Shown here one piece after another: positions 1-64,000 of a stretch of DNA of 64,000 nt. The stretch comes from Boswellia sacra. Its lineage: Eukaryota; Streptophyta; Magnoliopsida; Sapindales; Burseraceae. Position numbers and translations under genes: made by a program. Where the stretch lies: NCBI GenBank assembly GCA_013180625.2, contig SNVD02013970.1:1-64000 (forward strand), given 5' to 3'. The notes beneath the pieces were generated by a model. That model did not search any database and had not been told where the DNA came from. It was given only the letters and a program-made list of their open reading frames with translations. Within the stretch, counting starts at the first letter, position 1; every line of letters begins with the position of its first letter.

Positions 1-873
1 CCTAAGAGATTTCATCAGATTTGCTAAGTTTTTCATTTCCCTTTCATTTTCTGGAATTGCTATGTATTGTATTGTGTCTGAATATGTGTAACTAAATCTG
101 AATTGGTTGAGGGTGATTTCAAAGCCCTGATATGGTGTTTGTGAGTTGATTATGCAAGAAGTTATTATCCAATTCTCTAATTGAAGTTGCTTGTATTTTC
201 CCATGTTTAATGCTTATGATTGCTTGCTGGATTGTATTTGGGTGGCCAACTGAAATATAATATAATATTGTCTATTGCTAAGTTAGAAATCTTGATCCGT
301 AATTGTCTTGAATTTCTAATCATTAGTAGCAAATTGTGTCATAGTTACAATTGAGAATATAACCTAAGTTAAATAATCTGAGCTTGTGTGTTTATTGCTT
401 AGATCAACCTGTCTTTCTTTTCGTAATGCATTCAGTGAATTAAATTTAGAGAGCTTGTTCTAGGTTGTTTGATGGATAGAGATTAAATAAAGAGCCTGTT
501 TTATTTAACAACAAAGTAAGGAAAGATTGGGAAAACAGAGCTTATTGTTATCTACGGTTGATAATTTCAATGGTGTAATTGGATGATAATTCTACAATTA
601 ATTCGCAAATCCATATCTTGTGGTGGAGAATGATCCCTTAACCAGATTTTTATCATTAATTAATTCCCATTTCAATTAAGTTTGCATTGTGTTATTCATT
701 AATTACCGTTGTATTCAGTTTTTCATCTAGTTAATCAACCAACAAAACCCCCCATTTAGTTAATTGTTGCTGGAAATAACAAATTCAACTAGAATCAATC
801 CTCGTGGGAACGATATCTTACTATCACTTTATTACTTGTGCGACTAGTATACTTGCTAGTTTCGAACGCATCA
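1..873 (+). repeat. 5' LTR (partial, left end outside window)
   Basis: Aligns to 7811-8697 with a few substitutions in the second half and more divergence in the first 100 bases. It ends in GAACGCATCA, immediately before the primer binding site. By comparison with the right copy about 528 bases lie outside the window. Confidence 0.93.
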
Positions 874-879
874 AGTTTT

Positions 880-897
880 TGGCGCCGTTGCCGGGGA
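880..897 (+). promoter_or_regulatory. Primer binding site of the Athila-like element
   Basis: TGGCGCCGTTGCCGGGGA lies six bases after the LTR end. This is the standard PBS of plant Athila-type elements, usually assigned to tRNA-Asp. It primes minus-strand DNA synthesis. Confidence 0.85.
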
Positions 898-986
898 TTG
901 ATTTTCTAATCGATTTGTTATTTTGTTTTCATTATTGATTCATATTTTCTTTGTTTTTCTTTTCTGATTGTTTGTGTTTAGACAAC

Positions 987-2135
987 ATGGCAGTAAACTT
1001 CTAGCAATTCAGTAGCGGATTTGAGCCACAAGTACCATGGAGTGTAAATGAGGTAAGCACTCATAACATTGAACAATAACTTTCTGAGTTATCTTCTCTT
1101 GTGGAAAACATGGCTATAGGACATATGCCAAAGACTTATGAAATGGAGGGATATATTCGAATCAATACACGATGGAGAGGACTTCCTTCCAATCGACATG
1201 TATCCCAACTTTATAAACTCGGAACGTATGACCTCATATATTGGAACCTATCGTTCCCTGGGTGTATTTCCAGGTACAAACGAGGCAATGGTTAATGATC
1301 CTTTCTCTCATTAGCACTTACAATGCTGGATGGGAAGATCAACATAATTTCAGTTACTGGAATCATCAACCAATCACTTCAAATGTGATACCAAATCGGC
1401 AACAGAGTTTCAATCAACCTAGAGTGCAGCAACCATTTCAAATGCAAACACCACCAATGCCACATCCAGCACCGCAACCAGCTTCGCAAAACTCAGGTAT
1501 GTCTCTCGAAGATATAGTTAATGCACTTGCCACTAACACAATGCAATTCCAGCAGGAAACTGGGGCAAGTATCCAAAATCTGGCAAATCAAATGGGACAA
1601 TTGGCTACTAGCATGAGCAAATTCGAGGGCCAAGACTCAGAAAAATTATCTTCTCAAGCAGTGATCAATCCAGGAGAGACTGTTAGTGCGATAACTTCGC
1701 AAGGTGGAGAGCAATTAGATATCTTGCCAAGGAAATCACAAACTGATGAAGGAGATGACACCACTTCCATCATGAACAAAACATTGACTTCTCAGGTAAA
1801 TCCTATAACCCTCATTCCTTCATATGTTTCTCCTCCACCTTTTCCTAGTATATTTGTAAAATCGAAGAAGAAGGAACAAGAACAGGAAATCTTGGAAACT
1901 TTTCGCAAGATTGAGGTAAATATACCACTTCTGGATGCTATCAAGCAATTACCTCGTTATGCAAAATTTCTCAAGGAGTTATGTACCAACAAGAGAAAGT
2001 TGAAAGGAAATGAGAAGGTAAGTGTGGGGAAAATGTTTCAACTGTTTTACAAAGAAAAATTCCTCCGAAATACAAAGATTCAGGTACGTTCATCATTACA
2101 TGCACCATTGGTAAAACTAAGTTTGAAAGAGCTAC
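987..2135 (+). pseudogene. Degraded gag of the Athila-like element
   Basis: The first ATG (987) is followed after four codons by a TAG, and the N-terminal half of a normal gag is missing. An open stretch at 1241-2140 keeps the recognisable C-terminal gag/linker segment: a proline-glutamine-rich part, then the conserved block around ALATNTMQFQQETGASIQNL and GQLATSM. Next comes the pre-protease block with PLLDAIKQLPRYAKFLKELC and KRKLKGNEKVSVG. Around 2027, in a G/A run, the frame slips and the protease continues in another frame. Gag normally forms the particle that packages element RNA; this copy cannot encode a full protein. Assignment rests on reading family-typical blocks. Confidence 0.82.
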
Positions 2136-3057
2136 GTTAGATTTAGAAGCATTTATTAACATCATGCCATATTCTATTTATGCTTCTTTAAATCTTGAAC
2201 CTTTTGCGGAAACTGATATTACCATTCAACTTACCAAAAGTGTTGTGGAAGATGTGCTTGTGCAGGTGAATCAGATTGGTTGTTTTTCCAGCAGACTTCA
2301 AAATACATGTCCATTTACCAAAAAAATGAGGATGAGACATCTCCAACTAATCCAAAAAACACCGATTCTTTTAGGGAGGCCCATTCCCTCGAAATGCTAG
2401 AATCAGATTGATTTCATTATGGCAGTTCTTTACGCATAGATTTGATCGCAAGGTGATATGTGTTTATATTTTTGAGGAAACTGAGTACTCTAATGACTTA
2501 CTTTCTGTTTTTTTGTAAGTTGAACATTATTGTTATTTTGTTGCCACAACATTTTTTTTGAGTTAACTTCGCAAGAATGGAGTGGATTTGCTATGAGTGA
2601 CCCATCAGGATAGAAAGTTTCAAAGAACCAGAAAGCGATACAAGTGTCCAAAGAAGTGGAGGAAGCTGTGACAAGCTTGGATGAGACTAGAGCTATCACC
2701 ACAAATAGGTATGATGTTTCGGACATTGAATTGCCTTTATCTAATGAGAAACTTCTTCTTTTTGTGATGAAAGCCAATACCTTGGAGCTTAAGTCACTTC
2801 CAGATTATTTGAATCATGGATTCTTGGGTGAGAATGATACTTTGCGAGTTACAATGGAAATGGGCCTTGCACGAATACAAGAAGATAAACTCGTCCAAAT
2901 ACTTACAGATCACAAAATAGCTATTGAGTGGACAATTGTTGAAATCCAAGGCCCATCCATATGAATTGACCGTATCTTGTTAGAAGAGGGATCCAAGCCC
3001 ATTAGAGAAGTACAACGGAAATTGGATCCTCGCATGATGGAACCAACGTCGGGCTGA
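2028..3057 (+). pseudogene. Protease and N-terminal RT remnant of pol
   Basis: After the frameshift near 2027 the aspartic-protease region is readable up to about 2270. The active-site loop, normally D-x-G-A-S, reads LDLEAFI, so its Gly and Ser are lost and the enzyme should be dead. Stops follow. A second open piece (2644-2964) covers the segment before reverse transcriptase, with LELKSLPDYLNHGFLGEN and the DHKIAIEWTI block, then the start of RT (ILLEEGSKP, now preceded by a stop). Near 3050 the sequence jumps directly to the conserved post-pol motif (TTGGGAGGCAACC at 3077-3089). The whole RT catalytic core, RNase H and integrase are therefore absent. Confidence 0.8.
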
Positions 3058-3496
3058 GGACGTTAAACCAAGCGCTTATTGGGAGGCAACCAAATGTTTT
3101 TGAAAAAAAAAAAAGAAGAAAAGAAAAATAAAATGAGGTAATAATGATCGATTTTTGTGTCTCGAGGAGATTCCTTTCATAGGCAATCAAATTGATCAGG
3201 TTTTATCTCTCTTTGCCATCTGTCTCATTTGTTTTTATATTTTTTACTTGTTTTTGACTTTTGTTTGCTATTGTGTTGTTATCTCTTTTATGTGACTTTA
3301 GTTTCGTTTTTGCTCTTTTCTTTTCCTTTCTTTTGTTTAATTTGATTACTCTGTGCTTTGAGCTCATTTGTGCAGCAGCTTGTGGAAACATCCAAACGAA
3401 GTTGAAGTCATTCGCAAAAGGTTTGAAACGTGCATATCTTGGAGAAAAACAAACCCGATCGCATTATCGGTAATATCTCTTCTTTTCTCCTTTTCA
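3058..3496 (+). other. Post-pol junction and leader of the cargo region
   Basis: Contains the element-typical sequence around GCGCTTATTGGGAGGCAACC, a poly-A/purine stretch at 3102-3135 and a T-rich tract at 3200-3360. No coding signal of its own is convincing, although one frame is open from 3368 into the next ORF. Confidence 0.55.
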
Positions 3497-4022
3497 ATGG
3501 ATGCCGATATCTTTCTATCGAACCTTCGTAAATATTTTCCTTCACTTCCTCAAAATGCTGTGTTTAAAATTTATAAAGTACGGATGACTAGACTTTGGGC
3601 ATTGATGCTCCTAAATGTGCCTGATGATATCCGATGGCTTATCGAAGCCAAGGTGAGATTGTCCGGTGAGCCGGACATTAATCTCGCAAAATACATGCCT
3701 GGTCTAGGAAAGAGCTACTACGCCAAGAGGCGAAGAGCGAAAAAGGTTACAAGTATGTTATAAATGTGCTAGATGGAATTGTAACCAGACTTGTCGTTCA
3801 TTAGGTTTTGCGTCCAGGAATAGAGAAGATAAACGTTCATTTATTAGGAATGGTTTGAGTAATGAGTCGCTGGATAATGTTTTGTTAACTCTCGAGTCAC
3901 ATTCTTGTGGACTTGCTCAGCGTGAATTGCTTAATCTATGGACACAATTTCGTGATGAATTGCAGTGTTATGGTCTAGGGAATCTGACTAAAAACGACCC
4001 TGTTTGCCAGTTTATAAGATAA
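3497..4022 (+). pseudogene. Virus-like cysteine-rich nucleic-acid-binding protein gene, frameshifted
   Basis: An ORF opens at ATG 3497 and reads about 85 codons to a very basic stretch (YAKRRRAK, near 3718-3742), then ends at a TAA at 3761-3763. A second frame, overlapping from about 3753, continues open to TAA 4020-4022. It starts with closely spaced cysteines (CYKC, then two more Cys within nine residues). The two parts look like one gene broken by a one-base shift around 3741-3763. An arginine-rich block directly followed by a C-x2-C finger is the hallmark of the 3'-proximal nucleic-acid-binding proteins of carla- and vitiviruses (Pfam Viral_NABP type), some of which suppress RNA silencing. 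This one is longer than usual and unsupported by any search. It could instead be a retroelement-specific zinc-finger ORF. It lies in the sense strand between pol remnants and LOG. Confidence 0.48.
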
Positions 4023-4271
4023 CTGGATGGGAAGCAAATCTCCGACTCATAGAAGGCGTTTCAGCCGTTACTGGACGTAAAACCAGAGGAAAATGTGAGC
4101 CACAATCACAACTACTTTGTATATTTGAATGTGTGTTGTTATTGTCAAATTTTTTTTCTTGTTTCGTTTGATCTGATTATCAATGTTGTTTTTGTGTTGT
4201 TGTTGTTTGTTGTTTTGTTTGTTTAATTTCAAGTTTTCTTTTGACAAACCATATGACTACCCCATGTCATA

Positions 4272-4490
4272 AGCACACGTGGAGACGAGTGTGGAGGTTT
4301 TGTCAACCTCCGCCGAAAGTATATCTCTACTTTTCATGCTTCACGTGGGAGACAAGATGTGGCGGTTTTTTCAAACCCCACCGAAAGTTTATGTCTCCAT
4401 TTTTCATGCACACCTACGGTGGGAGAAAGGTGTGGAGGTTTGTCAAACCCCACCGAAAGCATATCTCTATTTTTCAAATCTCGGGGCGAT
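4272..4490 (+). repeat. Three tandem hairpin repeats upstream of LOG
   Basis: Three roughly 70-base units share a core GTGG-x-GGTTT / AACC-x-CC-x-CCGAAAG, starting at 4291, 4359 and 4432 (spacing 68 and 73). Each core is an inverted repeat able to form a short stem-loop (for example GGAGGTT/AACCTCC in unit 1 and GGTTT/AAACC in unit 3). Each is followed by a conserved GAAAG and a TATSTC...TTTTCA tail. Arm sequences differ between units while pairing is largely kept, which suggests structure matters. The block sits about 180 bases before the LOG start codon. Confidence 0.7.
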
Positions 4491-4667
4491 AAATCTGTGC
4501 ATCGAGAACCCCCACAAAATTATGTTCACCATGTGTCAATTGAGACTTTACGCGTGTATTATCCTTCTGTATATTTTCAAGGTAATTATATAAACCTGTC
4601 TTGCACTGAAAAGCATATTCACCTAATTTGCCATCATTGTCTTACACAAAGTTAGAGCATTTTAGAA

Positions 4668-5318
4668 ATGGAGAAAACACCAATTCGGCGATTCCAAAAT
4701 ATATGCGTATTTTGTGGATCGCAATTTGGTAAAGATGGAGAGTTTACAACAGCAGCTCTTGATCTTGGTAGGACATTAGCTGCGAGGGGTATTCATTTGA
4801 TTTATGGAGGGGGTAGTCTTGGGTTAATGGGGTGTGTGTCGACAGCTGCATCCTTAGGAGGAAGCAAAGTTCTCGGCATTATCCCTAAACCATTAGCTGT
4901 ACGAGATATCGTAGGCAACACAATCGGGGAAGAGTTACAGGTCTCTAGTATGCATGAGCGTATTGCACATATGGTTGTTAAGTCCGATGCATTTATAGCT
5001 TTGCCGGGTGGTTATGGTACATTAGAAGAGATATTTCAAATCACCTCTTGGGCACAGCTAAACATCCATAAAAAACCCATTGGTTTGTTAAATGTCAATA
5101 ACTTTTTTGATGGTTTGTTGTCTTTTCTTGATCAAGCTGTAGAAAAAAATTTTATCTTACCATCAGCGAGGCAAATCCTTGTTACAGCTTCAACGGCAGG
5201 GGAGTTAATTGACAAACTACAAGAATTCGTCTATTCGCCTAATCCAACAACAGCTCGGATTGATTGGTTTGGAGAAGGCAATAAGAGGCGTAAACTGGAT
5301 TTAACACTCCATCTGTAA
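4668..5318 (+). CDS. LOG: LONELY GUY cytokinin riboside 5'-monophosphate phosphoribohydrolase
   Basis: A 216-residue intact ORF, the usual length for plant LOG proteins. LOG enzymes cleave ribose 5-phosphate from cytokinin nucleotides in the cytosol and release active free-base cytokinin in one step. The Rossmann-like fold signature is present: N-terminal CVFCGS (13-18), YGGGSLGLMG (46-55), MHERIAHM (95-102) with the conserved Arg, and the diagnostic PGGYGTLEE (113-121) with the catalytic Glu. The family's usual MHxRKAxM reads MHERIAHM, so one Lys is Ile. Ordinary plant LOG genes have several introns; this one has none, so it probably came from a processed mRNA. It lies inside an LTR element, sense to its LTR promoter, downstream of a virus-like ORF. 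Being open while gag-pol is ruined suggests recent capture or selection. Confidence 0.95.
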   Translation: MEKTPIRRFQNICVFCGSQFGKDGEFTTAALDLGRTLAARGIHLIYGGGSLGLMGCVSTAASLGGSKVLGIIPKPLAVRDIVGNTIGEELQVSSMHERIAHMVVKSDAFIALPGGYGTLEEIFQITSWAQLNIHKKPIGLLNVNNFFDGLLSFLDQAVEKNFILPSARQILVTASTAGELIDKLQEFVYSPNPTTARIDWFGEGNKRRKLDLTLHL

Positions 5319-7282
5319 TCTCTATTTGCTGGTTTGCTTCGTTTTTGTTTGCTTTCTTTTTATTGTGTTTATTTGAAGTTTTTCATGTTATTTATTTTGA
5401 GATTTTTCAGGTTGTTTCTTTCCTCCCAGGTAATATTTTCTAATCTTGGTTTTAGAGTGGTGGCTTAAAAAGTTTAAGTCCTCTTGAAACGCATTATGGA
5501 TCTCTTTAATCTATAATGGCTGAATAAGGAGGCTAACTTCTAAACTTTTTAGACCCATTCTAACTGACTTGTTTTTGTTTGCTGGCTTGTTGGACTTTGT
5601 TATTTTATGAGTAAGTTTAGTTTTATGTAATTTAGAAGTTGTTATGTGTTTTTTGTCTTTATCAGTTTCGATTAAAAAAATTGTGGAAAAAGTTGAGAAT
5701 GGCAGAATATGGGGTTTTCTTTAACCCTTGAAACGCATTCTCTCGACATAAATCTGTAGTTTGTTTATTTCATGTTGTTTGAAGTGTCTTGTATCTTGTT
5801 TTGTTCTTTCATAATAAAGGTATATAGGCTGGAAACCTTAAGTCTGCGGGCTACTGGTCCTAAGGATTGTTGAAATATACAATCTTGACTCAGGTGTAAC
5901 AACGCCACGTACCTCTTTTCTTGCATTTTGTGGGTCGATGATAAGATAATGATTGAATTAAGAATAACTCTTGGAAAATGATAAATGATGCATGGATCTG
6001 TGTGCTTGAAATGTTTATTGGTTTTCGCTTTGCTTTTGATTCCTTGCGCAACATTGAGCACTGAGCTATTATCACTGAGTTATTTGTTCACTTAGAGAAA
6101 GTTTATGTAGTTTAAATGTTTCTTCAGATTTCAATGAATTCTAGAACTTGTTTGATGGTCACTCGAGGCGAAATCCTAGACTGTGCAACATTTGGGAAAT
6201 GATTTAGGCCATCTTTAGACCGTTTGAGCCTTAATAGCCAACATTGACTGAAATTGATCCCTAGTTACCCCTTTGAGCCTCTGTAAGCCTTTTTCTTTGT
6301 TAACTCACTAAAAGATTTCCTAACCTCAAATGAATTTGATCCAAACAGATTATCCCTTACCTATGAGCATGTAGATCATTCACAATTAAATTTTGAGCTA
6401 TGTTCTGGTTTTGGGAAGTTAGAGGAGGTTGGGATGTGTCATGAGCAATGCAAGTGAGTTCTATTGTGTTTGAAAAAAAAAAAGAAAAAAAAAGCTAATC
6501 TGTACTTATCGTCCACGTACTTACACATTGAGGACAATGTGTTGTTTAAGTGTGGGGGAGGGGAAGTGTAATAAAAAAAATAAAAAAAGAAAAAAAAAGA
6601 ACAAAAGAAAAAGAATAAGAGATCTATACCCTTAAGTATTCTTAAAAAGAATGAAACAACAAAGTGTGGGGGTGTAGTTTTCTTTTGTTTCTGCAAAAAA
6701 AAAAAAAAAGATTGAGTGTTCTAAATAAGTTTGGGGGAGTAACCTGGTGAATTGAAATGAAGTTGTGTTATAGGGTTGAGCTCTACATAGTCTTGAATGA
6801 TTTATGTGTTTTTGGGTGATTTGAGCCAAATTATTATCCTTTATCATACCTTCACCCAAGCCAAACGTTACAAGCTTAATAAAGTCCTACTTGATCCTTT
6901 GTGTTGTGCATGTCTACATTAGTGGAGAGTGACTTGAAAAGCAGGCCTATGGAGTTCATTTATACACACATCTTCATTATTAAATATGATTCATTTTTAT
7001 GCATAAACTCATCCGGGTTACAAGTGATTAGGTGAGAATGGCTCTACACACACACACTTGAGGAATTGAAGTGAAGCGAAACTAATCTTTGAGATAAAAT
7101 TCTTGATCAAGTGCATTATTTTGAAGTTTTCCTTGGGTTATAATTAAGTACAATCTTTGAGGCCTATTTGCAAGTTGAAGCATTTGTGTGTTTTAATTTT
7201 TCTTTGATTCTGTTTCGGTTTAGTTTTGTTTCATATCGTTGTACTTGCTCGAGGACTAGCAAAGTTTAAGTGTGGGGGAATT
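5319..7282 (+). other. Non-coding 3' region of the Athila-like element
   Basis: No convincing ORF. It holds typical 3' sequence of such elements, including poly-A runs near 6470-6610 and 6695-6710. There are four purine tracts of the type AAGTGTGGGGGA (6547-6565, 6661-6673, 6727-6739, 7267-7280). The last is immediately before the 3' LTR and is the functional polypurine tract candidate. Confidence 0.7.
7267..7282 (+). promoter_or_regulatory. Polypurine tract
   Basis: TAAGTGTGGGGGAATT directly precedes the TG that opens the right LTR. It primes plus-strand DNA synthesis. Confidence 0.75.
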
Positions 7283-8697
7283 TGATAGGTGTCTAATTAT
7301 ATATCATTTTCATATCAATTCGTCCATGTTTCTTTGCTATATTCCTTGGTATTTTTATGTTTTTGTGTGGTTTTGATATTTGTAGGAGTTTTGGAGCAAC
7401 TTGCACAAAAATGGAGTAAAACCCTTCATTTTCACCTCTGCTAGTCAGTGATCTTCTCGGATTTAATTGTATTGATATACAATGAACCCGATGACATATT
7501 ATATACCGTTGGAAAGCTCTCGAAGTCTATTTTCTGGAGAAATTTACGGTTTATAATCCATTCAGTGTACCAAAAGTTGTAATCAAAACAGTGTGAGATG
7601 TATAGAAATATAATTCCACAAGCACTGTAGCATGTATAATACGGGGCACTGTAGCAAGTCACTGTAGCAGAGTATTTAAACACATTTTAGGGTTTTATTT
7701 TGAGAACTTGAGGAGGGGAGAACGTGGTGGAGGCTTCAGCTCTGGAATTCTTTCATCTCTTGGAGTTCTTGAAGGAGAAAGGAAGCTTGGAAAGAGGAAG
7801 AACTACAATCCAAAGAGAATTACATCAAATTTGCTAAGTTTTTCCCTTCCCTTTCATTTCTGGAATGTCTCCATGTTGTATTGTATTTACCACGTTCTTA
7901 AACATGTGTAACTGAATCTGAATTGGTTGAGGGTGATTTCAAAGCCCCTGATATGGTTTTTGTAAATTGATTGTGTAAGGAATTGTTATCCAATTCTCTA
8001 ATTGAAGTTGCTTGTATTCTCCCATATTTAATGCTTATGATTGCTTGCTGATTGTATTTGAGTGGCCAACTGAATATAATCTGGTTGTGATTTATTGCTA
8101 GACTAGAAATCTTGATCCGTAATTGTCTTGAATTTCTAATCATTAGTAGCAAAATTGTGATCAGAGATTGCAATTGGAGAATATAACCTAAGTTAAATAA
8201 TCCGAGCTTGTGTGTTTATTGCTTAGATCAACCTATCTTTCTTATCGTAATGCATCCATTGAATTAAATTTAGAGAGCTTGTTCTAGGTTGTTTAATGGA
8301 TAGAGATTAAATAAAGAGCCTGTTTTATTTAACAACAAAGTAAGGAAAGATTGGGATAACAGAGCTTATTGTTATCTACGGTTGATAATTTCAATGGTGT
8401 AATTGGATGATAATTCTACAATTAATTCGCAAATCCATATCTTGTGGTGGAGAATGATCCCTTGACCAGATTTCTATCATTGATTAATTCCCATTTCAAT
8501 TAAGTTTGCATTGTGTTATTCATTAATTACCGTTGTATTCAGTTTTTCATCTAGTTAATCAACCAACAAAACCCCCCATTTAGTTAATTGTTGCTGGAAA
8601 TAACAAATTCAACTAGAATCAATCCTCGTGGGAACGATATCTTACTATCACTTTATTACTTGTGCGACTAGTATACTTGCTAGTTTCGAACGCATCA
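7283..8697 (+). repeat. 3' LTR (1415 bp)
   Basis: Starts TGATAGGTGTC and ends GAACGCATCA, with the terminal TG...CA of LTRs. Its last 887 bases align with window positions 1-873. U3 carries three CACTGTAGCA repeats and a TATA-like TATTTAAA just before the region shared with mRNA. The base after 8697 belongs to a MULE transposase reading frame. Confidence 0.93.
7623..7680 (+). promoter_or_regulatory. LTR core promoter with triple CACTGTAGCA box
   Basis: CACTGTAGCA occurs at 7623, 7647 and 7660, followed by GTATTTAAA at 7672. This is a plausible U3 enhancer/TATA arrangement that would drive element RNA, and thereby the LOG cargo in a full copy. Confidence 0.5.
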
Positions 8698-9492
8698 CCA
8701 CCATATAAAAGACAACTAGGCAGACCAAAGGGTGCTAGGAGGAGAGAACCAGATGAGCAACCCAAGATGAAAAAGTCATATACAAAGATTTGTAAAACAT
8801 GTGGAGTAATGGGGCATAATAAAAGGACCTGTAAAGCTGCAACAACAACTAGAAGCTCCACTGCCTCAATGGTATACTACTTTTCCACTGCCTTAATGTT
8901 TAAAATTTTATTATCTTATACATTATTGTCTAATCTCTAATTCAGTGCAATTATTTTTCAGAGAACAACTATTGTGATAAGAGGTGCTACAACTGAAGCA
9001 AGGGTGTCACAACTAGAAGCTCCACTGCCTCAATGGTATACTACTTATCCACTGCCTTAATGTTTAAAATTTTATTATCTTATACATTATTGTCTAATCT
9101 CTAATTCAGTGAAATTATTTTTTAGAGAGCGAATACTGTTATAAGAGGTGCTACAACTGAAGCAAGGGGTGTCACAGCTACTGTTAAGGGTCCTACACCT
9201 ACTGGAAGGGGTTTCATAGCTGCTGGGAGGGATACTACATCTGCTAGGAAGAGAGGGAGACCACCTGAGAGGGGATTTACATCTCCTCAAAGAGGAGTTG
9301 GAACTACATGGAGAGGATCTCCTTTTGGTAATCTCAATGTGAGTATTATCTTTCTTTATCTCTTTAATCTTGAAAGCTAGAATCTATTTGTTTGGAGTCA
9401 ATTACAAATTCTGTTTCTAAATAATTTTTTTAATACTGGCATTATAGATTGGTTCCAATTCTGGAAGGGCTGCAAGTTCATCTAAACCATGA
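8698..9492 (+). pseudogene. C-terminal tail of MURA transposase (5'-truncated by LTR insertion)
   Basis: The frame enters directly from the LTR end. It reads a basic GRPKGARRRE block and a zinc knuckle (CKTCGVMGHNKRTC), which follow the SWIM domain in MULE transposases. GT-AG introns are visible at 8872-8961, 9036-9125 and 9339-9447. A 164-base tandem duplication (8846-9009 / 9010-9175) has copied the exon end with its intron. Using the duplicated exon produces a stop; splicing 8871 to 9126 restores a frame. That frame runs through a Gly/Arg/Thr-rich tail to the last exon 9448-9492, ending in TGA. The DDE domain and SWIM finger are on the other side of the retrotransposon. Confidence 0.8.
8846..9175 (+). 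repeat. Tandem duplication of an exon-intron-exon segment
   Basis: Copies begin at 8846 and 9010 (period 164). Each has the same exon end, a 90-base intron and the start of the next exon; they differ by few bases. Confidence 0.88.
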
Positions 9493-9574
9493 TGTTCCTT
9501 GGTAAAACAATTATTAGATGTTAGACATATTTTCATATTTCTAGGTCTTTTATTCTTTTTGTGTTTTGGAGTAA

Positions 9575-9830
9575 ACATAGTAAACAAACGATGCTTGTTG
9601 ATCTGTTTTTCAACCAAAACATCTGTTTTGAACGATGCTTGCTATCAACGTCATATTAGATTATTTGTAAGGATTCTTGCTACTCATGTTGTTTGAGATT
9701 AATTTTTAAGAATGCTTGACACTCGTAGTTTTATATGAGAAATTAGTTTGTAATGATGCTTGATACTTAATAGTCTAATATGACAAACTATTTTGTAAGG
9801 ATGCTTTGATGACATGTGCAATTATTCTGT
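9575..9830 (+). repeat. Degenerate tandem repeat of about 45 bp in the MULE
   Basis: Units built on TTTGTAAGGATGCTTG...A(A/T)TATGA recur near 9617, 9662, 9706, 9747 and 9792. They lie between the two convergent MULE genes. A 17-A tract follows at about 9864. Confidence 0.55.
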
Positions 9831-9957
9831 ATGGAAGCTGCTCAATTATGTGGATGTAGTTATGTAAAAAAAAAAAAAAAAATTTGATCTTTCATTGTAA
9901 TCTTTACTAAATTGTTCTGTCCTTTTCTTTTCCAACACAAAAGCTGTAAATAGAAGC

Positions 9958-10290
9958 TTATACAAATACAAGTAATAAGATCAAAACCAGTACATTTAGG
10001 AAGAAAATTTTCTTCAAACAAGCTTCCACAGCTTTCATTCTTTCCTTCAAAGACATGAAATCATCTTGCACTTGCATGTTTGCATATGTCAATGCATCAA
10101 TCTCCTTTATGTCAGGAATCCAAAATGAGTAGTAGTCACACACCCTTCTGTCACAATAGAAATATAGCTTGTTAGGGTTTGCATTTGATTCAGAAATTCT
10201 TACCCCAGCTTTTCGGCCACATAGACACCTTCTGTTTTTAAATCTAATGAATCCACCATTAACTTCTCTTGAATCTCTTCTATCAGCCAT
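9958..10290 (-). CDS. GRF-type zinc-finger protein with C-terminal membrane segment
   Basis: A 110-residue ORF from ATG 10290. Residues 15-60 carry a GRF-type zinc finger: CLCG, then the segment with NPNKLYFYC, then CDYYSFW and a following D. A short helical/coiled region follows (SLKERMKAVEACLKK), and then a hydrophobic tail of about 17 residues (FFLNVLVLILLLVFV) that could anchor it in a membrane. GRF fingers bind single-stranded nucleic acid in other proteins; the role of these small plant versions is unknown. It is convergent with the MURA tail and close to the MULE terminus, an arrangement like mudrA/mudrB, so it probably belongs to the transposon. An in-frame TTG lies four codons upstream, but the ATG is the ordinary start. 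Confidence 0.75.
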   Translation of the reverse strand: MADRRDSREVNGGFIRFKNRRCLCGRKAGVRISESNANPNKLYFYCDRRVCDYYSFWIPDIKEIDALTYANMQVQDDFMSLKERMKAVEACLKKIFFLNVLVLILLLVFV

Positions 10291-10579
10291 TGAAAATGAC
10301 AAGGAAATGAATGAGAAATTTATGCAGTGTGAGAGAGATGAGATTATGCTTTCGGTTTAAAAACGAAGAGAATAAGAAAAATGAGAGAGTTGGGAGATGA
10401 TGTGCATATATATAGAGGCAATATAGCCGTTTGTGTGTAGGGATTATTAAAAAGAAGTAAATTCAAAAATAAGCACATAACACATTGTCAATCAATGTCA
10501 TTAGAATGTCAGTGTCATCAGAAAGGTATCCAGGTAATTGCACATAAGAGAAGTAACGTTCACAAACAGACTATAATGT

Positions 10580-10665
10580 CGGGTTCATAAGTGTTTATTT
10601 CAATAAAGTTGAGGTCATTTTTGACATTAAGGCAAAACATGGGGTCATTTGTGAAATTATCCCCC
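10580..10665 (-). repeat. Terminal inverted repeat (right end) of the first MULE
   Basis: Read on the minus strand it begins GGGGATAATTTCACAAATGA and continues with a second GACCTCAAC-type block. It resembles the 61067 end of the other MULE (CCCGATTTTCATCAAATGAC). The partner TIR is outside the window, so the target-site duplication cannot be checked. Confidence 0.55.
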
Positions 10666-11160
10666 TAAGAAACTAATACAATCCTATACAAAGCACTAAA
10701 TACATCATAAGGATATATGGTAGTATAACCTTAATTGCATTGGTTAGAGGATGAAGTAAATTCTATACTATATTTGGCTTATCACTGTATTGTATAAATG
10801 TTAAACAATATTGTGTTTGATAAAAAACTGTATTACACTGTATTAAATTCTTTTTAATAAATTAAAATAACTTAAAATTAATAAAATATTTTAAATTATA
10901 ATAATTTTTAAAATATTTATATAAAATTAAGTATTTAAATATTTAATAAATTATATTTATTTATTAGAATAATTAATTTAAATACAAAATAGACTATGTA
11001 AAAATATATATTTATTTTATTTAATATTTCTTTCTTTATTTTCTCACTCTTTTCCTTCTTCTTCTCTCTTTGCTTTCCTATTCCTTTCAACTCTTTTTGG
11101 TTCAAGTTGTAGAGTAACAAGTCTCTTCTCTCCTTTCTTCTATATGTCTTCTTTTATTTA
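10666..11160. other. AT-rich spacer
   Basis: No gene seen. Contains repeated TACACTGTATTA/ACTGTATTGTA motifs near 10785-10850 and long A/T runs. A small non-autonomous element is possible, but I could not define its ends. Confidence 0.5.
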
Positions 11161-12555
11161 TTTACTTTTTTCAAATCAACTTCAAATGTTTGGTGGCGTA
11201 GCGGCTAAGAGATTTGAGCTCTTCATGATGTTGGAAGAGGTGGAGGTGAAGGGCATAAGGCACTAGAAAGAAAGTAAAATGATATAAAAATATTTGTGTG
11301 GTGGATTTTGTTGGAGCCGCTGTTGACTCATGCCAGTGTAGTTGCTCTAGTGCGGGTTTTCTTGCATATTCGCAAATAGGTTCAAGATTTGCATGCTTAT
11401 TTTACAATCTGAAAAATTTTCAGACCTAATCCAAAAAAAAAAAAATCTAAGAAATTATGTGAGAGAGAGACAGGAGAAATTATGCGAAGTGGTCCCTTGG
11501 TGAGGGACAGTACACATGTCCGCTTGGGAGTGAGACAACACATTGAGTGAGATAGTTAAAGTGTGCTTAGAGGCCAAGGGGCAACATCCAACCACCCAGT
11601 TGGCATAAAATGGGCTGCCCAAATCTATCACATGTGTAAAAAAGAGTACAACAGGAATAATTTAAGGTTGAGAAGGCAAGTTGGAACTTTGTGAGAAACC
11701 CTAGGCAGCCATTTTCGAATTGTTTAAGGTTTCTTTAAGTCTTAGGTTACCAAAAAAGGATAGGACAACTGCTCTTTTCACTATTTGTTGCCCTTTGTCA
11801 CTGTTGTGCTACTATTCTAGCTACTACATCATCATTTCTTCTGTTTTTACTACTGTTTATCACCTCATTTACATTTGAGCACTCTCTTTTTACACTTTAT
11901 ATTGACATTGCCATTGTCATGGCTGACTTGAGTGTCGGAGGCCACACGCCAATAGCTCTAGCATGCTTTAAATTTCTGTTAGTTTTATTCATTCTTCGTC
12001 CGTCAACAGCGCTGTCATCTGAGTGTTTGAGTGGTAATCAGGAGACGATATTTCCCTTTGAGAGTGCACAACAAGAAGGAGAGCCATAGTCGTTCTAGGG
12101 TGACCGGTTTCAATTGTTGAGCATTGGGATCCAGATCATTCTAGGACACGTGTCTCTCGTCGTTAGTTCCCATTTTCTAGCATCAACACTGTTTATGCTT
12201 GATTTTGGCTCAAGCCCCATGGGCTCAGCCTAAGCAAGTCCCGTGGCCCTAATCTGAATCTGAACTCTAAATCTATACAATCAATACTCAGTCTATGGCC
12301 ATGGCATCTAGTGTTATCAGTAAAGTCAACATAATCAGTACAAGGCCTTAAAAACTGACTCAGTATAAGCCCATAAACAAAGTCTAGCACTAGTACAATC
12401 AGTATTAGGCTTAATGAAGCTCGTGGGCTCGGCTCAAGCTGGCCCTATAGGCCCAAATATGAACCTGAACTTTAAATCTGAATTTGAAACTGAAATCGTA
12501 TTCAATATGTGTACTCGTAGAACCTTTGGTGGACTTTGTTAAAGGTTCATAGATT

Positions 12556-12567
12556 TGGTATTAGAGT
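12556..12567 (+). promoter_or_regulatory. Possible primer binding site, tRNA-iMet type
   Basis: TGGTATTAGAGT matches the initiator-tRNA PBS TGGTATCAGAGC except for two C-to-T changes. However, it lies 368 bases after the presumed LTR end at 12188, so it may belong to another insertion. Confidence 0.35.
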
Positions 12568-12929
12568 GTTATATAGAACATGACGAGGTTGAGTTGGTAG
12601 AAACTTGCATCAGCTATATCATCCCAAAATACAGAAGTTTTCTAGAAAATGCCAATATCACACAATTGGTAAAGCTTCTAGAGTCAACCAAAATGATAGT
12701 TGCATCAGTCAAACTTGTCCAGAAAAGTACCAAACTAGAAAGAAAAGAATTCAATTCACGCAATCATACTTTGTTTGCCAAAAAGAAAGTCGAGGTTCAG
12801 TACTAAGGAAAAGCGAAAAGCATTCACAATGTATCATGTAATTCCCTATTCAACAGAAGAGTTAGACAGTCTTCTGGATTGATGGATTGAAGACAGTGTA
12901 ATCAGATTACCCTTTCTCCCATGATTACC

Positions 12930-14580
12930 AACAGAAGAAGAAAAACAACAAACAGAGTTTTGCAAGTTTCATCAACGAACAAGGCATGCCATTGTTGCTT
13001 TTTAGGTAATATTGAAAATAGTTCATGAGAAGATTGCTAATGGCACACTTGAACTTCTAGAACAAAGATAGATCATTGAAGAAGATCCTTTCCAGTTTAT
13101 AAGTTAAAAAGATTTGTTGTAGCTCATATTGTGACAGATGAAAAGAAAAGCGCACTTTCTGCAGTTGTTCCACAGATAAGTGAAATAGAGAAAGAAATTC
13201 ACAACAGCATCGAGATACTATAATTTGGTGGATCCAACACAACCCAAAATTCAAGTCTCTGTTTGGCCAAATGGGTTATGGTTCTCAAGCCAAAATTGTT
13301 GCAATAGAAGCCTTGATGAAAGTTTCAACAAAATACGGTCCATAATGCTGTGCACTAGAATCCAAAACCAACAGAGCATTTCTAAAGAGCATGAATGCAA
13401 TGACATTTACAGATGAAGATATGGAAGTCTCATATACGGATCACGGTAGGCCTCTTTATCTATAAGCTTAATTAAATAATGTGATAATTAGGCGTGCTTT
13501 AATAGATATAGGCTTTTCTATCAATATTATCCCTTTATCAATTCTAGAAGTAGCAGCAATAGATCAAGGAAAAAAGTAGGATCTATAATTAAAATAGCAG
13601 GTTTGAAAACAGTACAGAAAAAACCATCAATTTTATCGAGATAGACCTCTCTGTAGGATCAATACGAGCCAACACTAGATTTCATGTGCTCGATATAGAT
13701 GTTAGTTACCAGATTCTATTTGCAGACCTTGGTTGAATTAGTATAAATTAGTGGTATCTACTTATCACCAATGTGTAAAAAGGAGAATAGGACTCAAACC
13801 CATCCGGATTCTAGCAAACTAGACCCCTTTTGGCAAAACAGAAAGCCATCTAGCAGATGCAGAGTTCTATGATGAGTATATATGCTACTATAAAAACCAG
13901 ATCCACTTTCAAATTTCAGCCAATGCCACTACCAAAATAGGAAGAAAAGACTAATTTGTAACAAGAATTGCAAGAAAAACAGAAGAAAGAAGAAAAAGGA
14001 AAAGGTCACATTCATTGGACCAGAACCAAACTACGAGGAGGGAAATTGGTATACTGATTATGACGGTGTGTGAGGCCTAATCACAACATGTGGGAAGGCC
14101 TTGGACAAGCAAATTTATATGCTACTATAGAAAACAGAAAGAAATACTAGTAGAGGATGACACAGAAACAAAAAAAAAGAAAGATACAAATGTACCAAAA
14201 TGTATGCAAGATGGTATAGATGCTATGATAGAAACCCTAGAAGAAATTGTTCACAATTCAGAGTCGAATAAACAACATAAAGTCTCAATTGGAACTCACC
14301 TCACTAATACAAAGCGAAAATAATTGATCGAAATCCTCAAACAATAAAAAGATGACTTTGCATAGGGATATGAAGATATGCCTGGACTAATTCCAGAAAT
14401 GATATGTCACTCTCTAAGCATCCAATTGGGGTTCAATTCAGTCAAGCAACCATGAAGAAGTTTTCATCCAGAAGTAGAAGCCCAGATCAAATTGGAAGTG
14501 GAGAAGTTAATGACGGCTAGTCTGAATGGAGTTTTCATCCGGCCAGAGCGTTTGTGATCATGACATTGTGTGAAAGTCTC
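12930..14580 (+). pseudogene. Gag-pol remnants of the Tat-like element
   Basis: Three conserved islands are readable in sense order. A gag finger-like motif at about 12955-13060 reads FCKFH...H, followed by IVHEKIANGTLEL. The aspartic protease region at about 13415-13790 has a 'palindrome' loop reading ALIDIGFSINIIPLS, where the usual D-T-G reads D-I-G, and the later STYHQCVK block. The start of reverse transcriptase at about 14350-14540 has GYEDMPGLIPEMICH and FHPEVEAQIKLEVEKL. Stops and frameshifts occur every few dozen codons, so nothing is translatable. Catalytic RT, RNase H and integrase are missing between 14580 and 15586. Confidence 0.72.
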
Positions 14581-15586
14581 TTTCGAGACTTAATAGAACA
14601 CAAACGAACCATAGGCACGTCTGGAGAAATGAAGCCACCCCTTCATTATTCAATTGGGAATTGAATGAGGGCAATTCTGATCTCATGCTTTAGGACCTAA
14701 ACTACCCTTATTCCTTCAGAGATGGGTTCAAGAAGTTAGGTACTAGTCATTCTCCTAGTCCGAATCAAAATATGACCTCCACCAAGGTATACCAAATAAA
14801 AAATAGTTCATGCCACCATATAGTCAACTTAGGGTTGTTCGTTTTATGCACACATTCCAATTTTATCTACAAAATCCTTTTTAAGTACATTTACGAAGAA
14901 GTCTGGTAAGGAATAAGAAAGCAAAAGTGATAAAGACACAAAAAGGGAAAACTCACAAGGAAGTTTCGCAGAGTACCGGAGGAGTTCAAACGCAAAGAGA
15001 CAGTTCAACATGAAAGAGCAAGTAAGGAGAAGTTAAAAAGACCACCCAAGATTGATCTCCACTATCAAAAACTACACATGGCACCATCTCATGTGTAACT
15101 TCTCCTCAAAATCTCACTATGCCACATGTCAACATGGGAGAGACCTTCTTGAAGCGTTTATTTTTCAAAAAATTAATGGGAGAGATACAAAGATATGGGA
15201 TGATGTGATTCTTAAAAAGTCGCAACAATGATCTTACAATCTAGAATTTATGATGCAACTGCCATTTGGAAACTGTCTCAAAAATTTTTTCTTAGGCAAC
15301 CGCCTAACCAACTATTCACAATCAGGGAGAAGACAAGCTCATTAGGGTTGCTCTTAAATAGGCTTGGCTGTTAGGCACGTACCTGGCTAAACATACAAGT
15401 CAAGAACAATATCAATCATTAAACCATGCCTATTCAGAACTACATAATAAAATTGGAATTGTTTAAATCAAAGTGTGTAAGTATAAATTCAAAGTCAAGA
15501 AGGAAGGTAAGCCAAGCGGAGATAAGATACCAAATTGAGAGTAATAGTCACTAGCTCTCATACTTCGCGCCAGTGACTAAGGGGGT
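14581..15586 (+). other. Untranslatable interior of the Tat-like element
   Basis: No conserved domain could be read in any frame. It ends in the purine tract GACTAAGGGGGTT (about 15574-15586) directly before the right LTR. Confidence 0.5.
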
Positions 15587-16620
15587 TGTGTAAACGGGGT
15601 TTTTAGACCTCTTGTTGAAAGAACAAAAATCCCTCAATTTCAAAGTCAACGCTTCACAAAGAACATGTAAGGTCAAGCCCAAGTCACTAGAAGTGGAACC
15701 ATGAAAGAGCCTACTGATTAACGAGTGCCTAACTATGCCAGTCAGGAAGCAGTTTTACAATTTCGTATTTTGTAGAAGATGGAGAGGCCTACTTCTAATC
15801 TGCCACATGATAGCTACTCATCAACTCAAAATTAAGGTTTCATTACCTCAAAGGATATTCCTGGAATCTATTTGGTTCATTAAGATCGCACCACCTCATC
15901 ATAATGAACGGTTGAGATCTAGGTCAAGCTTTGAAACACCTATAAAAGGAAAGAGGCACCAAGAATAAGGAGATTCCATGAATTTATCCATTTACGCCAA
16001 AGGATATTCTCTTGGGTTTTGTGTTCTTCCACTCTCTTTTACACATAATTACTATTTTATTGATATACTGTTTACATGACCGTCCCTATGAAGACCATAT
16101 ATAAACACTCTTTTTCTATGATTTCTCACCAAACAGTGACCTCTTTATTGACTTGGGCATCAAAAGGTTCATGCCAATGAGACATCCAGTGATCCCTGAC
16201 TGTAGTTCCTTATTTTCTAGTCGTCAAAGTGCCCAACTGTCACTACCAGTCGCTAGATTTTGGCAGTAGCCATGGGAATTGTTTAAGCTAGCTGGAGACA
16301 AAGGAGTACAATCAACAGCTGTCATTTTCATCGGTCAAAGAGTTGTCTCATCTCCACCATACAAGACCGAAAACTGGTTTCTCCTCAACTGTCTGTCCAC
16401 ATCAAGTATTCGATCAATACTTTACTGTTCACTCTAATCTCGTTCTAGTCATCCATTCTCAATGGCTTCTAACCAGGGAGTTTAAGTCCTTATTCCTACA
16501 CTAGAACAACTAGTTTTCTTTCTAAAGATCTTTCAATCGCAAGGGATACTTTTGTTATTTACTGCTCATTTCTTACTGCGTGTAAGAAAACTATTGTTGA
16601 TCCATTTTTTGGCATCAACA
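15587..16620 (+). repeat. 3' LTR of the Tat-like element
   Basis: Begins TGTGTAAACGGGG after a purine tract and ends GGCATCAACA. A good TATA box (CCTATAAAAGG, about 15939-15949) lies in the middle, as expected at the U3/R boundary. Confidence 0.72.
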
Positions 16621-17100
16621 TCTACTAAATTTTATATAAATGTAAAATTTCGAAAAAGAATATAAACTAAGATTGCAGTTTAAAAAATGAATACACGTTA
16701 AAAATTTCAGATATGATGACCACAATCTCACAAGCCAATGAATGAACGTACCTTTTTTTTTTAATTGAGCAATAAAGAACGATAAATATCGAGCGCTAAT
16801 AAAGACCAACAGCTTGAGAAATAAAAAGAGCTTCCAGTGTTAGAAACTGACAGCAAAAAAGACATTTGCCAGTCCATTGGTTTGTGAATATGGGCATAAG
16901 ATATAATTGTTTTAGGAACGTGAAATCTTATCAATTTATCATCCCTATAATTTTGGTTATTTTTCAATTACCCCAATTTTATATCCTAAAGGAGGTGCAT
17001 TTAGTATAACATGTATATATATTGGTATGTCAATTATCATCTTATCTCAACATTCATACAATAATTTTGAATTAATTGATGTTATATCATTTATAATCGA
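16621..17100. other. AT-rich spacer
   Basis: No gene or repeat could be supported here. Confidence 0.5.
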
Positions 17101-17139
17101 GAGCTAGCTTTCACTCAATCACAAACGTAAGCGCTTATG

Positions 17140-17180
17140 TCAGCAACATACGTCATCGAAAAACCCAAATCGTCATTTTT
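17140..17180 (+). promoter_or_regulatory. CGTCA motifs in promoter of the first small-protein gene
   Basis: ACGTCA at 17150 and CGTCA at 17171 (TGACG on the other strand, the core bound by TGA-type bZIP factors). The surrounding sequence is shared with the region upstream of the paralogue (CGTCA at 32053). Confidence 0.4.
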
Positions 17181-17333
17181 CAGTAATTGGAGGAGGCAAG
17201 TGCAATAAATTACCCTTAGAAATACATATTCAACACTCATTACGATCCCTCTTGCTCAGCAGCAGTACTTCACTTTCCCCTCTTGCTGTGGTCTTGTGGA
17301 GATCGATCAAGATCAACGGAGTAATCAATCCAA

Positions 17334-17534
17334 ATGAATGATAACGAGAGAAGAAACTATGAGGAGACAGCAAGGCAGCAGAACCACCGCGATCAGGGCC
17401 AAAGCCAAGGCAAACGCGGCCTCCATCCTCAAGCTACCTTCGGCCATCTGCCACCACAAAGAGGGAGGATTCTGGAGCAGATAGTGTCTGACATGTGGAG
17501 AGGAGCCACCGCCACCACAGCAGCAAAAAATTAG
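17334..17534 (+). CDS. Small hydrophilic protein, paralogue of the gene at 32183
   Basis: A 66-residue ORF with no signal peptide or membrane segment. The N-terminal half is rich in Gln, Asn, Arg and Asp. The C-terminal half has a conserved block TFGHLPPQRGRILEQIVSDM (35-54), followed by a Thr/Ala-rich tail. The same block occurs in the 76-residue protein at 32183-32413, giving a shared pattern TFxxxPPxRGxxLxxxVxxxxxG. Upstream DNA is also similar (CGTCA motifs, TACCCTTA, TCACTTTCCC). Conservation of both frame and block between diverged copies argues that this is a real gene. Function is unknown; a short proline-arginine-glycine motif before an amphipathic helix occurs in small stress-induced plant proteins, but I cannot name a family. 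Confidence 0.68.
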   Translation: MNDNERRNYEETARQQNHRDQGQSQGKRGLHPQATFGHLPPQRGRILEQIVSDMWRGATATTAAKN

Positions 17535-19310
17535 TACTTGGTGCGTAGTGTTATAATAGCATCAAGAAGGGTTTTGTGTGAGTGACTAATTTGCCCCATG
17601 TAGTGCATGGCTCTCTCTTGCCAATTATGTGCTTGTGATGATGATCTAGAAAGTTTTAGGGAATTGCATATTTAGTGGCTTTTCAACCAATTACTAATAT
17701 GTTTATGCGTTGTTTCTTATGATAAACAAAGCAAATTAATCATCAAATGGAGGTCTTCTTCTCTTCAATTAGGAACTCTACAAACTTCTATTGATCTTCC
17801 GTTGATATTCGCAGTTAAATTAATCATTTGCACTATTCTTCTTCAAGGCTTTTGTTTCCACAGGCTTGATGTATACGATGGAGTTTTATATTATATTTTA
17901 CGGAAGGTTGAGAGTATGTGTACGGTTCCTATCTTATTTAGTCTTCAATAATTTTAAAACACAATTGCTAAAATTATTAGCATTTAACATATCAATTTTT
18001 AGTAATCATGGGGCCAATGTGATGGAACAATCCCACCAATTAAAGATGATCTCCTTTTAACTCTTTTAAATAAAATTCTAACAGACTAAAATACAATCCG
18101 CTAATCATAGTTTAGCTTTCATTTTAGTTTTCATATCCTTATAATTAATGTTATACAAGATAATCAAGAAATCTTATACCATAAAATTTGTCAGTGGCAA
18201 TAAAATCTGAAATCCCTAATATTTATTTGGGTAATCTAATTCTTAACTTTTTAATACTCTTAGTTATTGTTTCTGTAGAAATTTGGTATCCTGAATTACT
18301 GACAAATTTGTTTGTGGGCCGTCTCTCCTACAACCACAAGAACCTCCTATCTATAATTATGCTATCAGGGTTTTCGATATGATCCCTATGATGCTTAAGT
18401 TAATAGTTGAAAGATAAGCTAAAACGGTTGGGAGCGCCGACTTGACCACTGCCCATGTCTTAGATGTGCTTAATATAATAGATTAGAGGACTTGATCCTT
18501 ACTTTATAGAGATAATGGGCTGGTAACTGCTATTTAAATATTTAGTGTGGATTAGATCAGTGACCGCCACTTAATTATCGTTAAATTAATTTAGTTCTCT
18601 AGTAGAAAATACCCATTTCCCTTATTATAGGGGTGAAGTGAGAAAAATTAGGTTTTTGTTTTCTTTGTAACTCAAAATGATGTTTGTTGTACTGCACATT
18701 TTTCAATGCATATATATTTAATATAATAATGTATAATTTTAAAAATTTAAAATAATTCAAAACTAACCGTACATTCTTAAATACTATTATAAACAAAAAC
18801 ACAAAATTATAAAAAGAATATACAATAATGGACTCGCCATATATCCTTGAACACGTGGATCAATTCCTATTAGATACTCAGCTTAGTTTCTAGGTCTTGT
18901 AGAAAGCGTTTTGGATTATGGGTTGGATAGACTTATTGGGCCCGGGTTGGACATTATATGGATTGGGCATTTGTGTCAGGATGTATAATAACTAGAAACC
19001 ATAATGCCAAAGAATGACTCAGTGCATGCCATGTGAGAAAAACCTCAATGGTATCCCAAAGAATAGACACCAAAGAAGCTTCGGACTCCTACTGCTTTTG
19101 CTTTTGAATTTCCACCAAGTTAATCTGCAACTTGAGAGTTCGTATCCCATAATTACTCGGTCCTTATTTTTCTTGGTTCAATAATTTCCTTCATTCTTCC
19201 ATCCCTTTGAAAAATGGGTTGGACGAATTCAATCACATTTTTAGTATGCCTCCCACTTTATACGCTTTTGCTTTTAAGAGCAATATTTACCCTTGCCCAC
19301 TATCACATGT
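17535..19310. other. Intergenic, AT-rich
   Basis: The 3' flank up to about 17800 resembles the 3' flank of the paralogue at 32.6-32.7 kb (AATTAATCATCAAA...TCTTCTTCTCTTC). Beyond that no gene was recognised; the short ORFs have no conserved features. Confidence 0.45.
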
Positions 19311-19313
19311 AGT

Positions 19314-20075
19314 GTAAGAGGGGGCACCATCAAATATAGTAATAGTTATAATTTTTTTAATAAACCTCAATGGTACAAGAAAGTTATATTTAAAAAAAAA
19401 AGTGTTTTTGGATGAGGATTACAATGAACCTTAGTTCACAAAATAATCTTAATACAGCCAATCAAAGGCAAAATGTTAATGTTAAATAATTTTCTCAATA
19501 AATACGAATTCATAACTATCATTGGCAAATTTTTAAATTTTGTAAATACTTCACAATTGCCTTTTTTTTCAACGCTACAAAAGATATTTTATTTATAATT
19601 TCAAACATTAGAATTATAATCCAAAATTGAAATTCAAAGTGAAATAAAATAAAAATAAAAAGAGTTAGTTACAAACTGTGATCAAGAATTCTTCAAAATT
19701 ATATTGTTTTAATAAAACCTTAGTGGTTAACTATAAAGTAAAAAGAATAAAGAGAAATATATAATTTATACTACAATAAATCAACTAGAATAAAAAAAAT
19801 TAAAGTACAAATAGATTTATAAAACTAAAATACAAAACAATTACATGGTTATAAATTAAAAATATGTTGCAATAATATTATATGGATGAAAGAGGCTTGG
19901 CGCTACAGAAGAATAAGGTAGGAAGTTTAACATGCTAATAATAAAAAAAAAATGAGATTATTGTAATTAGAGGGAATGTAATTGTCATCTATGTAAAACA
20001 AGGGATAAAATTGATTTTGTAATTTTTAGGAGGGGCCTGGGCCCCCTTGGGTCCCTTCTTTGGTCTGGCACTGTG
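19314..20075. mobile_element. Possible non-autonomous hAT-like element
   Basis: The right edge, read on the minus strand, starts CAGTGCCAGACCAAAGAAGG with GGGGGCCCAGGCCCC behind it. This resembles the CAGTGGCGGAGCCAG ends of common plant hAT-type elements. The left edge near 19314 (AGTGTAAGAGGGGGCACC) is only a weak partner. The interior is AT-rich and non-coding. Ends are not established. Confidence 0.3.
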
Positions 20076-20076
20076 T

Positions 20077-20250
20077 AGGGGTGCAGATGGGTTGGGTCGA
20101 GTCAGTTCAGGTCTAACCCGACTCAACTCACATCAGGTTGGAGGTATTCAACTCGTAGTCGGGTTTTTTAAGTATGTAACCCGACGTGCAACCCGTTTAT
20201 CGGGTCGGGTCGGGTTACTCGGGTCATTCGGGTTGGGCAAGGCCCAATTG
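20077..20250 (+). repeat. hAT terminal and subterminal GGGTCGGGT repeats
   Basis: Multiple direct and inverted copies of GGGTCGGGT, ACCCGAC and CGGGTT within 170 bases. These are probable transposase-binding sites. Confidence 0.6.
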
Positions 20251-21389
20251 CATAGTTTTATTAAAATTGTTTTGTAATATTTGTATTAAGTCCATGTATA
20301 TTTTAAAGATTATGTTATATACAAAATAAGGTCCATTTATATAAATTAAGATATATTATATACAAAAGAAGGCTCATTTACAAAATATGACTATGCTCTA
20401 TTCCAAACAAGGCCCATTTTAAAAAACTAGACTATATTATATTCAAATTAAGGTTTATTAACATAAATTTACAACTTTTTGGCCTAAGATCTAATTGAAC
20501 ATTTATTAAGACTTCAAAATTCAAATGCTAGTATATTTATATATGTCAAAATTTCCAAACAAGGATGAAATTCAATTAAAAACAACCAAACATAAAACAT
20601 AATAATTAATAACCCACCCAATATCTCCCATCTAAACAAAGCAAAGCAAAATCACTCACAACCTAATATACACCCACCTTTTAACTACCAAAACATACAA
20701 TTTCTAAGCTACTCAAAATCCAAATCTACAACAAATAATATTAGAGTCTAAAACTCCAAAATATAAAGTCCAAAGTACAACAAATAAGTTTAGAGTCCAA
20801 AGCACAACACTTAATTAATTATGCAAATTACAACAATCCAAGTTTCCAAGAAATGATAACAGAGTCTCCACCCAACAGAAACCTGAGATTTCACCACCTT
20901 GGATTGAAAAAACATCAAGCCACTTTTTCCAAATTTCCACCAACTTCAAATAACAAAAATTGAAAACATAATAGTTAATATTCAACAAGGCCATCAAGTT
21001 ATCAAAAATACTAGTAAAAGTTAAATTTACCAACCAAATAAAAACTTAAGAAGACTTAACTATAAATACAATGATAAGGTATTGAAATTTGTCATTGCCT
21101 ATGAAATTGGCACTCATCAATCAAGGTCTAAACGCTCAACTGCTGTTATAGTTGATTTTAAAACATCTATATCAATGACAAATAAGCACAAACCAAAATG
21201 ATATAGTTAGTCAAAGATTTGATTCCATAAAAGTTAGTATCAATTAGAAACAATATTTCAATTTAATAACCAAAATCCAAGATTAACTGTCTCAATTGAT
21301 GTACAGAAACCCACAGAATCTCTAGTTGCATCTTTGATTATATCTATCATCAGGAAAACTTCATCAATCAATGTAGAAGTTATCCAATT

Positions 21390-23366
21390 CTGAGATCATA
21401 TTAAGGATTCAACCATTTTAGAAGTTAATGAACTCCGAAATTGGTCAAGAATCCACCCGCCAATACTGAATGCTAAAGCAACAGTAGAGACTAAAATAGC
21501 AAGAACATCCGTTGCTATATGTGATAACATATGACAGTTGCCATCATTTAGTTTCCACCAATCCAAAATATCAAAATCCTCATTCTATCCCACCAAATTG
21601 GCATTGTTCAAATAAGTGTCCACCTAATTTGATGTTGCTGCCTTGGTTAGATTATCCATAAACTTTACAGCTGGATCTACCCATGGCTTTACAACCATTT
21701 GAACTTCATCACTCACTAATGTGGTTGGGATATGACTAATGGGAGGCTTTGACACTTCATTCCTTACCACTTTTGAAGAGACATCTACAAAAGTCTTATA
21801 AATGTCATATGAATTCAACAGCAATGTTTTAAGACCAATTATCATTTCCTTTGTTTTAGTAGCACCCCAAAAACTATTCCAAGTAAATTCAAAGTGCCTC
21901 ATTTTGAATCTTGGATCAAGTACAACTACAATGAGCAATATCTCATTAAATTTATCAAAAGACCCAAAGTACTTGTCAAATTTCTTCTTCATATTTCTTG
22001 CCATATCATACTAAACACTACTTCTTTGTTCTTGCAACTCAATCAATTGACTATGCATTTTCCATATTCCATTAAATGCAAGATTTGATGTCACAGTCAA
22101 TAAAACACTAAACATGAGAGTTACATCATAAAAATTTTGTAAAAAACAAACAAACAATCTACCTTGATCCCAATCCTCCTCCTTTGGTGGTCTCACTTGT
22201 CTTTTGCAAAGTATAGTTTATAATGCCCATCCTCTTCCTCCAAATGATCGAGTGCTTTTTGAAATTGTAAAGCACTCTCACACATCAAATATGTAGCATT
22301 CCATCTAGTGGGAACATCCATTATTAAATTTTCCTTGTATTGAATTTTTTCATGCTCAGTGGAAGCATAAATCTCTGTAATCTTGCAGGAAATGATCTAA
22401 CATAAAGCATAACATTACAAATATTAGCAATGGACTTATGAAGATCTTTTAAACCCTCACCTACAATCAGATTCACAACATGGGCAAGACAACGAACATG
22501 CACGTAATCTCCATTAAGAATAAACCCACTATCTTTCAACCTTGCACCTTTTTCTTCACATAATTGATCGCCACTTCATTTGTAATAGCATTATCCACTG
22601 TGATTGTAAACATATTCTCTAATCCCCATTCAAGTAAGCAAGACTCAATCTGCTTCCCAATAGTTCCCCTTCTATGATTCACAATTTGAGAGACACTTAA
22701 AATCCTTTTATGTAACCTCTAATTACCATCAATGAAATGTGTAGTAATCACCATATAATTCAAGTTTTGTATTGAAGTCTAAATATCCGTAGTTGGCGAC
22801 ACCCTAATCTTGCTTGCTTCGAAATACTTCTTCAAATTTTCTTTCTCACCTAAAAACAAAGAGAAGATATCCTTTGCAACTGTTGTTCTTGATGGACATT
22901 CAAACTTTAGACACGCAACTCACATGAGATGCCTAAACCTTTTATTCTCTACAAACTTAGAGGGCAACTCATCTATAATTATCATCTTCACATCCGCCTT
23001 CCTAATTGCCTCCTTATCAAACCCTATACCTATAAGGTTACTTGCAGACCCACTTTCTATTTTTTTTTTACCAAAAAAAAGAATCATTTGTTTCTCATCC
23101 TTGTCTGCTTGTTTCTCACTCAAAATATATTTAGGACATCTATCTAAATGATTCCACAATGTTTTAGTCCCATGCTTCTTACTATCACAAAGAAAGGACC
23201 TCCCACAATAGGTACAAACACACTTATCTCCTCCAGTTTTTTTGTAATGATCCCATACACTAGATATTTGAGGTTTTTTTCTCTTATTTTTTTGGGTAGT
23301 AGTTTCACTACTCACTTCTTCAGGGGTTTCTTGGGTAGGAATGGGAGTAGTAGATTTAGAAGTCAT
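21390..23366 (-). pseudogene. hAT transposase (BED zinc finger, RICESLEEPER-like), broken
   Basis: ATG at 23366 follows a TTTTTTCAG acceptor. Residues 25-85 form a BED finger (SSVWDHYKK, CVCTYCGRSF, then TKTLWNHLDRC). After about 23000 the frame breaks several times. Readable islands continue in order: the pre-catalytic block around 22560-22860, the segment RCLAHVVNLIVGEGLKDLH (22500-22440), PTRWNAT (about 22320), a DUF4413-like open piece 22004-21624 (VLDPRFKMRHFEFTWNSF), and the C-terminal dimerisation region around 21600-21390 (FDILDWWKLN). Order and spacing match full hAT transposases, which cut and paste DNA in the nucleus. Multiple stops mean this copy is dead. Confidence 0.82.
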
Positions 23367-23396
23367 AATACCTGAAAAAAGAATAAGACAAACCAT

Positions 23397-25250
23397 ATAT
23401 ATTAGTTTACTAATTTTAGAGTTTTAAGTTAACCCAAACGTGAAGGCGTCAAAACAATATAATTTTAAAAAAATTATATGCGAATGTGTGAGTCAACTAT
23501 ATGAGAAACCTAGACAAAACAATTAATATGCTCTGTTTACTTGGGACATTACATAAGGGAGCATATTATATAGTTTACAAATTAATTTTGGACATACGTT
23601 TAAGTTTCTCAATCTAGTGGTTTCTTAATAATAACAAATCTTAATCAAATGTATATTAAAATTTTAAATTAAAAGATCATAGTTCTTAACCAAAATTTTT
23701 GAAAACATTTTCTCAAAACAAAAAATGTCCTTCCTGTAAGAACTACTGTTATGTCAATGTATATAAAGATGGAAACTAGAAAGACAAAATAAAACAAATA
23801 AAATTTAACACACAAATTCGTAGTGATTCACTCTCAATTTGAAACCTTTATAGGTCCATTTTGCCACTATGAGTTCTTACTGTGAAACATCTTGATGTTA
23901 CCCTTTAACTATCTTAATTATAATAGTACTTGGTTTCCTTGTGCTCAATAAATTAATTAGACTCAACTCTTAAGCACTCATCAATCTCAAATGATAATTT
24001 ATTAAAATAGCTCATTCTTCTTAACTTCTCTACAATGACAAAGACTTCTTTATCCAAAAGGACTTAATTAATTAGTTTCCTTATGCTCCATATATAATTT
24101 AATTAGAATGAACATGGCAAAATACTTATCACATACTCAACTTTTTCTCTCAAAATTGTTTACGAAATTTTCTATATTGACCCTGATATGCCAAATACAT
24201 ATATTCGTCATTACATAAACCAATACTAAAAAACTATTGAATATTATTTGAGTCCTTCTTATCTGTTTTGATCACGAAAACAAAAATTGCAATATATAAT
24301 TAATTTTAAGAATGTATAAGTTTGCATATGAACAAACTTATAGCCAAAATCTTATGCATATAAGTCAAATTTAGTCTTGGTGGGTCGTCCTGCATATGAT
24401 ATATACCATTAAGTCAAAGCCAACTTAATGTTATTTAACATTAATTGTGTAATGATGATGACCTGTATAATTAAGATAACAAAGTTAAAATAATATTCAA
24501 TAATTGTTTTAAAGAAATAAATTTAAGAAACTCTACCTTAAATTTAAAAAAACTAATTGTCAAAAACATATTGTTGTATTATATGAAGCAACAATAACTG
24601 TTGTAGCCTTGGGCTTTTTATTGTTAGATGTTATCCCACAAAACACTTCCAACTACGAATTCAATGGTAATGAATTTAATTAATTTTATAACTGTGTAAT
24701 TGAAACAATCCCATTCATCAACAAATTGAAAAAGACTTGAAAAAGCTAAAAGAATAAATTTCAAAAATAAAATACAATTGGAGATCACACGGCAAAACAA
24801 ACTAATTTAAATTAACCACATGGCATCTACGAGAAGAACTTAGAAACTAAGAAATTAATATCAATTGGAGATCAACAGTCCTTAATGAATCATCTACGGG
24901 AAGAATGAATAAGTGAATAAGAAGAAGTGAAGAACCTTTCATAGATGTGAAGAAGAATAAAGAGTCCAGATGCTTCTTTGTTCTCCCTGCCCCTGCCCAC
25001 GTCAACAAGTTTTTGAGATGACACTGTCAAGTCAAGAGGAGCACGAAGGAAGAAGGAGAGGAGCCATGGAGGATGAGGTGGAGGACGACGAGGTGAGTCA
25101 CGGAGGATAACCAGCCGACGGTGGATGAGGTCGAGGACGCTAGGGCAGTCATGAAGGATGAAGAGTCGACGAAGGAGCAGGTAAAGGATGATGAGGGGAG
25201 TCACGGAGGATGAGAACTCGATGGCGGAGGAGGAGGGGTTTGATTTTGAA
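23397..25250 (-). other. 5' non-coding part of the hAT relic
   Basis: AT-rich; no coding signal. At 25015-25240 there is a purine-rich block with recurring GTCACGGAGGATGA units. Read on the minus strand it is a CT-rich probable transcript leader. Confidence 0.5.
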
Positions 25251-25529
25251 TTTTGATTATAGCAATTAGGGATTGAAATTGGTTTTAAAGTTGGATTTTA
25301 ACGTTGCATTTATATTTGTATTCTGGTGTTGCAAGGTCAACAGTAAGAAGATGTTAAGAACAAGTCACACAGCGACATGTCAAAAAAATTTTATTTAATA
25401 AAGAATTTAGTCAGGTTGGGTTACTTTGGGTTGCCACATTCAACCCCGATTTCAATCCGATTTTCAAAAAACCCGATAAATTTCACCCAATTTCGAGATA
25501 CTATTCATTATTGACTCAATAAAAACCCG

Positions 25530-27997
25530 AAAAACCAAATTAGCCAATGAACACTATCTATACTAGCCATCTCTTCCATATAGCTTCTAGGCTCATTACC
25601 AACAATCTCCTCAGACACAAATAATACAAAAGCTAGAAGATCCGCATAAACATACCTCATCGATGCCACTATTGTCCTCCTAGCACGATCTCTTGCTAGT
25701 TGATAGTTTCTCAAGTCATCAGACTCATCAGGACCTTTTGCAACGTCATCATGTTCAACCATTTCACCTATCTCTTCTTCTCGAGAATCTTCAACATCAC
25801 GGAGCTCCACCTCGGTCCTAACTCTACTTGCATCCGTAGCATTCTCACTAGGTTTCAACCGAGGTTTTGAACAACCCCCAAAATAGGACTCTAACTCTCT
25901 AAAAGTGACATCTCTACTTGTGAAACCCTTTGAAATATTAGACTCTTGCCACCATAATCTGTACCTTTTTACATCATCTAGATGACCAATAAACATGCAT
26001 TTCTTTACCCTTGGCTCTAACTTACCTTGCTTGATATATGCATACGCCATACAACCAAACACCTTCAAATGGCTCTAGCTCAGAGCGAACATGTCCACTC
26101 TTTTGCAGCGTTTTGAAACCAATAGCCACAGATGAACATCTATTGATCAAGTATGCTGCCATGTTGACTGCTTCTCCCCAAAACTTCTTGGGCATCCAGT
26201 GCTCAACAACATGCATCTAACCCTCTCAAGAAGCATTCTATTCATCCTTTCAGTCAAGCCATTTTGCTGCGGTGTCTCAGATACCGTCTTATGCCTCACT
26301 ACTACCTCATTGTTACAAAATAAGTTGAACTCTTCATTCAAGAACTTCAAACCATTATTAGTTTTAGGTTTTCAAACTTTTCTACCTATTTGGACTTCAA
26401 CCATCTTTTTTCAATCTTTAAATTTTTGGATTGCCTCGTCCTTAGTCTTCAAGATGTATACCTACACCTTCCTTAAGCAATCATCAATAATGAACATGAA
26501 GTATCTACCTCCACCTAAAGTTGCATGCTTAGATAGACCCCATAGATCAGAATGGACATAATTGAGAGTTTCCCTTGTAGTGTAGGATGAGAAAGCGAAT
26601 TTTACCCTAGTTGCCTTTCTAAGCATGCAATGCTAGTAAAATTTCAATTTTTCTAACTTGTCTCCACACAGTAGACCTTGTTTTTGTAGCTCTTGAAGCC
26701 CTCTTTCACTCACATGGATAAGCCTCTTATGCCACAAGTAGGCTTTATCTTCCATGCCTGATACCGTAGTCGCTTCTCCAACTATGGTGCTGCCTTGGAG
26801 AATGTACAAACCGTTTTCCTACACACCTTTCATTACAACCAAGGATCCTCTTGTAACTCTCAAGGTGTCATTCTTCCATTTGTAACTGTAGCCATTGGAA
26901 TCAAGCATACCGAGCAAAATCAAATTCCTCTTCAGCTTAGGAATGTGCCTCATAGTTGTCAAAAGTCTTTCAATACCATCATGAGTCATAATCCAAATTG
27001 TTCTTATGCCCACCACACTACAAGCTTTGTTGTCACCCAGCAGAACCTTTCTACCATCAATCTTCTCATAAGATTCGAACTAGCTTCTATTTGGCGTCAT
27101 ATGAAACGAACAACTGAAATCCAAGACCCATTGCTTTTTCGAGTTTTTAGTAGTCACAACCAACACATCAAAACTCTCTTATCCATCTTCTACGATAGTA
27201 ACATCACCCTTTTATGGAAGCATTCTTCTTTATCTTAGGACAAAGCCTTTTAACATGCCCCTCCTCATGATAGTGGAAGCATTTTACAACTTTCTTCCTC
27301 TTCGACTTAGACCTTGAGTGTGACTTTCCCTTATAGTCTCTCTTATCGCTTCTACCTATAACATGCAACCCTTCACCCGAGTGTTCACCCAACTCATTCT
27401 TCCTTTGGAGATCTTTCGAATTCAACACACTAATAACATTATCAAGAGACAATGTTTTCCTACCACGCTTCAAAATATGTACAAATGTTTCATATGATTT
27501 TGGAAGAGAATGTAACAACACCAATGTTTTATCCTCATCATGATATTCAATTTGTATATTTTCATCAATGCACAACTTGTTAAATTCATCAATATGGTCT
27601 TACAGGTTCTTATCCTCAGCCATTTTGAATGTAAAGAATTTTTCTTTCAAATACAACCTATTTGATAGATTTTTAGTCATGTAAAGCCTTTCAAGCTTTA
27701 ACCATACCTCAGCTACAATTTTCATCTTTGAGACTTGTCACTCAAATAGAGAATTAACGTGTTATAAGCCTTTTTCATGATGCCGCTCCTCTTCTCAGCA
27801 TTGTAGCTATCCCGTATCTTGCTTTCACCTCCAAGAGCTTCATCCAATCCTAGGTTGCCCAACAAAGTCAACATATTCATTCTCCAAATAGCAAAGTCAT
27901 TGCTACCATCAAACTTCTCAATCTTGTGCTTGGTAGTTGATGTAGGTAACATAAGAATTTTGTCGAACACCTCTCGTATTACGTAGATAGGACTCAA
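25530..27997 (-). pseudogene. Copia gag-pol polyprotein, broken
   Basis: In minus-strand order there are five readable parts. Gag (27997-27204) has KFDGSNDFAIWR and LHSLPKSYETFV, interrupted once near 27720 and again near 27600. A zinc knuckle (CFHYHEEGHVKRLC) has a Tyr where the second Cys should be. GAG-pre-integrase is at 27016-26650 (LWHKRLIHVSERGLQEL). The integrase core is at about 26610-26150 (ETPQQNGLTERMNR). The connector (MKVFGCMAYAYI, 26068) leads into the start of RT (EPRSYMEEMASIDS), where it ends at 25.5 kb. Several internal stops are present. The order gag-INT-RT is diagnostic of copia. Confidence 0.85.
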
Positions 27998-28081
27998 GAC
28001 TTTTATCGAACACCTACTGTGCTAAGAACTTAAACCACCAAAGAACCCCAAATCAACTGTAACCAGGCTCTGATACTAATT

Positions 28082-28680
28082 TGTTGTGAAGATAAGAGGC
28101 GCACACACTCACAAGTAGCTTAACACGGAATTAAACTAGGAGTTTCAAGTACACACCTAAGGCAAGAAAATAAAGAAAACAACAAGAACACAAAGATTTA
28201 TACTGGTTAAAACCACAAAGAGTGATCTTACGTCCAATTACAGGTGATGAGCAATTCACTATGATGAAAAATAAAAGATTATAAGAGTGTTTACAGAGAA
28301 AACTAGAAGAAATTGAGTTAGCTTTCTTTCTAAGAAACTTCCAATCTCTCTAAACCCTAACTCTCTTCTTTCCTCTCTTCTCTTTGCTCTCTCATATATC
28401 TTTATACTAGAAACACCTCCTCTTTTTATATTCCAAGGCCTATGGGCTAATAACTTGCATGCTAAGAAACCTATTTAGATTAGGAAAACCGAAGTTGCGC
28501 TCCTGTGCAAAAACCCTCAAGGTCCGATGTGAACTCTCTGCCTCGATACGTATCTAAACCCAGAACCTGCGCTTCTACATAGAACTCCCTACACTAAATC
28601 TCTGCCTTCAATGTCTAATGTCGCATCCTGGCACTCCTCTGCAACTCGAGCTACACTCTTACGCCAATTTTATGTCAACA
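28082..28680 (-). repeat. 5' LTR of the copia element
   Basis: On the minus strand it runs TGTTGACATAAAATTGGCG ... CTTCACAACA (599 bp), with a TATA-like ATATAAAAAG near 28420. It is followed by AAT and the PBS TAGTATCAGAGC (28067-28078), which differs from the tRNA-iMet PBS by one base. Confidence 0.85.
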
Positions 28681-28729
28681 CAAGACAAGTTAAGCCTCAA
28701 TCCTCACAGGTTTAATATTATATTCAACC

Positions 28730-28890
28730 TGTTAATTAATCAGTAAAGGAGTATCTTCTTCTTCTTCTTCTTCTTCTATTAGATCTTTTCTTCAGCTAAA
28801 AGTTATATATGCTCTTGATTTTTTTTTATTAATAATCTTCCTTATCAACCATGGAAGTCTTCAAATGGGAATATATATGATTGATACAAA
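28730..28890 (+). pseudogene. Remnant 3' flank of a third small-protein gene copy
   Basis: TTAATCAGTAAAG...TATCTTCTTCTTCTTC...CATGGAAGTC-TCAAATG matches the sequence 270-400 bases downstream of the gene at 32183-32413 (32675-32810). No coding part is found upstream because the copia element sits there. A (CTT)n run lies at 28753-28777. Confidence 0.45.
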
Positions 28891-31800
28891 AGTGTAAGTT
28901 CTGAAAGTATGCAATTATAAGTAATATAATAGTAAACTGTAAAGCAAATTGGTACAGGAGGATTTTACGTGGTTCAATTATAAAACCTACATCCACGGAC
29001 AACTTTAGAGTTGCAATTCACTAAGTTCATATTTGTACAATATTTAGGATCGTTTATAGTGTTGACTCACTCTCACACACTAGCCTAATCTTTGTAAAAC
29101 AAATCTCGCCAAGATCTTAAACTCTAGTGACATTGCTCATTTGCTGTCGCAAATAACTTAACAACACACTGTTAAGTAAATCATAACCACAACGTCTGAT
29201 ACTGAATTACATAAACACTTAACTTGCAAAGTTTCTCAAGTGTATACTAACTCAAGCAGACCTAAAAAAAAATTCATTCACGATTACAACCTCTCATACA
29301 TTAATAAAACACTCATAAAATCAAATAAATGAAGCATTCCAATTTGTGTTGAAGCTCTCCTTTCAATTCCTGGAATGTCGTAACATAAACTCATACAACC
29401 AACATATATCTGTTATGTACATATAACGTTATTTATATATTGGTATGCCTCATCGAAATCTCCTCAAAATCCTGTAAAAATCCTAATCAAACTCTTATTA
29501 GGATAAAGACAAATATAATAGGAAGTGATATAAGTAACTCCTAAACGATTTAGGACATAAATAAATATTCTCTTGTTTTAACTTGGATACATTAAATAAT
29601 GTCCTAATCTAAGGAGATATTTATTATGAATCAAATACTTCCTAAAATATACTTCAAGAAATAGTGAAATAAGAAACAATATAATATTTTTGTTTTATCA
29701 CAAGTTGGTCAAAATTATCATATGCATGGCACATACAATTGTGTCACACGTTAACACCAACAAAAAGTTTTTTAATTTATTTTTTAAGTGATCAACTCTT
29801 GTTCTTAAAACAAAATTGCAAAAATGAATAAAGAAATTCTTTAAAGCGATTTTTCTCATCTAGATATATCCTTATGAAGAAGATCAAGTTGACTCTTGCG
29901 TGGAAGAGAAAATTTTGAGAAAGAGAAAAAAAATAATGGAATGTATGTGTGTAGTTCAAAAATCACTTTCATTAGTACTGTTTATATTCTAATGCTGGCT
30001 GCTACTTACACACAAGTTTAATTTTGATTGATATCTAGATAATTATTCCTCATCTATCAACTCTTTAGTCAAAAGAAGGTTTTGACAATCAATTTCTCAA
30101 ATATGTAGGACCTTATAGAATTTGATTTTTAATGTAAGTGATACTACTCTTATAAACTATACAAACAAAATTACTCATAAGGCATTATTGAATAATTGCC
30201 ACATCATCACAAAATGATTAAAATTTGAAATTTACTCATCCAATACATCAAATAATATGAGTAAGTTTATATGAATAGTTTGTAATAATATTATTACTCT
30301 TAATTTTAGTATTTATTTTTCTAATTTTATTCCTTTTATATCCAATAAAAAGGAACACTAAGGCTAATAGTATTTGAATATTCATTATAAAGTGTACCAT
30401 ATGAATATCTCAGCAATAACTTTTGAGAATTATATTCAATAATAAAAAATTATTACAAGAAGTAATTTATTTTTTAAAAAGTAATTCAATTATAGTTTTG
30501 ATCAACAGTTTTAGAATCTTTGAGATGTTAATATAAAACCGCTACCCATAGTTTTATTGTTCTTGATATTTATTGAACAAATTTTAAATAGTTATTCAAC
30601 TAATTGCAAACAAAACAAACTAAAAGAATTGAATGTTGGAATCAAGCAATATAATACACACACACACTCTCTGGTAATTAAATTTTTATGAGTTAGGTTT
30701 TCTTCTTTTTTTTTTTTTCATCTCATCTTCATAGTCTCAAAATTGATCATAACATCAACTTGATAAAACAAGATTTATTTTGAAATTTAATAAATTAATT
30801 TTTAATTACAAATATCATTAGAAATTTAAAAAAAAATCATAATCTTATATGAGAATTGAGATATTTATATAAAGAATTTTTATAAAAAATCTATATATCT
30901 AATGAACCTTTTGATAAAAAAAATAGTTTTATTAGATTTTTTAGGTTAAAATGAATTTGATTTACTTAACTTGGAATATTATTTAAATTATTTATGAAAA
31001 TTTAAAGATCAATTGAATAGAAATAATAATTTTTTCCATATATTAATAATATATTGGTGTTTTCAGAAAGATAGGTGTGAAAATAAATTTTATAAGTATA
31101 AATAACCCTTCCCATAATTTTATTCATAAACATGTTATATCAATGTGACCACAATAATAATAAGTGTTGTATATGCCTGGATTTCCAGTCAAGTTCGTTG
31201 ATTGTGTGAAGCGTTCCATTTTTCTCTTCCTACAATTATTGTTAAAAGAATTGAACGGATAGAAAGCTTGTACGTCATTGCTTAAAAAGATACTAGACAT
31301 ATTTTATTTGAAGGCTTGTTCATCAAGCCCATGAGGTGGGCAAAAGATTGTGGAAACTCCCATAAATTTGTAATATATTTTAAACATATAAAATTTTTAT
31401 GATTATAATAATTGAAAACCTTAGATTATAGTTTCATTGAATTATATAAGATGGACCTACTATGTTACATATATACCAAATAAAATCTTATCATATATAT
31501 TTTTCTCTCCTCCATTTAACTATAACATAACTACAATTAATTATCTTTCAAACAAATATGTGTGTCTGTGTGTGTGTGAGAGAGAGATAGAAATTTATCT
31601 ATTGAAGAAGAGATGAGTTAGACAATATCTCCAATTTTTTTTATTATATCCTAATTTTATTTTCCAAGTACTATTGTATTATCCTATACTCAAAATTCAT
31701 ACGACAATTTTAAATCAATATCATATGATTAAAAATGAAAGAATTGCAAACATGGACCCAAATTACGCGATTTGTTTGAAAAATTGACGAGCATTAACAA

Positions 31801-32000
31801 ATTTTGACCGCATGACTTCAATCTGATAGCTTGACATTTTTTTTCTTTGATGACTAATAGACTAATAATAAATATCAAGTACTAAAGACTTATCGAGCTA
31901 TATATTGAGCTTTAAACACTAATAACAAAAAAAAAAACATATCTACATCGAAATATGATCAAGGCATCTAAATTTTTGTTGAATGAAATAATTAACTCAC
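28891..32000. other. Long AT-rich intergenic stretch
   Basis: No ORF with conserved features. Minor simple repeats occur: (CA)n at 30655-30665 and (GT)n/(GA)n at 31559-31588. Nothing else supportable. Confidence 0.5.
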
Positions 32001-32182
32001 AGGGGTACTAAGTGCTTCTGTCATCAACATACATCATCAATACTACACAAATCGTCATTTACTTGATTGTATGAAAAATGTAAAAATTACCCTTATATCT
32101 TATAATACATATATCCAACACTACTCTCACTTCACTCTCCCTGCAGATCAACAACAACAAGAAGAAGAAGGTAGTGATCAAA

Positions 32183-32413
32183 ATGAGTGATAATAATAGG
32201 AGAAGAAACTCTCTGCAGAACAATAATGATCATCATCAGGAGGTGCAGGATCAGGAGCAGAGCAGAAGCCAAGGGCAAGGCCAACGCCGATGCCATCTCC
32301 ATCGTCGAAGTACCTTCGATCAGGTGCCACCACCAAGAGGAGGGGTTCTTAGGCGGGTAGTGACAGAATTGTTGAGTGGTTCTTCAAGCACCACCACCAC
32401 AGACCAAAATTAA
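32183..32413 (+). CDS. Small hydrophilic protein, paralogue of the gene at 17334
   Basis: A 76-residue ORF from ATG 32183. It starts MSDNNRRRNS, continues with an Asn/Gln/His-rich N-terminal half, then the conserved block TFDQVPPPRGGVLRRVV (45-61) and a Ser/Thr-rich tail. There is no signal peptide or membrane helix. Its upstream 170 bases share order and motifs with the 17334 gene (ATGTCATCAACATAC-type sequence, CGTCA at 32053, TACCCTTA, TCACTTCACTCTCC), and its 3' flank is shared with the remnant at 28.8 kb. Two or three copies within 15 kb indicate local tandem duplication, later separated by transposons. Function unknown. Confidence 0.72.
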   Translation: MSDNNRRRNSLQNNNDHHQEVQDQEQSRSQGQGQRRCHLHRRSTFDQVPPPRGGVLRRVVTELLSGSSSTTTTDQN

Positions 32414-33035
32414 TCAGTACCTGCTAATTAAATTAAGCTACTTTTTTATTATGTTAATATTAATTTATCTACATATATATCAGTTCAGGCTCAGGTATAT
32501 TATATTAATTTCAAGGATAATTTGCTATATAAAGTATATGTAGCGCCTGTAATCTCTAGCAATTCTCCAAGAATATATAAAAATTAATTTAAACTACTTG
32601 CTTGGTAACCTCTTAATTAATTAAAATCTCTTTTACATGTGTTGTTTTTTCATGATATACATTCCCAATTAATCATTAAAGTTTATCTTCTTCTTCTACT
32701 ATTTATTCTGCTAAAGGCAATGTTACGTGATCTTGGATTTTATTATTATTATTATTATTATTTTTTGTTATTATACTCATAAGCCATGGAAGTCGTCAAA
32801 TGAGATTAATATATGTCTTTACCTCAGGAATATTAAAAGATCAAATCATAAGTCCTATTTTTCTGGTATTCAACTGGATTAAAATATATAAGATGACGAT
32901 ACAATAAGAAAATGCTTTTTTATTAAATTTTTTGAAAGAATATTAAAAAAATAAAGAACGTTTTCATTGATTTCCTTATTGGTAGTACAAAGGGTTTTCC
33001 ATGTGTACATCCATAAATTAATTGTCACGAAATGG
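32414..33035. other. 3' flank of the small-protein gene
   Basis: Non-coding; (TTA)n run at 32739-32762 and TTCTTCTTCTAC at 32690. The 32675-32810 part is duplicated at 28730-28890. Confidence 0.5.
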
Positions 33036-33206
33036 AAGTGAGAATGTCGACTTGAGTAATGCAAACATTAGTGTGAATCTGATGACCAAAAGTCAAAGGT
33101 TCCTCCGCAAGGTTCATCCACAAAGGATAAGTCATGACCGAAGATTAGGTTGTACTAACTCGTGTTGGTTCCGAGGGACTGAGGATGTTAGGTTACCTGA
33201 AAGATA
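33036..33206 (+). pseudogene. rrn23-like: Nuclear copy of plastid 23S rDNA fragment (NUPT)
   Basis: The order of AGAATGTCGACTTGAGTAA, GGTTCCTCCGCAAGGTTC and GTTGGTTCCGAGGGACTGAGGA matches chloroplast 23S rRNA. About 45 bases are missing in the middle, where the homologue has the GGCGTAGTCGATGG stretch. Most differences look like C-to-T or G-to-A changes, as expected for an old methylated insertion. It is not functional. Identification is from memory of the rRNA; alignment would confirm it. Confidence 0.78.
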
Positions 33207-34540
33207 GAGAAGAAATTCACTTTCATATTGTTAAAAATTAATTCATTTTTCTCACTTGAAGCCAAACAGAGATTCGTTTTTACTTTCCTTTCTTATTTTT
33301 CCAATAATAATATAATAATAAGTTTTCTAAAGTTGGAGATGAAATGGACCAAAATCTTTTCCGAACTGCAATAATTCATACGAGTCCAATTATTAAGAAA
33401 CCACGCACGCGTAGGCACTTTATTTCTTTTCCACTTTAGCTTTTCATCAAAAGATAATTGAAATTTTATAATTTACTATATCCCACGAGGAACTATTAAT
33501 ATAATTATACATCCATATAATCTATCCTAAATATTTTTTGCATAAATGTTTGCACTTATAAAAATAATCAATCACAATATTACTTATTAATTGTTAGAAT
33601 AGATAAAAGGATTTCTTTTTTAACCCTTTTTAATAGTTGTCGTATCAAATACATTATTGTCCCTACACTTTTTGAATTATTTTTCATCTCCTATTTTATT
33701 AAGAAATCTTTTTGAATTATTTTATTATAACAATTAACTTGATCAAAATAGGAGGAATTCAATTTCCCTGATTTTGATGAAACTATGCAAAGTTTTCCAT
33801 CATTAAGGAACCTAACAAAAATAAATAAATTCTGAACGACAATCGAATTGACATGATAATTTTAGGATTTTAGATAAGTGATTTAAGTACAAATAATATA
33901 ATTAATAATTTCAGAATTAGATAAGATGTTTGATTTCATATTAACTGGAATAATTAAATAGTACCATTCACATCCTCACATGCTTTGATAATTTTAGCTA
34001 ATATCACCTAATTGGTTAATGTTTCTATTAAAACTTCTCATAAATAGCTTTTAAAATAAAAGATAAAAATTATTATGAGAAATATCACTTAATTTTAACC
34101 CTTAAAAAATTTTTAAATATTCACTTGCATCCACGGTTAATTACATAAAGAAACTAAAGCTACTATTTATTAATTTTAACCCTTAAACCATGAAAATTAC
34201 AACAATTGGATGGCTATCACTTGTAATGAACATAATCCTTTAAACAAAAAATGTAAGCAATTGATTGAATCGAATTTTGACGTTAATTTTGTCTTTAGAT
34301 TTGAATCATTTATTAAAATTTAAGTGTATATTTAACAAATACATGTAACTTTTTAATAAAATACATCCAAAAGTATTATAAAATACATATCCAAAACTTA
34401 CAACATAAATTATCTAAGTTTAATGTATTTATCAAATTTTGAATAATTTTAAAAAATTATTAGACGCCTTTTGAGCAGGTTAAGTAACACCTCTATCCTC
34501 ATTATTTGGAAAATAGGATAAATATCATTTAGACAACTAT
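33207..34540. other. AT-rich spacer
   Basis: No gene or repeat could be supported. Confidence 0.5.
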
Positions 34541-34545
34541 TAGAA

Positions 34546-34599
<54 letters not shown>
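34546..34599 (+). repeat. (AAT)n microsatellite
   Basis: About 18 uninterrupted AAT units. Confidence 0.97.
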
Positions 34600-34600
<1 letters not shown>

Positions 34601-35350
34601 GATTGAGGAGATAGATTATCTAATAAGTAAGATTATAAAATAATCCTTGTCAAAGGACCTTGTGCAAAATATTCATAATACTCTTACAGTAATTTTTTTC
34701 TTTTTTAGATGATTGCCAAAATTTAGATTATGTATGTTATTATTCCAATAATAATAATATCAATTATTTAATCTCTCTCACACAATAATCTACGCTTTTT
34801 TTCTCATATTTTTATATTATTACGTTTAAAATTAACCCTCCAATAAATTTTTAGGTCCAACTACACTTGCACTTGATCTAAAGCCATGCTAGAATCCAAC
34901 CAAAATTTTCCTGTTTCAAAGCACGCTTGCATTGCACGCCCCATTTTGCGACTCATTTACTCTACTTGTTTCCTTTCTGGGAGGTCCCGCACCCCGCTGC
35001 ATGACCATTAATCATCAATAAAATAAAATGAAAAATCTTTCAAAGTTTAAAAAGAAAAAAAAAAAACAAACAAAAAACTCTCCCACAACCTCGAAAGCTA
35101 ATGTAGTGAAAATTCCTAAAATTTCATAGTATTATTATATCAAAATATATAACATAGATTTTTGCTCATCAAGTTGTTATTGGAATTGGAATTCTCAGTT
35201 GGACAAACATAAAAGATAAATTGGTTTGTTCATGACCCTCTATGAAGAAATAACATTCATATAGCAACAAAAATAATAACTAAAATTTGAAATTTTTACC
35301 AGTGTTTGATCTCAATAAAAATTTTATCAATGTTTACTTTTGATGTTTAA
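34600..35350. other. AT-rich spacer
   Basis: No gene seen. Confidence 0.5.
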
Positions 35351-35553
35351 TGTCACGACCCGCCCAATTTACTTGCTAGAGACCCTAAATATGCCTAAAG
35401 GCTTGACCCAGCTTCTGGAAAGCCCAAGCCCAAGCCCAAGCCCATCCTTCTTCTTGAGCGAGAAGACTAACATCAAGGCTTACTTAACAACTTTCGAGTC
35501 AAGTTACTTAAGTGTCGCACGAACGTACTGCGCAAACCTCTAAACTCGTGACA
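35351..35553. repeat. Short element with perfect 8-bp terminal inverted repeats
   Basis: Starts TGTCACGA and ends TCGTGACA, a perfect inverted pair 203 bases apart. The interior has CCCAAG repeated three times. TGTCACGACCC is also a common LTR start, so a solo LTR or a small element is possible. A partial tandem repeat of its right edge (AAACTC-GTGACATTAAGCTAA) follows at 35576-35602. Confidence 0.5.
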
Positions 35554-35932
35554 TTAAGCTAATAAAAATCTTTAAACTCAGTGACATTAAGCTAACAAAA
35601 ATGGATGGTATAAGAGATGAAATTCATGAAAACTACAACAAACTGAACTTTTTAATGTATCTAATTTGAGATGAAGAAAAATAAAGTGTTTTTAGTATGA
35701 GTTGAGAAAATGAAAACCCTTTTATAGGCAAGCGCAGGACATTACAAGCTAAGCCACAACTATCATATCTAGGATGCTAGCTAGCTGTCCAAGTAGCAAA
35801 TTACATTCATAAAATGTCAAAAGTGTCTTTTGCGACCTCTAAAAAAGCCTACAATTTCGCCACAAAAAGGTACAAACTTTACCCCGTTCTCTTATTCTTG
35901 GAATATATCATATTTTGTAGGGATTTGCAATT
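35554..35932. other. Non-coding spacer
   Basis: A partial repeat of the preceding element's edge, then AT-rich sequence with CCCTTTTATAGGC near 35717, possibly LTR-derived. No gene. Confidence 0.4.
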
Positions 35933-35937
35933 TGCTG

Positions 35938-36383
35938 TGATGAGGAACGAGGTTCCTCAAATTAACAGAAAGGGAGGGAGATAAAGACAGAGGAAAGGAG
36001 AGAAATAATAGAAAAAATTTGGCAAAGAAGTAGAATGAAAATTGAGGGAGAAATAATCTTTTTACTAAAAGATCAAAAAACAATAACAATCAAATTTGAA
36101 AATAACATAACTAAAGGTTCCTATTTATAGGACCTTAAAGCCTAGTTCTATTAGGAAATAAAATCCTATTAGGAAATAGAATCATAATCCTAGTTTAACT
36201 AGAAAATACCAAAATTAAATCCTAAATAAAATAGTAAACTATTAATTAGGAAAATAACTCAAATTAGGATTACTCCCAATTTAGGAAGTCAAAATCCCTA
36301 ATAATAGTCAAAATCCCTAATTTATTAAAATCCCTAAAATCAAAATTAAAATCCCTAATTTATTCCTAATTTGTCCTACATCA
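35938..36383 (-). repeat. 3' LTR of the small element
   Basis: Direct repeat of 37397-37823. Contains an AGTCAAAATCCCTAATAAT-type duplication near 36280-36312. Confidence 0.9.
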
Positions 36384-36424
36384 ATTCTCTCCCTCTTGAA
36401 AAAAACTCGACTCCTGGCGAGTTG

Positions 36425-37114
36425 TCAAGGAGGAAATTGCCAATACACAAGGAAACGCCACGTCTTGCCTTGTACGATCATTGGAAAGTCATCAATCCAA
36501 ATCTTCACTTTATGACGATCTAATATTGTAAGCACACATAATAGAAAAATCATTGATGCTTCAGCGGCCTTCAATATTGGTAGAGAAACAATAATCCCTA
36601 CGGAAGACTTGACCGTTGACTTGGTAGAAGACGTCACCGTTGACCCAATAATAAAAGTAGGTGAATCCAAATATGACTCACAACCTATGAAATCAATTTC
36701 TTGAATGATTTCATGAGATTCTTCTTCACATATGGATTCAACTTCACATGTAGGCTCTACATCATTTTTCAAATTCGTTTCGCCCTTGACTTCAATAGAA
36801 CTATTACATTCATGCTCATCTGCAAGATTAATATCACTTGCTTTCTCATCTCTACTAAAATCATCACACTCAACCTCATGGTTCTTAGGAGTTGCACCCA
36901 AAATCCCTTGATTCTGATGTTTGGTGGAGGACTCCAAATTACGGCCTTGTATTTTAAGAAAGGAAGCTTGTAAGGCTTTTACAGTTATTAATATTTCTGC
37001 AATTTTATCTTCCATGGCATCCATTCTACTCTCCAGAGCATCAATTCTGACGTTTGTCCTATTTTCTGAGGCTTGTATCATTGAGAGTATTAAAGTTTGT
37101 AATGAAGAACACAT
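36425..37114 (-). CDS. Protein of the small LTR element, coiled-coil and acidic; function unknown
   Basis: A 229-residue ORF from ATG 37114. Residues 10-60 form a likely coiled coil (RIDALESRMDAMEDKIAEIL). A Cys/Glu-rich acidic middle contains several ECN/CEVES motifs. The C-terminal part has a hydrophobic patch and KVKIWIDDF. No protease, RT or integrase motif is present. Non-autonomous elements often keep one gag-like protein; a coiled coil and size near 25 kDa would fit a reduced gag, but I see no zinc knuckle. It fills the space between PBS and purine tract almost completely, which supports expression by the element. Unrecognised family. Confidence 0.5.
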   Translation of the reverse strand: MCSSLQTLILSMIQASENRTNVRIDALESRMDAMEDKIAEILITVKALQASFLKIQGRNLESSTKHQNQGILGATPKNHEVECDDFSRDEKASDINLADEHECNSSIEVKGETNLKNDVEPTCEVESICEEESHEIIQEIDFIGCESYLDSPTFIIGSTVTSSTKSTVKSSVGIIVSLPILKAAEASMIFLLCVLTILDRHKVKIWIDDFPMIVQGKTWRFLVYWQFPP

Positions 37115-37396
37115 TGTAGATATTGACAAGAACAATATGATGGTGTCGCGGTGAACAGTAACTTCGATGAATAGTAACCGTGATGAACAGTAACTCACGT
37201 GAACAGTACCCGGTGAACAGTAACTTCGGTGAAGAGTGATTTTTTTTTTTTTTGGTTTTTGTTTTGTAGGGGTGATGGAAGATGAAATTGGGGCAAAGTA
37301 AATTGATGGTAGTGGGAGATTTTAGGGTTAATGGGTTGAACAAAATTAAAGGATAAATAGTATAAGAGGGGATCAAAACCACGCTCTGATACCAAT

Positions 37397-37823
37397 TGAT
37401 GAGGAACGGGGTTCCTCAAATTAACAGAAAGGGAGGGAGATGTAGACAGAGGAAAGGGGAGAAATAATAGAAGAAATTTGGGAAAGAAGTAGAGTGAAAA
37501 TTGAGGGAGAAATAATCTTTTTACTAAAAGATCAAAAAACAATAACAATCAAATCTAAAAATAACATAACTAAAGGTTCCTATTTATGAGACCTTAAAGC
37601 CTAGTTCTATTAGAAAATAAAATCCTATTAGGAAATAGAATCATAATCCTAGTTTAACTAGAAAATACCAAAATTAAATCCTAAATAAAATAGTAAACTA
37701 TTAATTAGGAAAATAACTCAAATTAAGATTACTCCCAATTTAGGAAGTCAAAATCCCTAATTTATTAAAATCCCTAAAATCAAAATTAAAATTCCTAATT
37801 TATTCCTAATTTGTCCTACATCA
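37397..37823 (-). repeat. 5' LTR of the small element
   Basis: Direct repeat of 35938-36383; TATA-like sequence CCTATTTAT... is shared by both copies (37577 and 36119). Confidence 0.9.
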
Positions 37824-37828
37824 TACTG

Positions 37829-38203
37829 TTTTGATAAGAGATATGAAAGAGCTCCTGCCAACCTTTCTTTCCATAAAGAAGAATTAGATTTCTCAAAAAT
37901 TGGATTCCATAACTAAGCTCAATTATAAAAGGAAAAAGATAAAAAGGAGCAGCGAAATAAATAAAAGAAAACACACTACAAATCTATCATGATGTTACCC
38001 TTCATAAACATTTCTCAAACTAGTTAACCAAAGTTCAATTAAATATGTGTAATTTACAACCTAACTGAGTTGCTTTCAGAGTTTGTAACTCAGAATCTCA
38101 GATGTGCTTCACATTTGTCATTTACTACCAAACAATTGACGCAATATTCATTCAAAGAATCAAATTCACTCTATGAATGATATGTATCTTCACCTATGAT
38201 CCA
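37829..38203. other. Intergenic spacer downstream of the chromatin gene
   Basis: No gene seen; probable 3' UTR of the minus-strand gene ending at 38204. Confidence 0.45.
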
Positions 38204-41200
38204 TTAAATAAAGAAACAACCCATCACTACTTCAGTCTCTGTTACCCAGTACTCGTCTACGCTTGTATACGTACCCAAATCTTTGTGTATTTCCATTGTT
38301 GCTATTAACCAAGTTTTCTTTCCCAATAATTTTTGTTTGCTTTCTTTTCGACTTGCGCTTGTAAAATAAGCCAGAGAATCTGCCTCTATTATCAACCTCA
38401 CCATTGTGCTCCTGCAGCATCGAGTTTATAATTCTAAGTACACATCTTGTTAAATAAAACAGGGGGGAAATAGGCACCTAAATTTAAATAATTAATCCCT
38501 AGTATGATTGAAATTTTTTAAGCTAAGCTATCAAAATAATATAAAAATAAAGACCAAAAATTCCCAATAGTCACTTCAATGCATATTATGAAAGAGAATA
38601 TTGAAGGAGGTTCTTGTCACTGGGAAAATTCCTAAACATTTGTTTCATCCCTAGATAAATTCCAATTTAGCCTAAAATGATGCTTGCAAAACAATTTAGC
38701 AAAAAATATTCTGAACCTCATCAATTCAGACTCCTAAACAAGATTTAATGGTATCAAAGAAAATTCATTAGCATGAACATACCAGTGACACAGGAGATGT
38801 ATTCCCAGGGAACCTCCAGATCTACCCACAAGACCTACAGAAAAGGCAAATTGAGATTCATTTATACTGCAAAAAGAAAAAATCCATTAGGGCAATTTAG
38901 TGTACAGAAGTGTTAAAGGCTCCATGAAACTTACCATTTATTTCCTTTGTTATTGTAGAGTTGCTAATAAATTTCTGCAACATCTTGGTTCCTTGGAACA
39001 CCAAAAACGGATAAGGAAAGAGTTCTACTCTTTGATAATGAAGCAATTCTGAAAAGCCAAAAGAAGCTTCCCATGTATTTTGCAGCTGTATTATAGACGG
39101 CAAGACTAATCTCTCTACACCAAACTGAGTAAGCAGCTGCAAATGGAGAAAGAGTACACTTGAATTAACATATCAACTTTGTTTTGCTACAACTTTTTAA
39201 CAGCCAAATAGAGCATAAGAGAGAAAGACACCAAGGCAATATAGAAAGGTCTAGGACTACCTTCTCCAACTCATGCACAAGAAGTCGACACATGCCCTGC
39301 CGCCTATACTGAAAAGGAGTAGCAACTAGAGGCATCTCTGCAACCTTTAGTCCAAAAAACCTGAAAAATCATGTGACAAACATGAAGTTGTTAAATACAA
39401 GAATTACATGAAACTACAAAACTGAAAGTACAAGATAAGATGGCGAATAAATTTCATATTATAATTACCTGACTGTGGCCACAGACACAATTTCATCACC
39501 TCTATGTAGAACCATGACATAAAATCCACGGAAATCCAGTCGTTTGAGCTTAGATCTGCACATCATAGGAGAGCAAAATTTAATACCAGAAACGAAAAAT
39601 TCAAAGGAAATCCAGCATTCAAAAATATCACCAAGAATTCAGCAGCTGACTTAACAAAATCAATCACCTAGGCAACTTGCAAGGATTGTTCAGAATTTTA
39701 TATCACCAAGTAAAAAACTCCTATGTTGTACGAATTTATCAGAACTGGAAAAAATAGCATGAAATATAGTACCACCTATTAGCAGATGATCAGGTTCATA
39801 AACCATCTCTCCTTACAACCAAGCTCCACCTACACCACATACTACTCCACTCTAAGCTGCAGTACGAATTACATAATCATTTGTCACCAAGTTAGGAGGT
39901 GTTTGACAAAAAAACCCAGAAGCTGACCAGCCATTTATAATGATGAAATTCTTTGTTCGTCAAAGTATAGTTTTTCTTGGAATAATTTAGAATCAATTCT
40001 CTATTAACCACATAAAATTAGCCTGTTATTACAAGTTAATATACTCTACCCGCTATTCAAATAGGTGGCCTTGCATCTAAACGTCTTGTTTTGTTGAAAT
40101 ATCAAAATTTTGAATTCCACTCTTCGAAGTTGCTCTGTTGTTTGGTACTCATGTAATTCAGTAAGATGTAACTGTTGATTCTCAATAATTGCAAGATCAA
40201 CAAGTTTATTTGGAAAAGAAAATAAAAAAAAGGAAAGAGCGAACAAACAAAGAAAGTAATTCTCTTTTCCCTCTCTCGTTTTTGGATTAAAAAAATAAAA
40301 GTTGTATTGAAAAAGATTCAAAGGAGACAATACAAATGTGGGCTATTAGACTATAACAAGGAAAAAAAATGTTAAGGCGAAGCACCCGCCCCATACAATG
40401 AGACCCAAAAAAACACCTGTCAAGAATCCACAAAATCCCAACCTCTCATGTCAAAAAAAAGAAAATCTATACAAGATTACGCCACCACACGTTCCCAATT
40501 AAGATAAATAAAGGCAAAATAAGAATCATGAAAGTCCTTTGAAACCGAAGCCCAAGAGAAAACATAGAGTCGGATTTTGTGCCATAAATTGTTACCGTTT
40601 TTATTTTAAATAGTGATAAAATTTTTATTATCTTATCATTTCCACATCAGGTTGGCATCAGAGGCAACACTTGGTCCTTAATTGTTTCCTAAGACAAATA
40701 ACCTGTCAAAGCTTCATGTCTACCACATACATCAGCTCACAATTCTCTTTTGCTTAACTTCAGTTTTTAAAAGGCCTATCCTGAAAATAATGATCCCTCC
40801 TACTCCATCATCAGTTTGTCCTATTTTTCTTCAGGCAACTTGTCAGCCTTGCTTGCAATTTGATACAAAATTTAAGCAAACACAAATAGCACACGTCATT
40901 GCCTTTATCTCAAGTTCAATATAAAGGCACATAGTTTCAATCGCGGAGAATCATGAAGACCATATTGGAGCATAGAGCCAACATTTTATAAAAAATATAC
41001 AAAAATCAGTTAACTTGGCCTTTTGTATAAACTTCATTTGCATGCTTGAATTGAGAAGGAAGGTAGTTGGAGAACACATAATTTTAACAGAATTCCAAAT
41101 AATAACAATGTCATCAATATACACAAAGGAACAGCTAAATGGCTTTTTCCAAATAGAATGAAGAAAAAGAGCAAAGTCAAGTTCACTAGAATAAAAGGTT

Positions 41201-44200
41201 GTCCATATCACTATGCGAATTCCTCAAAACAAAAACCCAAGAGTCTAGTTTGAGACCATGTAATGGTTTTAGCCATTTGCACATTTCTCCATGGCTGTGG
41301 GAAATACAAGAGGAATTGTTTAAACTTATATGTACAAGCCTGACATTTATTAGTGGTTAGATACTATAGTTCAATCACACCTACAAGCTTAAGCTTTAGG
41401 TAAAGTAGTTTCCCTCAAATGGTATGAAAAAGCCAAAATAACCTAGTGATCATATGTTTGAAACGCCCTCATGTCAATTTATATATATATATACATAGCC
41501 CATTATAAGACCCTTGTGAGGCATGTGAAGCCCGGTCCTCGTGGAAATACACATAAGGCCTTTGCAAATACTGTAGTGAAACCCACATCTATAAACTTGA
41601 ACTTTTAGGTGAAGTGGTTCCCTTCACAATGTTCATTAAATTCTCCATCTAATGAACTAAGGTTACAACGACCAACTTATAAATAATGATATCATCATGG
41701 TAACATGATCAGTTTTAATTTCTAACCCCCCAACAAAATCATCAAACTTAGGCTTGATTTTTCATACCCACCAACAATCAACAATATCGTAACAAGAGCA
41801 AAAGTTACTTCATAATCAATCCCATACTCTTGTATAAATCACTTTCCAACCAAAGTTGCTACGCAAGTTTGGATACAAAATCAGAACTCTTTTAACATAA
41901 CCACAAACAACTGAAAACATAGTTACTAGGGTACTAAGGGTTAGGGGGACTAATCCCCACCAAATTGCCACTCGCCAAAGGGCTGAAGAATAACCTCTTT
42001 ATAGGAATAGGAGTGACAAAGCATATATAAAGGAGGAAAATCAAAATAGTAAGTAGTATTAGAAAAACCACAACAATCAGGACACTTACAAATTCACATA
42101 GAATAACAATATGTAGGATCCTCTTTTTGAAAATTTGATGGAGATTTAGCCAAGGGAAGGTAAGGGAGCTATACCTGCAAAGGAAACATTTGTGTTCCTA
42201 AAAGAATAAGTACGAATAATAGGAGGACCTCAACAAAAAGAGGGAAGCATAGAAACAAATGGGAAGTTAGAATGTTTACATTACTAACATCATCATTAGA
42301 TTTTTAGATCCTTCGGCAAATGGATTAAAATAAAAACTTTTTTGACTTATTGAAATGCAAGATGCAGATTATGCGAGTAAAAGAAAAAATAAAGTGCCAA
42401 AAACACATGTTCGCAAGGATAAAGCCATTGACCGATAGGATCAAAAACTTTGAGACTATTTTTTTCCTCACCATAACCAAGGAAAAACACAAGCAGAAAA
42501 TCAGCACAGCCAAAAACTTATAAGAGCATAATTGGCAAGCATACAATAAAGCATTTTCAAGTGATAAGACACTAGAGGTGACAGTGGACTTTATCATGTT
42601 AACTAAATGACCAAATATAACAAAAAAATTTTATCACAAACTAAACACGTGTTTCACTGATATACAATAAAAGTTGCAAGAAAAAGGTGGTCTGGATGTC
42701 CACAGAACTTACAGAAAACTATCAAGGGTAATTGAAGTCTATACAGAAGAAAAGTGAATAGAAGAAAAAAGATCAAAAAAAACAAAAAACAAAACAAAGC
42801 TGCTATAAACCAAAATAAATAAACCAATATTTTTGTTTCTTTTTAAAGCCAAAAAAAAAAAGCCATTTGTAAGTCAAGGCCTCAAGAAAACTCTTAATCT
42901 TTAGAAACCCCTTTCCAATTAAGAGAAATGCAGAGAATAAGTAATCCTATGAATCCTCGAAGACCAATCCCCAAATTTAAGCAAAAGGCCTAAGCCTATT
43001 CCTTGCTAGTCTTAATCATCAAGATTCTATTGTTTCTCTCTTGCAAATTGCACACTTCTAGAGATTCTTGCCTTTTGCCTTCATCCAAGAGCACCCAAAT
43101 TCTCCATGAGTTACAAGAACCATGGGTGGCTATAAATCTGGATTCCTTTAATCTCTCCACCTTGGGAATCTTTTTTCCCAAGCAACTTTTCTCTGAACTT
43201 GTATGACATCTCTCCACCTTCACAACCGTAGCTCTACAAAAGCTCACAAGTTTTGGATTGTCACCTAAAGGCAAACCAATATATTTCAATGGCCAACTTC
43301 CTAAAAACAACTAACACTATCGGCTAGTGCAGCAACCTTTTTATCTTGGGAATTAATACTTTTGGAAAAGTTAAATACAAGACCTGATGAGCAGAGTCAT
43401 GAGTCAGCACCCATTAATGAGATAGAAATAGCTTGAAATGAATTAGATATGAGAATTATTTCAGAAAGGAAGTGGAGATGTCAGGGAGAATAAGAAACCT
43501 AATCTGAAAGAAAAACCCTTAACAATGAAATATATGTAGTAGTTGAGAATGATGAATTACGATTTTCAGTTGCCTAACCAATCTACTCCCATCTGGCTGT
43601 TCTCCATTACATATTTAAGATATTGCTATTTTCAGGCCTCTATCAACCAAAGCAAGAAAGAATGTAGCTGTTGTGGATCACTTTATTTTGCGATAAAGCA
43701 AAGAACAATTCCTTACTGATAGGAAGCAACAGATCCAATTCCAACCTAAGAACATGTCACCTCAAAATATGATTTCCTAAGAACTGCAGAGATTGATACA
43801 TATGCAATAGCTGCCCCCAGCATTCACCGTCCTAATTAATTATTAGTACCTAATAAAGCATTTTTCATCAATCTGAACTTTCTTCTCCACAGAAAAAGTT
43901 GAAACATTCCAGGTCCACATATCGGCACATGGATGCTTGATGTTGAAGGCAATGTCAAACAACTAATTGTAGCAGACAACAAACAAGAAACAGGAAGGCA
44001 GCGAGTTGGATCTGTACATGGGTAGTTCTTAAAGGTGTAGTCCTGACATTGAAGTTGGAAAATGTAGAAAGGGAACCAGGGAGCAGATTGGTGAGGACAA
44101 TTCTGACATTTCCAATATAATGACAAATGAGCACATGTTTGAGGTTCTTTGGTGGCAGGTGATCCTTTTTTTTTTTCTCTCCCCAATAACCATCTATGTT

Positions 44201-47200
44201 GACTGGTTTTGACGTTATTTTTGGTAGAATATATAATTATGCGTCAAATAATTTTTTCAAAGAATATTTATTACTTAAACATTGAGGGTAACACAATCAC
44301 AATAGTTTCCAATAACAATCATAATATCGGAAAAAATGAAGGTAGTGAATTTTAACAATCAAAAGAAGTCAAACGTTTCATGTGAGAATGCATTCACAAC
44401 AAGAGAGGACACAAATAGTTTTGAAACTACAAGTTGCATATTTGAGATTTCACCAAACCTCAAGGGAGTTCAAGGATCATAACCATTCTTTTGGTTGAAT
44501 TTCCCACTAAGATAGAGATTTTTATTAAGACAGCATACAGAGCAACATATCTTGGTTAGCTAACATTCAGCAAAATTCTCAAATGTTGCAAAAAACTCAG
44601 CTGAAGCATTACAAGCACAAATAATGTTTCAACAACAGGCAAGTAGTTAATTACCATTCTTTAGAAAAACCTTGATAGATATAAGTATTTAACAGACAAA
44701 TAATGGAATCTACAAATGAAAGGCAGACAGATCCCTTCAATTATCATTTCACTCACTTTATATTCTCTAGTCAACGCCCACAAATTAAAGCAATATAAAA
44801 AATGTGATGAAGAAGCCTTACCTTGAATTGTAGATGACATCTCTAACAAGGTCCCTCTGGGTATGAGGCTCCTTAACAGGCTCAAAACAGTCATGAATAA
44901 CCCTGAGAACACTAGACAGCTTAATGCATGAATCAGTTCTTGATATATACGGAAGACTGTAAGCATTTTTATTTGATCTCATCAAGGTCCAAGTCAAGCC
45001 ATCCACAGCAGTAGTATTTGAAATGCCCAAAAGTTGATGAAGTTGGACACATAACTGAAAGACAATAAAATATATATTATTCATAACCAACAGGAAAACG
45101 CTAACCAAAAGTCCAAACTAATGAAACAAGCTAATTTCAAAAATTGCACCAATATAGCAACAAGATTTACCACTAAATCCTAAATAAGAGGCATATGTTA
45201 TGTAAACAACCCATACACTTCTACTTTTAGAATACAAAATATCCACTGTTCGTTAAATAGGCAAACTCCAAAAGTTAAAAGTTTGGCCCCCTCATAGAGA
45301 ACAGAAGAATTTCCTCATGAAAATAATCTCTCCTTCAAGGACTTGAAGTTAAAGCACAGGTACCTTAAAACAAGCCTCGGAGCAAAAATTCTCTGATGCA
45401 CGTTCTGCAGGAAAAAAGCTTCCAGCTTTCCTCAGGCAAGTCATATGATCTAGAAGGAAAAGATTACAAAAATATAAATACATAAGCACAATGGATAATT
45501 CTAAAGAACTATTAAGAACAAAACATACATCCACGGGTGCACTGCAGGCAAATATTAGTGAACTGGTGATTTTCATCATTGAAATCTCTAAATCCACATA
45601 ATGCACAGCAACAAGATGGACAAAACCACTTTCCACCTGGAATATCCTGAAGCCCAAAAATCAAGTTCCAGTTAATGGAAACACTTTCCTGCAAAATAAT
45701 TTCAAAAAGAGGGAGACACAAAATACCAAACAGAATATGTATAACGAATTTTTAAGGTTGCACGATATTTGCTTAGTATTCAAATGTTCTGTACATTAAT
45801 CCATAGGCCTTTCAGCCTCTTGTGTAACAGTGACATATAAATTATGGGTTTGAACTCAATAAGGATGTTTATTTTGGCAATGCTTCAACAGTACATGGAA
45901 AAAAGAATATGTCAAAAGTTAGTAGACCCAAATTTAAGATGAAGACAAGCAATTTATTGTGATAAAGTTATAATCGTGCGTTCATTAATCAATCCAACAA
46001 TGCTATCTCTTTCCAATTTGACAGTCGTCATAAATTCTATGAATATAAAGACACATAAGAGTTGAATCTTTTTTAAGTAATCAATTAAAAGATCAATGAA
46101 TATCTTTCTGTCTGTAGTAATCTATGTACCTTCTAACATATTTACTATGGGGAAGGAAGGTTGATGTAAGTCCCAGCTGACTTCTCTCCATCATTTCTTC
46201 TTCATTCTCCCTCCTCTTTATACTATTATCTTATTATTTTACCAGTCAACCATTCTTAATGTGGATCCATGCAACAGAGCAAGTGATGAAGACAAGTGGG
46301 ATCACCTTTAAAAGGCCTTTCCAAAGGTCAAAAGACTTTAAAACCCAAACAACCCAATTAGTGATAGGAAAGTGAATTTAAAATTAAAAGAAGAGAATAA
46401 AGAAGTGGATCAGGCATCCATCAAAAGGTCAGATCTTCCCTTAACAGGGAAGGCAAAAGAATAGACAAAAGACCCAAAAAGTGTGCAGGCTGTGCAAAAC
46501 GACAGATCTACTATTAAATGTTAATTCTGTATATGTAAGGCAACCTCAAAAAGGAAAAAATAAAAATAAAAATAAAATCAGCCTAGGACCCCATCCCAAT
46601 TAAGGTTATAATAGAGAAGAAAGAAATGTTTGTTTCCCTAGAAACTGAGACCCAAAGAGATGCAAACAGAATGCACTTTGTCCCACAGTACATAGATACC
46701 TTCACCTTTAACATCTTCAATGATCCTGGAGTTCTTTCACGCTAAATTACCCAAAAAAAGAACCAACACAACAGACTTCCATAAAGTCTTAGCTCTCTTC
46801 CCTTTCCCAAAAGCAGATAAGTATCTGCTAAATAAGAGGAACCAAATCTTGGACAGGCCAATCAAAAGTTAGCGTCTTTACAAGCTTTGTTGCACCAAAA
46901 ATTAAAAAAAAAAAAAAAAAAGCCTCCATGCAGTGAGTGAAGAGATGTCATGATCAACTGTCTCCAATTGGACTCAAAACTAGACAATAGTATTAGCTCA
47001 ACAACTTTATATTATATCATATTACTACTAAGAAGTCAAAATTTTGATGCAAGATTTTAAGTGTGCAACCAAAAAACAATAAAAGGGGCCTCCAAAGTTC
47101 TTATCTCCCTAAGTAAATGAATTGTCCATTCCCAAGGATCTTAAATGAAGTTTAAATGTTAATTGGAAGTTTTAAACAGTCTTTTTCTTCCAGCGTCATT

Positions 47201-50200
47201 GCTATCTTTATTCCCAAGTTCTTCTTTCTAGGAATGAGCTCGAGCCATATAACTTCCCTATAAATAAGTTTTGTAAGCTATTCTTTAGATATAAGAATCA
47301 ATTAAAAGAAATTTCAACATCATTATTAAGGGTTTTATATAAACCAACTGAAGATAACCATTTTTTATCAGTTTTCATACTGTAGTCTTGAATATTGCTC
47401 AAATGTCCAATTCTAAATATGGTACCTACCCTTAACTTCACTTATCAAGCCTTGATCCAACATCAAAGCAAAGTAAATACAGCTTCCAAATCTCAAAAAG
47501 CATATCAACGTCATAAAACCGAAAAAGAACTTATCAAGAGGTTCATATAAAAAAATAAAAAAATAAAAAATATAAGAACTTTCCAAAGGACAATCTAAAA
47601 ATTTTAAGAAACTTTTCTAGATGAAAAAATTTAGCCCTAAATTAATGCTAAAAGATTTTTATTTTTCAAATAAAAATATCAATTGAGAGAGCATAGTAAC
47701 TCTTAAATTGACCACAACTCATCTCTTTTCTTAAAAGTATATTCAAAATTCTTAAACAAGACTTACCACCTTCATTAGTAGTAAAACACACTCTTGTTCT
47801 TTTCATAAGATGCAAAATATTTTTTTAAAAAAAGTAAAATTATTTAAAAAGAGGTCTTCATTTTAAAATTTTATTTACTGGCAATACAAATAATCCAATA
47901 AATAAATACCCTGTGTCAGTGTCTTCTTCCACTTTTATTAGTGCCTCTTTTAGGTTATGAATGTGGATTTCTTATGTAGCTTACCCTGATAAGCAGCATT
48001 TTTTTATCAACTGTTAAAAATACGATTGTAATACCAACTAACCAGTGTATCAATTAATGAAGGTTTTCTTATTCCCAGCTTTAATTCTAGGACTTTCATT
48101 CCAGATCGTTCGGTAGTTTAACATTAGTAAAATGTTACTTTAGTTATTCTCTTCCGTGTTCTCTTGAAAAGTTAGAGTAACTTGGCCTCCACATAGGACC
48201 TAATGTTGACTGAAATAACTTTTTGCCAAAATATACACTGTATAAACCGTTCATTGACAGTGCTGCATAAAAAGATTAACTAGAAGTATTTTAAAAGTTT
48301 AGAAATGGTCAATAAAAAATAAAAAAGTAATGCCTACCAAGAATAAAGAGAATAGGATTTCCAAATTCAAAAAAAGCACTAATTCATCATCTAACAAATA
48401 ATATTACTATTCCAGAGAGCAGCAACAGCATATATTCCTGAAAAATTACTATGTTAATTTCCAATTTTAAAACCTCCAGACCAAGTTGCATAGCACTTGA
48501 GGACTAATTACAGCTTTTCAGATTGTAATTAGATTAGCTATAGAATCAATATTGAAACAGTTAATTTAAAAATTTACGAAAAGAATCAACAATATAAGAA
48601 ATAAAAACACACCTCGAGGTTGAGGCAACTCAAGTGGTATGAAGAAGGGCAGTGCGAACAATGAATTAGGTCACCCCCATGGTGGCAAACACTACATATT
48701 GTGTCCTTTAATTGAAAATCATGACATCCTTGCTTCCTCTTACGCTTTCTAGAATGAGACACCAAATCTTTAGGCCTAAGATTTTTCCCATATTTCTCAA
48801 ACTGCCGAGATGGACGGCAGTGATTAGAAAACGAATCCTCTTCTTTTTGTACAGCATACAGTCTCTGCTCTTCTACCTTAGGTGATGGCTTTAGTTTTAA
48901 ATTGACTTGTCGACATTTCTTTGAATTCTTCTGTTTCAGTAGTGAAGATTTCCTACGCTCCTGAACAATAACAAGTGACGCCTTCCTCTCCCTCTGCTTC
49001 TCCCAAAAATTATTAAACACCAAAGCAACTTTATTGTTAACATTTCTCTTAGTCAAATTTCTTCGTCGTTTAACTGATTGATTAATTTGAAAATTATGCA
49101 CACCAAGAGCTCCAATTTTCTCCTCTTTCAATATATCTACAAGGATCTTATTTTGCTCACCTTCACACCCTGTGAGAGAGTGAAGCTTTTCTACTTCAGA
49201 TTCTGCCCTATCTGGCTTCTTTTGTGTGGAATAAGAAACACAATTTAGTACTTTATTGAAACCTGAACTACTGTTGGCAATTTGATGAGATTCACCTTTG
49301 CGAACAGTATTATTCTCTATGAATGAAGCAGATGTCATTTGCATTTCCCTGCACAGATTATTAGCCTTTAAACCATTCCGATCAGCGGTATTTACTACAG
49401 ATGGTTCCTTGTATCCAGAACTTGAATTTGGTGACTGCTGCTTGTTGCATTCACCATTACGAGCATTTTCTCCTTGTTTTTGTCTAGATCTGGTAACCCT
49501 GAATTCAATTTGATTTCTTACCTTAATAAGAGAATCACATATATGAGAATTCAACTTGACAAGCTGAGAACCGTTCGATTTAATTGCTTTCTTTCCCACT
49601 TTATTTGCTACAATTTTGTGATTTCTTACCTGAACAAGAGGGTCACAAAGATTTGAACTTGGTGACTGCTGCTTGTTGCATTCACCATAAGGAGCATTTT
49701 CTCCTTGTTTTTGCCTAGATCTGGTAACCCTGAATTCAATTTGATTTCTTACCTTAATAAGAGAATCACATGTACAAGAATTCAACATGACACGCTGAGA
49801 ATCCTTCGATTTAACTGCTTTCTTTCCCACTTTTGCCACAATTTTCTGATTTCTTACCTGAGCAAGAGGGTCAAAAAGATTCGAATTCACCTTAGCACGT
49901 TCAGAACCCTTCAATTTATTTCCTTTCATTTTAATAATATATGACAGGATTTTGTAATAACCGAGATCCCGCCTACTTGATTTAGCGGCAATTTCATAAA
50001 CAACATCCATGAAGTATTTTCTCCACACAGAACGACCACCACAAGGCCACTCCGAAATCATCTTAGTGAACCCATAATTCAACCGCAAGGTGGACCAAAC
50101 CTTCTTTATGAAACTAGATAATGGAAAATGTCCACAAAGATCCCTAGCCAACTGGACCAACATCCAAACTCCCCGTTGTCTCCAGACACCCATAAACTCA

Positions 50201-50955
50201 TCCCACTCTTGAGCCACACGTAAGCAACTCACACTAAACTTCCGATAATCATTCTCATCAGGAAAAAACACATAACGCTCCTCTGCATCAGTGTTACAAT
50301 CAAAAACAATACCTTCCCACCAAGCATCCTCAAACAAAACATCAACACAAACCCCAAAACCCAACTTCTTACTAGAATCAACCTTCAATAATGGAGGTGG
50401 GGGACGAATACGTCCACGATAAGTTGAGGAAACATGCCGCCTAAGGTGGCGGCCTTCGATTGCCTCTGTAACCGGAATGGACTCAACTAGCTTCAACTCA
50501 CCATATTCACACAACAGCTCATCATACTCAACCCTGCGGCATAAGTCTGAAACTCCAACAACCACGCCAGGGTGCCATGACCCCCTCAACCCTTCCTCAA
50601 ATTGCCGCACCTAAACCAATTATACACACATTCAACTCAGTGACTACAAGCCGAGATGCTTTTCACTCAATATAACAACAAATTCAAACAACCCGAGCAA
50701 CTGAATAATAAAAATTCACCATAATCTCAACTCGATTAACTCAATCAAACTGAAACCCATTAAACAACATGATCACTAAGCAATATTAAAGGCAACACAA
50801 AACAATTCAACAATGTCTTCCAAATGCGAACAATACCACTTCAAATAAACACAAATTTTAATTTTTTAAAAAATTAACAAAAAATTAATAAAATTAAACG
50901 GAGGAATTGAAATTACCTCGACCCGTTCGTGAAGGAGAAGCTTTCTCTGGTTCAT
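38204..50955 (-). CDS. IDM1-like protein: Agenet domain, PHD fingers and GNAT acetyltransferase
   Basis: Exons (minus): 50955-50917, 50610-48613, 45646-45529, 45449-45364, 45054-44822, 39555-39469, 39360-39261, 39136-38935, 38834-38783, 38411-38204. All junctions are GT-AG and every phase agrees, giving 1040 residues. N-terminal Agenet/Tudor-like region (about 1-170) with GSWHPGVVVGV and WWEGIVFDCN. A lysine-rich middle with a 77-residue tandem repeat. PHD finger at 651-695 (CSVC, CSHC, YHLSC, WFCPSC). A second cysteine cluster (ALCGFRDF...YHMTCL...FCSEACF) to about 747. GNAT domain 840-940 with YRRQGMC acetyl-CoA motif and LVLPSI...NTWEASFGF. Related plant proteins read histone marks and acetylate histone H3 in the nucleus, protecting loci from DNA methylation. 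The last two exons are least certain: without splicing at 38934 the protein stops at 38897. Confidence 0.88.
40950..42600 (-). pseudogene. Copia pol fragment in the intron
   Basis: Minus-strand islands: the connector CVFLGYGEEKNSLKVFDP with its following HVFF (about 42490-42380), then RT pieces (WLKPLHGLKLDSW, about 41260; FVYIDDIVIIWN, about 41120), where YIDD replaces the catalytic YVDD. Stops and frameshifts throughout. Confidence 0.62.
42990..43390 (-). pseudogene. LINE reverse transcriptase fragment in the intron
   Basis: WPLKYIGLPLGDNPK and the following VVKVER block match the C-terminal RT region of plant L1-type LINEs (PLKYLGLPLG...). The rest is degenerate. Confidence 0.65.
45647..48612 (-). 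other. 3.0-kb intron of the IDM1-like gene
   Basis: Non-coding; splits the PHD finger between CLNLE and DIPGGKW. A poly-A tract lies at 46902-46920. No mobile element could be identified. Confidence 0.7.
49431..49892 (-). repeat. 231-bp tandem duplication inside exon 2
   Basis: Copies 49431-49661 and 49662-49892. Each encodes 77 residues: (V/I)RN(Q/H)KIVA, VGKKAxKS, then DSLIKVRNQIEFRVTRSR and GECNKQQSP. The frame is preserved and the sequence is nearly identical. Confidence 0.9.
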
Positions 50956-51804
50956 GAAGAGAGAGAGAATGCGAAAAAGAGTGAGAGCAAATTTTTTTGG
51001 TAAGAAGGGAAGCGAAAGCAGAAGAGACAGAAGTAGAGAGATAGACTGCGACTGCTCATTGGAATTTAATAATATAATAACAGGGCATTTTGAATTGATG
51101 AGGGAGGAGTACGATAGTGATCAAGTACAACCGAGTGTATAAAACTATCTTACTCCTTATGATTTGGTGACGACCTTAGCCAGCTGTCAGATTGTGGACC
51201 GTACGTGGTTTGACTCTCGGAGTGCGTATTCACATGAAGAGCACGACGTTGAATTTGGGTAACGTAAAACGACTTGGCAATGCTTTTTTAAATAACTAAT
51301 GATTGATTGATTATAAAATATGGATTTGGTTATTTAAATAAAAATAGTATTATGAATAGTAGAGTAATTTTGAATCGGAGGAGGAGTAAGGTAATGATCA
51401 TGTACAACCGAGTGTATGAAATCATCTTACTCCTGATTCGGTGACGCTCTCTATGCCAACTGTCAGCCTGTGGGCCGTACATGGTTTGACACCTGGAGTG
51501 TATTTACATCGAGAGCAGGACGATAGTACATCACACCCTGATTCATTATAACTATCTAATGACCCATTCCTCCATTTCTAATGATTGATTGATTTGCAAA
51601 TATAAATAATCGCGTACAACCAAGTGTATAAAACTATCCTACACCTACAATTTGACGGCGTTCATTGTGATATGTGTCAGCTTGTGGACCGTTACGGTTT
51701 GCGTTATTTAACCGGTGGTTGACGTTGTGACAATCTGGGTAATACCATATGGTGCGAGCATTATTTTGTTTTAGTGTAATACTGCGGTTTTGCTGGACTG
51801 GATG
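50956..51804. repeat. Promoter region of the IDM1-like gene with three diverged tandem repeats
   Basis: Segments around GTACAACC(G/A)AGTGTAT recur at 51125, 51402 and 51613. Each continues through (A/T)TCxTAC...TGACG...TGTCAG..TGTGG(A/G)CCGTAC and, in the first two, GAGAGCA(C/G)GACG. AATGATTGATTGATT occurs at 51299 and 51580 between copies. It lies 170-800 bases upstream of the minus-strand start codon. Confidence 0.8.
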
Positions 51805-51813
51805 GTTTGACAT
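51805..51813 (+). repeat. Target-site duplication (left) of the second MULE
   Basis: GTTTGACAT, identical to 61068-61076. Nine bases is the diagnostic length for Mutator-like insertion. Confidence 0.93.
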
Positions 51814-51905
51814 GGGTTATTTTTTTAAATAACCTCTTTTGGGGTCTTTTTTTTAAACATGACCTCTTTTTTGTATTTGACTAATTGTAACCTCTTATAG
51901 ATATG
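51814..51905 (+). repeat. Left terminal inverted repeat of the second MULE
   Basis: Aligns with the reverse complement of 60975-61067 through shared AAATRACC, TTTGTATTTGACTA/TTTGATTTTAACTA and TTGTAACC/TTGACCCC blocks. Confidence 0.75.
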
Positions 51906-52242
51906 AAAAGTCTAATTTACCCTTATTAGTTAATATGAAAAGATGAATGCAATACATACACTCACTCTCCCAACTCTTCAACACGCACACCCCAAAAAGG
52001 CAAAACTGAAAATTTTCTCAGAAAAGGAATGTCAAGCCAGTGAGTAGAGGTTGGAATCCAAGGAGTTGAGTTGAGTCAACGTTGAACAAAGTGAAGGTAT
52101 TCATAGTGTTGATGACAATTAGGTTTAGATTTAGTCTTTAGATTTGTTTTTTTCCATTTTTTATGTTTGATATCTATTGAGGTGGACTATGTTGAAGGAA
52201 ATTAAGGCTTGAAACTGTGGGTTTGTTATGTAAAAACGTTTT

Positions 52243-52301
52243 GCACCACCCTTTTCTCCAAAGGGATGTGCTGCACGGCCCTTTTCTACAAAGGGTCGTG
52301 C
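52243..52301 (+). repeat. Two leader hairpins with GCACGAC-like arms
   Basis: 52243-52271 (GCACCACCCTTT...AAAGGGATGTGC) and 52273-52301 (GCACGGCCCTTT...AAAGGGTCGTGC) are adjacent stem-loops in the MURA leader. Their arms share the GCACGRC/GTCGTGC sequence of the array at 55.2-55.7 kb. Confidence 0.75.
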
Positions 52302-52414
52302 AAAACGACCATTTTCTCCAATAAGTAATGGTATATAATACTTTGGTCAAAATAGTCGTGAAATCTGTTTGAATTAATTGTAATGTTTTGTATTGGTATT
52401 ACAGGCTTCAGTAA

Positions 52415-54859
52415 ATGGATAATGTTCGTTTTCCTATTGTGTATGATGGTGAATGGGTGTCAAGTGGCAAAGAATTTTTTTCAATGGTCGTAGAAGCAAA
52501 GGTGTGACTTTGCCTATGTCAACAACCTATGAAGAGTTAGTTCGTAAAGTTTCTGAAGTAACAAATAAATCATTAGAGGAAAACACATTTTCATTGCAAT
52601 ATATGTTAAGGGCACATATTCCACTTCCTCCATCAATAGTAGAAAGTGATGATGATTTGAAATATTTCTTAGAAAAAAACCTCAATGTGGACTCTTCAAA
52701 TAGGATCCCCTTATATGCAATTGTTGAACCCCGTTCACATGAAATTGAAATTGATATTGAAAATGGTATAGGTTCGAGGGAGAGTAGTAACCAATTTCTT
52801 ACCAGTGTTCCCTTAACATACCCAGAAGAACGTTATCATGCAATTCCTTCCACTATTAATGAAGATGATGTGCTGGAAGAACCATTAGTTAATACTGATC
52901 TCGATCCTAGTCACATGAATGATTTACAGAATTTTGATCATGTCCAATCACCAGAATCGCGTTCATGTGACATTTCTCAATCTAATCGTGAAGTTTTTTT
53001 CCTAGAGGTAATGAGTTTTCAACTAATCATGATCTGGGGAGTAATTCAAATTCATTTGCCACTTCTAATGTTAGGTCATCATCTAAACTTTCCGATAGTA
53101 ACACCGATGTATATGTAAGCACTGTGTTCAAGAATAAGAAGGATTTGCAAAACAAGATTAGCATTTTAGCAGTAAAAAGGAACTTTCAGTTTAGGGTAAA
53201 AAAGTCCAGCAAAACCCTTTACAAGATAGCATGTATAGATGAATTGTGCAAGTGGCGACTTCGTGCCATGAAAATCAAGAATTGTGATCTTTTTAAGGTG
53301 ACAAAGTTTTGTGACATACATACATGTGCTCTTAACAATCTTGAGCGAGATCATCGTCAAGCTACATCAAAGTTAATTGCTATGGATATTCATGAGAAGT
53401 ACAATGATGTTAGAGTGACTTATAGGCCTAATGATATTAGACATGATGTAGCAAAAAATTTTGGAATTCATATTTCTTATGGAAAGACATGGCAAGCGCG
53501 GGAGCATGCGTTAGAGTTGGTTCGGGGTTCACCAGAAGATTCATTCAGGTTAATGCCAAGATACTGTCATACTTTAGAGAAGCATAATCACGGCACTATC
53601 ACTCATATACATACTGATCCACATGACCATTTCTTATATATTTTTTTTTTGCCTTGGGTGCTTCCATACGTGCCTTTAGAACTTGTATAAGGCCCGTTGT
53701 TGCTGTAGAGGGGACCTTTTTGAAGGGCAAATATAGAGGCACCCTGCTTGTGGCCGCATGCATGGATGGTAACAATCAAATTTATCCTTTGGCGTTTGGC
53801 GTTGTCGACTCCGAGAATGATGCATTGTGGGAATGGTTTTTAACAAAATTGAAAGATGCTATTGGTTCTGTTGAAGATCTTGTGATAATCTCTGATCGTC
53901 ATAAAAGCATAGGCAAGAGGGTGGGTAAAGTGTTTCCTGATGCTCAACATGGTGCCTGTGTGTATCATATTTCACAAAATCTTAAGGTCAAATTCAAAGA
54001 TGTGGTTATAAGTGATATCTTCTTTACAGCCAACAAAGTTTATCGTCAATGTGAGTTTGAGGACCTAATGCGACAAATTAATAGAATCGACCACCGTATT
54101 GCACAATATCTACACGAAGCTGGGTATGCAAAGTGGGCTCGTTCGCATTTTGATGGTAGAAGGTATAGTATTTTGACAACCAATATTGCAAAGTGCCTGA
54201 ATGGTGTTCTTAAGGAAGCACGAGAGTTTCCCATTATGAAGCTAGTGGATCATATTATATCAAAGGTGTTGCAAAAATGGTTTTGTACACGTAGGGAGGA
54301 GGCAATTAACATGACAACTCCCTTGACAACATGGGCTTAAAAACAGTTGAAGAATAGGCATGAGGAAGGCTTTTCTTATAGAGTTGTTCCAATTAGCCTA
54401 CACGAATATACTGTTAAAGATGGATATTTAGATGGTCATGTAGACTTGCATGCAAGAACATGTAGCTGCCGAGAATTCCAAGTTGAACAGTTACCATGCA
54501 AACACGTTATTGTAGTGTGTAGAGTTCGTAACTTATTAGTCTACAATTTTACTCATCATTTTTATAAGTCCGAAGTCCTATTGACTGCATATGCGAAGGC
54601 TATCTTTCCTGTTGGTTCATCTGAGGAGTGGGATATTCCAAATGAAGTTGAGGCACGTATAATATTAGCCCCCGCGAAATGTTGCGGACAGGGTAGGCAA
54701 AAGAAGAATCGAATTCCATCGTTGGGTGAAGAAAAGAAATCACGTAAATGTGGGAGGTGTGGTGGCAGGAGTCATAATCGAAAGACATGCCGGTCGATGA
54801 ATCTGCTGTCAACCCAAATAAATCAGGAGGCTCCATTAAATGATACCGGTGGGGAGTAA
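52415..54859 (+). pseudogene. MURA transposase, frameshifted and nonsense-mutated
   Basis: ATG 52415 follows a TTACAG acceptor. In order: a PB1-like N-terminus (VYDGEW; GRRSKGVTLP), an acidic linker, the MuDR DNA-binding domain (VFKNKKDLQNKIS, CKWRLRA, HTC; 53110-53340), the MULE DDE domain (53650-54100; GKYRGTLLVAACMDGNNQIY, SDRH), the SWIM finger (CSCREF...CKH, 54463-54510) and a terminal zinc knuckle (CGRCGGRSHNRKTC). Frame changes occur at three T-runs (near 52481, 52994 and 53641), and one in-frame TAA sits at 54338-54340. The first catalytic residue, normally Asp in VDGT, is Glu (GAG at 53708). The protein would cut at TIRs in the nucleus; this copy is probably inactive unless the T-run shifts are sequencing errors. 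Confidence 0.9.
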
Positions 54860-55140
54860 CCACATAATGAATATGATAAAAACCACATGTACCTACCGCT
54901 TATTAAAAGCATTACTTTATGCAATGGATGTGTGTGTTGTAATCGTTTTGTTGGACATGTTAGTGGTTGATGTTATTACCTAATGACTTCAATAAATAAA
55001 ATTATTATTAAGTTGTTCTTGTACACCGGTTAGCTATGGCATTGTAATGCAATTTATTTCTCTTACATTGTAATTATATATAATATCAATAGAAATGGAC
55101 AATAGTAACATCTAAAACAGGACAAAGCATTGTGTAATAG
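54860..55140 (+). other. 3' flank of MURA
   Basis: Non-coding; AATAAA-like signals around 54990-55000. Confidence 0.5.
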
Positions 55141-55158
55141 AGTAAATTCTAAAATTTG

Positions 55159-55672
55159 GCACGACCAAGTCGTTCGATAAACTTGTTTTGTTGCAATAGA
55201 GTGAAATCAGTTTTAATGCACGACTGGGTTGTGCAATAGAGTGAAGCTGTTTTATTGCACGACCCGGTCGTGCTAATTGTACGAATGGGTTGTGCAACAA
55301 AACAGATTCTGTTTTGAAGTCTCCTTTGTTGCACGACTGGGTCGTGCAATGGTGTGAAATCTGTTTTGTTGCACAACTGGGTCGTGCAACAAAACAGAAT
55401 ATGTTTTGAATTCTGTATTTAGCATGACCCGGTCGTGCAATAAGCATGACAAAGTCGTGCAACAAAACAAATTTCGTTTTGAAATCTGCTTCTGCTTTGA
55501 TGCACGACCCGATCGTGCAACTAAACATAATTTGCCTTAATGCTCGACCCGGTCGTGCCGATTGCACGACTGGGTCATGCAACAAAATAGATTTCATTAC
55601 GCATTCTGTTTTGTTGCACTACTCGGTCGTGCAACGAAACATAATCTGCCTTAATGCAAGACCCGGTTGTGC
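55159..55672. repeat. Array of 13 short palindromes (GCACGAC-NNN-GTCGTGC)
   Basis: 17-base inverted repeats with consensus GCACGACCCGGTCGTGC start at 55159, 55218, 55257, 55279, 55331, 55371, 55422, 55444, 55502, 55542, 55564, 55616 and 55656. Spacings fall into classes (22, about 40, about 52, 58) that recur in order. Spacers are also complementary (CTGTTTTGTTGCAC / GTGCAACAAAACAG), giving longer palindromes such as 55361-55397 (16 of 17 arm bases pair). The array lies exactly between the 3' ends of the two convergent genes. Several frames stay open through it only because of its periodicity. Function unknown. Confidence 0.92.
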
Positions 55673-56180
55673 ATTAAGGTAGATTATGTTTAGTTCAATG
55701 TGTAGCAAAAGGAAATCTTGTTTTAATTTTTTAAATGTTTCATCTTTTCCAGACGAAAGAGAACCTATAGATATTCAACAATAAATTGGGAGGCATGCAT
55801 GACTAGTTCATCCAGTTTCTTCGCAGGCACAAGCACAACAGCAAGGACAATCAAATGTAGATGGAAGACAACTACTTGGCTTATCCAAAGCCCATGCTTA
55901 CAGTTAAGTATAGATCCAGGTAGAAAAACAATAGGATTTTTCTGACGTATAAAAGAGACACATGCCAAAGGAAAAGTAATGTGTAATCACTAAATGAGCT
56001 TTACAAGATGTCAGCTCCTTTCAGCTTTACATGGATACAAACGATAATAATATCACCAAAGGTATGACTCTGCAATTACTTATTCCCTTGAATCAAATAC
56101 ATATATCCGAAAGAGTATTACAAAGTTTGAGAAGAATGTCATGGTTTCTAAAATGCGAAATTTCAACATGGATTTGGAAC

Positions 56181-59100
56181 TCATTTCCACAATCTTATAT
56201 CAAAAATATCTGCCGCCAACTCCTTCCTATATTTTTTAGCATGGTCTGGATGACGTATAACTTCTACAGACTCATCAGTGTTCAGGCATCTAAGATACAT
56301 TATAACAAAATCTCAACAATCTCCACTGCACGAGAAAATAACATAATGGTTAGTTGCAACTTCAAGAGAGGATATTACGATAAAAGAAACAAGTTTAGTT
56401 TTAAATAGGATTAACCTTATCTGTTGTTGGGGAACACCTTAGACTCAAATGACCGGCCATGGATCTGCACCACCACTGTTGTTCCCATCAATGGCTTGTA
56501 GCAATGAAGGAATCATATGTGCATATGGCGACATTTGACTTTCAAATTCATCATCCCTGTATAGATTGTGGTCCGAGTCATATACATCGATCTTGCTTTC
56601 TTTCACGTTAACAACTCCCAACACCCAATGAATTTGCCCAACATTTATTGGAATAAAAACCTAAGAAGTAGAAGAAATGCCAAAAGACAAGTCATGTGAG
56701 ACACAAGCTACTACAATACTAGAATCTGTTTAGATATTAAGTGGTCATTTGTCTTTGTTTTACTCACCCTCTCCGCAGACAACCATGACATGCCTTCAAA
56801 TTTGCTTTCACCTTTAGCATACTAGATGCATCTGTCATCATTCTCAGTCCAAAGCGTTTGTTGCTTTTTAAATAATGAGTATTTTACGACCAAGAGTTGC
56901 TGCACAGCACACAGGACAGTTCAGTGAATCAATCGAAACAATGAATCATGATTTATTCCTAGTCACGACATTATGATTACAAATGTACCTGAAAAAAACA
57001 ATCCATTAATGCATATTGACCACTCTGATTTGCATATTTGTGCCTAATGAACCAAAATGTGGCATCTATGTGCTGTATTCATAAAAACATTTTAGTTGAA
57101 AGTAGCTTATCATTTACATGCACTAATATGTTGACTTCTGCGTCAGACAACCACTCTCTAGGTTTGACTATAGTTCTAAAGAACTTCAACACTACAAGAC
57201 AAGCAATTTATGAGAACATACTTATGTTGCATGACACAAAAGTAATGGAAGGATGATCCCCACTTACAATTTTCCATCATCTTCTTTGTGACGCAGCCAA
57301 GTATTCAATTCTTTCAAGGTGTCCCTCTCTTCCGATTTGTGTTTCTTCAATGGGTTTGTGTAAGGAGGTCTACAAGATTGTGCGCGTGTCGTTGGTCACT
57401 TACGCAAGTATACCTTCTGTCTGTCACTTATAACAGTGACATCTAGTGGGGACATGCATATATTGGCGGGAATCTCACATGGGTCGGTATTCTTCTCACC
57501 TTTGTGTTCAGAAACAATATTGACAACATCAACATTGTGAGTGGCAGTGTATTCAACGGCTGGATCCCCCATTGTATTTCATTATGGCACTCTCTCGACG
57601 GAGTAGTGAAAGAGTCATCAAAAACCTATAATCAACACCATAACATGAGATGCTGAATTTTTTTTCGTAGATAACACAACAAATAAGAAAGTAAAAGTAT
57701 TCTTGACCGGAAAGGAAGAACTATATTGTTGTCTTGAATCTCCGTATCCAACTTGTATAAATGAAAGGATTTGATTAATCGAGTTCTCTATCCGATCAAG
57801 TCTTTTGGTAATGTCGTCCTCCCTATTACGTTCTGCAGCCCGAAGATAGCCTATCTCACCCTCTATGTGGACAATCTTCTCATTCTATAAAACAATCATG
57901 ACAAGAGTGGAGTATAAATGTTTTGTGCAATAATAAAACAATAAGGTTAAAAGGCAAATTAGGGAATGGAAAATATTACCATGCGATCCAATCGCTCTTC
58001 AATACTTGAGTACATGTTCGACCCATGATGATCGATATCCCCTACACGAGGTGAAGTGGTATAGGTTTTGTCATTTTCTTCATGAGGCGACATGGCTCCA
58101 TCTTCTGCCGTATGCTAATCTTTTGGCCCCTCATCTGAATTGTGTTTAAGTGTAAACCTCGTTTTTGTAATCTTTAGTTTTTCGCAATGCAAAAATGTTA
58201 AAGTGTATGGTGTGGGGGACTCACTTGGTTTTGCGGGAGAATGACTTTCGGATTCAACCTATGAAATGTACATAAATGAAAAGGCTATCAAATGTAATAT
58301 ACATCTTACTTAAAATACGAACATATTTATTTCGTTGGTCCATACCCGAGTTTGACAGAAAATGATGTCCTGCACTTCCTTGTTGATGTGGTAACTTCTT
58401 GTAATCCACCTAAGAATGAAAGCACCCTCTTTTGCCAACTTAATTGCCAGTCTAGGATTACATTGGTCAAATGTCTCATAAACCCACACCTATTACACAG
58501 AAAGAAGATATTATTAGGCTATAAGATATTAAACAACGGACAACAAAAGGGAATACGATACCACCCATTTACCTGAAATGCATATGGGAAACCATGCAAG
58601 TTATAATGCTCTTTGTGTGTGCTCTTCTTCAATTTCTTAAGATTCCACTTGCTATGTCGATCCTGAATGTTCTTCCTCATGCTGTTTAATGTCATATCAA
58701 AGCATTTTCGGCCCCAAGGATATGCATTGAACATATCGATATCATCAAGCAAATGAATATGATCTATCCTAATTTTAGTTGTTGGTTCTTTACCCAACAA
58801 TGCACACTCCAAGAAATACAACATTGCCAATTTCACTCTTAGCATGTCATCATTATCTGGGCTTTGTTTGAATGCCGTTTGTAATTCTCCATGGTCGAAC
58901 CTAACTCTTCCACCAAGTAGACCATGACACAAGCTTTGCTCTTTAGGGACTCTCTTTCGTGGATCATAACGGGGAAATTTACCAAATCGTAACCCCATAA
59001 CCAATGCAAAATTTCTCTATGAAAATGTAACATTCTTTCCATTAACAAGAAAGGTCATACCATCATCGTCACTGTCCACTTCCCACAAAAGCATGTTGTG

Positions 59101-59519
59101 GCAAATGCATGATGAAAATTGTATTTGCTGCATGTCCACAAAATGGTCGGACCATGAATCTTTAAACAACTTCATCTGAGTCTCCGAAAGAGTTTCCCGA
59201 ATGTTGTGTAAAACTTCATTGATCTTTGACCTACAGGTTATCCTTGCAGGAAAAAAAATCTATGTCCTTGAATTTGGGCTGCAAGGATGATACCATTTTA
59301 ATATTGAGTACTGTAATAAGATTAAAGGAACTATCTTTAAGTATTTTGAAAATAGAGGGTGTTCCAACCTACCTCATCAACATTCATTTCTTCGTGTGGC
59401 CTTTCATCGTCTAATGGTATCCTTTCTTTTTCTATCTTTTGTTTCTCAATTGATACCTTGCTTTCTTTCCCTTTCTTCGTTCCCCTCGCAGATACTTTGT
59501 TTTTCCTTGTTTTAACCAT
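56181..59519 (-). pseudogene. DUF1985 / ULP1-like C48 protease gene of the MULE, broken
   Basis: Exon 1 59519-59373 (basic, Lys-rich, nuclear-targeting type). Exon 2, about 59290-58573, is DUF1985 (CICHNMLLWEVDSDDDG; FALVMGLRFGKFPRYD; LAMLYFLECALLGKE). Exon 3 is 58489-58346. Then come a Ser-rich linker, a coiled-coil exon (IEERLDRM, EDDITKRLDRIENSI) and the C48 protease (WLSDAEVN, GQIHWVLGVVNV with His at 56628-56630, DVYDSD with Asp at 56577-56579, SGDC with Cys at 56316-56318). ULP1-family enzymes remove SUMO from proteins. Defects: a frameshift at the A8/T8 run near 59255, a TAG at 59017-59019, two stops near 56445, and a TGA immediately after the catalytic Cys (56313-56315). Exon limits in the middle are approximate. 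Confidence 0.82.
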
Positions 59520-60600
59520 CTCTGAAAATACCCTTCACATGTAACAATGTATATCAACAATCTCTCCAATGCATAAGTATAATGCTTTTTTAAAAACAAA
59601 CATGCTCATTTAATAATTAATTAGACTATTATAATTTACCAACTTGTTCAATAATTTTTAAATAATCTGGACTTCAAGTTAACAAGCAAAAGCATATTCC
59701 AATAACATGACAGTTGATGTTTTAATAAGCAAAACAATCACAGTTAAGACATCTGCACCCTAAGACATGGCAACATAACAAAGAATTTTCATAACCACAA
59801 ACATAATTGGATGCATATAAACCACTTTTGTGGGGAAACAATCATTTCCAGTAAGGTTGCCAAATCCAATTCTTCTAATAACCCATTGCCATTACTACAG
59901 GAGCTCATCTAACCTCCTAAATCAACAAACATTGTCATCCGACCTCCTAGATCAACAAGCATTGTCAGAAAAGCAAGATCCTACTCTATAAATATCGCAT
60001 CTTGCATACCTTTAACTCTAACAAACAATGAGGATATGCCAGCCACATTTTAAAAACATAGGTTGATGCTTAACACTCAATAACCAAGAGCACCCAACAA
60101 TTTATGCCCTATTAACCCCATTACTATTTATGCTAATATGTCGTGCACATCCATGCCACACCTATCACATGTAAAACTACTCACAAAGTATGAAAATTAG
60201 ATATCTTCATCCAACAACAAATCAGAAAAACAATTAATTAAGAGTAACAAGATAGTCTTTTCAGAGTTGTCTATCTGCATACACCTGGATAAACACACCA
60301 AATTGCTGCACAAACAGATTAAAGTCAAGAGTACTTTTACTAACACCTTCGAGGTTCTATGTATATAGGAAAACTGTCCCCAACCAAACATGAAATCCCT
60401 TTTATCAAAGTATGCAATAACGAATCTAAAGGAGGAGAAACTAAGTAGATGTAAGACAAATACAGAGACATTGAACAGGTTTATCTGTGTTCTAATTGCC
60501 AACAACTAAATTAAATTAAAACATATATGTAGTATGAAGTCAATACTACAAACACTCACAATGTTTCCTGACCTAGCAACACCAGTCCAAATCTGCGACT
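59520..60600 (-). other. 5' region of the ULP1-like gene
   Basis: AT-rich, no coding signal; probably an intron between a GC-rich leader exon and the first coding exon. Confidence 0.45.
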
Positions 60601-60880
60601 AGAGCGGCGGCACAACGGTACAATTGCAGCAGAGCAAGGCCAGGGCGGTGACCAGCAAACTACAAAACCGACAGCACGACGGGATGAACAGTGGCGGATC
60701 GAGACCATGGGCACGACGAAAAGCGTCTACAGTAGCAGGACTAGGTGATAAGGACAGCGGGTGTGACGAGCAAGCGACCACAGCGGCGGGACGAGGCGAA
60801 AATGACAGGGGGTGCGACCAGCAAGCGACCAACGGAGCAGCACGACGGAGCCTGCGAGCAGAGGTGTTGCAAATGGAGAA
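60595..60880 (-). other. GC-rich, CpG-rich subterminal block of the MULE
   Basis: Strikingly GC-rich compared with its surroundings, with recurring GCGACNAGCAAGCGACC and GGCGGGACGAGGCGAAAATGACAG-like units. It is adjacent to the right TIR, so it is probably the promoter/leader of the convergent ULP1-like gene. Open frames on both strands reflect base composition. Confidence 0.5.
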
Positions 60881-60974
60881 GGGAGTCGTGTGTCGTGCTG
60901 TTTGCACGAATAGGTTTATGTTATTCTGTGTTTGTTGTCCTTTTTTTATTTGTCAAGGATATTTTCGTATTTTT

Positions 60975-61067
60975 CTATGTTAAAAGGGGTCAATAATAGT
61001 TAAAATCAAAAAAGGGGTTAGTTATCGAAAATGGGTGTTAGAGGGGGTCATTTGATGAAAATCGGGC
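60975..61067 (-). repeat. Right terminal inverted repeat of the second MULE
   Basis: Reverse complement aligns with 51814-51905. The extreme end is followed by the duplicated GTTTGACAT. Confidence 0.78.
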
Positions 61068-61076
61068 GTTTGACAT
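61068..61076 (+). repeat. Target-site duplication (right) of the second MULE
   Basis: GTTTGACAT, identical to 51805-51813. Confidence 0.93.
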
Positions 61077-64000
61077 TGTATATATAAGATATATCTTCCT
61101 TAAATGTTGACTCATACTCCATTTGGGTTAACACGGGATAAGTGTCCCTTTTTTTTTAATATTAGATATCATTATAAACTTTATTAGTTAATTAAATAAA
61201 TTTATAAATATCTAAAATATTAAATTAATAAAAAAAGGATTGAAATTTTAATAATACTTTTTCACACTTAAAAATTTAATTAAGTGATTAATTATATTTA
61301 TAAAAAATATTATTTTAAATATATTTTTCTAGCAATCATATAGGTAATATTTATTATAGTGCATTAATTTTTTTTCTCTTTAGTGTCAGCATGCCAACAA
61401 AAACTCAACATAATAATTTAAATGTTGTTGTAAAAATTAATAACAAATTAACTATATATATGAATTAATTAATAATTTAAAATTTTAAAAATAATATTAA
61501 AGTAAATGTTGTTATTCAATTTTTATTTAATATTAATTCTATATTTTTTATATTATAATCTTATTTATCGAGTGTTATATCAAATACAATATAGTATTAT
61601 ATCCTATCTAAACTATGCTATTCTAACTCATCATATCCAATCCAAAGTACTTGGGCGTGTATGGCATGCTAGATTGGATAGTATAAGAGGCCAGTTATGA
61701 CAACAGTAAAAATAAACTCATGTTTGGTTGGATTTTATGTGAGAGTAGGATTGTAACATATTGCATAAAAATCGCATAAGCGGCAAATATGTTATCCTAG
61801 GGGGGACCATGGGTTAAAGTTGTATAAGCATTGTTTGCGTAATATCAATTTACGCTCAAACAATCAGGCAAAAACAGTAACTCCCTTTATCTCTCTCTCT
61901 CTCTTCCCCCCCCCCCCCCACGCGAAATCCCTATCTCTACTCTTTCTCTCTCAATCTCAAACGACCATAACACCTGGATCCCTTCTTCTCCTCTGCAAGG
62001 TCACCCCTTTCACTTTCTTTTGAAAGCCCTATTTCACTTTCAGTTGAAAGCCATCTTTAACTCTCACTTCATAGGCATAGATTGAAGAGAATATGCAAAT
62101 GTCCTCATCGATTTGAGGTAATTTTTGCTTGACATGAAAAATCTTGCTATTCCCAAAACAAGTAATGTATATATCTTAACGATTTTCAATATAGGAAGCC
62201 ATTTTTGTTGTTGTTTCATGCTTTCTCCTTCTGGTATTTCTTTTTTCACTCAATAGCCTTCCTTTATATTCTGTCATGCTATATTTGGTCAATTTCTCCT
62301 GTTGCTTTCTTGGATTTCTCTCTTTGCATTATGACTATTCGCTATTCTGTTGTTATTTTTGAGGTAACCCAAATTTCGATTTTGTGTTTGATGTTACTTG
62401 TATCATGTGTTTATTTTACTTTATCATGATTTTGAGAATGGAACTTTGAGTTTCTCCTTCTAATATGTTATACTTTTTCCACTTTTTATTCTCATTTCAA
62501 GTAATTTTTTGTAGTTACTAGACAACTAATTGGTTATTTCATTAATTACTTGTTTCAGATTTTATCAATGTCATGAATAGAGAATTTGATCGATTTTTTC
62601 TATTATGCACATATTCTTGAGAATCTTGAAATATTGTTTATTCATAACCACTACTCTATGTCTGTCACGCTGATTGTCCAGAAATTTCATCAATCACACG
62701 AAATTCACTTTCTATAAATTAATCATAAGAATTTCAATTTTCATAAATTAATCATGGGAAAGAGAGTCACCAAAAATTAGATTATAAATAGAGCATGAAA
62801 CTTAGTTGTAAAATACAGGGGTTATTACTCGAGACTAATTAATAATAATAAAATATGCAAGAAGCTGGACCTAAACTACAGATTATGAATCGTCAATGGG
62901 CAAATCACACAGACCCCTTCTAACTTTTAGCTTAGTTTCGTGAATATTCATTGTTTACCATTATATATTACCGCATTCCCCTGACATTAAAAAATTAATC
63001 ATACATAAACCTTATGTTAATTTTACCGTTAGATGATATCACTTTTTCATCCAATTTAACTATAATTACCAAAATACCTTTAATTTAAGCTTATAAATGA
63101 GCAAAAAGTTTGACTAGACTTAAACCCTTACCATAGAAGTAGCCTTCTACATTACCACCATGCCAACTATTAACTTCAAGATTTTATTTACAAAACATTT
63201 TTATTGATTCATAATGTCATATCAAAAAAAAAAAAAAAAAGAGGCACACCAAAGCCATCCACGATCCACTCTCTCTTCTCTTTCCCACACCCTTCTTTCT
63301 ACTCAAAATCCACTACCCATAAATGCAGAGACACCAACTCATTTAAAAAAAAAAAAAACCACCCATCCAAACCCATCCAAGAAGCTACCTACAACATCAC
63401 CTCCAACAACCTAGCAATACCTAACAATAGCAAATGGAGAGTAACAGCCAAACATAACAAACTGGGAGCACCACCAAATAACAAATTTCAAACTAGATAG
63501 GAAAAAAAAATCAAACATTACTAAAAACACATGAAAGATCAAGGGAAAATCATTAATCCAAAATAAAGATGGTTTAGAACAAAGATGTGTAATTTAAAAA
63601 AAAAAAAGAAGAAGAAAAGAATAGGTATTGAACCAGGCGGAATGGAGACCGAATTATTCTATACTAGAAACAAATAAAAATGATATCATCAAAAAAAGCA
63701 TAATATACTATAAAAGAAAAAAAAAACATAAATATTCTAGACAAAATAAAATAGACAAAAAAAACTTCTTTATTTTTACCGTGTTCTCTATACATCCAAA
63801 GCTGATAGTCTCTTATCTCTTTCTCTTTTTCTCCCTTCTCTTCTCAACTTTCTTAATAATGAATTTAATAATACACTTTTCAAACAAATAAGAAGAGTCC
63901 AATAATTTCTAGAAAAATATTAGAGATATGAATCCTCTACATCCCTAAAAAACCATCTCTGAAAACCCAGAAAAGTCAATAACCCACTTAATCCCAATAT
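61077..64000. other. AT-rich intergenic DNA
   Basis: No supportable gene. Features seen: a CT-repeat followed by a run of about 15 C at 61891-61920, then pyrimidine-rich sequence to about 62060 (leader-like); poly-A runs at 63223-63240 and 63344-63358. Short ORFs here have no conserved motifs. Confidence 0.5.

Follow-up and report, generated by a model that had tools for sequence, protein, structure and literature searches.

A LOG-family gene was found inside an LTR retrotransposon at the beginning of the window, the whole stretch of 64,000 nucleotides from Boswellia sacra (contig SNVD02013970.1) that was analyzed. The element has no recognizable pol core, and the LOG within it is a member of a separate clade among plant LOG-like proteins. 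The results are best explained overall by an LTR-element LOG gene of this clade that is kept by selection, has a remodeled pocket and a repressor-like tail, and would act in the nucleus, an explanation that we consider probable.

The retrotransposon and its LOG gene

The 1415-bp 3' LTR (7283-8697, + strand) is bounded by TG...CA, and its segment 7810-8697 matches positions 1-873 (+) with 92.7% identity over 892 columns. The latter positions are the 3' part of the 5' LTR, through which the window edge cuts, and both the 5' end of the element and the target-site duplication lie beyond the window. A PBS-like sequence, TGGCGCCGTTGCCGGGGA, which we take to be a primer binding site of the tRNA-Asp type, was located at 880-897 (+), and a purine-rich polypurine tract, GTGTGGGGGAATT, adjoins the 3' LTR at 7270-7282 (+). 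The LTR pair, PBS and polypurine tract that surround the LOG are those of an LTR retrotransposon. Decayed pieces resembling the gag C-terminus and protease in three frames (1080-2397, +), and pieces resembling the RT N-terminus with an in-frame stop (2614-3054, +), were assigned by visual inspection of the frame translations; the longest open piece of the element is gag-like (1232-2137, 302 codons) and longer than the LOG. No pol core or RT core was recognized in the frame translations or in Pfam scans of element pieces, and the Pfam scan of 2614-2961 gave no match. The LOG alone reached the Pfam cutoff among the element pieces scanned, the best other match being DUF5091 at 1080-1292 (E 0.0025, 18.5 bits, cutoff 27). 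From its motifs and PBS the element may be Ty3/gypsy and Athila-like, and it is probably a decayed, non-autonomous copy. The LOG lies in the same sense as the element, with the decayed gag/pol-like pieces before it and the 3' LTR behind it, as the sequence-only reading had it, although the term pol remnants was generous for short protease-like and RT-N-terminal-like pieces named by eye.

Self-comparison within the window revealed no match of more than 80 columns involving the element besides the LTRs and the repeats at 4276-4476. Two adjoining pieces in different frames at 3362-4019 (+) showed weak sub-cutoff matches to viral nucleic-acid-binding proteins; when the pieces were searched separately, consecutive frames of 3362-3869 (+) matched Carla_C4 PF01623 (E 0.014-0.03) and Viral_NABP PF05515 (E 0.006-0.008), all below cutoff. 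This region is possibly a frameshifted ORF of a viral zinc-finger type upstream of the LOG, and a scan of viral contigs with the second of the two 3362-3869 pieces found no relative. Directly after the 3' LTR, a coding-like sequence resembling by eye the C-terminus of a MULE-type transposase is present at 8698-8940 (+), into which the element may have inserted. A second ORF set of this MULE-like appearance is located at 52453-54859. For an ORF of host type at 48586-50610 (-), the best matches came from Mangifera (72% identity over 48%) and from Pistacia (59% over 100%), which by themselves would place the plant probably in the Sapindales.

The LOG ORF (4668-5318, +) is intact and intronless, encoding 216 aa from the ATG at 4668 to the TAA at 5318 with no stop and no frameshift. 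The protein matched Pfam Lysine_decarbox PF03641 (E 1.5e-38, 132.3 bits, cutoff 27) and NCBIfam TIGR00730 (174.8 bits, cutoff 96.35). The NCBIfam LOG equivalog model has a cutoff of 300 bits, below which both the window LOG (115.6) and the canonical P0121 (132.4) fell. The closest solved structure was At2g37210/2a33 (AtLOG3; E 2.6e-67). An AlphaFold2 model built with a 28-row alignment had a mean pLDDT of 88.9, and a Foldseek search with the model against the PDB returned 2a33 as the top match (rmsd 0.7 over 178 columns, 56% identity); the top match of a BFVD fold search was a cyanophage LOG with 24% identity. The motifs GGGSLGLMG and PGGYGTLEE occupy residues 47-55 and 113-121, and the catalytic Arg and Glu are R98 and E121 (R99 and E122 of CgLOG, in which numbering is one higher than in the window protein used here). 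The fold, PGGxGTxxE and the catalytic residues identify the protein as a member of the LOG family with a likeness far beyond chance, confirming the full-length LOG with these motifs that had been read from the sequence at 4668-5318.

An alignment of the two LTRs showed 69 differences over 871 sites and 6 gap events (K2P 0.084), which at usual substitution rates would correspond to an insertion ~3 to 17 million years old. A neutral simulation of the decay of the LOG ORF, calibrated on LTR-derived rates, predicted 27 substitutions and 2.2 indels since insertion, with a probability of 0.37 for no nonsense change with the start kept, 0.11 for no indel and ~0.04 for both combined. The earlier argument that the LOG has stayed open while gag and pol decayed is weak, since a neutral P of ~0.04 is suggestive only as evidence for selection and the decay of gag and pol may predate the insertion.

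Expression of the LOG via an internal promoter or splicing is a plausible, unproven prediction. A candidate TATA box, TATATAAA, lies at 4587-4594 (+) with no ATG from there to the LOG start; TATAWAW was found in 19% of shuffles and TATATAAA alone is not significant. Between the PBS and the LOG are 90 ATGs, and the LOG start has the context GAAATGG. Splice acceptors were sought as CAG or TAG preceded by a pyrimidine-rich 22-mer; the scan gave two candidates, at 979 and 1846, neither of them near the LOG. A short way upstream of the LOG are three diverged units of ~70 bp that can form hairpins (4276-4476, +), and the fold z-score of 4270-4500 was -3.44 with 0 of 200 shuffles equally stable. Strongly T-rich tracts (56-60% T) precede the gag-like region, the 3362 region and the LOG, and another follows closely on the LOG (900-985, 3190-3376, 4100-4235 and 5319-5440, +), a composition of 56% T being reached by ~0.2% of 136-nt windows. 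The tracts might be leader or splice-related sequences.

Relatives and origin of the gene

A protein search with the window LOG gave 7727 hits at 1e-20 among 7999 scored candidates, the best 120 of which were listed and examined; a second search with AtLOG3 as the query listed 120 canonical LOG1/3-type proteins for comparison. Organism names accompanied 42 of the best 120 of 7727 rows: Reevesia (17), Diplodiscus (8), Xanthoceras (8, from several assemblies), Populus (6) and one each from Pterospermum, Melia and Rehmannia, the single Pterospermum row representing 327 sequences. Proteins from metagenome contigs also belonged to the group. The named relatives among these 120 fall in the Malvaceae, Sapindaceae, Meliaceae and Orobanchaceae, and Populus belongs to the Salicaceae. 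The nearest relative among the best 120 of 7727 was 73% identical to the window LOG over its full length, whereas identity to four plant LOGs was 48-53%.

A rooted tree was constructed from 52 rows comprising 25 clade rows (the window LOG and 24 relatives), 9 canonical LOGs and 18 bacterial LOGs, the last obtained from 20 of 80 fetched loci that were tried after excluding two with a stop in the translation. The window LOG and the 24 chosen relatives formed one clade (100/98) with the 9 canonical LOGs separate (99/99), and the clade grouped with the plant LOGs (99/95) with the 18 bacterial LOGs outside. A quick tree of 92 rows, containing 74 rows that remained after 114 of the 120 relatives were thinned, 15 of the 120 canonical proteins, AtLOG8, the P. 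aeruginosa LOG and the window LOG, agreed on the window clade (SH-aLRT 94). The clade may have sprung from inside the LOG1/3 side or the LOG8 side, nesting beside LOG1/3 (p-AU 0.188) and beside LOG8 (p-AU 0.221) both being compatible with the data. A bacterial origin has no support given the grouping with plant LOGs apart from the 18 bacterial ones, and scans of viral contigs, for which the alignment of LOGs and two pieces of the element served as queries, revealed no relative.

The sequence-only reading had proposed a processed copy of a host LOG carried as cargo. Its premise that host LOG genes have several introns stands, the genes of peanut having mostly 7 exons and 6 introns according to passages of PMC13257298, in contrast to the intronless window LOG; the gene is likewise an intact cargo of an LTR element. 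It is, however, probably not a copy of this host's LOG: the 48-53% identity to the four plant LOGs, as against 73% to the nearest listed relative, and the separate clade argue against a recent retrocopy, and the capture is therefore old.

Other clade members also appear to reside in LTR elements, judging from copy number, the published Citrus and Populus cases and a Xanthoceras LOG gene model (P0001) within which a stretch resembles the gag-like 1232-2137 (42 columns, 40% identity, E 0.002). P0001 is the sole relative among the best 120 of 7727 with such a hint of element context and has no tail of the kind described below; the element context of tailed relatives is based on copy number and the published Populus report. 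At the level of the clade, the LOG would be an element gene under purifying selection and no fresh host retrocopy. The clade as a whole gives stronger evidence for this than the openness of the window copy, for which the neutral P of ~0.04 is suggestive only.

Substrate pocket and C-terminal tail

In CgLOG, passages of PMC4979012 place Lys100 in both the adenine and the prenyl site and Glu125 in the latter, a site that was inferred with no substrate seen, and report that alanine changes of AMP-binding residues nearly abolished activity. Three of the five residues of the proposed prenyl pocket (Met, His, Lys, Glu and Trp; PMC4979012) are kept in the window LOG as Met95, His96 and Trp128, whereas the Lys and Glu are replaced by I99 and Q124. 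Among the best 120 of 7727 relatives, R98 was conserved in 113, T118 in 118, E120 in 117, E121 in 115 and W128 in 119. Site 99 of the same 120 was occupied by Lys (13), I (42), L (35), M (29) or H (1), site 124 by Glu (12), Q (54), H (47) or others (7), and site 96 by His in 56. The 120 listed canonical LOGs, in contrast, had H, R, K, T, E, E, E and W at these eight sites without exception. The window protein very likely still handles a nucleotide, judging from these residues, although its base preference cannot be assumed.

The C-terminus, as translated, is a tail of sequence KRRK-LDLTLHL (5283-5315, +), composed of a basic patch and an EAR-like LxLxL. Residues 210-216 of the window LOG, LDLTLHL, contain the LxLxL sequence that characterizes EAR-motif proteins, and the tail lies in a stretch of low model confidence in which the C-terminal blocks had pLDDT values of 53-56. 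LxLxL was found in the last 14 residues of 94 of the best 120 of 7727 relatives, rows that are the most similar to the tailed query and favour tailed proteins, and in 0 of the 120 listed canonical LOGs, which are chiefly of the LOG1/3 type; it arose in 12% of shuffles of the last 14 residues. LxLxL and, in the last 20 residues, a cluster of basic residues were both present in 90 of the best 120 of 7727 and 0 of the 120 canonical proteins; the mean net charge of the last 20 residues was +2.4 in the listed relatives and -1.1 in the canonical proteins. The motif was within 3 residues of the C-terminus in all 94 of the best 120 of 7727 rows that bear it. By source, LxLxL was carried by 27 of the 42 organism-named rows and 67 of the 78 others, and by 0 of the 8 from Xanthoceras (best 120 of 7727). 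The strict tail motif was absent from 26 of these 120, of which 11 were of the canonical-pocket type and the others were short, truncated or had I or F replacing one L. A loose tail pattern was passed by 68 of the 74 thinned rows, in which Leu was found at -5 in 68/68, at -3 in 64/68 and at -1 in 67/68, counts somewhat inflated since the pattern asks for hydrophobic residues. Conservation at these positions approximated that of active-site columns, and positions -2 and -4 were among the more variable columns of the 68 rows.

Rows that branch first retain the canonical pocket but lack the tail, their C-termini reading RRRLD or KKRRLA, and P0036 combines the canonical pocket with the tail. This distribution suggests an order in which capture was followed by the basic tail, then LxLxL and then the pocket change; alternatively, the tail may have been lost in the first branch.

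The EAR consensus is LxLxL (PMC9956375), and such motifs recruit TOPLESS corepressors (PMC9956375, PMC7446885). The passages concerned in PMC7446885 describe recruitment of TPL by the C-terminal LxLxL of the oomycete effector HaRxL21 and also indicate that LxLxL alone is insufficient, ten other effectors with the motif having failed to bind TPL.

Possible roles and comparison with known systems

An element protein that acts in the nucleus would fit the tail and the altered pocket. In the likeliest mechanism, which we offer tentatively and hold to be somewhat short of probable, the window protein, which retains the LOG fold, PGGxGTxxE and the catalytic Arg/Glu, would be a nucleotide phosphoribohydrolase with a changed preference for substrates. 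It would enter the nucleus, dock by its tail on a TOPLESS-type corepressor and thereby change the expression of host genes to the advantage of the element. The fuller proposal, that a captured hormone enzyme has become a nuclear effector of the element that recruits TOPLESS via its EAR tail and perhaps damps the silencing or hormone responses restraining the element, is speculative and we hold it to be doubtful. The tail might instead serve the element itself in particle assembly, RNA binding or packaging, or stability, a possible though not a likely role with which its basic charge, its low model confidence and the failure of some LxLxL motifs to bind TPL (PMC7446885) agree, whereas fixed Leu residues alternating with variable ones fit a short docking motif.

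The sequence-only reading suggested that the element raises cytokinin. That the LOG frees active cytokinin from nucleotides, promoting division or meristem fate where the element is expressed, is rather unlikely in our estimation. The fold is closest to AtLOG3, the catalytic Arg/Glu, PGGxGTxxE, Met95, His96 and Trp128 are retained, and the first-branching clade members keep the whole pocket; against this, the pocket Lys and Glu are replaced in the window LOG and in 107 and 108, respectively, of the best 120 of 7727 relatives, and His96 in 64 of them, at positions where the CgLOG counterparts are proposed to bind adenine or prenyl and in an enzyme nearly inactivated by alanine changes of AMP-binding residues (PMC4979012). 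The gain in cytokinin is thus doubtful, because two of the five proposed prenyl-pocket residues differ, the Lys and Glu are mostly replaced and an EAR-like tail is present among the listed relatives. Carriage of the LOG as a neutral passenger, with the window copy open by youth or luck, is improbable: the simulated chance of staying open is small and not negligible, yet across deep branches the columns of the motifs and the leucines of the tail rank with the best-conserved ones and have variable neighbors, and conservation of columns in the clade correlates with that in canonical LOGs (rho 0.49, 178 columns), a point weakened by protein databases that list open ORFs only and hide broken copies. 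The selection-kept element gene with a remodeled pocket and repressor-like tail is the explanation that we prefer.

That a LOG can be cargo of an LTR element is already known. PMC9289625, with credit to Steinbauerova et al. 2011, reports a YgdH/LOG domain in consensus sequences of LTR elements from Citrus sinensis, C. clementina and Populus trichocarpa, and it is the sole such report found in the literature on LOG in elements. Those elements likewise have a LOG-family additional domain in plant Ty3/gypsy elements and the Populus proteins share the window clade; the passages concerned describe the domain alone, with no mention of the tail or pocket change. The canonical AtLOG3 (At2g37210) and AtLOG8 (At5g11950) have in common with the window LOG the fold, PGGxGTxxE and catalytic Arg/Glu, whereas the window protein is 48-56% identical to canonical plant LOGs and differs in two pocket residues and the basic LxLxL tail. 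Passages of PMC9289625 describe a further plant LTR element in which an enzyme domain of host type has become fixed, the Ty3/gypsy elements of orchids with an m6A-demethylase domain, an enzyme unrelated to LOG. A C-terminal LxLxL in a protein of a plant parasite is likewise seen in HaRxL21 and other EAR-bearing effectors; HaRxL21 is a secreted oomycete protein for which TPL binding was shown (PMC7446885), whereas the window LOG is a candidate for such binding.

Extra ORFs whose purpose is unknown are common in plant LTR elements (PMC7264820). The one described here encodes a protein whose enzyme fold is known, whose catalytic residues are intact and which ends in a short tail, so that what the element gains from the captured gene becomes directly testable. 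Where 'LOGL' gene models occur in many copies, as in some tree genomes, they may be genes of elements rather than hormone genes.
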